DNA of 64,000 nt. Origin: Parvibaculum sp. (GTDB lineage: Bacteria; Pseudomonadota; Alphaproteobacteria; Parvibaculales; Parvibaculaceae). Shown here one piece after another: positions 1-64,000 of this stretch. Below the pieces are notes generated by a model. That model was not told where the DNA came from and searched no databases. It worked only from the letters and a program-made list of their open reading frames with translations. Where the stretch lies: positions 1 through 64,000 of the forward strand of contig JAUSLL010000042.1 in NCBI GenBank assembly GCA_030649335.1, given 5' to 3'. Numbering within the stretch: position 1 is the stretch's first letter; every line of letters starts with the position of its first letter. The position numbers and the translations under genes are program-made.

Positions 1-2087
1 AAGGCAAAGAAGAAATCGCCTACCCCGACACCTGCGTTGGCACCGACAGCCACACCACGATGGTGAACGGGCTTGCAGTTCTCGGCTGGGGCGTGGGCGG
101 CATTGAAGCGGAAGCGGCCATGCTCGGCCAGCCGGTCTCGATGCTTATTCCCGAAGTTATCGGCTTCAAGCTCACAGGCAAACTCGCCGAAGGCGTCACC
201 GCCACCGACATGGTGCTCACCGTTACCGAGATGCTCCGCAAGCGCGGCGTCGTCGGCAAATTCGTCGAATATTTCGGTTCGGGCCTCGACAATCTGACGC
301 TCGAAGATCGCGCCACTGTTGCCAATATGGCGCCGGAATATGGTGCGACCTGCGGCTTCTTCCCTGTCGACGACGAAACCCTCCGCTTCCTCAAAGCGAC
401 AGGTCGCTCGGATGAACGTGTGGCACTCGTCGAAGCCTATGCGAAGGCGCAGGGCATGTTCCGTGAAAAGAACACGCCGGACCCGATCTTCACCGACACA
501 CTCGCTCTCGATCTTGCCACTGTCGTGCCGAGCCTTGCAGGCCCCAAGCGCCCGCAGGACCGCGTCGCGCTCACCAATGTTGCGACAAGCTTTGCCGGCT
601 CGCTCGCCGGTGAATTCGGCAAGCCTGGTCAGGCCCTGACGCGCTTTGCCGTCGAAGGCAAAGACTATGACCTCGGTCATGGCGACGTTGTCATCGCGGC
701 GATCACCTCCTGCACAAATACCTCGAACCCGAGCGTGATGGTTGCAGCCGGTCTCGTCGCCCGCAACGCCCGCCGCCTCGGCCTTCAGTCGAAACCCTGG
801 GTCAAGACATCGCTCGCCCCGGGCTCGCAGGTCGTCACCGACTATCTGAACAAGTCGGGCCTTCAGAGCGACCTCGATGCAATCGGCTTCGACCTCGTCG
901 GTTACGGTTGCACCACCTGCATCGGCAACTCCGGTCCGCTGCCACTGGAAATCAGCCAGACGATCAACAAAAACGACGTTGTCGCCTCCGCTGTCCTTTC
1001 AGGCAACCGCAACTTCGAAGGCCGCGTCTCGCCGGATGTGAAAGCGAACTATCTCGCCTCGCCGCCGCTCGTCGTCGCCTATGCGCTCGCCGGTTCGACG
1101 CAGATCGACATCACCAAAGATCCGATCGGCACCGGTTCCAACGGCCAGCCCGTCTATCTGAAAGACATTTGGCCCTCGACACAGGAAATTGCCGAAACGG
1201 TACGCGCCTGCGTCACGCCGGAAATGTTCCGCAAACGCTACGCCAACGTCTTTGACGGCGATGCCAACTGGCAGAGCATCAAAGTCACCGGTGGTCTCAC
1301 CTATGATTGGGACGGGGAATCGACCTATGTTCAGAACCCGCCCTACTTCGAAGGTCTCAAGACCGAGCTGACACCGCTCGAAGATGTGACCAACGCCCGT
1401 ATCCTCGGCCTCTTCGCCGACTCGATCACGACCGACCACATCTCACCTGCCGGTAACATCAAAGTCTCAAGCCCTGCCGGCTCCTACCTGATCTCCAAGC
1501 AGGTTGGTGCGCAGGACTTCAACGGCTACGGCGCACGCCGTGGCAATCATCAGGTCATGATGCGCGGCACCTTCGCCAATATCCGCATCAAGAACCAGAT
1601 GCTGAACGGTGTTGAAGGCGGCATGACCAAGCTGGAGCCTGAAGGCACGCAAATGCCGATCTATGACGCCGCGATGGAATATAAGCGTCGCGGTACCTCG
1701 CTCGTCGTCTTCGCGGGCAAGGAATACGGCACAGGCTCGTCACGCGACTGGGCGGCCAAAGGCACGATGCTTCTCGGCGTCAAAGCCGTCATCGCCCAGA
1801 CCTTCGAGCGCATCCATCGCTCGAACCTCGTCGGCATGGGCATCGCGCCGCTGCAGTTCATCGGTGACATGAGCTGGCAGTCGCTCGGTCTCGACGGCTC
1901 CGAGATCATCACTATCGAAGGCCTCAAGGGCGTCACGCCCCGGGCCAAGGTGAAATTGCTGATCGAACGCACCGACGGCAGCAGCCAGGTTGTCGATGTT
2001 CTCGCCCGTATCGATACGCAGGACGAACTCGACTACTACGCCAATGGCGGCATCCTGCAGTATGTGTTGCGACGCCTCGCAGCCTGA
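1..2087 (+). CDS. acnA: Aconitate hydratase A, 5' end cut by the window
   Basis: Converts citrate to isocitrate via cis-aconitate in the TCA cycle, in the cytoplasm, using a [4Fe-4S] cluster. The reading frame (first full codon at position 3) is open from the left edge, and the aconitase block [11 protein letters not shown] is read across the first ATG at 60, so the start lies upstream of the window. The three cluster cysteines are visible in SCTNTSNP (near 712) and [12 protein letters not shown] (near 905). The C-terminal swivel domain is intact, with [15 protein letters not shown] and [16 protein letters not shown]. Length and motifs match the AcnA/IRP1 type (about 900 aa) rather than AcnB. 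A strong hairpin terminator follows the stop. No defect is seen. Confidence 0.97.
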
Positions 2088-2105
2088 TCGCGGATATAGC
2101 CAATC

Positions 2106-2137
2106 AAAAGGGCGCTTCCTGCGGGAAGCGCCCTTTT
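2106..2137. terminator. Bidirectional intrinsic terminator between acnA and the DUF4340 gene
   Basis: Ten-base-pair GC-rich stem GGGCGCTTCC/GGAAGCGCCC (2110-2119 and 2124-2133) with a TGCG loop, flanked by AAAA on the left and TTTT on the right, so it can end transcription from both converging genes. Confidence 0.9.
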
Positions 2138-2161
2138 CTTTGTCATTCACTCATATGTTAA

Positions 2162-3247
2162 TCAGGGGGCGAGACCGCCCTCATGCGTCAGCAGGTCCAT
2201 CGACTGCGTGAGCTGGCCGCCCGCAGCCTGAGGCAGCTTGTAAGCCCAGCCCGAAACGCGGGAGTTGATCGCCGCTGCCCGTGTGGCCGCTTCGCCTTCG
2301 TCGCCCGTCGCCTCGATCTTCGCCCACAGCGCGCCGCCGCCGCCAGTGACCGTCAGCGAAATATTCGTGCCGTCGAAGAGTTCAAAATTCACCTGCGGTG
2401 ATGTGTCAGGAAAATTGAACGACGTCACCGGCACCGCATCATCGAAATTCATATCAACAATTGAGGTCGCCGCTCCGTTAACGATGGGCGCGCCACGCGT
2501 CACATAGCCCTCGGGAATATTCTCGATGATGAAATCATTTTCATCCTTCGAGGCACGCGACAAATTCACAGGCTTTTCCGTGCCCACCCAAAGCGTCACA
2601 CGCTTAATGTCATCGCGTTTCACTTCGAGGAACGTCCGGTCGAGCCAATCCTGTGCCGTCGCCACCAGTGGTAAACGCCCGCGCGCAAGCCAGCTCTGGT
2701 CCTCTCCGTCGCGGCGCACATAGATCATGCCTTCGCCGCGCGCATCAATTGTCTGTTCCGGCACTTTGCCTGCGAGCAGAGCCGCAACTTTTTGACCATC
2801 CTTGTCAAAGAATTGAACGCGCACAGCCTTGCCGATATTTTCCGGCTCCGTGAGACCAAGCCGCTGCAGCCATTCCTTGCGTGCCGTGCGCGGCTGATAG
2901 AGCTGCAATTCCGACACGCCGATCAGCGCCTTTTGCACCAGCGCCGGATCGGCCTGATAGTTCACGCGCTCACTCACCCGCCAACGGTTATCGTCGCCGC
3001 GTATAAGCGTAATTGTCTCCGGCTCGCGCATACCGCGCGGCAGCATATAGACAATCTTTGCCACCTGATCGAGACGCGTCTCAAGCCCGGGATACATTTG
3101 CTCCGGCACAAACTGCGCTCGCACACCGCGCTCCTGCACAGACACGGCAACGACAGAGGCAACTACCGCAATAGCGGTTGCCGCCCCCAGTAAGACGAGA
3201 TTGCGCAATGGCTTGTTCACGCGCAGGGCCTCAAAAGAAAACGCCAT
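2162..3247 (-). CDS. DUF4340 domain membrane-anchored protein of a Gld-like ABC operon
   Basis: 361 aa. One hydrophobic segment near residues 17-37 (LVLLGAATAIAVVASVVAVS) anchors a long soluble domain that should face the periplasm. The soluble part resembles DUF4340, a family whose genes usually follow GldG-like genes. It is the last gene of a four-gene operon (ATPase, permease, GldG-like, DUF4340), three bases behind the GldG-like stop. No catalytic motif is seen; a structural or substrate-handling role for the exporter is inferred from context only. Confidence 0.8.
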   Translation of the reverse strand: MAFSFEALRVNKPLRNLVLLGAATAIAVVASVVAVSVQERGVRAQFVPEQMYPGLETRLDQVAKIVYMLPRGMREPETITLIRGDDNRWRVSERVNYQADPALVQKALIGVSELQLYQPRTARKEWLQRLGLTEPENIGKAVRVQFFDKDGQKVAALLAGKVPEQTIDARGEGMIYVRRDGEDQSWLARGRLPLVATAQDWLDRTFLEVKRDDIKRVTLWVGTEKPVNLSRASKDENDFIIENIPEGYVTRGAPIVNGAATSIVDMNFDDAVPVTSFNFPDTSPQVNFELFDGTNISLTVTGGGGALWAKIEATGDEGEAATRAAAINSRVSGWAYKLPQAAGGQLTQSMDLLTHEGGLAP

Positions 3248-3250
3248 CGT

Positions 3251-5170
3251 TCAAACCCCTTTGGCGGCGCGCGCCTTACGGCGGCGATGACGCATAAACC
3301 CGATGCCGATGGCGATGAAGGCCACAAGAACCGGCATCAAAGCCACATTGATGAAACGCACCTTGGCGGCAAGCCCGTCAATGTCGCGGCGCAAATTACG
3401 CTGCACATCGCGCAACGCCTTACGGCTTTTAAGAAGTTCGGCACGGAATTGCGAAGCCTCTTCCTGTGCATTGGCTGACGGCTCGTCACCTGTCTGCGTC
3501 TGCAAGGCGGTCAACCGCTTTTCCGTATCCGAAATACGCGCCGTCAACCTTTGCTGCTCGGCGAGGAAATGCCGGTCGGCTTCACGACGCAACTCATCAA
3601 CCACGACAAAGGGGCGGTCGGCACGTTCGCGGGCACGCAGCGAAATCAGATCATCGGAGCCCATCAGATTGTCGATGGCTGACAAGACAAATTGTGCATT
3701 GTCGGCGATGGGCTTGGCGACGCGCTGACCGTCATAAACTTCGGTCTGCACCCAGAAACGATCATCAAAGAGGTCGCTGTCGGCGACGACAATGATATTC
3801 GCGTCCCCTGTCGTCTCCGCCTGATACTCATCCGCTTTCTCAAGCCCGTCAGAACGCTGTGTCTTTTCCTCGCCCGTCGCTGCCGGTTCCTCAGTAAAAG
3901 CACTCTTGATCGGACCGGACAAACGCGCCGCAAGAATATGACGCTTGCCCGACGGTTTGAAATCCGCAAGCAACTCGTCAGGCGTCGGGCCGGACTTCAC
4001 AAAGTTGAGATCGTAAACTTCAGAATCCTCAGACGACCAGAACAACGGCGTGAAACGCGTTGTCGCGTCCGTCGCCGGTTCGAGAGCGCCGACGGTGGCG
4101 AGGTTCAGATGATCGATATTCGCTGTCACAAGATCATCATGATCGAGATTGGCTTTAGGTACCGTCATCCACAAAACATACTCGCTCGTCTGACGCCGAG
4201 CATCGAGGCCGGTCGCCACACGCATCGCGAGCTTGCGGTCGCCGACAATTTCACGCGGGCGGAATGTCACGCCCCAACTTTGCAAAAGCACGCCAAGATC
4301 GGAGGCTTCCGTATAGCCCTGCACCGGCTGTCCGTTGCTGCCCGATGTGAGGCTCACCTCGGAATGCGGATCGATGGAAACAAGCACGCGACCGCCGCGC
4401 ATAACGAATTGGTCAATAGCATAAAGCGTCGGATCATTAAGCGGACGCGGATGCGCGATCAGCAACACGTCGATGCTTTTGGGCACGCGCACGAAATTCT
4501 GCTCAAGAAAATCAATCTCGAAACGCTCGCGCAGTTCCTCGTAAATCATATAGGGCTTGGACTGACCGCGCATCGCTTCGATCAGGCCGCCGACGCCTGT
4601 GTCCATCGGCAGATTGGTCACGATACCCAGCGTCGGCTTTGTCGGCCGGTTCAGGTTCTGCACGAGCCGCGTCACGTCATACTCAAGATATTGCTGACGC
4701 TCATCGGCAAAGAACGGAATCTGTTCGATACCATCGACCAGATTTGTGCCGACAAGACCGAAGTAAATAATATCACCCTCTGTTGTGCGCGCGCCCTTGA
4801 GGCCGAGCGACATGGCGAGGTCTTCGTCTCCCGAATAGGGTTCGGGATCGATCACTTCAAGAATGAGCTTACCGTTTGAACGGTCACGCATTTCCTGCAG
4901 CAGGTCGCGCACGCGACCGGCATAGGTCCGGATTTGCGGATACTCGTTGGCGAGGCGTTCAGAATAGAAAAATTTGAGCGTTACCGGCTCATCGATTTTT
5001 GCCAGCACATTTTCTGTGCCCTGCGACAGCGTGAAGAGCCTGTTCTGTGTGAGATCGACCTGCGCGGACCGGAACACGACATTGGAGAACAGATTAACGG
5101 CAAGGAACAACACGGCCAGCAGAATGAGCATGGCGATGCGGGTACCGGAGCGGAATTGAGCGTGCTGCAT
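3251..5170 (-). CDS. GldG-like ABC transporter auxiliary protein
   Basis: 639 aa from the chosen ATG at 5170; the frame stays open to 5212, but that extension runs into the permease gene and adds a non-conserved tail, and a GTG at 5179 overlapping the permease stop is the other option. N-terminal membrane segment (about residues 14-34), then a large periplasmic region of the ABC-type 'gliding' auxiliary family (GldG, COG3225) beginning with the typical LTQNRLFTLS block. Before a C-terminal membrane segment near residue 610 lies a charged helical region (DTEKRLTALQTQTG...) likely to be coiled coil. Despite the name, homologues are common in non-gliding proteobacteria and the substrate is unknown. 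Confidence 0.85.
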   Translation of the reverse strand: MQHAQFRSGTRIAMLILLAVLFLAVNLFSNVVFRSAQVDLTQNRLFTLSQGTENVLAKIDEPVTLKFFYSERLANEYPQIRTYAGRVRDLLQEMRDRSNGKLILEVIDPEPYSGDEDLAMSLGLKGARTTEGDIIYFGLVGTNLVDGIEQIPFFADERQQYLEYDVTRLVQNLNRPTKPTLGIVTNLPMDTGVGGLIEAMRGQSKPYMIYEELRERFEIDFLEQNFVRVPKSIDVLLIAHPRPLNDPTLYAIDQFVMRGGRVLVSIDPHSEVSLTSGSNGQPVQGYTEASDLGVLLQSWGVTFRPREIVGDRKLAMRVATGLDARRQTSEYVLWMTVPKANLDHDDLVTANIDHLNLATVGALEPATDATTRFTPLFWSSEDSEVYDLNFVKSGPTPDELLADFKPSGKRHILAARLSGPIKSAFTEEPAATGEEKTQRSDGLEKADEYQAETTGDANIIVVADSDLFDDRFWVQTEVYDGQRVAKPIADNAQFVLSAIDNLMGSDDLISLRARERADRPFVVVDELRREADRHFLAEQQRLTARISDTEKRLTALQTQTGDEPSANAQEEASQFRAELLKSRKALRDVQRNLRRDIDGLAAKVRFINVALMPVLVAFIAIGIGFMRHRRRKARAAKGV

Positions 5171-5175
5171 CTCGA

Positions 5176-5910
5176 TCACCCTGCCTTCTTCATATCGACG
5201 ACAAGGCCGCAAGCAACAAGCCAGACGGTGATCAGCGAACCGAAATAGAAGATGTCGCGCAGATCAATGACGCCTTGCGTGATCGCCGTGAAATGCGTGA
5301 GGAACGAGAAGGAGGCAATCGTGTTCAGCACCTGCTGCGGGGCCCAGCTTGAAAAGAAGTCAATGACAAGCGGCAGGCCGGAGACCGTGAAGAGAAAGCA
5401 GACGACGACGCTGACAACAAAGGCGATGACCTGATTTTTTGTGGTCGCCGACAAGCACGAGCCGATGGCGAGATAGCCACCCGCCAAAAAGAAACTGCCG
5501 ATGTATCCAGCGAGGATCACGCCATTATCAGGGTTACCCAGATAATTGACCGTAAGCCACATCGGAAAAGTAAGCGCCAGCGCAATGCCGGAGAAGACCC
5601 AGGCGGCCAGAAATTTACCGAGCACCGCCGCCCAGAGCGGGATGGGCAGCGAGAGCAAAAGTTCGATGGAACCCGTGCGACGTTCTTCTGCCCAGAGTCG
5701 CATTGAAATCGCGGGGATCAGGAAGAGATAAAGCCAGGGGTGAAAATTGAAAAAGATCAGCAGATCGGCCGACCCGCTTTCAAAATATCCGCCCATATAG
5801 AATGTGAAGGCCCCCATCGTGAAAAGGAACACGACGATAAAGATGAAGGCGAGCGGCGTCGCAAAATAACCGCCGAGCTCACGGCGGAATACGGCTGCTA
5901 ATTCTCTCAT
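5176..5910 (-). CDS. ABC-2 type membrane permease (GldF-like)
   Basis: 244 aa, with about six hydrophobic segments and the ABC-2 permease start MRELAAVFRRELGGYFATPLAF, where short amphipathic helices precede the first membrane span. It overlaps the ATPase gene by four bases (ATGA) and is followed closely by the GldG-like gene, so all four are probably one transcript. It would form the membrane channel with the ATPase encoded at 5907-6908. The pair GldA/GldF plus GldG-like is an exporter of unknown substrate. Confidence 0.88.
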   Translation of the reverse strand: MRELAAVFRRELGGYFATPLAFIFIVVFLFTMGAFTFYMGGYFESGSADLLIFFNFHPWLYLFLIPAISMRLWAEERRTGSIELLLSLPIPLWAAVLGKFLAAWVFSGIALALTFPMWLTVNYLGNPDNGVILAGYIGSFFLAGGYLAIGSCLSATTKNQVIAFVVSVVVCFLFTVSGLPLVIDFFSSWAPQQVLNTIASFSFLTHFTAITQGVIDLRDIFYFGSLITVWLVACGLVVDMKKAG

Positions 5911-6908
5911 GCGACGTTCTTTTCAGATTGGTTGGCGTCAATGCCGTCAATGTCAGAGCGTGTCAACGAGCGGAAAACTTCATCAAGCCGCCCCGGCTCG
6001 CCGTAAAGCGCGCGCACAATCCAGTTGTTCTCGCGTGCGACGCGGGCCACCGCGTCAACCAGCGTAAGATCGCCCGCAACCGCTGTCGCCGACGTACCGC
6101 GCGAAGTGAAAAGCGTGAGCACCGTTTCGCTGCCCCGCGGCGTCACTTCCATGCTGACAACGCCCGGCAAAGTCTTCAGAATTTCTGCAGATTGCACGGT
6201 AAGCTGGCCCTCAACGGTCAGCGTCACCGCATTGTGATAGCGCGAGCGCGAAATGAGTTCAGCCGGCGTACCGTCAGCCACCACCTGTCCGCGATCAATG
6301 ATAAGTGCACGCGAACAGATCGCATCCACTTCTTCCAAGATATGCGTCGAGATGATGATGGCTTTGTCTGCCGACATACGCTTGATAAGTTTGCGCACTT
6401 CGTGCTTCTGATTGGGGTCAAGTCCGTCGGTCGGCTCGTCCATGATGAGGACGGGCGGGTTGTGCAAGATTGATTGCGCAAGACCAACGCGGCGACGGAA
6501 CCCTTTGGACAATGTGTCGATCGGCTGTTCGAGCACACCCTGAAGTTCAGTGGCGGCAACGGCTGCTTCAATGGCGCGTTCGGCTTCAACGCCTTTGAGC
6601 GCGCGCACACGCGCAATGAAGCGCAGGAAAGCGAGCGGTGTCATGTCGCCATAGGCAGGGGCGCCTTCTGGCAGATAACCGATAGTGCGCTGTGCGGCGA
6701 GCGTGTCAGAGACAACGTCATGACCGCAAACGCGCGCGGCCCCTTCGCTCGGCGAAAGAAACCCTGTGACCATTTTCATGGTTGTCGATTTACCCGCACC
6801 GTTAGGCCCGAGAAAACCCAGCACTTCGCCGCGTGCAACCGAAAAGCTGATGTGATTGACAGCGGTAAAAGGGCCAAACCGTTTTGTCAGACCGTCAATA
6901 ACGATCAT
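5907..6908 (-). CDS. ABC transporter ATPase (GldA/CcmA type)
   Basis: 333 aa, cytoplasmic. Walker A GPNGAGKST at residues 34-42, signature LSKGFRRRVGLAQ near 135, Walker B VLIMDEPTDGLDP, and switch histidine ISTH are all present. After the roughly 220-aa ATPase core there is a C-terminal extension of about 110 aa typical of ABC-2 exporters of the GldA/YhaQ group. First gene of the operon. The only promoter-like element seen upstream is a TATATA on the minus strand near 7012-7018, and I could not match a -35 box to it. Confidence 0.92.
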   Translation of the reverse strand: MIVIDGLTKRFGPFTAVNHISFSVARGEVLGFLGPNGAGKSTTMKMVTGFLSPSEGAARVCGHDVVSDTLAAQRTIGYLPEGAPAYGDMTPLAFLRFIARVRALKGVEAERAIEAAVAATELQGVLEQPIDTLSKGFRRRVGLAQSILHNPPVLIMDEPTDGLDPNQKHEVRKLIKRMSADKAIIISTHILEEVDAICSRALIIDRGQVVADGTPAELISRSRYHNAVTLTVEGQLTVQSAEILKTLPGVVSMEVTPRGSETVLTLFTSRGTSATAVAGDLTLVDAVARVARENNWIVRALYGEPGRLDEVFRSLTRSDIDGIDANQSEKNVA

Positions 6909-7109
6909 CGGTTCGCCCGACGCTTGGGCTTCTTGACCCGCTGTCTTGATACGGAATTCTGAAATGGTCTCTCTCCCTGCGCTGCACCGGCAAATCCGCT
7001 GCCCCGCCCCGTTTATATAGGCTTTATTGATGTGTAGGGCAGGACCGCGCCCCTCTCAAGTGAAAGATGTTTCATGCTTTTTTCGCGGGCGGACATCGAG
7101 CCTCTGGCC

Positions 7110-7149
7110 AAAAAAAATCGCTGCATGGCGGGGGGGCACCATGCAGCGA
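7110..7149 (-). terminator. Intrinsic terminator of the small RNA
   Basis: Perfect 11-bp stem (TCGCTGCATGG 7118-7128 with CCATGCAGCGA 7139-7149) and, read on the minus strand, a run of eight T (7117-7110). The orientation of the T run fixes the RNA on the minus strand. Confidence 0.92.
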
Positions 7150-7276
7150 TCCGTTTACTCTGTTGCCTCACTCAATTCGAGGAGGAAGGGTGGCCCGGCC
7201 CTGAGTTTCCATCCCGGTGGGGCTGGGGGGCTGATAAAACCGGAAGGTCCGTGAGGACCGGGCCAGTGAGGCAACA
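7110..7276 (-). ncRNA. Small structured RNA of unknown family, about 165 nt
   Basis: On the minus strand a perfect 12-bp closing stem (TGTTGCCTCACT, 7276-7265, with AGTGAGGCAACA, 7172-7161) encloses a second stem (GGCCCGG 7264-7258 with CCGGGCC 7198-7192). Inside are at least two hairpins: GGTCC-TCAC-GGACC, and CCGGT paired with ACCGG. The 3' side of the junction leaves 19 nt unpaired that include CCTCCTC, an anti-Shine-Dalgarno-like motif seen in several alphaproteobacterial trans-acting sRNAs. An intrinsic terminator follows 11 nt downstream of the closing stem and a promoter precedes it. I do not recognise the family; 6S RNA was considered, but the large two-sided bubble is not evident. 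Function as a base-pairing regulator is inference. Confidence 0.65.
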
Positions 7277-7281
7277 ATTGA

Positions 7282-7309
7282 AATATGGAGGTCCACTGTG
7301 TTCACCCAA
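7282..7309 (-). promoter_or_regulatory. Putative sigma-70 promoter of the small RNA
   Basis: On the minus strand TTGGGT (7309-7304) and CATATT (7287-7282) are 16 bases apart. The predicted transcription start falls at about 7276, the first base of the closing stem, which is why I favour this pair. Confidence 0.5.
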
Positions 7310-7412
7310 GGGCTGAATAAAGGCAATTTTGTGATTCGTAAAAATTCGCAAAACGATCGAAAAAGTGAGACTATCGGCGGGTTGGAGACCATGCGCGGAG
7401 GCAGATCAGGCG

Positions 7413-7808
7413 ATGCAGGAACGGCCCGAAAGCACAAACTCTGCCCCCGTTGCGCTGGTTAAATCTGCCGGTGGTTCGCCTGCCCTGCGCGCGCCCGTTG
7501 CCGAACCCGACATCTTTTTCACTCGCGCCGAATTCGACGCCATCCTCTCGCTTTATGGCCGCAAGGTCGTTGAAGGTGAGTGGCGTGACTACGCCATCGG
7601 CTCGACGCGCGAAGTGGCAACCTTTGCCATTCACCGACGCGCAAGCGAGCAGCCGCTGTTCCGCATCGAAAAGCGCCCGAAGCTTGCCCGCCGTCAGGGT
7701 GCTTTCAGCGTCGTCGCCGCATCGGGCCTTGTGATGAAGCGCGGCCATGATCTTGCTCAGGTACTCAAGATTTTCGAAAAGCGGGTGCTACGCATCATTG
7801 ATGCTTGA
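7413..7808 (+). CDS. DUF2794 domain protein
   Basis: 131 aa from the ATG at 7413, which has GGAGG at 7398-7402; the frame opens further upstream, at 7365, without such a site. The central part (FFTRAEFDAILSLYGRKVVEGEWRDYAI and the LARRQGAFSVVAASG region) matches DUF2794, a cytoplasmic family largely confined to Alphaproteobacteria with no known function. Probably monocistronic: a promoter region shared with the divergent small RNA lies upstream and a terminator follows. Confidence 0.88.
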   Translation: MQERPESTNSAPVALVKSAGGSPALRAPVAEPDIFFTRAEFDAILSLYGRKVVEGEWRDYAIGSTREVATFAIHRRASEQPLFRIEKRPKLARRQGAFSVVAASGLVMKRGHDLAQVLKIFEKRVLRIIDA

Positions 7809-7830
7809 TGCCCGCGTCCCGGCCCAACAA

Positions 7831-7857
7831 AAAGCCCCGGTGTTTCCACCGGGGCTT
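7831..7857. terminator. Bidirectional terminator between DUF2794 and the BI-1 gene
   Basis: Stem AAAGCCCCGGTG/CACCGGGGCTTT with loop TTTC. Adjacent A and T runs make it usable from both sides. The same hairpin, base for base, occurs at 16168-16197. Confidence 0.9.
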
Positions 7858-7880
7858 TCGTGTTTTCAAGCGAAGCAGGA

Positions 7881-8639
7881 TCAGCGGCGGTTGCCGAAGA
7901 GCTGCAGCAGGAACATGAACATGTTGATGAAGTCGAGATAGAGCGACAGAGCACCCATGATCGCCTTCTTGGAGGCGGTCGCTGCCGCGTCGCCCACATA
8001 GTACATTTCCTTGATGCGCTGCGTGTCATAAGCCGTGAGGCCCGCAAAAATCAGCACGCCAAGCACGGACACGGCCCACTGGATCATCGGGCTGGCGAGC
8101 CAGATGTTGACGACCGAAGCCACGAGAAGGCCAATCACGCCCATGATGAGGAACGAACCGAAGCCTGTGAGATCACGCTTTGTCGTGTAGCCGTAGAGGC
8201 TCAGACCACCAAAGGCGATGGCTGTGACAAAGAAAGTCTGAGTGATCGAAGCGCCGGTGTAGATGAGAAAGATGCTCGACAGCGACAGACCCATGAGGCC
8301 TGCAAACAGCCAGAACGAAATCTGGGCTGTCGACACCGACATCTTCGAAATCCGGGCACTGAGAAAGAACACCATGCCGAGCGGCGCGAGCATCACGACC
8401 CATTTCAGCGGGCTTTGATAGAGCGCGGCACCGGCCGATGTCAGCGCAAGGCTGCCATCCGGCGTTTGGACAACGGCGAACTGGAACGCGAGATAGGCAA
8501 CGACGCCTGTCAGCGCGAGTCCGCCTGCCATGTAATTGTAAACACTGAGCATGTAGCTGCGCAGACCTTCATCAATCGCGGCATTGCCGCGCGAGATGGT
8601 CGCGCCCGACTGCATACGGTCCTGGTCAAAATTGGCCAT
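7881..8639 (-). CDS. Bax inhibitor-1 (BI-1)/YccA family membrane protein
   Basis: 252 aa with seven hydrophobic segments, starting after a soluble N-terminus of about 35 residues. It carries family blocks such as LRSYMLSVYNYMAGGLALTG and, near the end, TAYDTQRIKEMYY, which contains the conserved acidic/tyrosine motif. Bacterial BI-1 homologues (YbhL, YccA, YetJ) are inner-membrane proteins linked to calcium leak or FtsH modulation; which applies here cannot be told. Start chosen at MANFDQDRM, preceded by GGAGGG. Monocistronic, with a terminator shared with DUF2794. Confidence 0.93.
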   Translation of the reverse strand: MANFDQDRMQSGATISRGNAAIDEGLRSYMLSVYNYMAGGLALTGVVAYLAFQFAVVQTPDGSLALTSAGAALYQSPLKWVVMLAPLGMVFFLSARISKMSVSTAQISFWLFAGLMGLSLSSIFLIYTGASITQTFFVTAIAFGGLSLYGYTTKRDLTGFGSFLIMGVIGLLVASVVNIWLASPMIQWAVSVLGVLIFAGLTAYDTQRIKEMYYVGDAAATASKKAIMGALSLYLDFINMFMFLLQLFGNRR

Positions 8640-8765
8640 ATTAATGCACCCTCCTGCGTGTGCTTCTCAACAATATCGGGGGTAAACCCCATTTATTCAA
8701 GGTGAAACCGACAGCCGAAGACAAAAGTTCACATGAAAAAGTGGTAACCATACCAATGGTTTAGC

Positions 8766-11297
8766 TTACTCCCCCCGGAGCGCGCGGGCGGCAGGCGCCG
8801 ACAAGGCCCCCCAAGTGCCGCCAAGCCCGAGGCCAATGGTCGCCAAAGTCGCCACAACGATCGTCAAAGCAAGCGTTTCGGGCAGGAAATGCCACGGCAG
8901 CTGCATCATCTGGACGACGACCGCATAGGCAGCAACCGTGCCTGCCAAGGCCGCGATCAAGGCGGTCGCGAGCCCCAACACGAGATATTCCCGCACATAA
9001 ATGCCCAAAATCCGCCCGCGAGTAGCCCCCAGCACCTTGAGCACCACGGCGTCGCGCAACCGCGCACGGAAACCGGCAGCCATTGCACCCGCCAACACCA
9101 GCACGCCCGACGCAAGGGTCACCACGCCGGTAGCTCGAACAGCGAGTGAAAACTGTTCAAGAACGAGTGAAATCATGTCGAGGGCTTGCTTAACCCTGAC
9201 AGAGGTCACATTGGGAAATGCAGCAACAACGGAACGCTCAAAATCAGCTTCACCAGCCTCCGCCATCGTGACGGTTGCGAGTTCACTATGGGGGGCAGAT
9301 TCGAGCGCACCGGGGGAAAAGATCATGATGAAATTAATCCCCATACTCTGCCAGTCGACCGCCCGCGTATTGGCGATCCGCGCTTCGATTTCGCGGCCCA
9401 GAACATTGACGGTGATCATATCGCCAAGTTTAAGCCCCAAACCTTGCGCCAGAAGATCATCAAAAGAGACAAGCAACTCGCCTTTATAGTCGGCAGGCCA
9501 CCAATCGCCACTGACGATCTGTGCACTCTCGGGCTGACGCACCGCATAGGTGATGCCGCGATCGCCCTGCAGAGCCCAGGCCGCGTTGGCGGCCGGTTTC
9601 ACGTCGGCGGCCGGCACGCCTTTAACGGCCGAAATCCGTCCACGGAGCATCGGCACGCGCTCAAAATTCTCAATGCCCTTGGTCGAGGCCACCAGCGCCT
9701 CAAAATCCGTCAACTGATCGGGCTTAATATCGACAAAGAAAAACGACGGCGCACGGCCCGGCAAATCATTGGCGATCTCACCACGCAGATTCCCGTCGAT
9801 GAGCGAGACGGTGGTGAGCAAGGTCAGACCAAGTCCGAGCGACAGCATGACGGCAGGTGTCGCCGCCCCCGGCCTGTAAAGATTGGCCAGCGCCAGCCGC
9901 GTTTCAGCCGACCTCACGCGCACCTTGGCAGCGACTGACATGACGCCAAGCCCGGCCGCGCGCAACACGAGAAAAACCGCCGACGCGCCTGCAATAAACC
10001 ACATGGCAAAGACGGGCCGCTCGGCTGTGTAAATGGCGAGCGCGGCAAGTACACCGAGCGCCGCCACAACGGCAATCATATATTGCAGTCGCGGATATTG
10101 CCGTCCCGGCGCAATGATGTCGCGAAACAAAGCTGTCGGCGGCACTTCACGCGCACGCGCCAAAGGCCAGATGGCAAAGGCAAGCGCCGTGAGCACACCA
10201 TAAGCGCCAGCGAGCACAAGCGGTGCGGGATAAAGACCCAATGCAGCAGGCACCGGCATCAGATCACCAGCAAGCACATCAACCAAAAAAGGCACCGCCG
10301 CCCCGACACCAAGCCCGATCACGATACCGACAAGCGCCAGCGCCATGACTTGCAAAAGATAGAGACGGAAAACGAGCGCACCCGACGCACCGAGCGATTT
10401 AAAAATCGCAATCACATCGCGCTTGCTGTCGAGATAGGATTTAACCGCATTGGCAACACCGACACCGCCAACCACAAGAGCCGTCAATCCGACGAAGCTT
10501 AAAAACAAAGCCACGCGCTCGACAAAGCGGCGCAGGCTCGGCGCGCTGTCAGAGCGATCCTGAATGCGCCAGCCTGCATCGGGGAAACGCATTTGAAGCC
10601 CGTCCACAAAGGTTTTAATCGCCCCTTGCGCAATCGCGCTTTCAGGACGCCTGATGCGGTAATGATTGGAAACAAGACTGCCCGGCTGCACCAGCGCGGT
10701 AGAGGCCAGAGCCTCACGCGCAATCATCACGCGTGGCCCGAGTGCAAACCCGTCGCCGATGCGGTCCGGCTCATGTGCGATCTCGGCGCGCAAAACAAAT
10801 ATCGCTGATCCGACTTTGAATGTTTCGCCCACTTTGAGACCGAGACGCGCGACAAGATTGGCCTCTGCAACCGCACCAAATTGTCCGTCGCGTTCAGCAA
10901 GCGCGTCAGCAAGCGATATATCGGGCGCAAGCCGCATCACGCCGTAAAGCGGATAGGCTCCGTCAACCGATTTCAACTCAACAAGACTTTGCGACACGTC
11001 CGTGCGCGCCATCGCCCGCATTTCAACCGTGCGCGAAATAGCATTGCCTTCGGAAATCGCCGCAAGTTCATCGGCGCTGGCTTCACGATGCAAGAGGCGC
11101 ACATCGACGTCGCCGCCGAGAATTTCCTGACCGCGTTCGGCAAGTCCGCGCGTGAGCGCAGTTGAGACCGAGCCGACACCGGCAATGGCCGCAACACCGA
11201 GCGCCAGACAAGCGATGAAAATGCGGAAACCTGAAAGCCCGCCGCGCAATTCGCGCCGCGCGAGCCGGATAGCCAATCCCGTTGAAGCGTCGCTCAT
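8766..11297 (-). CDS. FtsX-type ABC transporter permease (YbbP-like)
   Basis: 843 aa from the ATG at 11297, which overlaps the ATPase stop by one base (TGATG); the longer frame adds 25 non-conserved residues. One membrane span near residues 25-45, a large periplasmic domain, a cluster of spans (about 240-480) and a second FtsX-like block at the C-terminus (about 715-840) give the roughly ten-span layout of YbbP/COG3127. Together with the ATPase at 11297-11989 and divergent tesA this reproduces the E. coli tesA-ybbA-ybbP arrangement. The substrate is unknown; lipid or lipoprotein-related export is usually proposed. Confidence 0.92.
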   Translation of the reverse strand: MSDASTGLAIRLARRELRGGLSGFRIFIACLALGVAAIAGVGSVSTALTRGLAERGQEILGGDVDVRLLHREASADELAAISEGNAISRTVEMRAMARTDVSQSLVELKSVDGAYPLYGVMRLAPDISLADALAERDGQFGAVAEANLVARLGLKVGETFKVGSAIFVLRAEIAHEPDRIGDGFALGPRVMIAREALASTALVQPGSLVSNHYRIRRPESAIAQGAIKTFVDGLQMRFPDAGWRIQDRSDSAPSLRRFVERVALFLSFVGLTALVVGGVGVANAVKSYLDSKRDVIAIFKSLGASGALVFRLYLLQVMALALVGIVIGLGVGAAVPFLVDVLAGDLMPVPAALGLYPAPLVLAGAYGVLTALAFAIWPLARAREVPPTALFRDIIAPGRQYPRLQYMIAVVAALGVLAALAIYTAERPVFAMWFIAGASAVFLVLRAAGLGVMSVAAKVRVRSAETRLALANLYRPGAATPAVMLSLGLGLTLLTTVSLIDGNLRGEIANDLPGRAPSFFFVDIKPDQLTDFEALVASTKGIENFERVPMLRGRISAVKGVPAADVKPAANAAWALQGDRGITYAVRQPESAQIVSGDWWPADYKGELLVSFDDLLAQGLGLKLGDMITVNVLGREIEARIANTRAVDWQSMGINFIMIFSPGALESAPHSELATVTMAEAGEADFERSVVAAFPNVTSVRVKQALDMISLVLEQFSLAVRATGVVTLASGVLVLAGAMAAGFRARLRDAVVLKVLGATRGRILGIYVREYLVLGLATALIAALAGTVAAYAVVVQMMQLPWHFLPETLALTIVVATLATIGLGLGGTWGALSAPAARALRGE

Positions 11298-11989
11298 CAG
11301 GCAACACCTGCCTGCGCGCCCACGGAAATGCTTTCGATCAACCCGTCGCGCAAACGCACCACCTGTTCGCAACGTTCGGCCAGATGCTCATCATGGGTGA
11401 TGAGCAGCAGCGTTGTGTTTTTGCGGGCATGAAGATCGAACATCAATTCGATAATGTCAGCCCCTGTCGTTTGATCGAGATTACCGGTCGGCTCGTCGGC
11501 AAGCAAAATTTCAGGGTCCCCCACGACAGCACGCGCCAGTGCCACGCGCTGTTGTTCACCGCCCGATAGCTGACCCGGATAATGCGTCAGGCGATGGCCG
11601 AGGCCGACGAGCTTCAATTCTTCTTCGGCACGTTCGAATGCGTCCTTGCGACCGGCAAATTCAAGCGGGATCGCGACATTTTCAAGCGCCGTCATGGTCG
11701 GGATCAGGTGAAACGACTGAAAGACAATCCCGACATGATCGCGGCGGAAGCGCGCAAGCCCGTCTTCATTGAGTTTGGTGAGGTCCTCGCCCGCCACCAT
11801 GACGCGGCCTGAACTGGGGCGCTCCAGCCCCGCCAACACCATAAGCAATGTGGATTTGCCTGAACCTGAAGGGCCGACAAGACCGGCGGTCGCGCCACGC
11901 GCGATGGTGAGATCAAGCCCCCGCAGGATATTGACCGGACCGGCCTGACTGGGCAGGGTGAGCTTGACCTTATCGAGCGCAATTATCAT
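11297..11989 (-). CDS. ABC transporter ATPase (YbbA/LolD-like)
   Basis: 230 aa from ATG 11989; a TTG at 11998 gives three more residues. Walker A GPSGSGKST, signature LSGGEQQRVALARA, Walker B ILLADEPTGNLD and switch histidine LLITHDEH are all intact, in the order typical of the LolD/MacB/YbbA group. It is coupled to the following permease by a TGATG overlap, so the two form a transporter. Transcribed away from tesA, with both starts sharing about 125 bases of promoter region. Confidence 0.92.
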   Translation of the reverse strand: MIIALDKVKLTLPSQAGPVNILRGLDLTIARGATAGLVGPSGSGKSTLLMVLAGLERPSSGRVMVAGEDLTKLNEDGLARFRRDHVGIVFQSFHLIPTMTALENVAIPLEFAGRKDAFERAEEELKLVGLGHRLTHYPGQLSGGEQQRVALARAVVGDPEILLADEPTGNLDQTTGADIIELMFDLHARKNTTLLLITHDEHLAERCEQVVRLRDGLIESISVGAQAGVA

Positions 11990-12114
11990 GTCGTTCAAAC
12001 GTGAGACCCTTTATCTCCCGCCGGAGTTTATTTCCGGCTCTCCATCATTCAGCCCCAAAAGGATGCTTCACTCCAGCATCCCGCTTGCGGCCAACCCCTC
12101 CTGAGCGATATGGC

Positions 12115-12795
12115 ATGTTCTCACTGAAATACAAGAAAATGACAGCGGCATTGGGCTTGCTGCTCGGTTTATACGCTCTCACCGGGTTCATTCCGGCGCA
12201 AGCCGGTGCTGAAGCCGCAGAAAAGCCGATTGTCATCGTCGCTTTCGGCGACAGTCTGACAGCGGGCTATCTGCTGGGGCCGGACGAAGGCTTTGTGCCG
12301 CAACTCCAGAAGGCGATCAGCGAAGGTGCAACGCGGCCCATCGCAATCCGCAATGCGGGCGTTTCGGGTGACACGACGAGCGGAGGTCTCTCGCGGCTCG
12401 ACTGGAGCATCGGGTCTGAGACCGATGCGGTCATTCTGGAGCTTGGCGCAAACGACGCGCTGCGCGGCATCGACCCTGCGATCACCCGCAAAAACCTCGT
12501 TGAGATGATCGAGACCTTGCAGGCCCGCCACATCAAAATTTTGCTCGTCGGCATGTATGCACCGCCGAACCTCGGCGCGGATTTCGGCGAGGGGTTCAAC
12601 CCCATCTATCCCGAACTCGCCAAAAAATACGGGCTACCGCTTTATCCGTTTTTTCTCGACGGCGTCACAGCCGTGCCCGGCATGACGCTCGCCGACGGCA
12701 TGCACCCGACGCCGGAGGGCGTCGCGGTAATGGTCAAAGGCATATTGCCTTACGTACGCGATCTCGCGAGCGAGATTGCCAGTGCGGCCAAATAA
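12115..12795 (+). CDS. tesA: Multifunctional SGNH esterase / lysophospholipase TesA-like
   Basis: 226 aa from the ATG at 12115; the frame is open from 12001, but only the later start gives a signal peptide (hydrophobic stretch about residues 10-30, AQAGA cleavage region). All four SGNH blocks are present: GDSLTAGY (nucleophile Ser), GVSGDTTSGG (Gly), LGANDALRG (Asn) and DGMHPTPEG (Asp-His). The enzyme is periplasmic and hydrolyses acyl esters or thioesters. Its place opposite ybbA-ybbP-like genes supports the TesA/arylesterase identity. Confidence 0.92.
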   Translation: MFSLKYKKMTAALGLLLGLYALTGFIPAQAGAEAAEKPIVIVAFGDSLTAGYLLGPDEGFVPQLQKAISEGATRPIAIRNAGVSGDTTSGGLSRLDWSIGSETDAVILELGANDALRGIDPAITRKNLVEMIETLQARHIKILLVGMYAPPNLGADFGEGFNPIYPELAKKYGLPLYPFFLDGVTAVPGMTLADGMHPTPEGVAVMVKGILPYVRDLASEIASAAK

Positions 12796-12869
12796 ATCTA
12801 ATCCATAACGCCTTGATATTTTGAAGAACCGGCGAAAGCCGCACAGATACCCTTGGGGAGGGGCACGAC

Positions 12870-13916
12870 ATGAAATACCGCACACTGGGCCGCACAGACC
12901 TCAAAGTCAGTGAAATCTGCCTTGGCACCATGACATGGGGCGAACAGAACACAGAGACTGAAGGCCACGAGCAGATGGACTATGCGCTGTCGGAAGGCGT
13001 CAATTTTTTCGACACATCGGAAATGTATGCCGTGCCGCCTAAACCCCAGACGCAGGGCGCGACGGAAAAAATCATCGGCACATGGCTCAAGGCGCGCGGC
13101 AACCGCGACAAGGTGATCCTCGCCACAAAAGTCGCCGGACGTTCACCAATGAACTGGCTGCGCGACGACAAATCCGGTACCGAACAGAGCCGCGCCCAGA
13201 TCATGGAAGCCGTGGACAAGAGCCTTGCCCGTCTGCAGACGGATTATATCGATCTCTATCAGCTCCATTGGCCCGACCGTCCGATCTCGCTCTTTGGTGG
13301 CCACGGCCTCACCTACAAACATATTGAAGCTGAAAGCCACGCAATCCACACGATCCTCGAAGCCCTCGCTGAGGTAATGAAAGCAGGCAAGGTGCGCCAC
13401 ATCGCACTGTCCAATGAAACACCATGGGGCACGATGAAATTCGTTGCCGAGGCGGAAGCACGCGGGCTGCCCCGCGTCCAATCGATCCAGAACGCCTACA
13501 ACCTCATCAACCGCACGTTTGAACTCGGTGGTGCGGAGATCGCGCATCGCGAACAGGTAGGGCTTCTCGTCTATTCGCCGCTGGCGCAGGGCTATCTCAC
13601 CGGCAAATATCAAAACGGTGCTCTGCCAGAGGGCTCACGCAAACAACTCTTCAACCGTTTGCAGCGTTATGAAAATCCGCAAGGCAATGCCGCCATCGAG
13701 GATTATCTCGCCATCGCCAAGAAGCACGGACTTGACGCCTCGCAAATGGCCAATCAGTTCGCAACCACGCGCTCCTTCACCACGTCGAACATCATTGGCG
13801 CGACAACGATGGAACAGCTGAAGCTTGCGGTGACCTCGCGCCACGTCAAATGGACCGACGAGCTGGAAGCTGACATCAACGCGGCGCATGCACGTAATCC
13901 GAACCCCTGCCCGTGA
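12870..13916 (+). CDS. Aldo/keto reductase (Tas-like)
   Basis: 348 aa cytoplasmic NADPH-dependent oxidoreductase with a TIM-barrel fold. The catalytic tetrad is readable: Asp and Tyr in FFDTSEMYAVPP, Lys in ILATKVAG, His in YQLHWPDR. The long loop after the His (SLFGGHGLTY...) and the length match the Tas/YghZ-type subgroup rather than the 270-aa DkgA type. Strong ribosome binding site GGGGAGGGG before the start. The physiological substrate is unknown. Confidence 0.92.
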   Translation: MKYRTLGRTDLKVSEICLGTMTWGEQNTETEGHEQMDYALSEGVNFFDTSEMYAVPPKPQTQGATEKIIGTWLKARGNRDKVILATKVAGRSPMNWLRDDKSGTEQSRAQIMEAVDKSLARLQTDYIDLYQLHWPDRPISLFGGHGLTYKHIEAESHAIHTILEALAEVMKAGKVRHIALSNETPWGTMKFVAEAEARGLPRVQSIQNAYNLINRTFELGGAEIAHREQVGLLVYSPLAQGYLTGKYQNGALPEGSRKQLFNRLQRYENPQGNAAIEDYLAIAKKHGLDASQMANQFATTRSFTTSNIIGATTMEQLKLAVTSRHVKWTDELEADINAAHARNPNPCP

Positions 13917-13929
13917 TTATCGAGTAAGA

Positions 13930-13960
13930 TTGTCACCCCGGCCTTGTGCCGGGGTGACAA
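13930..13960. repeat. Perfect 13-bp inverted repeat, possible terminator
   Basis: TTGTCACCCCGGC (13930-13942) pairs with GCCGGGGTGACAA (13948-13960) across a 5-nt loop. It sits 13 bases after the aldo/keto reductase stop and ahead of thpR. No T run follows, so a REP-like palindrome or RNA-end protector is as likely as a terminator. Confidence 0.6.
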
Positions 13961-13992
13961 GTTTAGTTTGTGGCTCAGCCCAAAGTAAAAAA

Positions 13993-14553
13993 ATGATCCG
14001 CCTGTTCACCGCGCTTGAAATATCCGACGAGACCGCAGAGCGCCTTGAGGGCTTGCAGCGCGGCATCGAAGGCGCGCGCTGGATCGAGCGCGAGAGTTTC
14101 CACATCACCCTGCGCTTCATCGGCGATGTGCCGGAGAACATCGCCGCCGATGTGGACGAGGCGCTCGCCCACATTCCCTTCACGACGCTTGAGCTGACGC
14201 TCGAAGGCGTCGGCATTTTCGGTGGCGACAAACCGCATGCGATTTATGCCCGCGTCAAACCGGATGAAGCGCTGGCGATCCTGCAAGGCCGCCACGAAAG
14301 CGCGATGCGGCGCGTGGGGCTGAAGCCCGAACCACGCAAATTCACGCCGCATGTGACGCTGGCGCGATTGCACGGGCATGAAGTGGTCGAAGCCAATCAA
14401 TTCGTCATGGCGAATAATCTTTTCACCACGCCCGCATTTGCCGTGCCCCGGTTTATACTCTATTCCGCACGCTCAGTGATCGGTGGCGGGCCTTATATGG
14501 CCGAACGCGCCTATCCGCCGGGCGTCTACGACGGCGATCTGGATTTGGGCTAA
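13993..14553 (+). CDS. thpR: RNA 2',3'-cyclic phosphodiesterase (2'-5' RNA ligase family)
   Basis: 186 aa from the ATG at 13993; the frame is open upstream into the preceding gene but conservation begins at MIRLFTALEI. Both catalytic HxTx motifs of the 2H phosphoesterase family are present: HITL at residues 37-40 and HVTL at 120-123. The enzyme opens 2',3'-cyclic phosphates on RNA ends; its ligase activity is known only in vitro. The phhB gene follows after 18 bases, so co-transcription with phhB and ndh is likely. Confidence 0.93.
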   Translation: MIRLFTALEISDETAERLEGLQRGIEGARWIERESFHITLRFIGDVPENIAADVDEALAHIPFTTLELTLEGVGIFGGDKPHAIYARVKPDEALAILQGRHESAMRRVGLKPEPRKFTPHVTLARLHGHEVVEANQFVMANNLFTTPAFAVPRFILYSARSVIGGGPYMAERAYPPGVYDGDLDLG

Positions 14554-14571
14554 CGCGAAAGGACAAACAAA

Positions 14572-14874
14572 ATGATTGCGAAACTGACAGGCACAGCGCG
14601 CAACAAAGCGCTTTCCGAAATCAAAGGCTGGAGCAAAGTGCGCGGCCGCGACGCGATCGAAAAAACCTATCGCTTCAAGGATTTCAACGAAGCCTTCGGC
14701 TGGATGACCCGCGTGGCGCTCGCCGCCGACAAGGCCGACCATCACCCCGAATGGGCAAACGTCTATAATCGCGTCGAAGTGGTGCTGACCACGCATGACG
14801 CAGGTGGCGTGTCAGAGCGCGACATCGCACTGGCCAAGCTGATGGACAAATGGGCAGGCAAAGCCGGTAAATAA
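14572..14874 (+). CDS. phhB: Pterin-4a-carbinolamine dehydratase
   Basis: 100 aa, the usual size of PCD/DCoH. The active-site block DHHPEW is at residues 56-61, with the neighbouring [17 protein letters not shown] strand. It dehydrates 4a-hydroxytetrahydrobiopterin to regenerate the cofactor of aromatic amino-acid hydroxylases. No phenylalanine hydroxylase is in the window, so the partner is elsewhere or the protein acts in another pterin repair role. Lies between thpR and ndh in one transcription unit. Confidence 0.93.
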
Positions 14875-14895
14875 CCTAGTCAAACGGGGTTGGCG

Positions 14896-16167
14896 ATGGA
14901 TGAAACCTCTTTGAGCGACACACCCCGCGTCGTGATTCTGGGCGCGGGGTTTGGCGGGCTGACAGCGGCACGCGCTTTGTCTCGCGCCAAGGCAAGCGTG
15001 ACGCTGATCGACGCGCAAAATTATCATCTCTTCCAGCCGCTGCTCTATCAGGTGGCGACCGCCACATTGTCACCTGCCGATATTGCGACGCCGATCCGTT
15101 CCACCTTGCGCGATCAGGCCAATGCCCATGTGCTGCTGGGTGAAGTGATCGGCATTGATGCGACCCGCCGCATCGTGAGCCTCGATGACTGGCGCGAAGT
15201 GCCTTACGATTATCTGATTGTCGCAACCGGCGCGCGTCACGCCTATTTCGGCCATGACGACTGGGAGCCTGTGGCGCCGGGCCTGAAGAAGATCGACGAT
15301 GCTACCGAGATCCGTCGGCGCATCCTGCTGGCTTTTGAAAAAGCAGAAACAGAAACAGATGACGAGCGCCGCCGCGCGTTGCTGACTTTTGTCATCGTCG
15401 GTGGCGGGCCGACCGGCGTTGAAATGGCGGGCGCGATCATCGAGCTGGCCAAAAAAGCTCTGCTGCGCGATTTCCGCCGCATTGATCCCGCGTCTGCCCG
15501 CGTTGTGCTGATCGAAGCAGGCCCGCGCATTCTGCCCGCCTTTCCCGAAACACTGTCAGGCTTTGCACGTAAATCTTTAACGCGCATGGGCGTTGAAGTG
15601 CTGACGGGTAAGGCCGCAACCGATTGCACAAGCGAGGGTGTCGCTTTGGGTGAGACCTTCATTGCTGCGCGCACGCTCATCTGGGCGGCAGGCGTCATGG
15701 CGTCGCCCGCCGCGAAATGGCTGGGCGTCGAAGCCGACCGTGCAGGTCGTGTGCCTGTTGACGCGCATCTCAATGTGGCTGGCGACGCGCGCGTGTTTGT
15801 CGTCGGCGACACTGCGGCGGTCCAATGGGAAGAGACAAAATTTGTGCCCGGCATCGCGCCTGCCGCCAAACAGATGGGGGCTTATGCGGCCACAAGCATC
15901 CGCGCAATGATCTCAGGCAAGGCGACAAAACCTTTCCGCTATCGCCATCAGGGCAACCTCGCCACCATCGGTCGCAAAAGCGCCGTCATTGATTTCGGCA
16001 AGTTGGAAGTGCGCGGCTTTATTGCGTGGCTGCTCTGGGGCGCCGCTCACGTTTATTTTCTCATCGGCTTCCGCAACCGGCTGATGGTCATGCTGCATTG
16101 GGCCTGGGCCTATATCAGTTTCCGCCAGGGTGTGCGGCTCATTACCGGTTCGACCAAACTCCCATGA
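14896..16167 (+). CDS. ndh: Type II NADH dehydrogenase (NAD(P)/FAD-dependent oxidoreductase)
   Basis: 423 aa from ATG 14896; a TTG at 14890 would add two residues. N-terminal FAD-binding Rossmann motif GAGFGGLTAA, second nucleotide-binding motif VGGGPTGVEMAG for NADH near residue 170, the FAD-proximal VFVVGDTAAV block, and a C-terminal hydrophobic stretch (WLLWGAAHVYFLIGFRNRL...) for membrane attachment. It transfers electrons from NADH to quinone without proton pumping at the cytoplasmic membrane. The terminator hairpin starts immediately after the stop codon. Confidence 0.93.
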   Translation: MDETSLSDTPRVVILGAGFGGLTAARALSRAKASVTLIDAQNYHLFQPLLYQVATATLSPADIATPIRSTLRDQANAHVLLGEVIGIDATRRIVSLDDWREVPYDYLIVATGARHAYFGHDDWEPVAPGLKKIDDATEIRRRILLAFEKAETETDDERRRALLTFVIVGGGPTGVEMAGAIIELAKKALLRDFRRIDPASARVVLIEAGPRILPAFPETLSGFARKSLTRMGVEVLTGKAATDCTSEGVALGETFIAARTLIWAAGVMASPAAKWLGVEADRAGRVPVDAHLNVAGDARVFVVGDTAAVQWEETKFVPGIAPAAKQMGAYAATSIRAMISGKATKPFRYRHQGNLATIGRKSAVIDFGKLEVRGFIAWLLWGAAHVYFLIGFRNRLMVMLHWAWAYISFRQGVRLITGSTKLP

Positions 16168-16197
16168 AAAAGCCCCGGTGTTTCCACCGGGGCTTTT
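16168..16197. terminator. Bidirectional terminator between ndh and the SDR gene
   Basis: Stem AGCCCCGGTG/CACCGGGGCT with loop TTTC and flanking A and T runs. It abuts the ndh stop and repeats the hairpin at 7831-7857 exactly. Confidence 0.9.
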
Positions 16198-16252
16198 CGA
16201 TTTTATAGAGGCCGAGCGATTAGCGCGGGGCCATGCGCCCCAGCCGTGAGCG

Positions 16253-17035
16253 TTAGCGAGGGGCCATACGAATGGCGCCGTCGAGACGGACGGTTTCGCC
16301 GTTGAAGTAGCCGTTAGTGATCATCTGCATGGCAAGCGATGCATATTCATCGGGGTTGCCGAGACGCGACGGGTAAGGCACCTGCGCGCCGAGGGCCTGA
16401 CGTACTTTTTCCGGCGCACCGGCGAGCAGCGGCGTGTCGAAAATGCCTGGCAGGATCGTGTTGATGCGGATGCCTTCGCGCGACAGGTCGCGGGCGATGG
16501 GGAGCGTCATGCCGACGACACCGGCCTTCGATGCGGAATAAGCCGCCTGGCCGATCTGACCATCCTGAGCCGCAACCGAGCCTGTGTTGACCATCGCGCC
16601 ACGATCGCCGCAAGGCAGCGGATCGAGCGTCAGCATGCCGGCGGCCGATTTGGCGATGCAACGGAATGTGCCGACGAGGTTGATCTGGATGATCAGGTTG
16701 AACTTATCGAGCGGGAAATGTTCCGGCGCGCCTGTTTCCTTGTTGCGCGAGGCGGTCTTGACCGCATTGCCCGTGCCTGCGCAATTGATGAGGATACGTT
16801 CCTGACCATTGGCGGCGCGGAGCTTGGCAAAGCCCGCGTCAACGCTGGCTTCGTCCGTGACGTTCACTTTGGCAAAAGCGCCGCCGAGTTCTTTGGCGAG
16901 TGCTTCGCCCTTGTCTTCCTGCAGATCGAAAATGCCGATCTTGACGCCCTGCGAGGCAAGGAGACGGGCCGTCGCGGCGCCGAGGCCGGAAGCGCCGCCC
17001 GTGATGATGGCGGAAATGGAGCTGTCGAGTTTCAT
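16253..17035 (-). CDS. SDR oxidoreductase, 3-hydroxyacyl-CoA dehydrogenase type II (HSD10-like)
   Basis: 260 aa. Cofactor motif TGGASGLG at residues 12-19, NCAGTG, and the catalytic Ser (NTGSVAAQDGQ), Tyr and Lys (AYSASKAG). The insert with KTASRNKETGAPEHFPLDKF and the C-terminal block PYPSRLGNPDEYASL are characteristic of 17-beta-HSD10 / short-chain 3-hydroxyacyl-CoA dehydrogenases of fatty-acid and branched-chain degradation. Monocistronic, convergent with ndh. Confidence 0.9.
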   Translation of the reverse strand: MKLDSSISAIITGGASGLGAATARLLASQGVKIGIFDLQEDKGEALAKELGGAFAKVNVTDEASVDAGFAKLRAANGQERILINCAGTGNAVKTASRNKETGAPEHFPLDKFNLIIQINLVGTFRCIAKSAAGMLTLDPLPCGDRGAMVNTGSVAAQDGQIGQAAYSASKAGVVGMTLPIARDLSREGIRINTILPGIFDTPLLAGAPEKVRQALGAQVPYPSRLGNPDEYASLAMQMITNGYFNGETVRLDGAIRMAPR

Positions 17036-17253
17036 GGGTCGTTCCTTTGTCCCGGGGAGGCCCGCGCCGGTGGCGGGCTCATTCTTGGCGCCGATTTAAC
17101 AAATTCAGGCGGGGGGAAGCGAGCGAAAATTGCTGGAAACAAAGGCTTTTTGTCAGGCCCTCGTTTAACGCAGCGTCACCCTTGGCTTGCGCGAGGCCCT
17201 CTCGGCACCCATGTTTACCCCTCAGACCCTTCCTCAGGAGCCAAACGACAGCC

Positions 17254-17625
17254 ATGGCTGACAAAAACCTCAACCTGCCTGCGGTCTATGTCCGCGACGA
17301 GAAAACCGTCCGCGCAAGTTTTTGGGTCAAACTTGGCAGAGTGGCGGGCAAAATCCCCTTTGCCGAGGATGCCGCCGCCGCTTGGTATTGTGCGAAAGAT
17401 CCCAAAACACCTTTGCGGGTCAAAGCCACGCTGATGGCAGCCCTCGCCTATTTCGTCGTGCCGACAGACCTCGTGCCCGATTTCATCACCGGCCTCGGCT
17501 TCACCGATGACGCCACCGTGCTCATGGCCGCGATCGGTCTTGTCTCAAGCCACCTCACAGACGCCCACCGCAAAGCCGCCCGCCGCGCCCTCGGCCTGCC
17601 CATCGCGGATAATGATCCCTCCTAG
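17254..17625 (+). CDS. DUF1232 (YkvA family) small membrane protein
   Basis: 123 aa from ATG 17254, with AGGAG 13 bases upstream; the open frame further upstream has no family similarity. The DUF1232 core runs AALAYFVVPTDLVPDFITGLGFTDDATVL and includes the conserved P-D-L-x-P-D-x-I motif and one or two short membrane-associated helices. The function of the family is not established. Its stop overlaps the end of the LysR remnant on the other strand by four bases. Confidence 0.9.
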   Translation: MADKNLNLPAVYVRDEKTVRASFWVKLGRVAGKIPFAEDAAAAWYCAKDPKTPLRVKATLMAALAYFVVPTDLVPDFITGLGFTDDATVLMAAIGLVSSHLTDAHRKAARRALGLPIADNDPS

Positions 17626-17933
17626 TGAAACTTCGCACGCAGCGCCGGCACCAGCCGATCGATGAAAACACGCATCTTGGCCGGCACATGCAGCAGCGCA
17701 GGCCGGATCACATGGATCGGCACATCTTCGGGCCTGAACGCGTCAAGCACTTCAACAAGCGCGCCTGACGCGACACATTGCGGTCGAGCATGAGCAACCG
17801 CATCCGCACTTCGGGATAAGACTTCAGAAAAAAATTCTCCGACCACCGGCACCGTGAGCGATAACAGGCCGCGCGGCGCACGCTGTTCGGCCACTTCAAC
17901 GAAGATCGCCAATGTGTCGAGCCGATCCATCAT
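17622..17933 (-). pseudogene. Decayed LysR-type transcriptional regulator
   Basis: About 310 bases remain of a gene normally near 900. The N-terminus MDRLDTLAIFVEVAEQ is the first helix of a LysR HTH, but the HTH itself is missing and the frame jumps to RAPRGLLSLTVPV, the start of the LysR effector domain. A typical block, YPEVRMRLLMLDRNV, is found only in another frame (about 17780-17825), and the original frame then gives a LysR C-terminus (VPIHVIRPALLHVPAKMRVFIDRLVPAL). So there are at least two internal deletions and a frameshift. It lies divergent from the PNPOx-like gene, the usual position for the regulator of that neighbour. Confidence 0.8.
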
Positions 17934-18032
17934 TATTCCATTTTATGTAATAGTTATTTCCTATTCTGGCTGTTTATAACGACACAGGAAATACTACATG
18001 ATGCGCTAACCCGCCTTTCGAGGAGTCCGCAC

Positions 18033-18635
18033 ATGGAAACAACCCACGTCAGCGACATAGCCTTCAGCAAAAGCGTCAAAGCGGCTCAGGAAGCGCGCGG
18101 TAGCCGCGGCTTTTATGAAAACCGCGACTGGCAGGCGGAAATCACACCCGACATCGCCGGTTTCATCGCCGAACGCACGTCATTCTATCTCGCCACCGCC
18201 AGCGCCGACGGCCAGCCCTATATCCAGCATCGCGGTGGGCCGAAAGGGTTCCTGCGCCTGCTCGATCCGCGCACCCTCGCCTTCACGGATTATGTCGGCA
18301 ACCGGCAATACATCACGACCGGCAATCTCGACGAAAACCCGCGCGCCTTTATTTTTCTGATGGATTACGCAACGCGCGCCCGCGTCAAAATCTGGGGCCG
18401 CGCCCGCGTCAGCGATGATCCGGCGCTGATCGCCCAACTCATGCCGGAGGGCTACCGCGCCAAAGCCCAACAGGTGATCATCTTCGACGTCGCCGCCTTC
18501 GACACCAATTGCCAGCAACATATCCCGATGATGTTTGAAGCAAACGACGTCGCCGCCGCACTCGACCATCTGAAAGCCCGCATTGCAGAGCTTGAAACAG
18601 AAAACGCGGCCCTCAAAGCCGCGTCGTCGATATAG
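18033..18635 (+). CDS. Pyridoxamine 5'-phosphate oxidase-like flavoprotein
   Basis: 200 aa. The split-barrel FMN-binding domain spans about residues 40-150: FIAERTSFYLATASADGQPYIQHRGGPKGFLRLL followed by the NRQYITTGNLDENPRAFIFLMDY block. The C-terminus (ALDHLKARIAELETENAALKA) is a short coiled coil, probably for dimerisation. It belongs to a PNPOx-like subgroup (COG3576 type) that does not make pyridoxal phosphate. Transcribed away from the decayed LysR gene, so its former regulator has probably been lost. GAGGAG ribosome binding site. Confidence 0.85.
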   Translation: METTHVSDIAFSKSVKAAQEARGSRGFYENRDWQAEITPDIAGFIAERTSFYLATASADGQPYIQHRGGPKGFLRLLDPRTLAFTDYVGNRQYITTGNLDENPRAFIFLMDYATRARVKIWGRARVSDDPALIAQLMPEGYRAKAQQVIIFDVAAFDTNCQQHIPMMFEANDVAAALDHLKARIAELETENAALKAASSI

Positions 18636-18648
18636 AAACTGAGGAAGA

Positions 18649-18680
18649 CGCGCGCCGCACCAAAACATGAGCGGCGCGCG
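18649..18680. terminator. GC-rich hairpin between convergent genes
   Basis: CGCGCGCCGC (18649-18658) pairs with GCGGCGCGCG (18671-18680). It lies between the converging PNPOx-like and serine hydrolase genes; the following ATCTTAAAT is only weakly T-rich, so termination is probable rather than certain. Confidence 0.5.
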
Positions 18681-18688
18681 ATCTTAAA

Positions 18689-19912
18689 TCACATCGCCCA
18701 GACGCCTGACGCATTGGAGCGATAGCCAAGCGATGTATAGGTCGCATCGATCAGCGACTGGCAACGCTCGTTGACGAGAATGCCGTTGCCCATGCGGTTC
18801 ATATTATAGCCAAAGCTCATCTTGGCTTCGGGGTCCGCAAAGCCGATGGAACCGCCCATGCCGACATGGCCGAAGGCGCTGTCCGACATGATACAGCTCA
18901 TGTTGTTGGTATTCGGGATCTTGCGATTGTCCATCGATTTCATGAAGCCGAGCGCAAAGCGCGAGGGGATCATCAATGTCGCGTCTTCATGTGTCGCCAT
19001 CGAAACGCGACCCATGCGGACGAGCGTATCGGCGGACACAAGCTTGCCATTGGCAAGCGGCGCATAGAGCCCTGCGAGATTGCGTCCGTTGGATATGCCA
19101 TTGGCCGAACCGATTTCAGCGGCATGGGCTTCGCGCGAATTGAAATTCGCAGCCCCGCCATTCATCAAAAAGAGATGCGCAGGAGACGAAGGATCGGTCA
19201 TGACTTTTTGTGTGAACTTGGACGCGAGCGTCGCCGCATCCGGTTCGGCATAGATCATCGGCGCAACACGCCCCTCAAGGGCCTCGGGCAGACCGATATA
19301 GAAATCGAGCCCCAAAGGTTTTGCGATTTCATCGGCAAAAAATTTTCCGAGCCGCGTGCCGGACGCGCGATGCACAAGCTCGCCCACGGTCCACGCGAAT
19401 GTGACACCGTGATAGCCGTTGCGCGTGCCCGGCTGCCAGAAGGGTTCTTCCTCTTCCAGCAATTTCACCATGTAGTCATAGTCATAATACGCACCATCCT
19501 TGAGTTTGGTGCGCAGATGCGGCAAGCCGACCGAATGATCGAGCATCATGGAGACGGTCGCCTCCTCCTTGCCGTTCTTGGCGAACTCCGGCCAATATTT
19601 GGCGACCGGCGCATCAAGATCGAGCAACCCGCGATCAGCCAGCAGATGCGCGCAAATGGCGGTCGCGCCCTTAGTACAGGAAAAAACAATCGACATTGTG
19701 TCACGCGTCCACGCTTCGCCGCCGCGTTCCTTCTTGCCACCCCAAATATCGACAAGCGTCTTGCCCTCAAGCGTTAGCGCCGCATTGGCCCCCACCTCGT
19801 CGCGGCTTTCGCAATTTTCAACAAAGGCATCAACAACAGACTTAAATTTGCTGTCGTACTGACCTTCGATCAGACCCGCCTTGGTTTCCTTGGAAAAACT
19901 CTGCAACGCCAT
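18689..19912 (-). CDS. Serine hydrolase of the class C beta-lactamase / esterase EstB family
   Basis: 407 aa, no signal peptide seen. Nucleophile motif S-x-x-K is SCTK near residue 80 (SIVFSCTKGATAI). The Tyr motif lies in GYHGVTFAWTVGELV, and the C-terminal GHVGMGGSIGFAD corresponds to the KTG/HxG box. This pattern fits cytoplasmic EstB-type carboxylesterases more than true beta-lactamases. The substrate is unknown. Good family length and no defect, in contrast to the related protein at 33561-35033. Confidence 0.9.
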   Translation of the reverse strand: MALQSFSKETKAGLIEGQYDSKFKSVVDAFVENCESRDEVGANAALTLEGKTLVDIWGGKKERGGEAWTRDTMSIVFSCTKGATAICAHLLADRGLLDLDAPVAKYWPEFAKNGKEEATVSMMLDHSVGLPHLRTKLKDGAYYDYDYMVKLLEEEEPFWQPGTRNGYHGVTFAWTVGELVHRASGTRLGKFFADEIAKPLGLDFYIGLPEALEGRVAPMIYAEPDAATLASKFTQKVMTDPSSPAHLFLMNGGAANFNSREAHAAEIGSANGISNGRNLAGLYAPLANGKLVSADTLVRMGRVSMATHEDATLMIPSRFALGFMKSMDNRKIPNTNNMSCIMSDSAFGHVGMGGSIGFADPEAKMSFGYNMNRMGNGILVNERCQSLIDATYTSLGYRSNASGVWAM

Positions 19913-19949
19913 ATTTCTCTCCTGATGTCTTTTTATAATGATGGATTTT

Positions 19950-20678
19950 TTATTGCGGTGACGACGCGGTGCGCGGGCCGAACCCGTCGCGCACCAGCGT
20001 TTTTTTGATCTCCGCCGCCATAAGTGCGCGGCCTTTCTCGTTCAACGAAAGTCCGTCCCAACGGAACAATTCGTCGCGCACATTGCCCGCACCATCAAGG
20101 AACCCATCCGCCGTTTCGATATAATGGACGCGCGGGTCACTCTCCGCATAGGCTTTGACGAGCGCATTGGCGCGCTTGGCCCCGAGCCAGCGGGAAGACC
20201 GCATGGGTTCCGGATGGATCGAGACAAAATAGATCGGCGCTGCAATCCGTGCCTCACGCACCGTCGCAACAAAAGTTTTTAAATCATCCAGCACATCTTC
20301 CGGACGACGCCCGCGCACATCCGACAGATCGCTTTCGCCTGCGATAAGCACGATGGCACGCGGACGATAAGGTACGACAATGCGTGGCACATAGAAGGTG
20401 ATATGTGAAATTTGTGCGCCGCCGAAGCCACGCGCGATGGTGGTGACAGGTGCCATATCCGTGCCCAGTGTCGTCCACTGGCGCACATCATCGTCACCCA
20501 CAAACAACACAGCGCCGCGCGGCGGCGGATTCGACACATCGCGGCGCTCAAAGCCCGAAATATCACCCGCCCAATAGGCTGGATCGCCCGACGCCAGCAA
20601 GACATAGAGGAGGAAGCCGAATAGCGCGAGAGCGGCAAGAAAAATCATCCCGCCGATCATCAACAAACTTCGCCGCAT
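19950..20678 (-). CDS. SGNH-fold protein lacking the catalytic residues
   Basis: 242 aa with an N-terminal membrane anchor (about residues 5-30). The SGNH blocks are recognisable by position but altered. Block I reads LFVGDDDVRQW, where relatives have a serine after GD or GS. Block II, GFGGAQISH, is kept. Block III reads IAGESDLSD instead of G-x-N-D. Block V reads WDGLSLNEKG, where the catalytic His is Ser. So Ser, Asn and His of the SGNH set are all replaced while the fold segments remain, which suggests a non-enzymatic role. Downstream of the serine hydrolase on the opposite side, with no obvious operon partner. Confidence 0.8.
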   Translation of the reverse strand: MRRSLLMIGGMIFLAALALFGFLLYVLLASGDPAYWAGDISGFERRDVSNPPPRGAVLFVGDDDVRQWTTLGTDMAPVTTIARGFGGAQISHITFYVPRIVVPYRPRAIVLIAGESDLSDVRGRRPEDVLDDLKTFVATVREARIAAPIYFVSIHPEPMRSSRWLGAKRANALVKAYAESDPRVHYIETADGFLDGAGNVRDELFRWDGLSLNEKGRALMAAEIKKTLVRDGFGPRTASSPQ

Positions 20679-20733
20679 CGGCTTCCGTCCCTTATATGCT
20701 TACAATCAATTCGCCTACAGACGAATTTTGGTA

Positions 20734-21741
20734 TTATCCGCGTTCAGGCACCAGCACGATTTTGCCTTTGACCTTACGCGCGGCCATATCCTCAAGCGCG
20801 GAGGCCACTTCGGAGAACTTATACTCACGCGAAACATGCGGTTTCAACTTGCCAACCTTGAACCAGGCCATCAGCTCTTTCAGGTTTTCCTGATGACGCG
20901 CGGGTTCGCGGCCCGTGAACGCACCCCAGAAAACGCCGACGATCTGGCAACCTTTGAGGAGCGCGAGGTTAAGCGGAATTTTCGGGATGGGACCGGCGGC
21001 AAAACCAACGACAAGATAGCGCCCTTCCCAGTTTGTGGCGCGTAGCGCCGGTTCGGCATAATCGCCGCCGACCGGGTCATAAACAACGTCGGCACCCTGT
21101 CCGCCCGTCAGTTCTTTGATCTTGTCGGTAAGCGCCTTCTGCTGGTCGCGGTCGAGCGCCCCTGTCGGATAGACAAAGCCATCGTCCGCGCCGTGATCCT
21201 TGGCAACTTTAAGTTTTTCTTCTGTCGAGACCGCCGCAATGACGCGTGCGCCCATGGCTTTGCCAAGCTCCACAGCGGCAAGACCAACACCGCCGGCGGC
21301 GCCGAGCACGAGCAATGATTCACCGGGCTTAATCGCCGCGCGATCTTTGAGCGCGTGATGCGAAGTGCCATAGGTCATGAGAAAAGCAGACGCCGTGACA
21401 TAATCCATCTCGGCGGGGATGGGCGTGACGCGGGCTTCATCAAGCGCAATCTCTTCAGCAAAGCCACCCCAGCCGCAAGAGCCGATGACACGATCGCCGA
21501 CTTTGACCTTGGTAACGCCTTCACCGAGCTTCGTTACGATGCCCGACACTTCGCCACCAGGCGAGAAAGGCAGCGGCGGCTTGAACTGGTACTTGTTTTC
21601 GATGATCAGCACGTCGGGAAAATTGATCGCCGCCGAATGCACTTCGAGCAGCACCTGACCCTTCTGGGGCTCGGGCGACGGGACATCCTCGATCACAAGG
21701 CTCGACGGGGGTCCGTATTCTTTGCACAAAACGGCTTTCAT
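20734..21741 (-). CDS. NADPH:quinone oxidoreductase family protein (zinc-independent MDR)
   Basis: 335 aa. A GroES-like N-terminal domain (residues 1-120, with the PFSPGGEVSGIVTKLGEGV block) and a Rossmann domain with GAAGGVGLAAVELGKAMGA near residue 145. The zinc ligands of alcohol dehydrogenases are absent, as in QOR/crotonyl-CoA-reductase-like MDR proteins. C-terminal GKIVLVP is typical. Probably reduces quinones or enones with NADPH. Monocistronic. Confidence 0.92.
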   Translation of the reverse strand: MKAVLCKEYGPPSSLVIEDVPSPEPQKGQVLLEVHSAAINFPDVLIIENKYQFKPPLPFSPGGEVSGIVTKLGEGVTKVKVGDRVIGSCGWGGFAEEIALDEARVTPIPAEMDYVTASAFLMTYGTSHHALKDRAAIKPGESLLVLGAAGGVGLAAVELGKAMGARVIAAVSTEEKLKVAKDHGADDGFVYPTGALDRDQQKALTDKIKELTGGQGADVVYDPVGGDYAEPALRATNWEGRYLVVGFAAGPIPKIPLNLALLKGCQIVGVFWGAFTGREPARHQENLKELMAWFKVGKLKPHVSREYKFSEVASALEDMAARKVKGKIVLVPERG

Positions 21742-21955
21742 GGTGCTTCCTCTGTTTTTTGGATGAATTTCTTATGGCCAATGGGTTCTGGGTCCAGATT
21801 TACCACAAGCTTTGCCCGCCTCGCCATATAAGCTCGCAATACGACTCATAACTCTCTAAACCGCAGGAACAGGGCATTTTATCAGGGGACTCTGGAATTC
21901 CCGGTCCGGTACCGCTATGTTGACCCCCCCAAACGCAAACAAACGAGTTTTATTG

Positions 21956-22516
21956 ATGCTGAAATGCACGCGCTTATTTGCGGCCCCTTTGCTGGTGATG
22001 ACTTTTGCCGTGGCGGGCGCCTTGGGCCTTGCGGCGACCCCGGTACAGGCCGCCGACGCCCCCAAGCTTCTCGGAAAATTTGATGACTGGGCCGCCTATG
22101 CCTATGGCTCGGGCAAAGACCGCATCTGCTATGTCCTGTCCGAACCGAAAAAGCAGGAGCCCAAAGGGGCGACACGCGGCGATGTCTATTTCATGGTGAC
22201 GCACCGTCCCGGCCGCAACATCAGCAATGAAGTCAGCATGCGCGTTGGCTATCCCTTCGCCGATACATCCAAGCCCTTCGCCACAATCGACCAGGACCGC
22301 TACCAGATGTTCTCTGGTGTCTCGGAAGGTGGCGAGCACCAGAACTGGGCTTGGCTCGACAATGCCAAAGACGAAGGCAAAATGGTCAAGGCGCTCCGTG
22401 CGGGCTCCAGCATGATCATCAAAGGCACCTCGTCGCGCAAGACGCTGACCACCGACACTTATTCGCTCAAAGGCTCGTCCGCCGCCCTTAACAAGATCGA
22501 CTCAGCCTGTAAGTAA
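21956..22516 (+). CDS. Invasion-associated locus B (IalB) family secreted protein
   Basis: 186 aa from ATG 21956, which opens a clear signal peptide (LFAAPLLVMTFAVAGALGLAATPVQA, about residues 7-32); the earlier ATG at 21917 adds residues that would bury it. The mature part begins FDDWAAYAYGSGKDRICYVLSEPKKQEP, the IalB core with its conserved cysteine, and ends with a second Cys (KIDSACK). IalB-like proteins are widespread in Alphaproteobacteria, periplasmic or outer-membrane associated, with general function unknown outside Bartonella invasion. Confidence 0.88.
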   Translation: MLKCTRLFAAPLLVMTFAVAGALGLAATPVQAADAPKLLGKFDDWAAYAYGSGKDRICYVLSEPKKQEPKGATRGDVYFMVTHRPGRNISNEVSMRVGYPFADTSKPFATIDQDRYQMFSGVSEGGEHQNWAWLDNAKDEGKMVKALRAGSSMIIKGTSSRKTLTTDTYSLKGSSAALNKIDSACK

Positions 22517-22663
22517 GAGGGAAACCTCAGGGATTCGGGTGGTTTTTTCGCCGCATTGGCCCCCACCCCGCCTTCCATGCTATGAGACCGGCAAAGAAAG
22601 ACCCCGCTCGCTCTTCAGGCGGGCGGGCCTTTTGCTTGTCCCGACGGATGGTCTGATCTCTTC

Positions 22664-23863
22664 ATGGCGCAAAGCCTCGACATTGCTCACAAGCCTTCAA
22701 GCACCGCGCCCGACGCGGGCGCAGCGCCTGCGCGCGTCAATCTGCTGGGCCTGAGCCGCGCGCAACTCGCCGACGCCCTTGCCGATATGGGCGTCGCCCC
22801 GCGCGAAATCAAAATGCGCGTGACCCAACTCTGGAACGGCATCTACACACGCGGCCTCACCGACTTTGCCGAGATGACAACGCTCTCGAAAGACGCCCGC
22901 GCGAAATTCGGCCAGAGCTTCACATTGGCGCGCCCTGAAATTGTCACCGAGCAAAAGTCTGTCGACGGCACGCGCAAATGGCTGCTACGGCTTGCCTCCG
23001 ACAAACCCGGCGTGCCCGGTCCCGAAGTTGAAGCCGTCTATATTCCTGAAGAAGGCCGCGGCACGCTTTGCATCTCGTCTCAGGTCGGCTGCACCCTCAC
23101 CTGCTCCTTCTGCCACACCGGCACGCAAAAACTTGTTCGCAATCTGACGCCGGGCGAAATCGTGGGTCAGCTTTTAGTGGCGCGCGATGCACTCGGTGAA
23201 TGGCCGAACTCAGGCCGTAATTCAGACGACCGCCTCGTCACCAATATCGTGATGATGGGCATGGGCGAGCCGCTTTATAATTTCGACAATGTGCGCGACG
23301 CGCTCGACATCGTGTCCGACGGCGAAGGCCTGTCCCTGTCGAAACGCCGCATCACGCTTTCCACCTCGGGCGTCGTGCCGGAAATCATCCGCGCCGGCGA
23401 CGAAATCGGTTCAATGCTGGCGATTTCGCTTCACGGCGTCACCGACGCAACGCGCGACAAGCTCGTACCGCTCAACAAAAAATATCCGATCGCCGAATTG
23501 CTGGAAGCCTGCCGCAATTATCCCGGCCTGTCGAACGCACGCCGCATCACGTTTGAATATGTGATGCTGAAGGGCGTCAACGATAGTCTGGAAGACGCGA
23601 AATCTCTCGTGCGTCTCCTCAAAGGCATTCCGGCCAAGATCAATCTCATCCCGTTCAACCCCTGGCCGGGATCACCGTATGAGTGTTCCGACTGGGCGAC
23701 GATTGAAAAATTCGCCGACGTCGTAAACCGCGCGGGCTACGCCAGCCCCGTGCGCACACCGCGCGGCCGCGATATCATGGCAGCCTGCGGTCAGCTGAAA
23801 AGCGAAACCGTGAAAGCACGCGCCAGCGACCGCTTTAAACAAGTACCCGCCGAAACGAACTAG
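22664..23863 (+). CDS. rlmN: Dual-specificity 23S rRNA/tRNA adenine-C2 methyltransferase RlmN
   Basis: 399 aa radical-SAM enzyme that methylates C2 of A2503 in 23S rRNA and A37 in some tRNAs. The cluster motif CTLTCSFC (C-x3-C-x2-C) is near residue 146, followed by [14 protein letters not shown] and [21 protein letters not shown]. The methyl-carrying cysteine near the end is in [12 protein letters not shown]. The N-terminal substrate-binding domain is complete. Nothing odd. Confidence 0.96.
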
Positions 23864-23893
23864 CACGGCACGCGGGAACGGAAGGACAATCGT

Positions 23894-25132
23894 TTGACGA
23901 ACCCGCAGCCCTCCCTTCGTCGCAGCATCGGCCTTGTTCCCCTCATCATTTACGGCGTCGGCGTCACGGTAGGTGCTGGCATCTATGTGCTGGTCGGCGT
24001 GACTGCCGGACTGTCGGGACCTCTCGCGCCCCTGTCCTTCCTCCTCGCCGCGCTCATCGCAGCGCCGTCCGCTTTTACTTTCGCCGAACTGTCAGCACGC
24101 ATGCCGCGCAGCGCTGGTGAAGCGCTCTATGTACTCGAAGCCTTTGGAAATTTGCGTCTCTCCCAAATTGTCGGGCTCACCGTTGTCTTTGTCGGCGTCG
24201 TATCATCGGCAACCGTGACCAATGGCGCGGCAGGATATATCAGTGAAATTCTGAGCCTGCCGGACTGGCTCACCAAACTTCTCTTCATCGGCACTTTGGG
24301 TGCCATTGCCATGTGGGGTGTGGTTCAATCCGTCGTCGTGACTGTCATCCTCACGATTATCGAACTGGGCGGGTTGTTGCTCATCTTCGGCTTTGGGATC
24401 TGGAGCATCGGCAGTCCCGATATACTGCATTGGCCCGCATGGTCGCTACCGCTGACCGGCTTGGGCACAAGTGCTGTCGTAGGCGGCGTACTGACCGGCA
24501 CGCTCATCGCCTTCTTCGCTTTTATTGGTTTTGAAGACCTTGTGAATATGGCCGAGGAAGTGCGCGACCCTGAACGTGTCATGCCGCGCGCCATCACATG
24601 GACGCTGATCCTGACCACATTCCTCTATCTCACCATCGTCACGATTGCGATCAATGTTGTGCCGCCCGCCGAACTCGCTGCAAGCGACGCACCTCTGGCG
24701 CTTGTTTTCGAGCGCGCTTCCGGCCACAGCGCCGCCGGTTTTGCCGCCATCGCCGTGCTCGCCACCGTCAACACAGTCTTGGTGCAGATCATCATGGCCT
24801 CGCGTGTGCTCTACGGCATGGTCGGTTCAGGCGCTATGCCCGCCATTTTCGGACGCATCAATGCCCGCACACAGACGCCCGTCATCGCAACAGGCATTGT
24901 CATTGCCATTGTCTTGCTGCTTGCGATCGTCTTTCCCTTGGCTGGTCTTGCCCGCACGACAACTTTTATCGCGCTGAGCATTTTCACCATCGTCAATCTG
25001 GCCCTCTGGCGGATCAAGCTGCGGGACAATTCCAAACCGAGCCACTTCACCGTGCCGATCTGGGTGCCAATCACAGGTACGCTGCTAAGCAGCGCCATTC
25101 TCGTCTTCGAGATTGTGCAACTCGTGAGCTGA
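23894..25132 (+). CDS. APC superfamily amino acid/polyamine permease
   Basis: 412 aa integral membrane protein with about eleven or twelve spans. The first helix carries the APC signature (VGAGIYVLVGVTAG), and the FAFIGFEDLVNMAEEVRDPERVMPRAI block is typical of helix 6 and the following loop. The start is TTG at 23894, supported by GGAAGGA 7 bases upstream. The substrate cannot be deduced. It precedes the small ABM-domain gene by 22 bases and may share its transcript. Confidence 0.9.
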   Translation: MTNPQPSLRRSIGLVPLIIYGVGVTVGAGIYVLVGVTAGLSGPLAPLSFLLAALIAAPSAFTFAELSARMPRSAGEALYVLEAFGNLRLSQIVGLTVVFVGVVSSATVTNGAAGYISEILSLPDWLTKLLFIGTLGAIAMWGVVQSVVVTVILTIIELGGLLLIFGFGIWSIGSPDILHWPAWSLPLTGLGTSAVVGGVLTGTLIAFFAFIGFEDLVNMAEEVRDPERVMPRAITWTLILTTFLYLTIVTIAINVVPPAELAASDAPLALVFERASGHSAAGFAAIAVLATVNTVLVQIIMASRVLYGMVGSGAMPAIFGRINARTQTPVIATGIVIAIVLLLAIVFPLAGLARTTTFIALSIFTIVNLALWRIKLRDNSKPSHFTVPIWVPITGTLLSSAILVFEIVQLVS

Positions 25133-25154
25133 CAAAGTTCTTTGGAGGTCGGAT

Positions 25155-25481
25155 ATGTTTGCTGTCATCTATCGCTGGCGTGTCGAAGCAAAACACGAGG
25201 CCGAGTTTCAACGCCGCTGGCACGAGATCACCAACGAAATTGTCAAACATCACGGCGGTGGCGGCTCGCGCCTTCATCGCGCAGACAACGGCGACTGGGT
25301 CGCCTATGCCCGCTGGCATTCAAAGGACGCGCGCAACAAAGCCTTCGCCGCCCGCCAGCGCAAGACGACACAAAACACGCCCCAGGGCGAAGGCAAGGCA
25401 AAACTCGTCGAGGAAGTCTGGCTCAAGATCACGGACGATCTCTTGATACCGGAAAAAGAACTGCCCCCGTCATTCCACTAA
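25155..25481 (+). CDS. ABM (antibiotic biosynthesis monooxygenase) domain protein
   Basis: 108 aa. A dimeric alpha/beta ferredoxin-like fold is suggested by FAVIYRWRVEAKHEAEFQRRWHEIT at the N-terminus and WVAYARWHSKDARNKAF in the middle. Family members range from haem-degrading to quinol oxygenases; no haem ligand or other diagnostic residue can be named here. TTTGGAGG ribosome binding site before ATG 25155. Converges with the GST gene after only 5 bases. Confidence 0.8.
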   Translation: MFAVIYRWRVEAKHEAEFQRRWHEITNEIVKHHGGGGSRLHRADNGDWVAYARWHSKDARNKAFAARQRKTTQNTPQGEGKAKLVEEVWLKITDDLLIPEKELPPSFH

Positions 25482-25486
25482 CCAGC

Positions 25487-26122
25487 TCACGCCGCCTGAA
25501 CCGCAAACTGATCCGTCGCTGCAAAGCTCGGCCGCGCCCGCATCCGCGTCAGCCACTGCTCCGCCAGCTTGTGATCCTTGAGCACCGCCCGACCTTCTTC
25601 AGTGAAGCTCGCCAGATGCAAATGCGGAAAAAGAAAACAATCAGCGATTGTGAGCCGATTGCCGCCCAGAAAATCATGCAGCCGCAGCGCCCGCGTGATG
25701 ACCGCAAGCTGGTCACGCATCTGCTGCGCTGACGTCGCGATCAATTCCTCATCCGGGACACCATCTTGCATCGGCACCAGCAGGCGTTGCTTGGCAAGCC
25801 CGTTGGTCATAGTCGGGAAAAAATACGCGTTCACCAGACTGATCCAACGCAACACATCGGCCTGCCCCAGAGGATCATCGGGCTGCAGCGCCGGTCCGTC
25901 GAAGGCACCGTCGATGTAATGGGCTACAGCAGACGTCTCGTAGACAAAGACGGCGCCATGCTGCAGCACCGGTGACTTGGCAAAGGGATGAAGGCGGCGG
26001 TGCAGCTCGCTGCCGGTCTCGATCTCTTTCAAAGACCAATCCACGCCTTTTTCCGCCGCCACCATCGTCGCCGTCCAGAGATAAACGCTTGGATTCTGCG
26101 AGTAAAAAATAATATTCGCCAT
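25487..26122 (-). CDS. Glutathione S-transferase family protein
   Basis: 211 aa from ATG 26122, with GAGGGAG upstream; the frame opens earlier with no family match. The N-terminal thioredoxin-like domain (IIFYSQNPSVYLWTATMVAAEKG, the cis-Pro region KSPVLQHG, ETSAVAHYID) is followed by the helical domain with LTIADCFLFPHL. SQNPSV carries Ser but no Cys at the usual catalytic turn, so a Ser- or Tyr-class conjugating enzyme is likely. Monocistronic. Confidence 0.9.
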   Translation of the reverse strand: MANIIFYSQNPSVYLWTATMVAAEKGVDWSLKEIETGSELHRRLHPFAKSPVLQHGAVFVYETSAVAHYIDGAFDGPALQPDDPLGQADVLRWISLVNAYFFPTMTNGLAKQRLLVPMQDGVPDEELIATSAQQMRDQLAVITRALRLHDFLGGNRLTIADCFLFPHLHLASFTEEGRAVLKDHKLAEQWLTRMRARPSFAATDQFAVQAA

Positions 26123-26324
26123 TGAACGCTCCCTCGCTCTCAACCCGACCCGCATGAGATTGGGGCTCCATGCCTCTGCCACAAGTGCAAAATCTCCGCA
26201 TACCTCTCACTACTGACAATTGGTTCCCGACGATTTCGGCAATTGGCGGCTTTCATCGGAAGCCAAAGCCCACATCTTTCCCCGACGGAAGCAAACCCTT
26301 CCGTGCATCGAACGGGGAATGACC

Positions 26325-27284
26325 ATGACAACTTTTCTTTGGATAGAACTCGCAGCAGCAGGCATCATGCTTGCGCTCATCTGGCTGGCCTTCCAGCACC
26401 GTGAACGCGCCGAAGTCGACAGCCTGCGCGACAAAGCCCCCGGTCGGTTTGTCCGTCTCAGCGATGGTGTCACCCATGTTCTGGACCTCGGGCCACGCGA
26501 CGGCGAGGTGGTCCTGCTCGTTCCCGGTGCCACACTGGGCCTTTGGGTCTGGCACGATTTGCCGCTGACGCTCTCCAATGCGGGTTACCGCGTTATCGCC
26601 TTCGATCTCTATGGCCGCGGCCTGTCTGATCGTCCGTACACAACCTATAATGCCGATCTCTTTGACCGGCAGATCGTTGACCTCCTGCAAGAACTTCGGG
26701 TGCCACAGCCCGTCTCGCTGGTCGGCCTCGCCTTTGGTTGCCCCATCTCGGCCAATTTTGTGCTGCGCCATCCCGATGCCGTCAAACGCGTGTGCTTCTT
26801 CGGCCCCGATGGTTTCGGTGTGGTGATGACCGGCATGGCCAAACTCGTGCAACGCCGCCTCATCGGCGATTTTCTCTTTCGCCTCATCGGCAACAAGGCA
26901 CTCATCGCCAGACTGCCCGGATACTCCACCAACAAAAAAGTGCTGACATGGCTGGAGGCAAACTACACACCGGACCTCGATCTCAAAGGTTTCAAGCGCG
27001 CGCTTCTCTCCTCAATCCGCAATATGCCCATACACGACGCCCGCGATCTCTATGCCCGTGTCGATCAAACAGGCAAGCCCTTCATGTTCATCTGGGGTCG
27101 CGAAGATCACGTAACGCCCATCCCGCCGCGCTTCGATCCGGCGGCGATTTTTCCGCGGGCCAACATGCATCTCCTGCCCCGCGTCGGTCATCTGCCGCAT
27201 GTCGATGCGCCGGAGGCCACCAACGAGCGTCTTCTGGCCTTTCTGCGTGACGACAAAGCCCCCGTCGCCTTCGCCGCCAAATAA
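26325..27284 (+). CDS. Membrane-anchored alpha/beta hydrolase-fold protein with nucleophile replaced by Ala
   Basis: 319 aa from ATG 26325 (GGGG seven bases before; the ATG at 26319 is too close to it). N-terminal membrane anchor near residues 5-23, then an alpha/beta hydrolase core: LVPGATLGLWVW (oxyanion region), then the nucleophile elbow VGLAFGCP, where G-x-S-x-G has Ala in place of Ser. The acid in WGREDHVTPI and the His in RVGHLPHVDAPE remain. Classical esterase activity is therefore not expected unless another residue substitutes. The M20 hydrolase gene follows after 31 bases. Confidence 0.85.
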   Translation: MTTFLWIELAAAGIMLALIWLAFQHRERAEVDSLRDKAPGRFVRLSDGVTHVLDLGPRDGEVVLLVPGATLGLWVWHDLPLTLSNAGYRVIAFDLYGRGLSDRPYTTYNADLFDRQIVDLLQELRVPQPVSLVGLAFGCPISANFVLRHPDAVKRVCFFGPDGFGVVMTGMAKLVQRRLIGDFLFRLIGNKALIARLPGYSTNKKVLTWLEANYTPDLDLKGFKRALLSSIRNMPIHDARDLYARVDQTGKPFMFIWGREDHVTPIPPRFDPAAIFPRANMHLLPRVGHLPHVDAPEATNERLLAFLRDDKAPVAFAAK

Positions 27285-27315
27285 CAGACCTTCACCCGAA
27301 CAACGGACCAGACCC

Positions 27316-28566
27316 ATGACCGATCTCACGGCGCTGAAAAGCGACGCGCTTCACCTTGTCGATACGCTGAGCCCGCAGCTCATCAGCATAAGCCATCAAA
27401 TCCACGCCAATCCCGAACTGGCTTTTGAAGAACATAAATCTGCAGCCACCCTCGCCGATGCCGCAGAAGCGGCAGGCCTCGCCGTCACGCGCGCCGCCTA
27501 TGGTCAGGACACGGCCTTCAGCGCCGACTTCGGTGCCGCAAGCGGCCCGCGCATCGGCATTTTGAGCGAGTATGATGCGCTACCGGGCATTGGACATGCC
27601 TGCGGCCACAACATCATCGCCGCCATCGGTCTGGGCACCAGCCTCGCTTTGCACGGATTGGGCGCGCGTCTGCCCGGTGGTGTGCGCTATCTGGGCACAC
27701 CTGCCGAAGAGCGTGGCTGCGGCAAAGAACTTATGGCCAGACACGGCGCATTTGACGGGCTTGATGCCGCCATGATGCTGCATCCGGCAGGCATCAATGC
27801 CAAAGCGACCCGCACCATGTGCATCTCCGAAGTGCGCGCCACATTTCACGGCCGCAGTGCCCATGCCGCCGTCTATCCCGAAGGCGGCCGCAATGCACTC
27901 GACGCCGCCACCATCGCTTATATCGCCATCGGCCAATTGCGCCAGCACATGACGAACACATCGAAGGTTCACGGCATCATGGAAAAGGGCGGTCTCGCCC
28001 CCAACATCGTGCCGGATCACACCCGCCTCAGTTACTTCATCCGCGCCCTCAATGCGCCGGAACTCGATGCCCTGAGAAAGCGCGTGGAAAATTGCTTTCA
28101 GGCGGGTGCCCTCGCCACCGGCTGCGAGCTGGAACTCACATGGTCAGAAGCCGACTATCTCGACATGAAGGTCAATCTCTCTCTCGCGGATACTTACGAG
28201 GCACACGCCCGCACACTCGGTCGTGAATTCATTCCATACGACATCCTGCCGCTCGGCGGCACGGATATGTCGAATGTCTCGCATCGCCTGCCGGTACTGC
28301 ATCCGCTCATCGCCTGCGCACCTTCCAATGTGATGATCCACGATCCCGCCTTCGCCAAATGGGCAGGGTCCGAAAGCGGCGATCAGGCCATCATCGACGG
28401 CACCAAAGCATTGGTGATGACAGCTCTTGATTTTCTGGGTGATGAAAACTTGCGCCACCGCGCGCGTTCCGAGTTCGAGGCCACTGCGGCGCAATCGGCC
28501 ACCGCCATTGCGCTCGCCTTCAATCCGTCAGGCGCACATGGTGCTGCCGGTTGCGGCTGTTGCTAG
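27316..28566 (+). CDS. M20 family amidohydrolase (p-aminobenzoyl-glutamate hydrolase-like)
   Basis: 416 aa from ATG 27316. Metal-binding residues are visible in GHACGHN and PAEERGCGK, and the dimerisation lid follows (FHGRSAHAAVYPEGGRNALDA). The resemblance is to M20D proteins such as AbgB, which release acyl groups or p-aminobenzoate from amides, rather than to dapE/argE. The last residues, GAAGCGCC, form an unusual Cys-rich tail. The stop overlaps the end of the convergent isomerase gene by four bases. Confidence 0.9.
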   Translation: MTDLTALKSDALHLVDTLSPQLISISHQIHANPELAFEEHKSAATLADAAEAAGLAVTRAAYGQDTAFSADFGAASGPRIGILSEYDALPGIGHACGHNIIAAIGLGTSLALHGLGARLPGGVRYLGTPAEERGCGKELMARHGAFDGLDAAMMLHPAGINAKATRTMCISEVRATFHGRSAHAAVYPEGGRNALDAATIAYIAIGQLRQHMTNTSKVHGIMEKGGLAPNIVPDHTRLSYFIRALNAPELDALRKRVENCFQAGALATGCELELTWSEADYLDMKVNLSLADTYEAHARTLGREFIPYDILPLGGTDMSNVSHRLPVLHPLIACAPSNVMIHDPAFAKWAGSESGDQAIIDGTKALVMTALDFLGDENLRHRARSEFEATAAQSATAIALAFNPSGAHGAAGCGCC

Positions 28567-29150
28567 CGTCTGGCCCATTCAAGCGCGTCTTCCAGCCGGT
28601 CATTGCCCCAGAAGAGTTCATCACCGACAAAAAAACTCGGCGCACCGAAGACACCGCGGGCAATAGCTTCTTCTGTCTGCGTTTTTAAACGCGCTTTATG
28701 CTCGGGCGTATTTGCGCGCGCGATGGTGGCGGCTGGATCAAGACTCAGTGCCTTGAGGATCGCGGCAAGCACGCGATCGTCTGAAATATCTTCCTGCTCA
28801 GCAAAATTCGCAAGATAGGCCGCGCGGGTGAAGGAAGCTCCCCAGCCTTCGTCGCTGCCGAGCAATGCCAGACGCGCCGCCTTCAATCCGTTCTGCGGAA
28901 AACGTACAGGCTCTTTCAGGATCAGCCCGTCGGCTTTACAGATACGCGCCATATCGCGCCACATATATTGGCCTTTGACGGGATAGATGTTGAAGGGACT
29001 ATCGTTCCAACCCTGCGCGCCGAAAATCGGCCCCAACAAAAAGGGTCGCCACAGAACATCAACACCGGCGGCCTCAGCGAGCCGTCCGACCCGCATAGCA
29101 GCGGGATAGGAATAAGTACTGGCAAATTCGTAAAAGAATTCGACTTTCAT
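28563..29150 (-). CDS. 2-hydroxychromene-2-carboxylate isomerase (DsbA-fold, kappa-GST)
   Basis: 195 aa thioredoxin-fold protein: FFYEFASTYSYPAAMRV at the start, the all-alpha insert with PVKGQYMWRDMARIC, and the C-terminal GVFGAPSFFVGDELFWGNDRL. The Cys-x-x-Cys of DsbA is absent and replaced by the Ser of the HCCA isomerase/kappa-GST group. It uses glutathione to isomerise a naphthalene-pathway intermediate in characterised members; here no ring-degradation operon adjoins, so the true substrate is uncertain. 176 bases without a gene follow on its upstream side. Confidence 0.9.
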   Translation of the reverse strand: MKVEFFYEFASTYSYPAAMRVGRLAEAAGVDVLWRPFLLGPIFGAQGWNDSPFNIYPVKGQYMWRDMARICKADGLILKEPVRFPQNGLKAARLALLGSDEGWGASFTRAAYLANFAEQEDISDDRVLAAILKALSLDPAATIARANTPEHKARLKTQTEEAIARGVFGAPSFFVGDELFWGNDRLEDALEWARR

Positions 29151-29326
29151 CAGTCTGCTCCACCATCAATATTTTATATGCTGAAGCATCGCACAGGGTT
29201 TGGAAGCCTCAATCAGCGCAACAGACGTTGCGTTTGTTCACTTGTGCGGAATCGGAAGAACGAAATTGCACCCCTGACCGGGGCAGTGAAAATCTGCCTG
29301 CCTTTCACGTCTGTCGCTCCGTCTTT

Positions 29327-30295
29327 TCACACATGCGTTTCGCCGCCCAGTTTCAGCAACCGTATCATGTCACTGATGAGTTCGATGTCGCGCACCAGCT
29401 TTCGCGCCTGATCGGGATCGCGCGCATCCGCCCACATGGAATATTTAGGAAAGTAGTCACGGCCTCCGTCAACGGCGAGCCAAAGATGGCCGCGATCAAA
29501 AGCGGCACAGAGTGATCCGTCCACGCGTGCCTTCAAGGCCAGCATCCGCTCCATAAAGGCGGGCGTCAGCAAATAGCGTGCTTCGATCTGGTCGGAGCTG
29601 GTCACATCAAACACAGCTTCAAATCGCGGGTCTTCGAGCTGCACATGACAGTCATTGCCGAAAATCCCTTCGACAAAATGTCTGACCGAGCCGCGATCCG
29701 CAACGATCAATGTGCGGCTTTCAAAGGGCTTTGCCACATCCACCCGCGCCAGCAAGCCGTGAAAGACCACTGTTTCCGTATCGGATTTCTTGTTCTTGCT
29801 GCGCCTGTGGAGCAGCGCCTCGCCAATGCAGAAATCCACATTATCCAGACGCCCCTGCACCTGATCGCTTAGGTCATGTCTCGTGAAGGAGGGCAGAATA
29901 CCGAGCCGCTCAAACTGCTCCAGAAAAGCGTAGGGAAGCTTTGCCTGATATTGATATCCGAAATGCCCGAACACGCGCTGCGCCAGCGTCTCGTTGAATG
30001 TGTCCGACCACACAAAAAGCGGGTAGCCGAGCATGCCCCCGATGACAAATCCAGCAGCAGCCACAAAAATAAAAAAAACCAGTGAGATTTTCAGAAAACC
30101 GAGCATCAATACGCAAATCAACGCCGTAACGCCGCCCGTCACCCACCAACGCCGCGCTACCTTTGCGGCCAGCACTCTGCGCTGTTGCTCCTCCTCTTCA
30201 AGCCAAGGCGCGATCTCGCGGGCGAAGAACCCGTCGAAATCTGTAGCCTCATCACCCATGATGTAGGGAGAGGCCGAAGGCGCACCGCTCGTCAC
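29327..30295 (-). CDS. DUF3137 membrane protein
   Basis: 322 aa. Two adjacent hydrophobic segments (about residues 50-90: WWVTGGVTALICVLMLGFLKISLVFFIFVAAAGFVIGG) separate a short soluble N-terminus from a cytoplasmic domain of the DUF3137 type. The gene sits four bases behind lemA, a pairing that is widespread; the two products are thought to act together at the membrane, with function unresolved. Confidence 0.85.
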   Translation of the reverse strand: MTSGAPSASPYIMGDEATDFDGFFAREIAPWLEEEEQQRRVLAAKVARRWWVTGGVTALICVLMLGFLKISLVFFIFVAAAGFVIGGMLGYPLFVWSDTFNETLAQRVFGHFGYQYQAKLPYAFLEQFERLGILPSFTRHDLSDQVQGRLDNVDFCIGEALLHRRSKNKKSDTETVVFHGLLARVDVAKPFESRTLIVADRGSVRHFVEGIFGNDCHVQLEDPRFEAVFDVTSSDQIEARYLLTPAFMERMLALKARVDGSLCAAFDRGHLWLAVDGGRDYFPKYSMWADARDPDQARKLVRDIELISDMIRLLKLGGETHV

Positions 30296-30299
30296 GCGA

Positions 30300-30887
30300 T
30301 CACTTCATATGGTCGGAGACGCGCACAGGCTCGCGAGCGACCGCGTCCGTGATTTCGTAAAACGGAAAGGTCGACACATTGGCCCATTGCGCGATAACAG
30401 AGCCGGGAAAGACCTCGACCGCATTATTGAGCGCCGTGACGGAGGCATTATAAAACCGCCGCGCTGCCGCGATGTTGCTCTCCACTTCTTCGTAAGTCGC
30501 CTGCGCCCGCGTGATCGTCTCCGCCGAGCGCAATTCAGGGTAATTCTCAGCAACCGCAAACAACCGACCGATACCGGCATCAAGCGCGCGCGACGCCTCC
30601 AGATGCGCGCCCGCCGCTGCCGGATCGTCCTTGTCATAGGGTGCATTCACCATGCTCCGAAGCGAGGTCAGGCTGGTGAGCAAAGCCTTTTCATGGGTCA
30701 TGAATTTCTGGGCGAGTTCCAGCACATTAGGCAACAGGTCAAAGCGCATCCGCAATTGCACGTCGATGCCGCCCATGGCTTCACGCACCCTGTTGCGCCG
30801 GGTGATGAGGCTCACATACCAGGCGTAACCCGCCGCGGCGATACCCGCCAATATCAGGAACAAAACCTGAACTCCACCCATCTGCAT
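30300..30887 (-). CDS. lemA: LemA family protein
   Basis: 195 aa. An N-terminal membrane helix (about residues 7-26) leads into the LemA helical bundle: RRNRVREAMGGIDVQLRMRFDLLPNVLELAQKFMTHEK, then ETITRAQATYEEVESNIAAARRFYNASVTALNNAVEVFPG. First gene of the lemA-DUF3137 pair, divergent from argG with about 190 bases between. Unrelated to the Pseudomonas sensor kinase also called LemA. Confidence 0.93.
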   Translation of the reverse strand: MQMGGVQVLFLILAGIAAAGYAWYVSLITRRNRVREAMGGIDVQLRMRFDLLPNVLELAQKFMTHEKALLTSLTSLRSMVNAPYDKDDPAAAGAHLEASRALDAGIGRLFAVAENYPELRSAETITRAQATYEEVESNIAAARRFYNASVTALNNAVEVFPGSVIAQWANVSTFPFYEITDAVAREPVRVSDHMK

Positions 30888-31077
30888 CCCTCCTCAATCA
30901 AATCTGACGCAAGCAACGCGCCGCATTGGACTATAACCATGAAAAGACACCGCGACATTTTTTCGGGGCTCGCGGCAAGCGCGGGCACTACGCTTGCCGC
31001 TCACAGCGATTTGCCTATAGTGCGGCGCAACACGGGCCGGCCCGCGACACGAGCGGGCGCGATAAACAGGAAATGAC

Positions 31078-32310
31078 ATGAGCGGCGTGAAAAAAGACGT
31101 GAAAAAAGTTGTGCTGGCCTATTCAGGCGGCCTCGACACATCGGTCATCCTGAAATGGTTGCAGGAAACCTATGGCTGCGAGGTCGTGACCTTCACCGCC
31201 GATTTAGGGCAAGGCGAAGAGCTTGAGCCGGCCCGCAAGAAGGCCGAGATGCTCGGCATCAAAGAAATTTTCATCGACGACCTGCGCGAAGAATTCGTCC
31301 GCGACTTCGTCTTCCCGATGTTCCGCGCCAACGCGCTTTACGAAGGCATCTACCTGCTAGGCACCTCCATCGCGCGACCCTTAATCGCAAAGCGCCAGAT
31401 CGAGATCGCGGCCCTCACAGGTGCCGACGCCGTTTGCCACGGCTCGACCGGCAAAGGCAATGATCAGGTGCGCTTTGAAGTGAGCTACGGCGCCCTGAAC
31501 CCCGACATCAAAATCATCGCGCCGTGGCGCGAATGGGAATTGTCCTCACGCACCAAGCTCATCGAGTTTGCCGAGAAGCACCAGATTCCGATTGCCAAGG
31601 ACAAGCGCGGCGAAGCGCCCTTCTCGGTTGACGCAAACCTGCTGCACACATCGTCTGAAGGCAAGGCGCTGGAAGACCCGGCAGAAGAAGCGCCCGAATT
31701 CGTATATCAGCGCACCGTCTCGCCGGAAAACGCCCCCGACAAGCCGACTTATATTGAAGTAGGCTTTGAACGCGGCGACGCGATCTCGATCGACGGTGTG
31801 GCCATGTCACCCGCGACGATCCTGACAAAGCTCAACGAGCTCGGCGGTGCCAATGGCATCGGTCGTCTTGATCTCGTTGAAAACCGTTTCGTCGGCATGA
31901 AGTCGCGCGGCATTTACGAAACACCCGGCGGCACGATCCTCATTGCCGCGCATCGCGGTATTGAATCGATAACGCTCGACCGCGGCGCGATGCATCTCAA
32001 AGACGATCTGATGCCGCGCTACGCCGAACTCATCTACAACGGTTTCTGGTGGTCACCGGAACGCGAAATGCTTCAGGCTCTTATCGACAAAAGCCAGGAA
32101 CATGTCGCGGGCATGGTGCGTCTCAAACTCTACAAGGGCAATGTCTCGGTGGTCGGCCGCTCCTCGCCCAATTCCCTTTATTCGATGGCGCATGTCACCT
32201 TCGAAGAAGATGCAGGTGCTTACGATCAGAAAGACGCCGAAGGCTTTATCAGACTCAATGCGCTGCGACTGCGGTTGCTTGCAGCGCGCAACAAACGGAT
32301 CAACGGTTAA
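31078..32310 (+). CDS. argG: Argininosuccinate synthase
   Basis: 410 aa, the family length. ATP pyrophosphatase P-loop [10 protein letters not shown] at residues 14-23 and the substrate blocks [10 protein letters not shown] and [12 protein letters not shown]-like region identify it. It joins citrulline and aspartate using ATP, giving argininosuccinate, AMP and pyrophosphate. AGGAAA precedes the ATG. The ppa gene starts on the base after its stop codon. Confidence 0.97.
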
Positions 32311-32844
32311 ATGCGTATCGAAGCTATCCCGATCGGCGTCAATCCTCCCCATGACGTCAACGTCATCATCGAAGTGCCCCATGGCGGGCATCCGGTGAAA
32401 TATGAAATGGACAAAGCGTCGGGCACGCTGTTCGTTGATCGTTTCATCCACACGGCCATGCAATATCCGGCCAATTACGGCTTCGTGCCGCACACATTGT
32501 CGGACGATGGCGATCCTGTTGACGTGCTCGTCGTGAGCCGTATTCCGGTGGTGCCGGGTGCCGTCGTGCGCTGCCGCCCCATCGGCGTGTTGCTGATGCA
32601 GGACGAAGCGGGCATGGACGAGAAAATCATCGCCGTGCCGGTTGAGAAGCTCAACCCCTATTACAAGAACACGCTCAACTACACCGACCTGCCGGAAGTC
32701 TTCATCAAACGCGTCGCGCATTTCTTCGAACATTACAAAGATCTCGAAGAAGGCAAATGGGTGAAGATCGAACGCTGGGGCGACGCCGCCGAAGCGCGTC
32801 AGATCATCATGGATTCGATTGAGAAGGCGAAAGCAGCAGGCTGA
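32311..32844 (+). CDS. ppa: Inorganic pyrophosphatase, family I
   Basis: 177 aa soluble enzyme hydrolysing pyrophosphate to phosphate. The active-site signature DGDPVDVLV is at residues 66-74, preceded by [12 protein letters not shown], and further metal-site Asp/Lys residues follow in the DEKIIAVP region. Its ATG follows the argG TAA without a gap, so translation is probably coupled; the pyrophosphate made by ArgG is its substrate. Confidence 0.97.
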
Positions 32845-32852
32845 CGCTTGAG

Positions 32853-33524
32853 TCAGCCGTCAATTGAAAGCGCAAGAGTGCGGCTTATCTCGGTAAGGGA
32901 TAAGCCGCTTTCTTTTTGCCATGTGCCGAAAGCCGCCTGCACAGCCCGCATGGATTTTTGCGATCCGGGTGCCTTGTCAACGACGCACGCATGCGCGAGC
33001 GCGGCAACGACCGAAGGTGATAGCAAGAACCCGTCAACACCTGCGTGTCGCAAGAAGTATTGCGCCGAGGCACCCGACAGCCGCGACCCGCGCTTCTTCA
33101 ATATGTCGAGCAGATCAACAAACCCGTCGGGCTTTGACGCGGCAAAGAACGCGCCCGCCGATCCGTGCTCACGAATAAGTTCTGTCACGAAACGCGCATT
33201 CTCAATGGTCGCTTTGATCTTTGCCCCGTTACGCACAATGCGTGTGTCGGACACAAGTCGCCCCATATCCTCGCCGGAATAAAATGCGACGTGATGCGGA
33301 TCGAAACCGTCGAAGGCTTCTTCAAACCCCGGCCATTTCGCCTCGATGATTTTCCAGACAAAACCTGCCTGAAAAACAGAACGCGTCATCAGCGCGAGCC
33401 AGCGGTCGTCAGACATTTTGCGGATAGCGGCTGCCGATTTCGGCCTCACCATGTGGGCTTTAAGCCCCGCCTCACCGCCATGACGCTTCAGAGCCCGCGC
33501 ACGGATCGTCTTGAAACTCTGCAT
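32853..33524 (-). CDS. tag: DNA-3-methyladenine glycosylase I (Tag) family
   Basis: 223 aa. The core MSDDRWLALMTRSVFQAGFVWKIIEAKWPGF and RNGAKIKATIENARF match TAG-type helix-hairpin-helix base excision enzymes. The N-terminal Cys and His zinc ligands of E. coli Tag are not seen, so this is a zinc-less member (COG2818). GAGGAGAGG precedes ATG 33524. The last 56 bases of the gene contain the intrinsic terminator of the convergent ppa gene. Confidence 0.85.
   Translation of the reverse strand: MQSFKTIRARALKRHGGEAGLKAHMVRPKSAAAIRKMSDDRWLALMTRSVFQAGFVWKIIEAKWPGFEEAFDGFDPHHVAFYSGEDMGRLVSDTRIVRNGAKIKATIENARFVTELIREHGSAGAFFAASKPDGFVDLLDILKKRGSRLSGASAQYFLRHAGVDGFLLSPSVVAALAHACVVDKAPGSQKSMRAVQAAFGTWQKESGLSLTEISRTLALSIDG
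32880..32917 (+). terminator. Terminator of argG-ppa, placed inside the 3' end of tag
   Basis: GCGGCTTATC (32880-32889) pairs with GATAAGCCGC (32899-32908), followed by TTTCTTTTT on the plus strand. It lies entirely within the coding sequence of the convergent tag gene. Confidence 0.85.
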
Positions 33525-33560
33525 GATGTCGCCTCTCCTCAGGGTTCGTGGCCTTAAACA

Positions 33561-35033
33561 TCAGGGTAGTGACCAAACCGCCTCAAGCCCAAGCACATTG
33601 CGCGCAATATCCTGCGCAAGTTCGCCGCCGCTGCGGGAATTGGTCAGGATCACAACGCCTGAGCGACGCTCGGGATCCATCACCATCAGACTTTCAGACC
33701 CGAGCACTGAGCCGCGCATCCAGCGTGTCTCCGCCATCCCGTCGCGGCGCACGCCGGTGACAAGCGACCAAAAAAAAGGACCGCCTGCAGGTACGGAATC
33801 AGCATAAAGCCTTTCGCGCGTCGCGCGCGTCAGCGGCGGCCCGTCCATCAGCGCGATCATCAGACGCGCCATGTCAGGTGCTGTCGTGCGGAAAGACGTC
33901 GCCGCATTGGCCTGAGGCACCCCGCGCAACGCATCAAACTGCGCCACTGGTATCGACCATTTGAGAGCCGGCGAAAAACCACCAAGCGCAATTGCGCCTG
34001 CGAGCACGACAATGATCCACTCGCCGCCCGCGCCGCCGCGCGTGATGATGCCATCGCGCGCGCGCGCCAGTCCCACGATGTAAAGGAGGTAATAGGCAAA
34101 ACCCGCGAGCATGGCGATCACGGCGGCGCAGGCAAGCGCCACGCCGATGATGAACACCGCCGATGCCAAACCAAACCCCCACCAGACAATCACCATCGCA
34201 AATGCTGTGCCGCCAACGACCGGCCACAAATAGTCGAGTGGTTCGAGGCAACGCTGAAAGGCAAAGCGCGACAGGGCCCAGAAAACAACAAGCAAACCGA
34301 CGAGCGCTGCGAGAAACGGAACGTAGAAAACCGTCAGCAAAAACCCGAGCCGCACATAAGCCTGCGCTTCAAACGCTTGTGTCTCCGGTGTCAGCAAAAA
34401 GTGCGATTGCGTGAGCCCGAGCGGTCCGAAGACACGCGATTGCGCCACAACATCAAGCGGCTCGCCGGTAAGTCGCTCAATCACATATTGGAGATAGATA
34501 AATCCAACGCCGGAGCGTCCAAAGCGGCTGCCGGGATCAAAGCCGGTGCGGCGCGATGGATGCGCCACATTATTGCCGAGACCCGATGTCTGCGTCAGCA
34601 CATGACGGAGCGTCACTTGCGCATTGTCATCACGGTCGGTGAGCCAGGGTGTGTCGAGATCGCGCGACAGAGGTGCATCGAGAAACATCAGCTTATCGTC
34701 AACGAGCGAAAGCGCGGCCAATGCCTCAACGGTTTGCCCCAACTCACCCGCCTGAAACAGCGTATCCGGCGTCACCGGCCCCTCGTCGCCCTTGTCCGCC
34801 TTGCCGAAAGTGCCTGCGTAAACAATCGCTCCCTTTTCGACAATCGCCACCGCCACGCCGGGCACATCAAATTGTTTCATCCGGTCGGGCACAAATATAC
34901 CGAGCGCGCGTGCCATCTCATCTTGCGGCCAGCCGAGCATGCCGCCTGCCGCGCGCGGATCATCCGCATACGCGGCCTGCGGCAGCACAAGCACAGTCAG
35001 CAGCAAAAACGCCTGAAGCCCCCCTGCCCGCAT
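33561..35033 (-). CDS. Beta-lactamase-fold pseudoenzyme with an inserted membrane domain
   Basis: 490 aa from ATG 35033, which opens a signal peptide (LQAFLLLTVLVLPQAAYA); the frame stays open upstream without similarity. The N-terminal part reads like a class C serine hydrolase (FDVPGVAVAIVEKGAIVYAG, VTLRHVLTQTSGLG, VFGPLGLTQSHFLL). At the S-x-x-K position it has ELGQ (TLFQAGELGQTVEAL), and the Tyr motif is not present. About five hydrophobic segments (roughly residues 225-370) interrupt the fold, after which C-terminal blocks resume (TTAPDMARLMIALMDG, GVVILTNSRSGGELAQDIA). Probably an envelope protein without hydrolase activity. Confidence 0.82.
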   Translation of the reverse strand: MRAGGLQAFLLLTVLVLPQAAYADDPRAAGGMLGWPQDEMARALGIFVPDRMKQFDVPGVAVAIVEKGAIVYAGTFGKADKGDEGPVTPDTLFQAGELGQTVEALAALSLVDDKLMFLDAPLSRDLDTPWLTDRDDNAQVTLRHVLTQTSGLGNNVAHPSRRTGFDPGSRFGRSGVGFIYLQYVIERLTGEPLDVVAQSRVFGPLGLTQSHFLLTPETQAFEAQAYVRLGFLLTVFYVPFLAALVGLLVVFWALSRFAFQRCLEPLDYLWPVVGGTAFAMVIVWWGFGLASAVFIIGVALACAAVIAMLAGFAYYLLYIVGLARARDGIITRGGAGGEWIIVVLAGAIALGGFSPALKWSIPVAQFDALRGVPQANAATSFRTTAPDMARLMIALMDGPPLTRATRERLYADSVPAGGPFFWSLVTGVRRDGMAETRWMRGSVLGSESLMVMDPERRSGVVILTNSRSGGELAQDIARNVLGLEAVWSLP

Positions 35034-35259
35034 TTGACGAGCAAGAGCCCGGGTGATTAATTTGACGTGCACATGCTCACAGGAGAGTTGATGTCTGCCT
35101 TTGGAGAAAAGACGCGAGCCTGATCGAACCGATGTTCGGCAGATGTCTCGCAAGTAGCTGCAGGCTTTGGCGCCTGCTTCAGCGAACAGCCTAGCGCGTT
35201 CGCCTGAAGCTTTATGCGCAGCCCGCGTTCTGCGACTTTTCTCCAAGGCTATATTTCTC
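35034..35259. promoter_or_regulatory. Divergent promoter region with a long-range inverted repeat
   Basis: 226 bases between the pseudoenzyme and yjhX. A 19-base element at 35097-35115 (GCCTTTGGAGAAAAGACGC) recurs inverted at 35231-35249 with 3-4 mismatches or gaps. The second copy ends just before TATATT (35250-35255), a good -10 for yjhX. The paired copies near both divergent starts suggest operator sites; the binding protein is unknown. Confidence 0.4.
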
Positions 35260-35517
35260 ATGAACGTCTCAAAGTTCGAGCAGCGCGTGCTTCACGCTCT
35301 CGCTCAAGGTGCGTCTATCCGTGTCGAAAAAGATGATAAAGGAAAGATTCAATCCGTCATATGCGTGACGCGCGAAGGCTGGGTTTTATCTGACTGCACA
35401 CTCAGCACATTCAGAAGTCTCAAGCGCCGCCGCATGATCGGCTCACGACTGAGCAGTCCGTACCGGATCACGCGTGAAGGGTTGATAGCGGTGCGGGCGC
35501 AGCTGGACAATCGTTAG
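35260..35517 (+). CDS. yjhX: YjhX family protein (toxin-like), unaccompanied
   Basis: 85 aa, the same length as E. coli YjhX and alike from end to end: [45 protein letters not shown], and the terminal [18 protein letters not shown]. Homologues are annotated as the toxin of a YjhX/YjhQ pair; YjhQ is an acetyltransferase-type antitoxin and no such gene is adjacent. The fold reads as a winged-helix DNA-binding domain. The ATG lies only 4 bases past a TATATT box and has no clear ribosome binding site, so a leaderless mRNA is possible. Ends 1 base from the convergent aldo/keto reductase stop. Confidence 0.85.
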
Positions 35518-35518
35518 C

Positions 35519-36529
35519 TCAAATCGGTGCATCGAGTGGAATGCGGGGCGCCTGACGACGCAGCCCCAAAGCCTCGATGCGCTGATAGACCTCTTGATCC
35601 ATCGGACCAAGGGCCTCGGCCTCCAGCGCCATTTTCAGTTCGGCGCGGTTTTTGACGCCCAGCACCAGCGTATCAACACCGTCAATGGCGAGCGCATAGC
35701 CATGCGCCAGTTCTGCCGGATCGCGGCCAAGCTCTTTGGCAAGGGCACGGAAAGGAGCCGCTCTGGCAAAATCCTGTGCTTCGGGATCAGTGCTCTTAAG
35801 GGGCCGGTCGAGCGCAGCGGTAAGTGCACCGGCCTGAACCGCACGAATGCCCATGACGCCCACATCATTGTTGACCGCCGTGCGGATGATGTTGCGCGCC
35901 TCCGTGGGCTCTTCATAGCGGCGCATATTGCCCGCACTGTCGAGCAAATTGGTGATGGCCTGCACAACGGCGGGCTTGGGCTCACCACGCAAGGCTTCCA
36001 TGATCGAGCGTGGCAGGCCAGTGCCCGTGATGCCCCATGCCCCGATAAGGCCCTTGGCTTTCAGCGCCTCAAGGGCCGGCACAATCTCGCCTTCATAGAC
36101 CGACCACGGCACGGCGCCGTAAGTGTGATAGGCGACATCATCCGTATAGGAATAATCATCAGGATGAATGTTAGAATGCAGGAAAAAAATATCGGCTTGC
36201 TCGCGCTTCAGCGTTTTAAGACTTGCCACAACAGAAGCCTCAAGCCTGCCCGCCACATCTTTGAAATGACGCGAGCCCAACATATTCTTGGTCGTAACGC
36301 GCACGCCGTCCGGCCACTTGCCGTCAAACGCCTCGCCGACCACGCTTTCAGCTTCACCGCGTCCATAGAGCGGCGCGAGATCCAAAAGCGTAATGCCGCT
36401 TTCAACCGCAAACCGGACGGTTGCAATTGCTTCGTCACGTGTTGTCTCGCCCCAGACCTGACCCAAGCCGCCGCCGCCGAGTGTCAGGGCGCTCACAGGC
36501 CAGAGTTTTCCGAGCTGACGCATCTGCAT
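35519..36529 (-). CDS. Aldo/keto reductase
   Basis: 336 aa TIM-barrel NAD(P)H oxidoreductase. Catalytic Asp and Tyr in LLDLAPLYGRGEAESVVGEAF, Lys in VRVTTKNML and His in IFFLHSNIH are present. It differs clearly from the protein at 12870-13916 and is closer to the pyridoxal dehydrogenase/L-fucose dehydrogenase-like group; the substrate is unknown. folD is upstream with 12 bases between, so co-transcription with folD, the DUF167 gene and yggT is likely. Confidence 0.9.
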   Translation of the reverse strand: MQMRQLGKLWPVSALTLGGGGLGQVWGETTRDEAIATVRFAVESGITLLDLAPLYGRGEAESVVGEAFDGKWPDGVRVTTKNMLGSRHFKDVAGRLEASVVASLKTLKREQADIFFLHSNIHPDDYSYTDDVAYHTYGAVPWSVYEGEIVPALEALKAKGLIGAWGITGTGLPRSIMEALRGEPKPAVVQAITNLLDSAGNMRRYEEPTEARNIIRTAVNNDVGVMGIRAVQAGALTAALDRPLKSTDPEAQDFARAAPFRALAKELGRDPAELAHGYALAIDGVDTLVLGVKNRAELKMALEAEALGPMDQEVYQRIEALGLRRQAPRIPLDAPI

Positions 36530-36541
36530 GGGCGTGTTCCT

Positions 36542-37447
36542 TCAGGCGATGGAAGCGGGCACAGCAACACCGTGCTGACGGCAGGCGGCAATGACGGCAT
36601 TGCGCATGAGGCAGGCAACCGTCATCAGCCCGACGCCGCCCGGCACCGGTGTAATGGCACCAGCCACTTTAAGCGCGGCGGTGAAATCAACATCGCCCAC
36701 CAGCCGCGTCTTACCTTCGCCCTTCTCGGGCGCGGGCACACGGTTGATGCCGACGTCGATGACAATGGCACCGGGTTTGATCCACTCGGCTTTCACCATC
36801 ATCGGTCGCCCGACCGCCGCCACCAGAATATCGGCGCTACGGGCAATAGCGGGGAGATCTGCCGAACGACTATGGGCAATCGTCACGGTGCAGTTCTCGC
36901 GCAACAAAAGCTGCGCCACCGGTTTGCCGACGAGATTGGAACGCCCGATGATGACGGCGTGTTTACCGGCGAGCTTGCCGCCGCTCGCGTGCCTGGCCAT
37001 CAGCAGACATCCTTCAGGTGTCGCGGGCACCATAGCGGGCAAGCCGCTTGTAAGCCGTCCGGCGTTGAGCGGATGTAAGCCATCGGCATCTTTCACCGGA
37101 TCAATGGCGTCGATCACCGCCTGTTGCGAAATCTGGTCAGGCACGGGAAATTGCACGAGGAAGCCATGGATCGCAGGGTTGGCGTTCAGCTCCGCGACTT
37201 TGGCCAGCACTTCGGCCTCGCTCGATGTTGCGGGCATCTTGTATTCGAATGAATTCATACCGGCTTCAATCGTCGCCTTGTGCTTGTTGCGCACATAGAC
37301 TTCGCTCGCCGGATCATTGCCGACCAGCACAACACCGAGACCGGGGGTGAGCCCGTGTGCAGCTTTCAGTTCTGCCACAGCTGCCGCCACGCGGGCCTTG
37401 AGTTCAGGTGCCAGCACCTTGCCGTCGATGAGTTGCGCGTCAGCCAT
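36542..37447 (-). CDS. folD: Bifunctional methylenetetrahydrofolate dehydrogenase / cyclohydrolase
   Basis: 301 aa from ATG 37447, one base after the DUF167 stop codon. Active-site Tyr and Lys in [10 protein letters not shown], the [23 protein letters not shown] block, and NADP site [15 protein letters not shown] followed by [13 protein letters not shown]. It interconverts 5,10-methylene-, methenyl- and 10-formyl-tetrahydrofolate in cytoplasmic one-carbon metabolism. Confidence 0.97.
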
Positions 37448-37448
37448 A

Positions 37449-37754
37449 TTATTCCTCGTTATCAGGCGCAAAGAGCGGCGCGAGCACCGCCATCAATTGA
37501 TCGGGATCACCGGCAATGGAAATGGTTTTGTTGCGCTCGCTCGCACCCGAACGAATGGCAAAACCCGATTTCGGCAATCCCCATGATTTTGCCAGAAGCT
37601 TGATGACCGCGTCATTGGCTTTGCCCTTGTCCGGCACCTCGCGCACATAGACCCTCAGAAACCGGCGGCCGGCAGCATCTTCACCGATGTCACCGATGCG
37701 CGCCGTCGCCGATTTCGGCGTCACGCGCAATTGCAGCGTAACGCCTGATGTCAT
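37449..37754 (-). CDS. DUF167 (YggU) family protein
   Basis: 101 aa from ATG 37754 (a TTG at 37766 is an alternative). The family block [31 protein letters not shown], then [17 protein letters not shown], is clear. A small alpha/beta protein of unknown function that commonly adjoins yggT, as it does here. Its stop and the folD start are one base apart, suggesting translational coupling. Confidence 0.92.
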
Positions 37755-37778
37755 TGTCTTCAGCAATTCTGCGAAGGC

Positions 37779-38075
37779 TTACATTCCCATCGTCAGCGAC
37801 AGATAGATTTGCAAAAGCAGTTGCGGCACGTAGAACAGCGCCAGCAGCAGCACCAGCGGCGACAGATCAATGCCGCCAAGATTGGGCATATAACGCCGGA
37901 TCGGCGCCAGCGCAGGTTCGGTGAGACGGTAAGTGACATCAACCACGGTGTAGATAAAGCGGTTCTGCGTGTTGACCACATTGAAGGCGATCAAAAAGCT
38001 CAAAACCGCACTGGTGATGACGACATAGGAGTAGAGCCTGCAGACGGTGAAGAGTAGGTCAAAGAGAACGGACAT
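37779..38075 (-). CDS. yggT: YggT family membrane protein
   Basis: 98 aa from ATG 38075, with two membrane spans: about residues 5-32 and 68-92. The conserved linker reads TEPALAPIRRYMPNLGGIDLSPLVLLL, the YggT signature. In several bacteria it is linked to osmotic tolerance or division-site organisation; the role here is unknown. First gene of yggT-DUF167-folD-AKR. The longer open frame adds a tail without family match. Confidence 0.92.
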   Translation of the reverse strand: MSVLFDLLFTVCRLYSYVVITSAVLSFLIAFNVVNTQNRFIYTVVDVTYRLTEPALAPIRRYMPNLGGIDLSPLVLLLALFYVPQLLLQIYLSLTMGM

Positions 38076-38246
38076 AGGCCCCTGCACAGTGAGCCGACCT
38101 TGGTCGGTCTTGAAGGCGGGGCGCGGAAGGCCCCCGTCAGGCCACAGATGTAAAGCCACGCGCCTGCCGGTTCAAGCGCGGCTTTGCTCCGTTTCCGGAT
38201 GCACTGCCGCGCCTTCCGAATTTGTCGGACCTCCCCGCCTCCTCAC

Positions 38247-38275
38247 TTGACACCAAGCGCGTGCCGACCTAAAGA
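38247..38275 (+). promoter_or_regulatory. Promoter of tRNA-Ala
   Basis: TTGACA (38247-38252) and TAAAGA (38270-38275) with 17 bases between, a near-consensus sigma-70 promoter; the expected start at about 38281-38283 leaves a leader of only some 6-8 nt. Confidence 0.8.
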
Positions 38276-38280
38276 ACCGG

Positions 38281-38382
38281 ACCACTCCGGGGCCGTAGCT
38301 CAGTTGGGAGAGCGCCTCGTTCGCAATGAGGAGGTCAGCGGTTCGATCCCGCTCGGCTCCACCATTCCCGGAGTGGTTTTTT
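38281..38382 (+). repeat. Inverted repeat formed by leader and trailer of tRNA-Ala
   Basis: ACCACTCCGGG (38281-38291, leader plus first three tRNA bases) is the exact reverse complement of CCCGGAGTGGT (38367-38377), which is followed by a run of T (38377-38382). In the primary transcript the two ends could pair and act as a terminator stem enclosing the tRNA. Confidence 0.6.
38289..38364 (+). tRNA. tRNA-Ala (anticodon CGC)
   Basis: 76 nt with encoded CCA. The acceptor GGGGCCG/CGGCTCC, D-arm GCTC/GAGC, anticodon stem CCTCG/TGAGG with loop TTCGCAA (anticodon CGC, 38322-38324, reads GCG), and T-arm AGCGG-TTCGATC-CCGCT all pair. Confidence 0.96.
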
Positions 38383-38401
38383 CAGAGAAATATGATGTAA
38401 A

Positions 38402-39892
38402 TCAATGACTTGGCGTAAAAGCTGATGTCGTTGACACAGGCTCCGTGCGAGGTGCAAGCGACAGCGCGGGAGCTTCTGCGCGTGTCGTGGCAAAGCCCGT
38501 CGCTGTGCCCGGCATCGGGCCGGGAAGGCGGCCGGTCGCCATCCGCGCCGCACCACCGGTCGCATCATCAGACGCGACAGTGGCCACCGCATCGCCCGCC
38601 GTCCAGCGGATACGCCAGATCACATTGGCCACATCGTCTGAAACGAGGAGCGATCCGTCACGGGCACGCGCAAGCCAGACAGGACGGCCCCAGAGGCCAC
38701 CCTTGGCACCGGTAGGTCCGCCGCCAAAGCCTGCGACAATGGTTTCATAAGCCCCGTCGGGCCTGCCCTCGCGGAACCGCAGCCGGACAATGGCGCTGGC
38801 ACTGGCACCTTCCGTGCGCGTGCCGTGCAGAGCGACGAGCGCATCACCGTTCCATTCGGGTGGCAGACCTGCAGCGATCTCCTCCTCGTCAGCCTCATCC
38901 GTCACCGGCGTCACAAACAATAGTCCGGACGGGCCTGAATGGGGCTGGAACAACACATCAGGCGCAAGGCTTGTGGCCACAAGATCAGGACGCAGCTCAC
39001 CGAATTGCGGATCGGCATGGGCCCCGATATAGGCGTAAGGATAGCCATAAAAGCCATGGGGTGTGAGACGCGTGAAATAATCCGGCACAAGTCCGGCGCC
39101 GAGACCGAAGCGTTCGTTCACGACGGCATATAAATCATCCGTACCGGGATAAAAAGCCAGTCCCAAAGGATTACGCAAGCCCGAGGCATAGGTTGTCTGC
39201 GCATTACCATCAGCGCGGAACTGCTGAATAGTAGCGCGCGGATGGGGGTCTTCGCCGACATTGGTAGCACTGCCGATGGCGACAAAAAAATGTTCACCGT
39301 CAGGCGCAAAAACAATTTCGCGCGTGATATGGCCGCCGCCCGTACCGAGCGCGCCGGGTCGCGTCACAAGCGTGCGCGGCAGGGCCTTCATAGCCTCGCC
39401 GTCAAAGCCCACACGCCAGACCGCACGCCGGTCGGCGACATAAAGCGCATCGCCCTGCACCACAAGTCCCGTCGGCTCGCGGAACCCGTCAGCGAAAATC
39501 ACACGCATATCCGCCTTACCGTCGCCGTCGCTGTCCCGCAGCGCCAGCACATTGCCCTCACGCGTCTGCGCTACATAGATAGTGCCGTCAGGCCCGACGC
39601 TCATCTCGCGCGGGTGACTGAGGCCAGCGGCAAAAATACCCGCAACAAAGCCGTCCGGCACACGCGGCAGCGCGCCGTCAGGGCGGACAACATTCGGTGC
39701 AGATTTGCCAACCGGCGGGTGGCTGTAAGGGGCAGGCAGAGATGAGGCTTTAAGTTCGAATCTGTGTCCGACGCCGCCCGTAGGGGCATCTGCTTCGGCA
39801 AGGGTCGCTGCCGCAACAAGGCCGAGCGCCAACCCGCCTGCCATGCAAAGCAGGGTGGCTATGCGAGCCGATGGGGGGGCCGATCTTGTCAT
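38402..39892 (-). CDS. PQQ-type sugar / L-sorbosone dehydrogenase-like exported protein
   Basis: 496 aa from ATG 39892, giving a signal peptide (IATLLCMAGGLALGLVAAATLAEA). The body is a six-bladed beta-propeller of the Gdh-B/sorbosone dehydrogenase group: SHPREMSVGPDGTIYVAQTREGNVLALRDSDGDGK, EIVFAPDGEHFFVAIGS, SGLRNPLGLAFYPGTDDLYAVVNE, DGSLLVSDDVANVIWRI. It would oxidise sugars or aldehydes in the periplasm using PQQ; PQQ binding is known for some, not all, members. The last 45 or so residues are Ala/Thr/Pro-rich and outside the fold. Confidence 0.85.
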   Translation of the reverse strand: MTRSAPPSARIATLLCMAGGLALGLVAAATLAEADAPTGGVGHRFELKASSLPAPYSHPPVGKSAPNVVRPDGALPRVPDGFVAGIFAAGLSHPREMSVGPDGTIYVAQTREGNVLALRDSDGDGKADMRVIFADGFREPTGLVVQGDALYVADRRAVWRVGFDGEAMKALPRTLVTRPGALGTGGGHITREIVFAPDGEHFFVAIGSATNVGEDPHPRATIQQFRADGNAQTTYASGLRNPLGLAFYPGTDDLYAVVNERFGLGAGLVPDYFTRLTPHGFYGYPYAYIGAHADPQFGELRPDLVATSLAPDVLFQPHSGPSGLLFVTPVTDEADEEEIAAGLPPEWNGDALVALHGTRTEGASASAIVRLRFREGRPDGAYETIVAGFGGGPTGAKGGLWGRPVWLARARDGSLLVSDDVANVIWRIRWTAGDAVATVASDDATGGAARMATGRLPGPMPGTATGFATTRAEAPALSLAPRTEPVSTTSAFTPSH

Positions 39893-39972
39893 TTTCGTCC
39901 CGTGGCGTTTCTTAAGGGGGAGTCCGGCACGTTCAGCTCGAAATCCCCGTACACCGCCAGTTTCACAGACAA

Positions 39973-40707
39973 TCACGCCCGAATTGCGGCAGAGCCTGTG
40001 TCAGCACTTTGCGGCATCCAGCGGTCGAGGAAACGCGATAGCCATTGCCGCAGGCTCTGGTCGTGGGTGGCGCGGCCCTCGTGGTGCAGTTCTGCAGCCT
40101 GAGCGCCGGGCAACACCAGCCTGTGGCTCGCATGTTCAAGCCAGAGCTTCATCATCGGTGTGGTGAGTTCGGGATGAAACTGGATGCCATAGGCACAGTT
40201 TCCATAACGCATCGCCTGCACAGGGAAATCCTTCCCCTCCGCCAGCATGGTCGCACCGCGCGGCAGGTCAAAGCCTTCAACATGCCATTGATAGACATGC
40301 TGCGGATTGTCGAAGAGATCAGCCCCCGCCGCCGTCGGGCGGATTGGGAAATAGCCCACTTCGCAGCGCTTATCCTCGCGGCCATAAACGCGGGCGCCGA
40401 GGCTCTTGGCCAGCATCTGACCACCGAGGCAAATGCCGAAATAGGGCTTGTCGGAAGGGAGCGCGACATTGGAGATCCAGTTGATCTCGTCGCGAACGAA
40501 GGGCAGATCATCATTGACGCTCATCGGTCCGCCGAAAATGATCGTCCCGTCATGTTCGTCGAGGGTGGCAGGCAGCGGCTCACCCAGCGCATGGCGGCGT
40601 ATATCGAGTTCATAGCCGCGCCGGATCAATTCCTGCCCCACACGTCCGGGGCTCGAATGGGCTTGGTGAAGAATGACCAGAATGCGGCGCGTAAAGCTCA
40701 TTGTCAT
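39973..40707 (-). CDS. Class I glutamine amidotransferase-like protein
   Basis: 244 aa (a second ATG at 40701). The nucleophile Cys is in YFGICLGGQMLAKSLGA near residue 93, and His and Glu in GIQFHPELT near 177-179, so the glutaminase triad is complete. Similar to free-standing GMP-synthase-like GATases (COG0518); no synthase domain or partner gene is adjacent. It may instead hydrolyse gamma-glutamyl compounds. Separate from the PQQ dehydrogenase gene by 80 bases. Confidence 0.9.
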   Translation of the reverse strand: MTMSFTRRILVILHQAHSSPGRVGQELIRRGYELDIRRHALGEPLPATLDEHDGTIIFGGPMSVNDDLPFVRDEINWISNVALPSDKPYFGICLGGQMLAKSLGARVYGREDKRCEVGYFPIRPTAAGADLFDNPQHVYQWHVEGFDLPRGATMLAEGKDFPVQAMRYGNCAYGIQFHPELTTPMMKLWLEHASHRLVLPGAQAAELHHEGRATHDQSLRQWLSRFLDRWMPQSADTGSAAIRA

Positions 40708-40842
40708 AGCGTGAACCCGGTTTGTCCCCTCACGTTAATCTGGGGGTGCAGGCCCCCGGCGCACAAGGACGCGGGGGCCACACCGGAACGATTATCTCAC
40801 GCACGGCTTAAGAAAGTCTGGCCGTAAGGCAAGCGGGATCGG

Positions 40843-41613
40843 TTACATGGCGGAAATGCCGCCATCGAGCTTCAGCTCCGCGCCCGTCATGAATTTGGAT
40901 TCGTCAGACGCCAGATAGAGCACCGCATAAGCAATGTCATCGGGATCGCCGATAATGCCGAGCGGCACCTGCTTGGCAAGCTTGCGCACCAACTCGCTTT
41001 TCTCCATGCCGCGCGTCATGCCGTCAAGGATCGGCGTGTCGATAAAGGTCGGATGGATCGAGTTCGAACGGATCCGGTAGCCGAGCTTGGCGCAATGCAG
41101 CGCCACTGATTTCGACAGCAGCCAGACCGCCGCCTTGGCAGCATTATAGGCGGCCATATTGTGACCGGCGATCAAGCCCGCGATGGATGACGTGTTGATG
41201 ATCGAACCCGGCGCATGCGGCACCATATAGGGGATCGCATATTTGCAGCCGAGAAACACACTGTCGGCGTCCACCGCCATCACGCGCTTCCACGTTTCAA
41301 AATCCGTGTCCTCAACCGTCGTGCCGCCGCCGATGCCGGCATTGTTGAAGAGCACGTTGATGCCGCCCATCATCTTGTCGGCAGACGCCAGCGCCTCTTT
41401 CCATTGCGCTTCGCTCGTCACATCAAGCGCGACCGAAAAGCCCTGACCCGGATAAAGCGCGTTGATCTTATCGGCGACCGCCTTCGCGCCCTTCTCGTTG
41501 ATGTCGGCGACCGTCACCAACGCGCCTTCTTTCGCCAGCATCAGCGCCGATGCTTCGCCCAACCCTTGTGCGCCACCTGTCACAAAGGCTTTCTTGCCGC
41601 TCACGCGTCCCAT
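40843..41613 (-). CDS. SDR oxidoreductase, last gene of a lipid/CoA operon
   Basis: 256 aa. TGGAQGLGEA cofactor motif at residues 12-21, NNAG, catalytic Ser (NTSSIAG), Tyr and Lys (AYNAAKAA). The C-terminal block (FMTGAELKLDGGISAM) is typical of classical SDRs acting on steroids, 3-hydroxyacyl groups or cyclic alcohols. Its ATG lies one base beyond the crotonase stop, so it is translated with the upstream operon. Confidence 0.9.
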   Translation of the reverse strand: MGRVSGKKAFVTGGAQGLGEASALMLAKEGALVTVADINEKGAKAVADKINALYPGQGFSVALDVTSEAQWKEALASADKMMGGINVLFNNAGIGGGTTVEDTDFETWKRVMAVDADSVFLGCKYAIPYMVPHAPGSIINTSSIAGLIAGHNMAAYNAAKAAVWLLSKSVALHCAKLGYRIRSNSIHPTFIDTPILDGMTRGMEKSELVRKLAKQVPLGIIGDPDDIAYAVLYLASDESKFMTGAELKLDGGISAM

Positions 41614-41614
41614 A

Positions 41615-42406
41615 TCAATCTCCTGTGAATTTCGGTTTTCGTTTTTCGAGGAAGGCGCTCACCGCCTCCTGCTGATCTTTGGACGTGCCGGTGAGCGCGA
41701 ACTGATCGCGGTCCATAAAAGTCACCGCCGGATTAAGCGCCTTGGCCGCCATATCAATTGACTGTTTCGACATCCGCACCGGCAGCGGCGGCAGGTCGGC
41801 AAATTTCTGAGCAAGCGCGCGGGCTTCCGTAAACGCTTCACCGTCGGCCACCACATATTCCACAAGCCCCCAATCGAGAGCTTTCGGCGCGAATAGTTTT
41901 TCACCCAGAATGATAAAGAGCTTGGCGCGCGCAGGCCCCATCAGATTCGTGATACGCGGATTGGAATGCCAGCTCATATTCATGCCGAGCGGAATTTCCG
42001 GCAGACGAAAATAAGCGCTCGTCCCCGCCACACGAATATCGCAAGCCGCCGCCAGCGCCGAACCGCCACCGATACAAAATCCTTCGACCGCGCAAATCGT
42101 GATCTGCTCCAGCCGCTCCCAGGCATCGCACATATCGGGACCGACTTTCAGCGCATGCCGTCGCGCCATCAGTCCCTTTTTATTGCGCTCGACAAGGGCG
42201 GAGTCCGTGAGATCGGCACCGGCGGAAAAAAACTTATCCGCGCCGGTCAGCACAATGGCGCTTGTTTCCAGATCATCTTCAAAGGAGCGCGCCACCTCGG
42301 TAAGCTCGCGCATCACCGCATCAGACAGAGCGTTGAGCTTGTCGCCACGGTCAAACCGCACAACAGCGACGCGGCCCTGCTTTTCGATGGTTGTGAATTT
42401 ACCCAT
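41615..42406 (-). CDS. Crotonase / enoyl-CoA hydratase family protein
   Basis: 263 aa. The CoA-binding and oxyanion segments are SAGADLTD and FCIGGGSALAAACDIRVAG. At the two catalytic positions of enoyl-CoA hydratase it keeps the second glutamate (RLPEIPLG) and has Ala at the first, the pattern of isomerases or other crotonases rather than a standard hydratase. C-terminal FLEKRKPKFTGD is typical. Fourth gene of the five-gene operon. Confidence 0.9.
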   Translation of the reverse strand: MGKFTTIEKQGRVAVVRFDRGDKLNALSDAVMRELTEVARSFEDDLETSAIVLTGADKFFSAGADLTDSALVERNKKGLMARRHALKVGPDMCDAWERLEQITICAVEGFCIGGGSALAAACDIRVAGTSAYFRLPEIPLGMNMSWHSNPRITNLMGPARAKLFIILGEKLFAPKALDWGLVEYVVADGEAFTEARALAQKFADLPPLPVRMSKQSIDMAAKALNPAVTFMDRDQFALTGTSKDQQEAVSAFLEKRKPKFTGD

Positions 42407-42426
42407 GTGCCTCGTTCCCGCCGCTT

Positions 42427-43602
42427 TCAGAGCATCGCCGTATTGGTCGCCACACCAAGGAACAAACGTCCCGTGAGTTCGTATGTCGCGTCCGACACCA
42501 TCATGTGTTGTGTCGCTACATGCACATCGCGGAAATGCCGTTGCAGCGGGCTCGTCTTATAAACCGATGTGCCGCCACCAAGCGTGTACATGAGATCAAC
42601 CGCGCGTGCCGAGGCGTTGACCGCATGGGTCGTCGCAAGGCGGATGTCGCGGCGATGCTCCACCGTGATCGCTCCGTCGCTTGATGCCGCCGCCCAGGCC
42701 GCATCCACTGTTTCTTTGAGGTAAGCCCGCGCCGACCGCGTCAGGGCTTCTGCTTCCGACACATCAAGCTGCGCCTTGGCGCGAAGCGCCAAAGGCTTCG
42801 ACGACCCTTGCGGCGTCTTACCACCGGCAAGTTCAATGAGCGCATCGATGCTGCCGCGTGCAAGGCCGAGCGTGACCGCTGCAATGCCGATGCCCAACAA
42901 ACCAAATGTTGGGAAACAATAAAGCGGACGGTTGACCGGCTTGTCTGAAATCAGCGACGGCGCACGCGCCGCGGGCACAAACACATCCTTCACTTCAAAA
43001 TCTGTGCTGCCCGTGCCACAAAGTCCCGAGACGCGCCATGTGTCATGCAGCGTCACTTGGTCCGCGTCAAAAATCATCATGCGGTTCTGCGGGATGCCCT
43101 CGGCACTCATTTCCGGCTTGCCGTCTTCACCCATGATGAAGGCACCACCCATGATGGTGCGGGCATTGCGCGATCCCGATCCCCATTGCCAGCGTCCGCT
43201 CACGCGGTAGCCGGCAACGCCGTTTTCGGTTGCGTGAACCGCCTTGCCGCGCGGTGCAAAGACACCCGCCGCAATCGACATCGGATCGCCGAAAGCTGCC
43301 ATCGCATCATCATGCTTTAGAAACGCCGCTGTCATGCCGGACGTCGCGCCTATGAAAACGCACCATGCCGTTGACCCGTCAACACGCGCCAGACGTTCAG
43401 CCACATCGACAAGCACCATCGGATGCGCTTCCAACCCGCCCAAGGCTGCCGGAATAAACATACGGTGCAGCCCGAGGCGGGCCGCCTCGTCGGCAATATC
43501 CTGCGGCAGAAAGCGGTTCGCTTCGATCTCGTCCACGCGGGGGGCAACAAGCGCCGCAAGTGTTTCCGCAGCGACCAGCGGTTCAGGGAAACTCATAGCC
43601 AT
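42427..43602 (-). CDS. Acyl-CoA dehydrogenase-fold flavin monooxygenase (HsaA/hydroxylase-like)
   Basis: 391 aa (ATG 43602, or 43596). The acyl-CoA dehydrogenase fold is evident, but the sequence belongs with the flavin-dependent hydroxylase branch (HsaA, HpaB-like, pigment hydroxylase): PRVDEIEANRFLPQDIADEAARLGLHRMFIP, GRWQWGSGSRNA, and SPLQRHFRDVHVATQHMMV with the conserved arginine and histidines near the C-terminus. Such enzymes oxygenate aromatic or steroid-derived rings using reduced flavin from a partner reductase, none of which is adjacent. Third gene of the operon. Confidence 0.85.
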   Translation of the reverse strand: MAMSFPEPLVAAETLAALVAPRVDEIEANRFLPQDIADEAARLGLHRMFIPAALGGLEAHPMVLVDVAERLARVDGSTAWCVFIGATSGMTAAFLKHDDAMAAFGDPMSIAAGVFAPRGKAVHATENGVAGYRVSGRWQWGSGSRNARTIMGGAFIMGEDGKPEMSAEGIPQNRMMIFDADQVTLHDTWRVSGLCGTGSTDFEVKDVFVPAARAPSLISDKPVNRPLYCFPTFGLLGIGIAAVTLGLARGSIDALIELAGGKTPQGSSKPLALRAKAQLDVSEAEALTRSARAYLKETVDAAWAAASSDGAITVEHRRDIRLATTHAVNASARAVDLMYTLGGGTSVYKTSPLQRHFRDVHVATQHMMVSDATYELTGRLFLGVATNTAML

Positions 43603-43612
43603 GTCTCACTCC

Positions 43613-44788
43613 TCACGCGCCAAGTTTCAGCCGGTTGGCGATATTGTTTTTCTGCATATGCGACGAGCCGCCGACAATCGGCAGGCTCACCGCATCGCGC
43701 ACATAGCGTTCCATGTCCATCGCGTCAGACAATCCATAGGCCCCCGTGACGCGCTGACAGATTTGCGTGACTTCCGCTGCGCCCTCGCAGCAAAAGAGTT
43801 TCGACATGGAGGTTTCCACCGAACAGGGAAGGCCCTGATCAGCAAGCCAGGCCGCGCTGTAAAGCATCATGCGCATGGCACGCACCTTTGTTTTGGCGTC
43901 CACCAACATATGACGCACCACCTGATGCTGCCCGATGGCTTTACCAAACTGCACGCGCTCTTCAGCGTAGGTCCAGGCGTCGGCAACAGCGGCTTCGGCA
44001 ATGCCAAGCGCGCAGGCCGACAGCTCAAGCTTTTCAACTTCAAGCGCGCGGCCGGCCAACTGGCTCCAGCCCTTGTTCCACATTTCCTCGCCACCCAGAA
44101 TATTGGCAACAGGCACGCGCACATCGTCAAACGTCACATCCTTCGTTTCGACACCGCGAATGCCGAGATGGCCGAGCGGCGTGATGGTGACGCCGGGCAG
44201 CGTCGGTGGCACCAAAACGATGGAGAGGTTTTTATATTTGTCTTCTTTGGGACCGGAACGCAGCAGGCAGAAAATATAATCTGCAATATGCGCGCCGGTG
44301 CACCAGCGCTTGGCACCATTGATGACGATCTCATCGCCTTCGCGCCGCGCATGGGTTTCGACCATCGCGAGATCGCCGCCGACATTGGGTTCGGACAAGC
44401 CATAGGCAAACAGGAGATTGCCGCTTGCAACCTTCGGCAGCAATTCGCGTTTCTGCGCCTCGCTGCCGCGCTCACCAAGGTTCATGCCCGCGTAGCAGAC
44501 AGCCATGATATAGGGGCAGGCGACAGCACTTGAACGTTTGGCCAGTTCCTCGATCACCGCCATGGTCGCGTAAATATCAATGCCCGAGCCACCGTATTCT
44601 TCTTCGACGGTCAGCCCCATCAGGCCCATGGCGGCAAGCTCCGCCATCACCTCACGCGGATAGATATTATCGCGGTCCCAGAGCCTCGCTTTTTCGCGTG
44701 GCATATGTTGGGCCACAAGGCGCGCAACGCTTTCGCGCAACAGACGCAAATGCTCTGGCTCGTGGAAATTGATATCAGCGTCCATCAT
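43613..44788 (-). CDS. Acyl-CoA dehydrogenase
   Basis: 391 aa FAD enzyme (an ATG three bases in gives MDADINF). Family blocks VEEEYGGSGIDIYATMAVIEELAKR, YGLSEPNVGGD, INGAKRWCTGAHIADYIFCL and ERVQFGKAIGQHQVVRHMLVD are intact. The MCAD-type catalytic Glu near the C-terminus is missing (IVGGSSHMQKN); a Glu in LEVEKLEL occupies the place used by isovaleryl-CoA dehydrogenase-type enzymes, suggesting a branched or bulky acyl-CoA substrate. Start overlaps the upstream crotonase stop (TGATG). Confidence 0.9.
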   Translation of the reverse strand: MMDADINFHEPEHLRLLRESVARLVAQHMPREKARLWDRDNIYPREVMAELAAMGLMGLTVEEEYGGSGIDIYATMAVIEELAKRSSAVACPYIMAVCYAGMNLGERGSEAQKRELLPKVASGNLLFAYGLSEPNVGGDLAMVETHARREGDEIVINGAKRWCTGAHIADYIFCLLRSGPKEDKYKNLSIVLVPPTLPGVTITPLGHLGIRGVETKDVTFDDVRVPVANILGGEEMWNKGWSQLAGRALEVEKLELSACALGIAEAAVADAWTYAEERVQFGKAIGQHQVVRHMLVDAKTKVRAMRMMLYSAAWLADQGLPCSVETSMSKLFCCEGAAEVTQICQRVTGAYGLSDAMDMERYVRDAVSLPIVGGSSHMQKNNIANRLKLGA

Positions 44789-45609
44789 CAGGCCCCTGTG
44801 AATTTCGCGGGGCGCTTTTCGAGAAAGCTCTTCACCGCTTCACGATGATCGCTCGTGGCGAAAGTTTGCATTTCGTAAGCGATAGAGGCATCGAGGATGG
44901 AATGCGCAAGCTGCTTCAATCCGATATTGACCGCAACTTTGGTATATTTGATCGCAAGCGTTGCACCGCCTGCGACACGCGCGGCAAAAGCGTCAACGCG
45001 GGCATCAAGCTCGCCGTCGGCCACCACATGATTGATGAGGCCGATGCGTTCGGCCTCCACCGCCTTCACTGGATCGCCCGTCATCAGATATTCTTTGGCA
45101 CGCGCATAGCCGACAAGCTGCGGCCAGATGATCGCACCGCCGTCGCCCGCGACAATGCCGGCCCGCACATGCGGATCAGCAAAGCGTGCTGTGTCCGACG
45201 CAAAGATCACATCGCACATCAGCGCGATTGTGGCCCCGAGCCCGACCGCAGGCCCGCGCACTTTGGCGATGATCGGTTTTTCAAGATCAAGCAACGAGAA
45301 GATAATGCGCTTGGCTTCGGCCGCATCCGGCCCGCTTTCGCCCGCCTCAAACGAACGCTTCATCCAGTTGAGATCACCACCTGCCGAGAAGGCAGCGCCA
45401 TCGCCCGTCAGCACAATCACATCGGACAGCTTGTCATCGGCGGCATCGAGAAAGATCGTTGAGAGTTCGCGGTGCATTTCTCCGTCAACTGCATTCATTA
45501 GGGCAGGGTTTGAGAGAGCCAGCGTCAACACGCGTCCCTGACGGCTGGCCTTGATGCGTGTGTAGCGGCTGAAGTCGACCTCGTGGTCGGCGCGTGCGGC
45601 ACCTGACAT
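44788..45609 (-). CDS. Crotonase family protein lacking both hydratase glutamates
   Basis: 273 aa from ATG 45609, with GGGAGG upstream; the longer frame has no similarity. Oxyanion region FSAGGDLNWMKRS and RGPAVGLGATIALMCDVIFASD. At the two glutamate positions of enoyl-CoA hydratase it has Thr (GATIALM) and His (ADPHVRAG), while an Asp is present in AGDGGAIIW. The reaction is therefore probably not simple hydration. First gene of the operon running to 40843; a terminator at 45719-45746 insulates it from YCF48. Confidence 0.88.
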   Translation of the reverse strand: MSGAARADHEVDFSRYTRIKASRQGRVLTLALSNPALMNAVDGEMHRELSTIFLDAADDKLSDVIVLTGDGAAFSAGGDLNWMKRSFEAGESGPDAAEAKRIIFSLLDLEKPIIAKVRGPAVGLGATIALMCDVIFASDTARFADPHVRAGIVAGDGGAIIWPQLVGYARAKEYLMTGDPVKAVEAERIGLINHVVADGELDARVDAFAARVAGGATLAIKYTKVAVNIGLKQLAHSILDASIAYEMQTFATSDHREAVKSFLEKRPAKFTGA

Positions 45610-45718
45610 GACCTTATCCTCCCGAGATTGTTTTTTTATTTGGCCGATTGTGACCTGCACGCAGCGCAATGGAAAGCTGCAATGAAAGCTTTATATGGTC
45701 AAATGCACGGGACAAAAG

Positions 45719-45746
45719 AAAACCCCGGCATCGCTGCCGGGGTTTT
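45719..45746. terminator. Intrinsic terminator behind YCF48, upstream of the lipid operon
   Basis: AAAACCCCGGCA/TGCCGGGGTTTT with loop TCGC. On the minus strand it ends transcription from the YCF48 gene; the T and A runs make it symmetrical. Confidence 0.9.
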
Positions 45747-45812
45747 ATAGCAAGTGCAGATTTTGGCTTGGGTAGAAATCAACCGCCGCCAAAAATCCGG
45801 TACTTCAAAAAA

Positions 45813-46877
45813 TCATGTGCCTGAAGTGCTGAACTTGAAGCCGACTTCTTCAGCCGCTTTCGAGGCTTCGTCAGGCTGCGATTTCACGCCCGGTTCACCG
45901 AAGACCGAGATCGTATTATCGGCACCCGGCAATACGGCGACATAGCCCAGACGGTCGGCGCGTGTGACTTCCGTGAAGTCCGTGCCACCATTGGTGCTGT
46001 AGCCGACATAGCCCTGCAAGCCGACGAGCACGATCGTACCATTGTCGAGTTCCCAGCCGCCGCTCACCGATTTATCGGTGCCGCTGTTGATCTTCGCCCA
46101 TGTCAGACCGTCGTCGGTTGAACGATAGACATTGCCGCGCATGCCGTAGACGAGAACTGATCCGTCTTTGAGGCTCATGCCGCCCCAAAAGGAGCCTTCA
46201 TAGCCCGACGTGATTTCGCTGAAGGTCACGCCCTTATCGGTCGAGCGGAACACTTTGCCGAATTCGGCCGACACAAGGATCGTGCCCGCGTTGGTCGCAA
46301 AAGCTTTATTGAGATGGCTGTCGCCATTGCTGCCGGGGATCAGCTCGCGCTGTTCCCATGTCTTGCCGCCATCACTTGTTTCAATGACGAAAGAGAAAGC
46401 ACCCATGGCAAAGCCGTGGTTCTCGTCGGTGAAATAGACAGTCATGATCGGCGCCTGGCTATCGATGTTGTGATAGACCGACGTCCATGTGTCACCGGCA
46501 TCTTCAGTGCGCAGCACCGTGCTGTCATGGCCGCCGGCATAACCGATTTTGTCGCTCACAAAGGAAACGGATGTGAGCGTCACCTGCGTGGGAACGGACT
46601 TGGCCTGAACCCATGTCTTGCCGCCGTCATCGGAATGGATGACATGGCCGAACTGGCCAACGGCAACCATGCGGGTACCGGCCATGGTGGCCGACAGCAG
46701 AAGATCGTGGCTGGCCAGATGTGATGGCGTGGAAAATTCCACCGCTTCGCTTTCATCAGCAGCAAGTGCCGGTGCAGCACCGAGCGGCGCCGCAACAAGA
46801 GCGAAAGCAAGCGCCGAAACGGCGCCGGTGAGGGCCAAGAACTGCCCGAAACGAGATGATTTTTGTGTGGACGACAT
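45813..46877 (-). CDS. Exported YCF48-like beta-propeller protein
   Basis: 354 aa from ATG 46877, which opens a signal peptide (about residues 10-40, ending PALAADES). The mature part has repeated BNR/YCF48 motifs of the type S-x-D-G-G-x-T-W: HSDDGGKTWVQ, RTEDAGDTWTS, ETSDGGKTWEQ, RSTDKGVTFSE, RSTDDGLTWAK, YSTNGGTDFTE, about one per 45 residues, giving a six- or seven-bladed propeller. In proteobacteria such proteins occur with DUF1329, DUF1302 and an RND (MMPL) pump; photosystem II assembly does not apply here. Confidence 0.9.
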   Translation of the reverse strand: MSSTQKSSRFGQFLALTGAVSALAFALVAAPLGAAPALAADESEAVEFSTPSHLASHDLLLSATMAGTRMVAVGQFGHVIHSDDGGKTWVQAKSVPTQVTLTSVSFVSDKIGYAGGHDSTVLRTEDAGDTWTSVYHNIDSQAPIMTVYFTDENHGFAMGAFSFVIETSDGGKTWEQRELIPGSNGDSHLNKAFATNAGTILVSAEFGKVFRSTDKGVTFSEITSGYEGSFWGGMSLKDGSVLVYGMRGNVYRSTDDGLTWAKINSGTDKSVSGGWELDNGTIVLVGLQGYVGYSTNGGTDFTEVTRADRLGYVAVLPGADNTISVFGEPGVKSQPDEASKAAEEVGFKFSTSGT

Positions 46878-47158
46878 AATGGAACGAGGCTCCCTGCACT
46901 CTGCGTTACAAGCGGCGTCCTTCACCTGTTCCGGCAAATGGTCGCGGCGCTTTCATTTTCATCCCGGCTCTGGCGGCGGGTATATTTGATCTTACAACGT
47001 ACCTTGCCCAAAAGCATAGGTGCCCAAAAGCATAGGTCCGGCGAATTCGCGCACTTATCGCCATCCATTCCCAAGGGCTTAGTGCCGCAAGAGGCCGGAC
47101 AGAAAGAAGGCCGGGCCTCGGTTTCCCAAGGCCCGGCCCTTAGACTTTAGACGCTTTT
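46878..47158. other. Spacer between DUF1329 and YCF48 genes
   Basis: 281 bases. It holds the terminator of the DUF1329 gene at its right end (47101-47138) and the leader of YCF48. A heptad CCAAAAGCATAGGT-like direct repeat occurs near 47009-47037 (CCCAAAAGCATAGGT twice, 15 bases apart). No gene is seen. Confidence 0.6.
47101..47138 (-). terminator. Intrinsic terminator of the DUF1329 gene
   Basis: GGCCGGGCCT (47109-47118) pairs with AGGCCCGGCC (47129-47138); on the minus strand TTCTTTCT follows. Confidence 0.8.
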
Positions 47159-48517
47159 TTAGCGAACGCCAAGCTGGCGAATCGAGTTGGGCGTGTAACG
47201 GCTGGGATCGAGTTCGTCGGCAAAGTAGTTAACCGGCGGCTCTTCGTTCTGCATGGCAAGGGCCAGATAGCGGCCGGCCTGCAGATCGTAAACCGTTTCG
47301 ACGCCTGAACCGCAGAGCGGCACGTTATAGCGCTGAACCTGACCGAGTTCCTGCACACGCCACAGCTGGCCACGACCGTCATAAAGTTCGCCGGATGTGA
47401 TCTGCCATGCGTCTTCGTCGTTGTGATAAACACGACGCGCGTAGACGTGACGGGTGTTGGCTTTGAGGTTCGCTTCAAAGTTCCAAGTACGATGCACTTC
47501 GTAGCGGATCAGGTCCTGGTTCAGATGGAGCGGCTTCACGAAGTCCTTGTACTTGGCAAGGGTCGCTTTGTAGTCGTTGGCCGCAATGATTTTGGCCGAC
47601 TTGTCGATGACTTTCCAATCGTAGCGATCGAGAGCACCGTTGTAACCGTCGAAGCTGTCCGATGTGGACAGACCGTCCGAGTTCGTGCCGGGATTGTCAT
47701 ACGAGATATTAGGCGCACGACGCACGCGACGTGTACCGGGGCTGTACTGCCAGGCCTGACGACCACCGTTGAGTGTGGCGTTCAGAGCTTCGAGCACGAG
47801 GATCACGTTGCCCGCTTCACGCGCGGGGGCGATCGTATTGGCAATGTAGTAGATTGATGTGTTGTTCAGATCTTCGGCACGCTTGTGAGCGGGGTTCGAC
47901 CAATCAAGAATGGCTTCGTCCTGCACGATGGTGAGCGTGTAGTCACCGCCACGTGTCACAGGCGCCGCAGCAAACTGACGGACCGTTTTGAACGAACGGT
48001 AACGCAGTGTGTGGTTCCAGATGATTTCGTTGGCGTTGTTCGGGATCGGGAAGGGAAAGCCCATGATGGCTTCGCCGATGCCCGAGCCGCCGCCGTTGAG
48101 CACGCCGACTTTGGCGTTGTTCTTGGTGGCTGCGTAGACGTTGTCCGGATAGGCGCATGAACGGCGTGTCGGATACACGTCCATCTTGTAGTCCGGATAG
48201 GCTTTCATCATCGCGCGATAGCCATCGGTCAGCACGGCTTCGTACTGAGCGGCGTTGCCGGCGTTGACGGTGTATTTGATTGCATCGCTTGCAAACGGGT
48301 CCTGAAGATGGTCACCCGGTTTGTAAGAGACATTGCTCGGCACTGTCTGCAGGCCGCCGGTCCAAGCCGGGATATCCCCGTCGCCAGCTTTTTCGGCACC
48401 GATGGGTGTGAGATCTCCACCCAGACGGTTGACCTGTGCATCCGGCACTTGTGCGATAGCGCTGCTGCTCATTGCGCCGAACACAAGGGCGGAGACCAAC
48501 ATGGTCGTCCTTTTCAT
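47159..48517 (-). CDS. DUF1329 periplasmic protein
   Basis: 452 aa from ATG 48517, with GGAGGG nine bases upstream. Signal peptide MLVSALVFGAMSSSAIA. Family features: RLGGDLTPIGAEKAGDGDIPAWTGGL at the mature start, NHTLRYRSFKT, WQYSPGTRRVRRAPNISYDNPG, YEVHRTWNFEANLKANTRHVYARRVYHNDEDAWQI. The family is thought to have a LolA/LolB-like lipid-binding fold and is almost always next to DUF1302, as here. It has its own terminator, and a long spacer separates it from DUF1302, so expression may be independent. Confidence 0.92.
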   Translation of the reverse strand: MKRTTMLVSALVFGAMSSSAIAQVPDAQVNRLGGDLTPIGAEKAGDGDIPAWTGGLQTVPSNVSYKPGDHLQDPFASDAIKYTVNAGNAAQYEAVLTDGYRAMMKAYPDYKMDVYPTRRSCAYPDNVYAATKNNAKVGVLNGGGSGIGEAIMGFPFPIPNNANEIIWNHTLRYRSFKTVRQFAAAPVTRGGDYTLTIVQDEAILDWSNPAHKRAEDLNNTSIYYIANTIAPAREAGNVILVLEALNATLNGGRQAWQYSPGTRRVRRAPNISYDNPGTNSDGLSTSDSFDGYNGALDRYDWKVIDKSAKIIAANDYKATLAKYKDFVKPLHLNQDLIRYEVHRTWNFEANLKANTRHVYARRVYHNDEDAWQITSGELYDGRGQLWRVQELGQVQRYNVPLCGSGVETVYDLQAGRYLALAMQNEEPPVNYFADELDPSRYTPNSIRQLGVR

Positions 48518-48711
48518 GTACGTTCCCTCCACTAGATATTTCTTTTGTCAGAACTCGACGGTTTTCCGCCTTAGTTCGGTTCTCCCGCCAACTCTGCTGG
48601 AATAATAGCAAAACAGCAAGGCGTCGCAAAGGAAGCAGAGCCTGTTTAGGCCCCAATCTGTGGCCCAACGGCATCTAAAAACGCCCAAACGGGGCTGTTT
48701 GGCGCGCTTCT

Positions 48712-48733
48712 GACATTAAATATTATTAATGTC
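48712..48733. promoter_or_regulatory. AT-rich palindrome upstream of DUF1329, possible operator
   Basis: GACATTAA and TTAATGTC are perfect 8-bp arms around ATATTA. Stands out in GC-rich surroundings about 195 bases before the DUF1329 start. The shape fits a dimeric regulator (TetR/MarR size); no regulator can be assigned. Confidence 0.4.
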
Positions 48734-49054
48734 CCGATTTCCCGAATCCCGAATGCACCTTTTGCACAAATTGATGAGATGGCGAGCGTCGCGCTGCGGC
48801 GCGAATGTGGCACATCATCTGTTAACGGATTAAATTTGACGCTGCTGGCATTGGATCATTTCAATGCGTCCGACAATCTGTAAGCCGAAGAGATCACCCG
48901 CCTCCGCATCCGCAATCCGTTTCACCTCGAGCAGAAATCTGACGGATTGTCATTTCAGTTTTGCCGCATTTGCGCATCACCTTTGGTCGCAATACTTGAA
49001 TGCGTGATCGCTCGCTCTAAGTCAGGTGCCCACCTCAACAGGCACTCTTTCCCA

Positions 49055-49089
49055 AAAGAAAAACCCGGTAGCGTTTCCGCTACCGGGTT
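49055..49089 (-). terminator. Intrinsic terminator of the DUF1302 gene
   Basis: AACCCGGTAGCG (49062-49073) pairs with CGCTACCGGGTT (49078-49089), loop TTTC; on the minus strand TTTTTCTTTT follows. Confidence 0.92.
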
Positions 49090-49119
49090 CAGTCTTAAGT
49101 CCAGTCTTACGCGTTCAGA

Positions 49120-51795
49120 TCAGAAAGCGTAGGAGATGTTGACGGAGGCAAAGTCACGATCACCAGCGTCGGAGTGCTTATTGTCTCCGAAGAAGTTCGT
49201 GTAGGAAACGCCACCTCTCAACGCACCCTGAAGGGAGGCGTTAAGCTGCAGGCTCACGGACTTGCGGTCCTCGCGATAGTTGCTGATGGGAGCAGGCGTG
49301 TTGCCGCTCACATCATGGCTGAACGCAACCGTCGGAGACAGCGTAAGGGCTGTTCCAAAGGCATTGTTGTACTGCAGCTGACCGAGCAGCGTATAGCCCC
49401 AGGACACCGCAGTCGGACGGCAGCCCTTACGAGCGGCAAGACCAAGTGCGCCACCGAAGGGAAGATCCGTACCGCCGAAGCATGTGTTGCCCCACTGTTG
49501 CTTCGTGAAGTCACCTTCATCGGGCGCATCAGGAGTGTAGATCACACCAAGTTCCGTCACGAGGATGCCCAAGTCGGCACCTGTCATTGCAATAAATGCA
49601 TTGGAGTTGGCGTAAGTGGCGGTTGTACCGGTATTGAACGCCCACATCTTGGAACGCACGACACCAGAAAGATCCATGGTGCCACCAGCAGCATTCGCCT
49701 GACCACATCCAGCGCCGTATGTATCATTCGCGGCTTGGGCAATCGTCGGCGAAGCAAGCAGGCTCAGAATGCACTGGTTGTTGAGCGCGGCGATTGTGAT
49801 CTGATCGGTATCAAGCTGGAAAGGTTGGTTCGAGCGATAGGACACTTCGCCCTGCCAGCCCCAAGTTCCCACAGTTGTATTGAAGCTCGCACCAACCATG
49901 TGAATATCTTCGGGATATTCGAGATAGAGGCTGATCGGTGAGCGTAAAGAAGCCGACTGAACGGAAATGATTTCCGAACCGTTTTGCAGCAAAGCACCTG
50001 TGGGCGCGGCAGTTGAAGTAGACTGCAAGGCCACCAGAGCGCAGTTGATGATCGACGCTTCAAGGATCGAGAAGTTGTTGATGCTCGCGATGGCAGTACC
50101 GTTGGCACCATTAATCGTACCAATGGCTGTTGCGCCATTGATGCCACCTGCCGCTGTGCGGAAGATGCTCGTTGCAGAAGCCGGGTTGATAGCGGATGTC
50201 AGGCCATAACCGCCGAGTACACCAGCGTTGCCGTCATAATATGCCTGCGCGATGGTCTTCGCAGTTGCATAGACGCCATCCGGATCAGGCGTGCCGTTCG
50301 TCGAGGCCACATTCATGCCGTCGAGCGAAAGCTGGGTCTGCAAGATGGGCAAACCGAAGTTGGCGCCCGGAGCAACACCAAGAGCCGTTGCCGGGTTACC
50401 CGTTGTTGGCAGGTTGCAACCTGTAAACAGAGTGCCACGGCCTGCACCGCTGCTCGCGTCATTGGTCGAAAGATATGACGTGTACTGTATATCACCGGTA
50501 CCAGCAGAAGAGATCCGTTCGCTGGCGATAGGCAGACGCGAATGGTAATTCATGAAGTAGATGCCGAATTCAGTATTGTTCAGCTTTTCAGAATACCAAC
50601 GGCCAGCAACGCCCCACTGACCGGAATCTTTCGCTTCGCGATCTTCATCACGAGTTATCATGCCGCCGACGTCATTAAGACCGAATTTCACGGCTTCCAT
50701 CAGACCGGTCGGCACTGCATTGGTATAGTCGCGATAAATATCAACGCCTGCAACCGCACTGCAATCTTTCAGCGCGTTGGCGCTACCCACATAATCAGCC
50801 GTGAAGGCCGCCGAGATATTGTTCGTATAGGTCGTCTCGCAGTTGCGCTGGCTACCGCCGGTGATGCCGGTGGTGAGGAACGAAACCATCCGCTCGTTGC
50901 CACCAATGCCACTTGTACCTGCCGCGACGTCAGATGACGCGAAAGGTGTGCCGGCGCGGTCGAGCTCATAGGGCGCCCATTTCAGCTGATAGAACGCTTC
51001 GAGAGAAAGATTGCCAGGCAGGCCGATCGACGCATCCAAAGCCCAGATAGGAACAAGGCCTTCTTTGACTTCGGAGCCCGGACGGCGGAACGCGCTGACG
51101 TCAATGGGGTTGGCAGAGTTGATACCATTGAGGAAGAACGTGCTTTCACCCCAGCTGATCACTTGCTTACCGGCACGAACGTTGAGCGGTAGATCGCCAA
51201 TGTTGTAATCGCCGCTGACATACAGATCGAGCAATTTAACATCGCGAGCAGCAGATGCCTCGCCGTCAACAAGCTCCGAACGTGCATATGAGCTGCCATT
51301 GGACAACACGGCGTCATAATACGAACTGATACGGCTGAAGAACTTATAGTTCTGCCAAGAACCGGAAATATCGTTCGTCATCTTAACGATGCCGCTCGTC
51401 AGATCACCGCGATCAAAGTTCATGCGGCTGTCATTGGAGTTGATCGAACCGGTCGGCACGGCGGCAGCGCCAATGTTGTACCCCGGATCTGCGTTCGGAT
51501 TACCCGTCACTGGGTTTACACCCACAGTCGCGGCGTTTGCGCCCGTTGTGGAAATACCAAAACCGGTGGGAATCGAAGCGGCAGTCCCCGCAACCGGGCC
51601 ACCATCAGACGACGGCAACAGTTCATGGTCTCTTCCAGCGGTTCGCATGGAAGCACCAGCTGAAATCGTGGTGTCTACGTTGAACTTCACAGAGCCGAAA
51701 TTATACCCGACGGCTTGTGCCATGCCCGTAGATGCAACTAGACCCACCGAAACGGCAGAGCCTAGAAGCAACGTACGCAAGCTTCCTCTAATCAT
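49120..51795 (-). CDS. DUF1302 outer-membrane beta-barrel protein
   Basis: 891 aa from ATG 51795 (GGAGGA upstream). Signal peptide MIRGSLRTLLLGSAVSVGLVAS-type, cleavage after GMAQA. Mature start YNFGSVKFNVDTTISAGASMRT and blocks such as LRAGKQVISWGESTFFLNGINSANPIDVSAFRRPG match DUF1302. The protein ends ...VNISYAF, the terminal Phe typical of outer-membrane barrels. It is longer than many members (commonly 550-700 aa), because of Ala/Gly/Asn-rich inserts around residues 480-620 that may be surface loops. Proposed role: passage of hydrophobic compounds, inferred from family context. Confidence 0.9.
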   Translation of the reverse strand: MIRGSLRTLLLGSAVSVGLVASTGMAQAVGYNFGSVKFNVDTTISAGASMRTAGRDHELLPSSDGGPVAGTAASIPTGFGISTTGANAATVGVNPVTGNPNADPGYNIGAAAVPTGSINSNDSRMNFDRGDLTSGIVKMTNDISGSWQNYKFFSRISSYYDAVLSNGSSYARSELVDGEASAARDVKLLDLYVSGDYNIGDLPLNVRAGKQVISWGESTFFLNGINSANPIDVSAFRRPGSEVKEGLVPIWALDASIGLPGNLSLEAFYQLKWAPYELDRAGTPFASSDVAAGTSGIGGNERMVSFLTTGITGGSQRNCETTYTNNISAAFTADYVGSANALKDCSAVAGVDIYRDYTNAVPTGLMEAVKFGLNDVGGMITRDEDREAKDSGQWGVAGRWYSEKLNNTEFGIYFMNYHSRLPIASERISSAGTGDIQYTSYLSTNDASSGAGRGTLFTGCNLPTTGNPATALGVAPGANFGLPILQTQLSLDGMNVASTNGTPDPDGVYATAKTIAQAYYDGNAGVLGGYGLTSAINPASATSIFRTAAGGINGATAIGTINGANGTAIASINNFSILEASIINCALVALQSTSTAAPTGALLQNGSEIISVQSASLRSPISLYLEYPEDIHMVGASFNTTVGTWGWQGEVSYRSNQPFQLDTDQITIAALNNQCILSLLASPTIAQAANDTYGAGCGQANAAGGTMDLSGVVRSKMWAFNTGTTATYANSNAFIAMTGADLGILVTELGVIYTPDAPDEGDFTKQQWGNTCFGGTDLPFGGALGLAARKGCRPTAVSWGYTLLGQLQYNNAFGTALTLSPTVAFSHDVSGNTPAPISNYREDRKSVSLQLNASLQGALRGGVSYTNFFGDNKHSDAGDRDFASVNISYAF

Positions 51796-52113
51796 TGAGC
51801 GATCCTCCTCGATCCCCGATAGCTTCACTAACAGCTGTCTGGATTCGGGAGGATATCGATGGATGTTTAGCCCCACTCGACTGCCCCCCCGGCCAGTCAG
51901 CATCCCTCATTGCTTAGCCCACAGTTAAAGCGATGAAGTGTCAAGGCGGACAAAGCCTTGCCCGACAGGTGCAATATACATTCACCCTCGGTATGACATA
52001 TTTGACACGGAAATAGGGGGACCAAGACCCGCTCAGGGCAGAACCATCGTTTTATTACGCAGCTGCAAAATATTGGTGCAGCGCAATAAATCGCTTCGGA
52101 GAATCAATTCCGC
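51796..52113. promoter_or_regulatory. Upstream region of DUF1302
   Basis: 318 bases with no gene. On the minus strand TTGACA (51944-51939) is a consensus -35, but no good -10 lies 16-18 bases on. The -35 overlaps a hairpin CAAGGC/GCCTTG (51942-51947 and 51955-51960), which could be an operator. Confidence 0.35.
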
Positions 52114-52662
52114 TTACGGATGATTATCCGCGCCGGGCGTCGCATGCATGTCGTGCATATCGGACTTGGCCTTGGCGGCAGGCGAAAGGCTCTGCACCGG
52201 CAGGCGGACATCAAGAGAACCCGCATTTTCAAAGCTCAGATGCAGCTCGACCGTGTCGCCCGCCTTCAGCGGACGGGTAAGGCCGATCAGCATGATATGA
52301 AGGCCGCCGGGGGCCAGAGCGACAGGTGTGCCGACGGGCAGGGGCAGTTCATCAAGCCTGCGCATCCGCATGATCGTGCCGTCCATCTCCATGGAGTGGA
52401 CCTGCACTTTCGCCGCCGCCGGGCTTGTCGCACCTGTCAGCGCATCGGCGTTGCCCGAATGATTGGTGAGGGTGAGATAGGCAGCGCCCGTCTTGGCCGC
52501 ACTCGGCCGCACCCAGGCGTCCGACACTTCCACGTCGCCCGCCGCTGCTTGCGCTTTGGGAGCCATCCCGGGGAAACCGGCAACAAGCACCGCAAACAGA
52601 AGACCGCCGGCCAAGAAACCGGAGACAAGAGCGGGGCGCAGATGGGCGGGCGTAAAACGCAT
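52114..52662 (-). CDS. Periplasmic copper chaperone PCu(A)C
   Basis: 182 aa from ATG 52662. Signal peptide or anchor (PALVSGFLAGGLLFAVLVAGFPGMAPKAQA). The copper-binding motif H-M-x(n)-M...H-x-M is present as VHSMEMDGTIMRMRRL and PGGLHIMLIGL. It delivers Cu(I) to the CuA site of cytochrome c oxidase, usually with a Sco protein; no sco gene is adjacent. The tail SDMHDMHATPGADNHP adds further Met/His ligands. Confidence 0.93.
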   Translation of the reverse strand: MRFTPAHLRPALVSGFLAGGLLFAVLVAGFPGMAPKAQAAAGDVEVSDAWVRPSAAKTGAAYLTLTNHSGNADALTGATSPAAAKVQVHSMEMDGTIMRMRRLDELPLPVGTPVALAPGGLHIMLIGLTRPLKAGDTVELHLSFENAGSLDVRLPVQSLSPAAKAKSDMHDMHATPGADNHP

Positions 52663-52789
52663 AAAACTTGATCTCCGGTTGACGGTCAGGCGCATCAAGC
52701 CTAACCGACAGCGACCTTCCCCGCGAGCAGGCGAGGCCCGAACCTCTGGCCCGCGGTCAATCTGTCGCGGTCCCGCCCCGGCGAATGCT

Positions 52790-52818
52790 AACTATTCGCA
52801 ATTGCATTGCGAATAGTT
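52790..52818. promoter_or_regulatory. Strong palindromic operator before bfd, Fur-box-like
   Basis: Perfect 12-bp arms AACTATTCGCAA (52790-52801) and TTGCGAATAGTT (52807-52818) around TTGCA, continued by CTCA on the right. Sequence and position, 65 bases before the bfd start, suit an iron-responsive repressor of the Fur family. Control of bfd/bfr by iron is well known; the assignment to Fur rather than Irr or RirA is inference. Confidence 0.65.
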
Positions 52819-52882
52819 CTCAGGCAATCTTCTTCCGACTTCAGGAGGGATTTGCGCCTCCGGTTCTGTCGGGAGAGATCAT

Positions 52883-53089
52883 TTGTTCGTTTGCATCTGC
52901 AATGCCCTGAACGAGACCAAGGTCCACGCCACCTTGCGCGACCTGAGCGCATCGGGCTGTGACGTGACACCGGCCGCCATCCATCGCGCCAGCGGCTGCA
53001 AGCCGCAATGCGGCCGCTGCCTGCCCGAAATGGCCGACATGATCGACAGCCACCGCACGGCGTCCGCTTTCGCGCAGGCCGCCGACTAA
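52883..53089 (+). CDS. bfd: Bacterioferritin-associated ferredoxin
   Basis: 68 aa, [2Fe-2S] protein. The four ligands appear as C-I-C at residues 4-6 and CKPQCGRC further on, the BFD layout. It reduces the haem of bacterioferritin so that stored iron can leave as Fe(II). The start is TTG at 52883, supported by GGGAGAG six bases upstream and by family length. Lies between a palindromic operator and bfr. Confidence 0.93.
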   Translation: MFVCICNALNETKVHATLRDLSASGCDVTPAAIHRASGCKPQCGRCLPEMADMIDSHRTASAFAQAAD

Positions 53090-53248
53090 GGCCTGAGGGT
53101 GCAACTGCGCCGCAATCTCCCAAATATCCAAAAAACGCTTTTGTTACTGATAGTTAGACGCAAATTTGTGGTTTGACGGAGGGCTCCGATCATCCGACCA
53201 TAGGTGCGGCGATTATGCTGACAGAATCACGCGCACAGGAGCGGCCCC

Positions 53249-53734
53249 ATGAAAGGCGACCCCAAGGTCATCGAACTTCTCAACAAGGCGCTGAAACTCG
53301 AACTGACCGCCATCAACCAGTATTTCCTGCATGCGCGCATGTTCAAGAACTGGGGCTTCACGCGGCTCGGCGAGATCGAATATCACGAATCCATCGACGA
53401 GATGAAACATGCCGACAAGCTCATCGAGCGCATTCTCTTTCTCGAAGGCCTGCCCAATCTGCAGGACATGGACAAGATCCGCATCGGCGAGAATGTCGAA
53501 GAGGCGCTCAAAGCCGATCTCGACGTCGAAATGCGCGCGCATCCCTTTTACCGGGACGCGATCACCCATTGCGAACAGGCGCGTGACTACATCACACGCG
53601 AATTATTCGAAGATATTCTTGAAGGTGAGGAAGAACATATCGACTTCCTCGAAACCCAGCTCGATCTCATCAAAAGCGTGGGTCTGCAGAATTACCTGCA
53701 ATCACAGATGGATGGTAGCAGTTCCGGCTCATAA
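53249..53734 (+). CDS. bfr: Bacterioferritin
   Basis: 161 aa four-helix subunit of the 24-mer iron store. Di-iron and haem ligands are in place: [19 protein letters not shown] (first Glu), [26 protein letters not shown] (Glu and His of the metal site and the haem-binding Met), and [22 protein letters not shown] precedes the ATG. Probably transcribed with bfd or from a promoter in the 159-base spacer, where no clear second operator is seen. Confidence 0.97.
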
Positions 53735-53750
53735 GGCCGAAACCTCTTCA

Positions 53751-53873
53751 TCACAGCTGGTTACGCGTCCAGCGCGCCGTGTCCGACACATCCTGGCCCA
53801 TGCCTTCGATCGTGCTGCAACCGGCAAGCGTCAGGCCGAAAATAACCAAAATCATCAGTTTAAATTTGCTCAT
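53751..53873 (-). CDS. Entericidin-like small lipoprotein
   Basis: 40 aa: begins MSKFKLMILVIFGLTLAGCS, with a type II signal peptide whose lipobox LAGC puts the lipidated Cys at residue 19. The short mature part is TIEGMGQDVSDTARWTRNQL, matching the EcnA/EcnB pattern (C-x-T-x-x-G-x-G-x-D). AGGAGG lies 7-8 bases before ATG 53873. It is anti-parallel to bfr and to the following HugZ-like gene. Entericidins are stress-expressed envelope lipoproteins; only one copy is present here, so a toxin/antidote pair is not evident. Confidence 0.85.
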   Translation of the reverse strand: MSKFKLMILVIFGLTLAGCSTIEGMGQDVSDTARWTRNQL

Positions 53874-53964
53874 CCGGGCCTCCTGTGGCGTCTCGGCGGG
53901 GTGCAACATGCTGTCACCTTGTTTAATCATTAATTGGCTAACAAATTCTTAACAAGGACCCGAC

Positions 53965-54420
53965 ATGAGCCTTGAACCCGCCCTGAAAACTGTCCGCGCG
54001 CTGCTTGAAAACGAAGGCGAGGCGAGCCTTGCAACGCTGGACGGCGCAGGCTTTCCCTTCGCCTCTCTCGTCACTTTCGCAACAGACGACGCGCAGCGCC
54101 CGCTGCTGCTCCTGTCCAAACTCGCCCAGCACACGACCAATCTCGAAACCGACACACGCGCGAGCCTCCTCATCGGCAAATCCGACATGCCCGACACCCA
54201 GACGCGCTCGCGCGCCACACTCGTCGGCCACATTGCGCCGCTCGAAGAAGCAGCCGCCATCGCCGCCGCCCGCACAAAATTTCTGGCGCGCCATCCGTCA
54301 GCCGAAACCTACGTCGATTTCAACGACTTCCGTTTTTTCGCCATGACCATCGACCACGTGCATGTCGTCGAAGGCTTCGGCCGCATCGTCGGATTTCCGG
54401 CGGATGCTCTGTACGCCTGA
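53965..54420 (+). CDS. HugZ-like PNPOx-fold flavin/haem-binding protein
   Basis: 151 aa. The split-barrel segment TVRALLENEGEASLATLDGAGFPFASLVTF, LLLLSKLAQHTTNLETDTRASLLI and the RATLVGHIAPLEE block match the HugZ/PNPOx group. The C-terminal DUF2470 domain that completes HugZ haem oxygenases is absent, so this is the short form. Proximity to bfd/bfr fits a role in haem or iron use, but that is context only. Confidence 0.85.
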   Translation: MSLEPALKTVRALLENEGEASLATLDGAGFPFASLVTFATDDAQRPLLLLSKLAQHTTNLETDTRASLLIGKSDMPDTQTRSRATLVGHIAPLEEAAAIAAARTKFLARHPSAETYVDFNDFRFFAMTIDHVHVVEGFGRIVGFPADALYA

Positions 54421-54494
54421 CGACCTTGCACCGTATGGCAATGAGCCTATCCTCATCCGTTCAAAGACAATGAATTTTGACGGAGGCGCGCGCG

Positions 54495-55097
54495 ATGACG
54501 ATCACAGCCACAAGCAAAAAACGTATGGGCGCGGCACTGGCCGTCGCCGCCCTCGTGAGCATCGCCCTTGTTACAATGGAAACACCGGCCACCACAGCCG
54601 AACACTTCCGCCACGACACCAAAACCGATCTGCAGGGCTACTACATTCCGCAATGGAATGCGCAAACAGGCGTCTCGGCCTCCTATCGCGCAGGAAATTT
54701 TATCCTGTCTCATGTCTCGATCAGCACGCCAGCCGAACTGAAAAAATTTGAGAAATCAGGCCCCGACGCCGACCTGCCGAATTACGCGCCGGTCATGCTT
54801 CAGTTCGACGACACGTCGAGCGCAAAAGGCGAGAACGAGCTCGGCCAGACTTATTATGAAGTGACCGAACGCATCCTGCCGCAAGCCTATGACCTCAACA
54901 GAAAAAATATCACCTTCAAAGGCACAGGCCGCATCCTCGGCCCCGTCACCTTCACCGCCAAACCCGATATGAAGAAGATCGAAGCCGCCCGCAACAACCC
55001 CGCCCACATCAGCGATGGCCCCGAATTGATCGGCACACTGACGATTGGCGACACGGTCATCGAAGACGTGAAATTGATGTGGCACGGCGGGGAGTGA
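54495..55097 (+). CDS. Exported protein of unknown function
   Basis: 200 aa from ATG 54495, with GGAGG at 54482-54486. Likely signal peptide (MGAALAVAALVSIALVTMETPATTA). The mature part has no motif I recognise; it reads as a soluble beta-rich domain (ILSHVSISTPAELKKF, APVMLQFDDTSS, ITFKGTGRILGPVTF, LIGTLTIGDTVIEDVKLMW). No cysteine is in the mature protein. Last GC-rich gene before the AT-rich patch. Confidence 0.75.
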   Translation: MTITATSKKRMGAALAVAALVSIALVTMETPATTAEHFRHDTKTDLQGYYIPQWNAQTGVSASYRAGNFILSHVSISTPAELKKFEKSGPDADLPNYAPVMLQFDDTSSAKGENELGQTYYEVTERILPQAYDLNRKNITFKGTGRILGPVTFTAKPDMKKIEAARNNPAHISDGPELIGTLTIGDTVIEDVKLMWHGGE

Positions 55098-55215
55098 GGT
55101 TCAAGCACCTACACAAATCAAATATGAACCTCGTTCGGAGGATTGAGCTATGCTCGTCCAATGCCGAAATGACAGCGTACGGTTCAATTCAATTAGAAAA
55201 ATCTAGAACGACGAA

Positions 55216-56211
55216 ATGGGCAAAAAGTATTGGTGGGTCAATCATAAGCAAACGATCTCGCAAGAGGTCGAAGGTCAATATCTTTGGTCTCCAAAGATAA
55301 ATTCAAACGGTGTACAAAATCAATTTTATGACAATATGCGCCAAGCATCACCAGGCGATCTCGTCCTTTCATATGCAAGTTCAAAAATTAGATACGTTGG
55401 CAAAGTGTCAGAGTTTGCAATCTCAGCGCCAAAACCTGCCGAATTTGGACTAGCGGGCGCCAACTGGAATAATGATGGTTGGCTCCTTCCTGTCTACTGG
55501 GTGGACCTAGCTCCACCTGTCGCTCCAAAGGAAATACTCGAACACCTTGGTCCATTGCTGCCTGACAAATACTCTCCAATCAGCCCTAAAACAGGCAACG
55601 GTCGCCAAGGCGCATATCTCGCTCAAATAACGGAAGCAGCTTTCAATATAGTGATCGCTACTTCAGCATTCGACTCAACAAAACTTTTGTCCGGCGGTGC
55701 AAACAGCCTCAAATTTGAAGTCGTCAAAGAGATTCTCGAAGACGTCGTGGAAAAGCAAATTCTAGCGGACTCATCGTTGGGCGAAACGGAAAAGGAGACG
55801 GTTATACGGGCACGAAGGGGCCAAGGTAAATTTCGGTCAAATGTGAGCAAGATTGAACGCACATGTCGTCTCACGGGAATTTCAAACCCACTGCTACTAA
55901 TTGCTAGTCACATAAAACCTTGGCGTTCATGCGCGTCAGCTACCGAACGTCTAGATGGATACAACGGATTGATGCTTTCGCCAGACGCTGACTACTTATT
56001 CGACAAGGGGTATGTCAGCTTTGAGAATGACGGAACAATTCTCGTATCTCCGCGCGTTGATGGCTCCGACCTAACTCGCCTTGGTTTTGGGCATCTGGCC
56101 GCAAGTAGGAGTGGATTCTCAGAAAAGCCAATGAACTGGAATTTTTCAAATTTCTCGCAACAGCAGAGTTCCTATCTGGCATACCACCGCGGCCAAGTTT
56201 ACGTCGCTTAG
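55216..56211 (+). CDS. EVE-HNH restriction-type endonuclease
   Basis: 331 aa. Residues 1-150 are an EVE/PUA-like domain (KKYWWVNHKQT, QYLWSPKINSNGVQNQFYDNM, PGDLVLSYASSKI, KPAEFGLAGANWNNDGW), the kind that reads modified cytosines. The C-terminal half carries an HNH nuclease: CRLTGISNPLLLIASHIKPW, then NGLMLSPDADYLFDKGYVSF. Together this is the COG3440-type architecture of modification-dependent (type IV) enzymes. Base use differs from neighbours (43% G+C over 55381-55440 against 65% over 54241-54300), and it stands alone between a GC-rich operon and the 3' end of tRNA-Thr, so recent transfer is likely. No methylase gene is near. Confidence 0.85.
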   Translation: MGKKYWWVNHKQTISQEVEGQYLWSPKINSNGVQNQFYDNMRQASPGDLVLSYASSKIRYVGKVSEFAISAPKPAEFGLAGANWNNDGWLLPVYWVDLAPPVAPKEILEHLGPLLPDKYSPISPKTGNGRQGAYLAQITEAAFNIVIATSAFDSTKLLSGGANSLKFEVVKEILEDVVEKQILADSSLGETEKETVIRARRGQGKFRSNVSKIERTCRLTGISNPLLLIASHIKPWRSCASATERLDGYNGLMLSPDADYLFDKGYVSFENDGTILVSPRVDGSDLTRLGFGHLAASRSGFSEKPMNWNFSNFSQQQSSYLAYHRGQVYVA

Positions 56212-56325
56212 CATCGCCGTTTCTGAATTTGAGGCGCTTTCAAATTTGAAATGCACAGGGCAACCATAAATACTTCACACCCTGGGGGAGCAATTACACT
56301 TTTCTGAGAACATTCGTGAGAAAAA

Positions 56326-56401
56326 TGGTGCCGCTTAGGTGACTCGAACACCTGACCCCCTCATTACGAATGAGGTGCTCTACCAACTGAGCTAAAGCGG
56401 C
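56326..56401 (-). tRNA. tRNA-Thr (anticodon CGT)
   Basis: 76 nt on the minus strand with encoded CCA. Acceptor GCCGCTT/AAGCGGC, D-arm GCTC/GAGC, anticodon stem CCTCA/TGAGG with loop TTCGTAA (anticodon CGT, reads ACG), and T-arm around TTCGAGT pair. Its 3' end faces the AT-rich EVE-HNH gene. Confidence 0.96.
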
Positions 56402-56519
56402 ACGGACGGGGCGGAAATTGCGGCCCGTTCGGGGCCTCAAATACCGCGCCCTACCCCCTTTGGCAACTGCTTTGGGGGGAATTTGCACGTCTTGCGGCCT
56501 CACTATAGGCCGAAAGGGG

Positions 56520-57572
56520 TTACTCGGGGCTTACAGGCAGGATTTCGACCTTGCCGTCATGGTGGACGGGCACGCTCTCAGCGCCATGGTCAGGCGAGGG
56601 GCGGCCGTCGGCCATCAGAGCAGCGGTCAGGAATGTGTCTACATCAGCGGCGCTGGCTTCCGCCACTTCCTCCATCGGGATATGCCCGACATTGGGATAG
56701 ACGACGACCGTTGCGCCCTGAATGCGCTTTTCAAACTCATAGGCATTGGCCACCGGAATAAGCCCGTCCTGGTCGCCCCAGAGGATGAGCGTCGGCACGC
56801 GGATCTCGCCGAGCTTGTCGGCCACGCTCGTGTCGTTATTGGGCAGCGCAAAGCGGATCCCCGTGGCGCGACGGTTACCGTCATAAAGATTGAGGTCGTA
56901 ATAGCGCTCGATCATCTCGTCATTCACTTTCGACTGATCGACAAAGACCTTGCGCACGCCTTCGGCATAAAGCCCGCGCGGCGCAATATATTGGAAAACC
57001 TTGTTGATCACAGGAAGCCGCGCGATGCGGAAACCCAGCGGCACTTTGGCATTGGGGTCCATGACGCGCGGCAGACCGGCGGCGTCCACCAGAATAAGTG
57101 CGGTCACTTCGGCGGGATAATCTTCGGTATATTGCGCGGCAACGCCGCCGCCCATCGAATTGCCGCCGATGGCATAATGCGTGAGGCCGAGTTTCGTCAC
57201 CACATCATGCGTGAATGTGACCATGCCTGTGCGCGAATAATCATCGCCCGGCACAGTGCCCGTCAGCCCGTGGCCCGGCATATCCATCGTGACGATGCGA
57301 TATTTGGCACCGAGCAGCGTGACCCACGGCTCCCATGTGTGCAGCGACGCGTTCGACCCGTGAACAAGCACCAGCACCGGCCCATCGGCGTTCCCCTGAT
57401 CGCGCACATGCGCGGTCGCACCGCTCGCCAGTTCAATGAACTGCGAAGGCACCGCGCCATATTTCGGCAGCAGGTCTTCCTTGCTCTTATCAAACCGTAC
57501 AATCGAAACAGCAATCACCACAAGCGCCAGCACCACAAGGAGCCCGACGCCCTGAAAAATCCGCTTCACCAT
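56520..57572 (-). CDS. Membrane-anchored alpha/beta hydrolase
   Basis: 350 aa. N-terminal membrane segment (about residues 8-27), then a complete alpha/beta hydrolase: oxyanion LVHGSNASLHTW, nucleophile elbow GGNSMGGGVAA (Ser present), acid in LWGDQDGLIPV, His in VGHIPMEE. Unlike the protein at 26325-27284 its triad is whole. The gene start overlaps the end of hemY by seven bases, so it is probably the last gene of the haem operon, though a link to haem synthesis is not known. Confidence 0.9.
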   Translation of the reverse strand: MVKRIFQGVGLLVVLALVVIAVSIVRFDKSKEDLLPKYGAVPSQFIELASGATAHVRDQGNADGPVLVLVHGSNASLHTWEPWVTLLGAKYRIVTMDMPGHGLTGTVPGDDYSRTGMVTFTHDVVTKLGLTHYAIGGNSMGGGVAAQYTEDYPAEVTALILVDAAGLPRVMDPNAKVPLGFRIARLPVINKVFQYIAPRGLYAEGVRKVFVDQSKVNDEMIERYYDLNLYDGNRRATGIRFALPNNDTSVADKLGEIRVPTLILWGDQDGLIPVANAYEFEKRIQGATVVVYPNVGHIPMEEVAEASAADVDTFLTAALMADGRPSPDHGAESVPVHHDGKVEILPVSPE

Positions 57573-59116
57573 TTTTTATGGTCCTCGCCCGTCACATCAT
57601 CAGCATCATCAAAACCGTCTGTCCCCGGATCATCCGGCAGCAACGGCACAAAGGCATTGGCCTCGTCTTCATCGCTCACATGGTGCGCCGCCGGTTCCGG
57701 CACTTCATCTTCCGCGTCAGCCAAAATCTTGTCAGCGTCAATGCCGGTCGCGGTCTCAACAGGCTCATAAGGCATGTCGGCGGAAGCAAGCCGCAATCCC
57801 GGTTCGCGCCATGTCAGCGCATCAAACTCACCGGTCGCCGGATTGATCGGTGTCCACTCACGCGCGCGCCAGCCCTCACCCGTCCAGGCGGGATCTTCCG
57901 GCGCATGCAGCGCACGCGACAACCATTCGCGCGCCGAGCCGCGATTGCCAAACTCGCCCTCTTCGATTTCCGCCATCAGCTCGCAAATGCGCTGCGTCGG
58001 ACGCTTTTCGGCAGAGGCGCCGACAAAAGGTTCCAGCGCCCCGCGCGCGGCCAGCCAGTCGCGCGCGCCGATGGCGGCCCGCGCCAGCGCCACACGGCTT
58101 TCAATATGGTCACGGTTGCGACCGGCCAAAAGCTGCAGCCGCTTAAAACGATCGTAGCCGCTCTCGCCTTCGACAAGCCCCATATAGGCGTCAGCAAGAT
58201 CGGGATGCGGTGATTTCGTCCACGCCTGCTCGATGAGCTTTGCACCCTTGCGCACATTGCCGGTCGCGCCGCTGAGCCGCGCGGCCAGCGCCACCGCCGG
58301 CACGAAAGCCGGATCAAGCGCGACGGCCAGCATTGCCTGACGCAAAGCATGTTCATCAGCGCTTTTGCGTGCCTCGCCTGTGAGCGGCTCGGCTTCCTTG
58401 GCCGCGTTCAGTGCCTGCGCCGTCAGCATCACCATACGGCGGCGACGCGCGTCATTGCGGTTCACCTGTTTGGCCTTGAGGCTTTCATCCAGCGTGCGCA
58501 GCGCCGACGTCCAGTCTTCTTCCGCCGCTTCGATTTCAAACACCGCCTGCGCCGCCCATCCGGCATTGGGGCGCAAGCGGAATGCCTTTCGCGCATAGCC
58601 CAGTGCCGCCTCGCGGTCACCGGCGCGGCGCGCCTGCACGAAGAGACCGCGCAAGCCCAGAAAAGCTGTCTCAGGCACCTTGAGCATGGCTTCAAAATGC
58701 CCGCGCGCCGCATCCTCGCGGCCTTCAAGCTGCGCGGCTTGCGCGGCCAGCAACAGCGTCAGCGGCGTATCGTCAAGCAGCTTGCTGGCGCGGGCCGCAT
58801 GGCGTTTAGCGTCCGCCGCATCACCGGCGGCCACCGCCACCATGCCGCGCGACAAAGCGAGAAACCCGTTCTTGCGGCGACGCGTATCAAGAAACCCGCT
58901 CACCGCCGCCGGCGTGCCGACAACGCCGGACGCGAGCCGCCACGCGAGCATGACAAGCGCCGCCGTGACAATCAGAATGCCAAGCCCGATGACAAAACTC
59001 GTGCGCAGCTCATAGCCGCGCCAGTTCAGCACTAGGTCGCCGGGATTATCGGCAAGCCAGACGCCGATGGCGGCAAGGCCGGCGATGACGATAAATATAT
59101 AGAGCGCGCGCAGCAT
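57566..59116 (-). CDS. hemY: HemY-type TPR membrane protein
   Basis: 516 aa. Two N-terminal membrane spans (about residues 3-20 and 40-60) around WLADNPGDLVLNWRGYELRTS, the HemY_N signature, then a TPR-rich cytoplasmic or periplasmic region and an acidic C-terminal tail. This is the proteobacterial HemY (COG3898), not protoporphyrinogen oxidase. Start overlaps the mic60 stop (TGATG). Its role in tetrapyrrole synthesis is inferred from constant linkage to hem genes. Confidence 0.92.
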   Translation of the reverse strand: MLRALYIFIVIAGLAAIGVWLADNPGDLVLNWRGYELRTSFVIGLGILIVTAALVMLAWRLASGVVGTPAAVSGFLDTRRRKNGFLALSRGMVAVAAGDAADAKRHAARASKLLDDTPLTLLLAAQAAQLEGREDAARGHFEAMLKVPETAFLGLRGLFVQARRAGDREAALGYARKAFRLRPNAGWAAQAVFEIEAAEEDWTSALRTLDESLKAKQVNRNDARRRRMVMLTAQALNAAKEAEPLTGEARKSADEHALRQAMLAVALDPAFVPAVALAARLSGATGNVRKGAKLIEQAWTKSPHPDLADAYMGLVEGESGYDRFKRLQLLAGRNRDHIESRVALARAAIGARDWLAARGALEPFVGASAEKRPTQRICELMAEIEEGEFGNRGSAREWLSRALHAPEDPAWTGEGWRAREWTPINPATGEFDALTWREPGLRLASADMPYEPVETATGIDADKILADAEDEVPEPAAHHVSDEDEANAFVPLLPDDPGTDGFDDADDVTGEDHKKW

Positions 59117-60378
59117 CAGCCTTGGGCTCCCTGCGCGAGGCGCTTGGTGACATTGGCGGTGAGCGCGCTCAACAAATCATTGGTGACGACGCGCGCGCTT
59201 GCATCCTTGAGCCACGGGGCGGCAGCCTCGGCGGCCACGCCCTTCAGCCCGCGTGCTTCCGCAATCACAGCCGACAGATCACCGCGCTTCATGCGCTCTT
59301 CCATCCGCGCCAGCACCGCGTCTGTGTCCTCGCCTGCGATTTCACCGGTCCGGCGCAGCGTGACGAGCTTGCGCGCATTGGAGACAAATTTCTGCCACGC
59401 GCTATCGTCGCTTGCGGCCCGTTCAGCATCGAGCACAGCGGTGACGAGAGCCGGAAAACGTGCCTCAAGGCTCGCTTCCGTCGGCACGCCTTCGCTCGCC
59501 ACAAGTTTCAATTCGGCAAGCTCAGGCTCGCTCGGCAAAAATTGTGCAACCACATCAAGCTCGCGCTCAAAGGGTTCCGCGCGCGAGGCAACACGCGAGA
59601 GATTGGAAAGGGCAAGTCCCAGCGCCGCACGCGCCGCCGCATCGGGATCATCTTTCTTGGCTTCAAGCGCTGCAACGCGTGCATCCATATCTGTGATTTT
59701 CGGTACGAGCGCATCAACGGCGGTGTTCAGCGCCTTCACCATCGCGGTCAGCGTATCAATGCGCTGCGCAATATCGGCAGGCGGCATGTTCTTTTGCATC
59801 TCATCAAGACGCGCGACACCGGCCTCGCCCGCGACCCGCGCCGCCTCAAGCGTCGCAGCCATGTCTTTGGCACTCGCTTCCAGCGCATCAAGCCGCGCAT
59901 CGCGCGCGGCGGCGCCGTCAGCGGCAACTTTCGCTGTGCGCAAATCTTCCGTCACGCTTGCCAGATCACTCGACTGCACGGCATTGGTCGTGGCATTGGC
60001 CTCGACCTTGGCCGCCAGCTCGCTCAGCACCTGCGGATCCGCATCACGACCGCCGCTGAGAAGCCCGAAACCGAACAAACCACCGCCAACCACGAGCGCC
60101 CCGACAATCGCCGCCCCGAGCGACACGGCAAAAACGCTGGTGACGCTGTTCACCGCCCCGCGCGCATGGGTGCTTGAAGAAGCTTCCGCACCCTCATCCT
60201 TCTCCGCGCCGGAGGTCTCCGCGACACCCTCGATCACCGGCGGCGCTTTGCGCGCCTTTTCCGACGAACCTGCTCCCGACAAACCGGCCCCCGACAAACC
60301 GGCATGACGTTCCGGCGGCAACACATCGCCCGCCTTATTCGCGTCATCCTTATCGTCTCTGTCGGTGGGATCGCTCAT
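59116..60378 (-). CDS. Alphaproteobacterial Mic60 (mitofilin, COG4223)
   Basis: 420 aa. A charged Pro/Ala-rich N-terminus (about 85 residues) is followed by one membrane span (SVFAVSLGAAIVGALVVGGGLFGFGLL), a long coiled-coil region (about 125-240: repeated KVEANATTNAVQSSDL..., RVAALEAKKDDPDAAARA) and a C-terminal helical domain of the mitofilin type. Known alphaMic60 proteins shape intracytoplasmic membrane and contact the outer membrane. It lies between hemD and hemY, the arrangement reported for this family. Confidence 0.9.
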   Translation of the reverse strand: MSDPTDRDDKDDANKAGDVLPPERHAGLSGAGLSGAGSSEKARKAPPVIEGVAETSGAEKDEGAEASSSTHARGAVNSVTSVFAVSLGAAIVGALVVGGGLFGFGLLSGGRDADPQVLSELAAKVEANATTNAVQSSDLASVTEDLRTAKVAADGAAARDARLDALEASAKDMAATLEAARVAGEAGVARLDEMQKNMPPADIAQRIDTLTAMVKALNTAVDALVPKITDMDARVAALEAKKDDPDAAARAALGLALSNLSRVASRAEPFERELDVVAQFLPSEPELAELKLVASEGVPTEASLEARFPALVTAVLDAERAASDDSAWQKFVSNARKLVTLRRTGEIAGEDTDAVLARMEERMKRGDLSAVIAEARGLKGVAAEAAAPWLKDASARVVTNDLLSALTANVTKRLAQGAQG

Positions 60379-60439
60379 GGCAATGAGGCTCTCTTGGTCG
60401 GGAAAGGGTAATTCGGGCTTTTAGTCGTGCTTGTGGCTC

Positions 60440-60467
60440 ACTATAGAGAGGTTCGTGGCGCGACAAA
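60440..60467 (-). promoter_or_regulatory. Putative promoter before mic60-hemY
   Basis: On the minus strand TTTGTC (60467-60462) and TATAGT (60445-60440) are 16 bases apart, within the 107-base gap between hemD and mic60. It would give the mic60-hemY part its own transcript. Confidence 0.4.
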
Positions 60468-60485
60468 GGCAGAACCGCTGTTTTT

Positions 60486-61214
60486 TTACCCACGCGCCGT
60501 CAGGCTGACGAGCGCCGCCTGCGTCGGCGTTGCGCTCACCGCGATCCGCCCGAATGTCAAAGGCGCAAGCGCATCGGCCACCGCCTGCGACAGGCAAAAA
60601 GCCGTGAGACCCGCCATTCGGGCCCCGAGTCCCGCCTCAAGCACAAGCATCACAAATGTTGTCGCCGTGCGCGGCGAGAAAAAAAGCACGCCGTCAATCC
60701 CGTCTTCCGGTCCGTTCCCTGCGATCAACGCCCGCCCATCCGCCGGCAATTGCGTTGCAACATCGGCTTCATAAAGCACCGCCCGCTCGACGCTGAACCC
60801 TGATGCCTCCAGCAGGCCTTTGAGGTCACCCGCCAGCACCGATCCGGCCACATGCAGCAGGGCACCGCCCTCGGGCTTCAGCGCAGCACTGACATCTGCA
60901 GCAAGGCTCACGACATCGCCGCCCGCCGCCATCACCTGTGCAAAGCCCGCATCCCGCGCCGCCGCCGCGCTCGCCTCACCCACCGCATAGACCGGCAGAT
61001 GCATCAGCCCCGCCGCCTCACGACGGGCGCTGAGCGCGCGCACGCCATTGGCGCTGGTGATGAGCAAAGCCTGCCACGCACGCGACGGGATCACCGCGTC
61101 CGGCAAGTACCGGACACTCAGCAAGGGCATATGAAAAGCCTGATGCCCCATCGCTTCAAGCGCCGCGATGAGCGGGCTCGCATCCTCGTCGGGTCTTGTG
61201 ACAAGGAGGCGCAT
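60486..61214 (-). CDS. hemD: Uroporphyrinogen-III synthase
   Basis: 242 aa. The family is weakly conserved; the N-terminal LLVTRPDEDASPLIAALEAMGHQAFHMPLLSV, the hinge LLITSANGVRAL and the C-terminal DGVLFFSPRTATTFV identify the two-domain fold. It closes hydroxymethylbilane to uroporphyrinogen III. Seven bases behind hemC, so the pair is co-transcribed and the enzymes act in sequence. Confidence 0.92.
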   Translation of the reverse strand: MRLLVTRPDEDASPLIAALEAMGHQAFHMPLLSVRYLPDAVIPSRAWQALLITSANGVRALSARREAAGLMHLPVYAVGEASAAAARDAGFAQVMAAGGDVVSLAADVSAALKPEGGALLHVAGSVLAGDLKGLLEASGFSVERAVLYEADVATQLPADGRALIAGNGPEDGIDGVLFFSPRTATTFVMLVLEAGLGARMAGLTAFCLSQAVADALAPLTFGRIAVSATPTQAALVSLTARG

Positions 61215-61221
61215 CGCTTGA

Positions 61222-62148
61222 TTACACGCTTGTGAAAAAATGCGGGCCCGCGCGCGATTTTAGCTCACCGCCTGCGTCAACGCCCATAGCGACGGCATCA
61301 GACGCCAATCCGTCGCGCGATGTCTCGATCACTTCCTTACCGTCCGGCGTCAGGATCATCGCGCGCAACGACATGCGCTTGCCCGAAATTTCAGCCAGCG
61401 CCGCAATCGGTGTGCGGCACGATCCGTCGAGCACTTTCAGCAGCGCGCGTTCCGCCGCCACGCGCAGCCCGCTTTCGGCATGATGGAAATGCGCGAGGAT
61501 ACGCGCGGCTTCGTCGTCGGACGTGCGCCGCTCGACGCCGATCGCGCCTTGCGCCACAGCGGGCAGCATTTCATCAGGCGATAGTGGCGCCGTAGCGCGG
61601 TCTTCAAGCTCCATGCGCACGAGGCCGGCCATAGCCAGCATCGTCGCGTCGGCAACCCCGTCGGCAAGTTTCCGCAACCGCGTTTCGACATTGCCGCGAA
61701 AGGGCACAATCGTCACGTCAGGGCGCTTGGATAAAACCTGTGCGCCGCGCCGGAGCGACGACGTGCCGACAACCGCATTGCGCGGCAATTCGGCAAGGCT
61801 CGCGCCTTTGGTCGAGATGAAAGCATCGCGCGGGTCTTCGCGCTCAAGGATGCAGTCGATCACCAGCCCGTCCGGCAACACCGTCGGCATGTCCTTCATC
61901 GAATGCACCGCGAGATCGATCCCGCCATTGTGCAGCGCCTCTTCAAGCTCGAAGGTAAAAAGCCCCTTGCCGCCGATTTCCGACAAGTTGCGCACCTGTT
62001 CAATGTCGCCCTGCGTCTTGAAGGTCACGATCTCGCAGGCGACATCAGCCGCAAGACCCAGCACACGGCCGACGTGATCCGCCACCATATGCGCTTGGAT
62101 AAGGGCGAGTTTCGACCCGCGTGTACCGATGCGGAAGCGGCGTTGCAT
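61222..62148 (-). CDS. hemC: Hydroxymethylbilane synthase (porphobilinogen deaminase)
   Basis: 308 aa. Start RIGTRGSKLALIQAHMV, catalytic block LAVHSMKDMPTVLPDGL (Asp), the Arg-rich GTSSLRRGAQVLSKRPDV, and the dipyrromethane cofactor Cys in LDGSCRTPIAALAE. It links four porphobilinogens in the cytoplasm. First gene of the haem operon, divergent from tsaD with 100 bases between, as in many Alphaproteobacteria. Confidence 0.97.
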   Translation of the reverse strand: MQRRFRIGTRGSKLALIQAHMVADHVGRVLGLAADVACEIVTFKTQGDIEQVRNLSEIGGKGLFTFELEEALHNGGIDLAVHSMKDMPTVLPDGLVIDCILEREDPRDAFISTKGASLAELPRNAVVGTSSLRRGAQVLSKRPDVTIVPFRGNVETRLRKLADGVADATMLAMAGLVRMELEDRATAPLSPDEMLPAVAQGAIGVERRTSDDEAARILAHFHHAESGLRVAAERALLKVLDGSCRTPIAALAEISGKRMSLRAMILTPDGKEVIETSRDGLASDAVAMGVDAGGELKSRAGPHFFTSV

Positions 62149-62192
62149 GAAGGCTCTCTTGTCGTAAAGGAGGCTGGTAAAGGCGCTGTGCG

Positions 62193-62205
62193 GGTCTTAT
62201 AGACC
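62193..62205. promoter_or_regulatory. Short dyad in the hemC/tsaD divergent region
   Basis: GGTCT-TAT-AGACC, 5-bp arms. On the minus strand it contains TATAAG, a plausible -10 of hemC, so a regulator bound here could control the haem operon. Short enough to arise by chance. Confidence 0.3.
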
Positions 62206-62248
62206 ATGTGGAGCAGGCGCGAACCCCCAAACCCTACTGTTTCCGCCA

Positions 62249-63334
62249 ATGCAGGACCAAGACGTGACGCAAAACCGGCCCCTGACCCTTCTCGGCATCG
62301 AGACAAGCTGCGACGAAACCGCCGCCGCTGTGGTCCGCCGTGCGCCCGATGGTCAGGGCACGATCCTCGCAAACGTCATTTTCTCGCAAATCAAAGAACA
62401 CGCGCCCTTCGGCGGCGTCGTACCGGAAATCGCGGCGCGCGCCCATGTCGAACATCTCGACGGGCTGATCGCCCGCGCCATGGATGACGCGCATCTCGGC
62501 TGGGATGATCTCGACGGCATCGCGGTCACCTCAGGCCCCGGCCTCATCGGCGGCGTCATTGTCGGGCTGATGACGGCCAAAGGCATCGCCATGGCGCGCG
62601 GCCTGCCACTCATCGCCGTCAATCACCTCGAAGGCCATGCGCTCACCGCCCGCCTCACCGACAATGTTGCTTTCCCCTATCTGCTGCTGCTCGTCTCGGG
62701 CGGCCACAGCCAGCTTCTCGTGGTCGAAGGCGTGGGCCAATACCGCCGCCTCGGCACCACGATTGACGATGCGGTGGGCGAGGCTTTCGACAAAGTCGCC
62801 AAACTCATGGATCTGGGGTTTCCGGGCGGCCCGGCGGTCGAAAAAATGGCTTCTCAGGGCGATGCCACGCGCTTCACCCTGCCCCGCCCCCTGATCGGCA
62901 AGCCCGGCTGCGACTTTTCATTCTCCGGCCTCAAAACCGCCGTCCGCCAATTGGCAATGGCGCAAGAGACGCTCGACCATCAAACCAAAGCCGACATCGC
63001 CGCCGCGTTTCAACAAGCCGCCAGCGACGTCATCGCCGACCGTGTCGCCCATGCAATTGAAATGGCAGCACCCTATATCGGCAAGGCCCAAGGCCGCCTC
63101 GTCGTCGCCGGCGGCGTCGCCGCCAACCAAACGCTCAAAGCCCGCCTCACCGAGACAGCCGCCGCCCACAACTACGAATTGATCGTCCCCCCGCCCCGCC
63201 TCTGCACCGACAATGGCGCGATGATCGCCTGGGCTGGCGCTGAAAAATTGGCATTAGGTCAGGTCTCGGAACTCAACGTCAGCCCGCTCGCCCGCTGGCC
63301 GCTTGATCCATCCAAACCCGCAAGAGGAAATTGA
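62249..63334 (+). CDS. tsaD: tRNA N6-adenosine threonylcarbamoyltransferase
   Basis: 361 aa. Start [14 protein letters not shown], metal ligands HLEGHA, nucleotide-site [10 protein letters not shown] and the C-terminal [18 protein letters not shown]. It transfers the threonylcarbamoyl group to A37 of ANN-decoding tRNAs with TsaB/TsaE/TsaC. ATG 62249 has no clear ribosome binding site; a GTG at 62264 with AGGA upstream would remove five residues and is possible. In many relatives gpsA follows; here an AT-rich patch begins instead. Confidence 0.95.
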
Positions 63335-63389
63335 ACGCGGACCCAATGGCCGAACTGGATTTTTGAAAATTCGCTGTGTTCAGTTAAAT

Positions 63390-63767
63390 CTAATCTGGAA
63401 CTACCGGGATTGAGAATATTTCTTCCCATTTATCTGTATCAGGAAGTTTCCATTGAAATTCCAAAACAGTTTTATTGTCGAGTTCCAAGTTTAACATAGG
63501 GACATTAAAGGTAGCGGCGCCCGGAGCATCAATATTTAGCATGCCCTTGTTTGCGTATTTTTCGATTCCATCCGCAATACAACGAAATTCTATAACTTCT
63601 TCGCCCACACCATCAGTCAGTATACTGACTACTAACGAGAAGCTAGCAACCACTGGCAACGCGGAATATCCTACATGGCGACCATAAACGCCAATCAAAA
63701 TTAGCTTACCATTGTCCTCGCGGCGTACATCATCGCAAATCAATGCATATTGGAGTCTAATTTTCAT
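63390..63767 (-). CDS. DUF6941-like protein
   Basis: 125 aa, no signal peptide or membrane segment. The opening KIRLQYALICDDVRREDNGKLILIGVYG recalls the DUF6941 pattern (short strand, 'cdd' turn, G-K-x-x-x-x-G-v-y), found as small accessory proteins on mobile segments. Function unknown. Eight bases behind a truncated XRE-type regulator, so probably translated with it. G+C is far below that of the neighbours (33% over 63421-63480), marking transfer. Confidence 0.65.
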   Translation of the reverse strand: MKIRLQYALICDDVRREDNGKLILIGVYGRHVGYSALPVVASFSLVVSILTDGVGEEVIEFRCIADGIEKYANKGMLNIDAPGAATFNVPMLNLELDNKTVLEFQWKLPDTDKWEEIFSIPVVPD

Positions 63768-63775
63768 TTTGCTGA

Positions 63776-64000
63776 TTAAACATTGCCTAAGATAAAATCA
63801 GCCGATTTGGTAGTAGCTGTTGGATTACCCAAATTTTTTATCTTTGGTTGAATATACTCAGCACAAGGAACGAATTCGTTTTCCTGAGGCAAATTTTCTT
63901 GCTTACTTGCGCTAAAACTTGGCACCCATCCAATTGCCCACAACAATTCTGCAACGCGCTTCAAAGTCATATTTTCTAGACCAGTAAGTTGGCGATTAAC
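63776..64000 (-). CDS. XRE-type helix-turn-helix regulator, 5' part outside the window
   Basis: The frame is open to the right edge and reads NRQLTGLENMTLKRVAELLWAIGW near the edge, the last helices of an XRE/Cro HTH domain (compare the common 'G-x-x-N-M-T-L-R-T-L-A-x-L-a-x-A-L-G' pattern). About 45 further residues follow to the stop at 63776. The ATG at 63970 lies inside that HTH, so it is not the real start. Likely controls the linked DUF6941-like gene; toxin-antitoxin or phage origin is open. Confidence 0.6.
   Translation of the reverse strand, partial: VNRQLTGLENMTLKRVAELLWAIGWVPSFSASKQENLPQENEFVPCAEYIQPKIKNLGNPTATTKSADFILGNV

Follow-up and report, generated by a model that had tools for sequence, protein, structure and literature searches.

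A minus-strand small RNA of Parvibaculum sp. encoded beside DUF2794 is probably a distant member of an alphaproteobacterial sRNA family with a C-rich loop that includes PmaR, BjrC174 and CC3664

The stretch of Parvibaculum sp. DNA analysed here (64,000 nucleotides, hereafter the window) carries a real minus-strand RNA gene whose stem covaries, which ends in an intrinsic terminator and whose expression is predicted from the sequence (RNA 7276-7110; Table 1). An earlier note on this DNA had proposed a discrete trans-acting RNA belonging to a family that it could not name. The former claim is now well supported by covariation, by the RNA's own terminator, by conservation and by homologues that are proven sRNAs. 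The latter has to be revised, as the RNA is a distant homologue of BjrC174 (RF02355), Atu_C10 = PmaR (RF02497) and CC3664 (RF01530) that scores below their Rfam cut-offs. RNA 7276-7110 is most probably a distant orthologue within one alphaproteobacterial family of trans-acting sRNAs whose C-rich loop, judging from homology with PmaR, would pair with mRNAs. Very likely, it belongs to a single family that Rfam has split into these three entries, and Agrobacterium PmaR, Bradyrhizobium BjrC174, Caulobacter CC3664 and RNA 7276-7110 probably form one old family.

Table 1. Features of the RNA 7276-7110 locus, in positions of the window
Feature	Position	Strand	Remarks
sRNA gene, ~167 nt	7110..7276	(-)	5' end at 7275/7276, inferred
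12-bp closing stem, 5' arm	7265..7276	(-)	From sequence and fold
12-bp closing stem, 3' arm	7161..7172	(-)	Perfect in this genome only; shorter in relatives
Conserved GC stem (11 bp), 5' arm	7254..7264	(-)	Two-sided changes in 9/12 helix pairs
Conserved GC stem, 3' arm	7192..7202	(-)	Same covariation test
Apical hairpin stem, 5' arm, CTTCCGG region	7240..7246	(-)	Two-sided changes in 6/7 helix pairs
Apical hairpin stem, 3' arm, ACCGGGA region	7212..7218	(-)	Same covariation test
Apical loop TCAGCCCCCCAGCCCC	7219..7234	(-)	Invariant in alignments A1/A2; same core in BjrC174, CC3664 and PmaR; proposed mRNA-pairing seed
Pyrimidine-rich 3' arm with CCTCCTC	7173..7191	(-)	At least 7 consecutive pyrimidines in 27/27 relatives
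Intrinsic terminator, C7 loop and T8 tail	7110..7152	(-)	Hairpin 7152-7115, then eight T
Upstream element (-60 to -31), ATCACAAAATTGCCTTTATTCAGCCCTTGG	7306..7335	(-)	Candidate promoter/regulator site, conserved
DUF2794 gene (PF10984), divergent neighbour	7413..7808	(+)	Pfam E = 2.8e-35

The RNA, which is present in one copy in its own Parvibaculum-like genome, has a predicted folding energy of -87.4 kcal/mol as compared to -66.3 kcal/mol for dinucleotide shuffles (z = -5.1), a value reached by 0 of 200 shuffles. The perfect 12-bp closing stem, the second GC stem and the terminator with eight T residues described in the earlier note were all recovered. Of the two inner hairpins that it had listed, one is indeed the main hairpin, whereas the other is only weak and lies within the 3' arm. 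The terminator, with its C7 loop, may offer a second pairing site; this loop is also rich in C among Parvibaculum relatives, as it is in the consensus of CC3664.

Searches with the DUF2794 protein and with DNA showed that almost every Parvibaculum and Parvibaculaceae genome has a homologous RNA at this position. Comparison of the homologous regions beside DUF2794, suggested earlier as a check, uncovered the compensatory changes expected of a structured RNA: among 32 distinct aligned sequences, two-sided changes occur in 15 of the 19 core pairs and 95.8% of cells are paired. This covariation was matched by 0 of 500 shuffles and approached by no slid register, the latter control answering in part for the bias towards the structure that arises from fitting the alignment to the model. 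The closing stem measures 5-9 bp in most relatives and is absent in some, its perfect 12-bp form being peculiar to this genome. The invariant part of the Parvibaculum-type RNAs is the apical loop CAGCCCCCCAGCCCC (7219-7233; alignments A1/A2) and not the exposed CCTCCTC, which had previously been emphasised. The latter is kept in three of 27 related RNAs, although some pyrimidine run of at least seven residues is found in that arm in all 27. For this reason, CCTCCTC was rejected as the functional motif, as was membership in the type of anti-Shine-Dalgarno sRNAs that share a conserved exposed CCUCC(UCC), e.g. alphaR8/SisA. Thus, the earlier idea of a C-rich anti-Shine-Dalgarno sequence holds as far as a C-rich motif is concerned, but this motif is the apical loop.

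Upstream of the RNA, no sigma-70-type promoter passed a consensus scan, and a sigma-32-like reading of CTTG...CCATATTT has a -35 part that varies among relatives. The promoter previously assigned to the first stem base is therefore weaker than had been stated, although the 60 bases upstream are indeed conserved without indels. Across 27 Parvibaculaceae-type sequences, positions -60 to -31 are indel-free and hold 1.6-1.8 bits per position, as compared to 0.2-0.5 farther upstream, where the sequence is nearly random. The element reads TTGCC-N4-TTCAGCCCTTG, and a diverged form of it is common to PmaR (TTGCCCCATTTCGGTCAAA) and CC3664 (GACCTTATTTCGGTCC), where it is located at a similar distance. 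At 14 of 35 other loci its profile was detected near the RNA at p <= 0.05, about two being expected. In Brucella, the DUF2794 gene BAB1_0087 has been reported to be under the control of the silencer MucR (PMC10746212), and hence the intergenic region shared by the RNA and DUF2794 may be a MucR target.

The divergent position upstream of DUF2794 provided an anchor that is independent of the RNA sequence. We fetched 80 DUF2794 loci by the protein alone and searched up to 650 bases for hairpins with a GCCCC(C)nA[GC]CC loop. Such a hairpin, which RNA 7276-7110 itself possesses, is present on the divergent strand at 63 of the 80 loci and on the other strand at none, with 1.3 expected from shuffles. 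An earlier scan with loose loop criteria gave 72/80 loci but also 31/80 in shuffles and was replaced as too permissive. The positives include Rhodobacterales (loop TCAGCCCCCACCC) and Parvularculaceae (loop CGCCCCCAGCCC), and Rfam annotation is absent from the 10 hairpin loci of these types that were scanned. Since the loop pattern had been defined after the first loci were seen, the test was redone on a fresh, evenly drawn set. Here, 11 of 30 loci with strong DUF2794 homologues had the strict pattern where 1.3 were expected; one of the 11 (L199) looks like chance, and about five further loci carry looser forms. By comparison, the hairpin is absent from all 39 loci whose DUF2794 homologues are weaker, indicating that the RNA is widespread in part of the class but not universal. 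DUF2794 itself is present in 115 of 220 genomes of the class. Together with the shared locus, the C-rich loop and the upstream element, the result at 63 of 80 loci makes it very likely that RNA 7276-7110 belongs to the joint family.

In Rfam searches, RNA 7276-7110 matched no family at gathering score. The BjrC174 model gave 20.9 bits against a gathering score of 45, and the nearest relatives reached up to 42 bits. With a covariance model built from 13 Parvibaculum sequences alone (R1), RNA 7276-7110 scores 101 bits. Across 385 whole alphaproteobacterial genomes, R1 produced eight matches at E <= 0.01, all of them adjoining DUF2794. Three fall outside the family, and one of these, in an 8-Mb genome (L125, E = 2e-4), is according to Rfam a full-length BjrC174 (175.5 bits) beside DUF2794. 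A homologue in Microvirga (L027) obtained 54.3 bits with BjrC174 (gathering score 45) and 55.7 bits with R1; as it clears the thresholds of both models, direct intermediates link RNA 7276-7110 to BjrC174. In Sinorhizobium medicae, the R1, BjrC174 and Atu_C10 models all pick the same spot. Applied to the whole class under strict filters, the BjrC174 and CC3664 models yielded almost no matches. Like RNA 7276-7110, BjrC174 is arranged head-to-head with DUF2794 and has a GC stem that carries a C-rich apical loop (CAGCCCCCAGCCCC), whereas the Parvibaculum RNA shows no match to positions 1-87, the 5' portion of the Rfam model. In Bradyrhizobium, BjrC174 is abundant and its transcription start site has been validated (PMC4842269).

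Atu_C10 is the Agrobacterium sRNA PmaR, formerly C10, reported from Agrobacterium and one Rhizobium strain only (PMC6234868). Its model (gathering score 60) has no match in the 64-kb window up to E = 10, and it matches seven of the 151 genomes searched in the family to which Sinorhizobium medicae belongs. All nine Atu_C10 loci examined (these seven and two further ones) adjoin DUF2794, and two score above gathering. The published RNase-sensitive positions of PmaR (G18, G19, G47, G62 and G81) and its mutated seed CCCA at 58-61 (PMC6234868) fit our own count of the Atu_C10 consensus, which identifies the mutated seed as the CCCCCAGCCCC core. According to its sequence and predicted fold, RNA 7276-7110 likewise has a single-stranded loop with the CCCA seed on a long stem, and both RNAs are preceded by a related upstream element. 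They differ in that PmaR has the loop prefix ACCCUUUA instead of TCAGC and an extra 5' stem-loop.

Mutation of the PmaR loop at 58-61 leaves the RNA level unchanged but abolishes regulation of murB, murI, cheD, ampC, minD, pepF, bioA, bioB and atu3504 as well as in vitro binding of murB and ampC (PMC6234868). Most targets are stabilised and the sites are often distant from the ribosome-binding site; classical anti-Shine-Dalgarno blocking is not how this loop works (PMC6234868). PmaR levels peak in stationary phase. By homology, the GC-rich stem of RNA 7276-7110 would hold the C-rich loop (core CCCCAGCCCC) open and present it, in the manner of PmaR, to G-rich stretches of mRNAs, and base-pairing would alter their stability or translation. 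The RNA may thus be a C-loop binder able to stabilise or destabilise its targets and less an anti-Shine-Dalgarno blocker. Transcription, trans action and targets in Parvibaculum sp. are in this sense inferred from the homologues.

The linkage between the RNA and the DUF2794 gene across several orders could alternatively mean that the RNA mainly serves the adjacent protein, as a binding partner or as regulator of its gene, and not many mRNAs. We consider such a role quite unlikely, as PmaR directly targets mRNAs through its loop and many lineages have DUF2794 without the RNA. Moreover, the confident AlphaFold model of this protein of ~130 residues (pLDDT 82) has no fold match in the PDB at E <= 0.001 and matched no known RNA-binding fold, wherefore an assignment of DUF2794 to such a fold was rejected. 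A somewhat better, albeit still speculative, idea is that the sRNA and DUF2794 constitute an ancient functional pair of the Alphaproteobacteria, in which the protein binds or controls the RNA or both are regulated jointly via the shared intergenic element. The linkage as such may reflect a partner protein, joint regulation or merely a stable neighbourhood. A literature search for a link between DUF2794 and an sRNA returned no paper, although papers beyond that search could exist.

CC3664 is present in 76 of 99 Caulobacteraceae genomes. It adjoins DUF2794 at 27 of the 30 loci read, nearly all of which display the loop CAGCCCCCCCAGCCCC. On RNA 7276-7110, the CC3664 model reached 24 bits (E = 0.075) against a gathering score of 60, and the two RNAs differ in their stem sequences and in that some genomes contain a second tandem copy of CC3664. 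They nevertheless agree in the DUF2794 neighbour, the loop (AACAGCCCCCCCAGCCCC, within the pattern CAGCCCCCC(C)AGCCCC), the C-rich terminator loop and the related upstream element. When R1 was run against 120 kb of PmaR and CC3664 loci, its best matches (E <= 0.1) fell on the RNAs called by Rfam, but several PmaR and CC3664 places were matched weakly (E 0.02-3), and the unification is therefore partly based on locus, loop and upstream element and not on alignable stems. Beyond the loop, stems can indeed barely be aligned between the Parvibaculum RNA and those of Agrobacterium and Caulobacter, as would be expected if C-loop RNAs had arisen independently in different orders at the same locus, or had exchanged domains there, and were merely alike in function. 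This scenario appears very unlikely in view of the Microvirga intermediate, of a further locus (L195) that carries an intermediate loop, CCCCCAGCCCCCCAGCCCCC, and of an upstream element that is common to the groups at similar distance.

Downstream on this strand, the first gene encodes an ABC ATPase and lies ~200 bases away, which might suggest that RNA 7276-7110 acts in cis as a leader or attenuator of the ABC-transporter operon extending leftwards from 6908. However, the T8 terminator closes the RNA, the neighbour that stays constant is the DUF2794 gene on the opposite strand, and PmaR and BjrC174 are trans-encoded or orphan-TSS sRNAs, rendering a leader function highly improbable. At the BjrC174 locus of the 8-Mb genome, the downstream gene (464-1252, +) faces the RNA, which consequently cannot be its leader. 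Finally, a single long, irregular closed hairpin is also reminiscent of 6S RNA or a 6S-like polymerase decoy, an identity that the earlier note had named as one that would remove novelty and that can be dismissed, as the Rfam models detect no 6S RNA (RF00013) in the window and the true 6S RNA of this genome is encoded on another contig (C22; 70.9 bits, E = 7e-14). A match to tfoR (E = 0.0024) was discarded as well, since it comprises mostly the generic terminator stem and poly-U and is far under the cut-off (23/70).

RNA 7276-7110 is thus a new, distant member of an already known RNA group, and an unassigned hairpin becomes a member of a family for which experimental data exist. Rfam lists RF02355, RF02497 and RF01530 without a clan, and their unification seems to be new. 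It joins three unlinked families and many unannotated relatives from Parvibaculales, Rhodobacterales, Parvularculales and Hyphomicrobiaceae, and the joint family may rank among the more widely conserved trans-acting sRNAs of Alphaproteobacteria, which corrects the published view of PmaR as Agrobacterium-specific. This would allow results from Agrobacterium, Bradyrhizobium and Caulobacter to be interpreted jointly and would give target prediction many genomes to draw on instead of four. The linkage also supplies a hypothesis for the uncharacterised DUF2794 protein: if true, the sRNA-DUF2794 pair would represent a new class-wide module of post-transcriptional regulation.

Two observations concern the surroundings of DUF2794. 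A ybhL leader (RF00520) scores above cut-off near the DUF2794 gene at two loci (L036, 4715-4783 (-); L191, 2988-3075 (-)); in the window, which encodes Bax1-I (ybhL-type) at 7881-8639, no ybhL leader reached the cut-off. Tandem pairs of C-loop RNAs, spaced ~100-200 nt apart, occur near or upstream of DUF2794 in Caulobacteraceae (G470, G478, G485, G496, G500 and G505), and such pairs are also found near or upstream of DUF2794 at loci L212 and L224.
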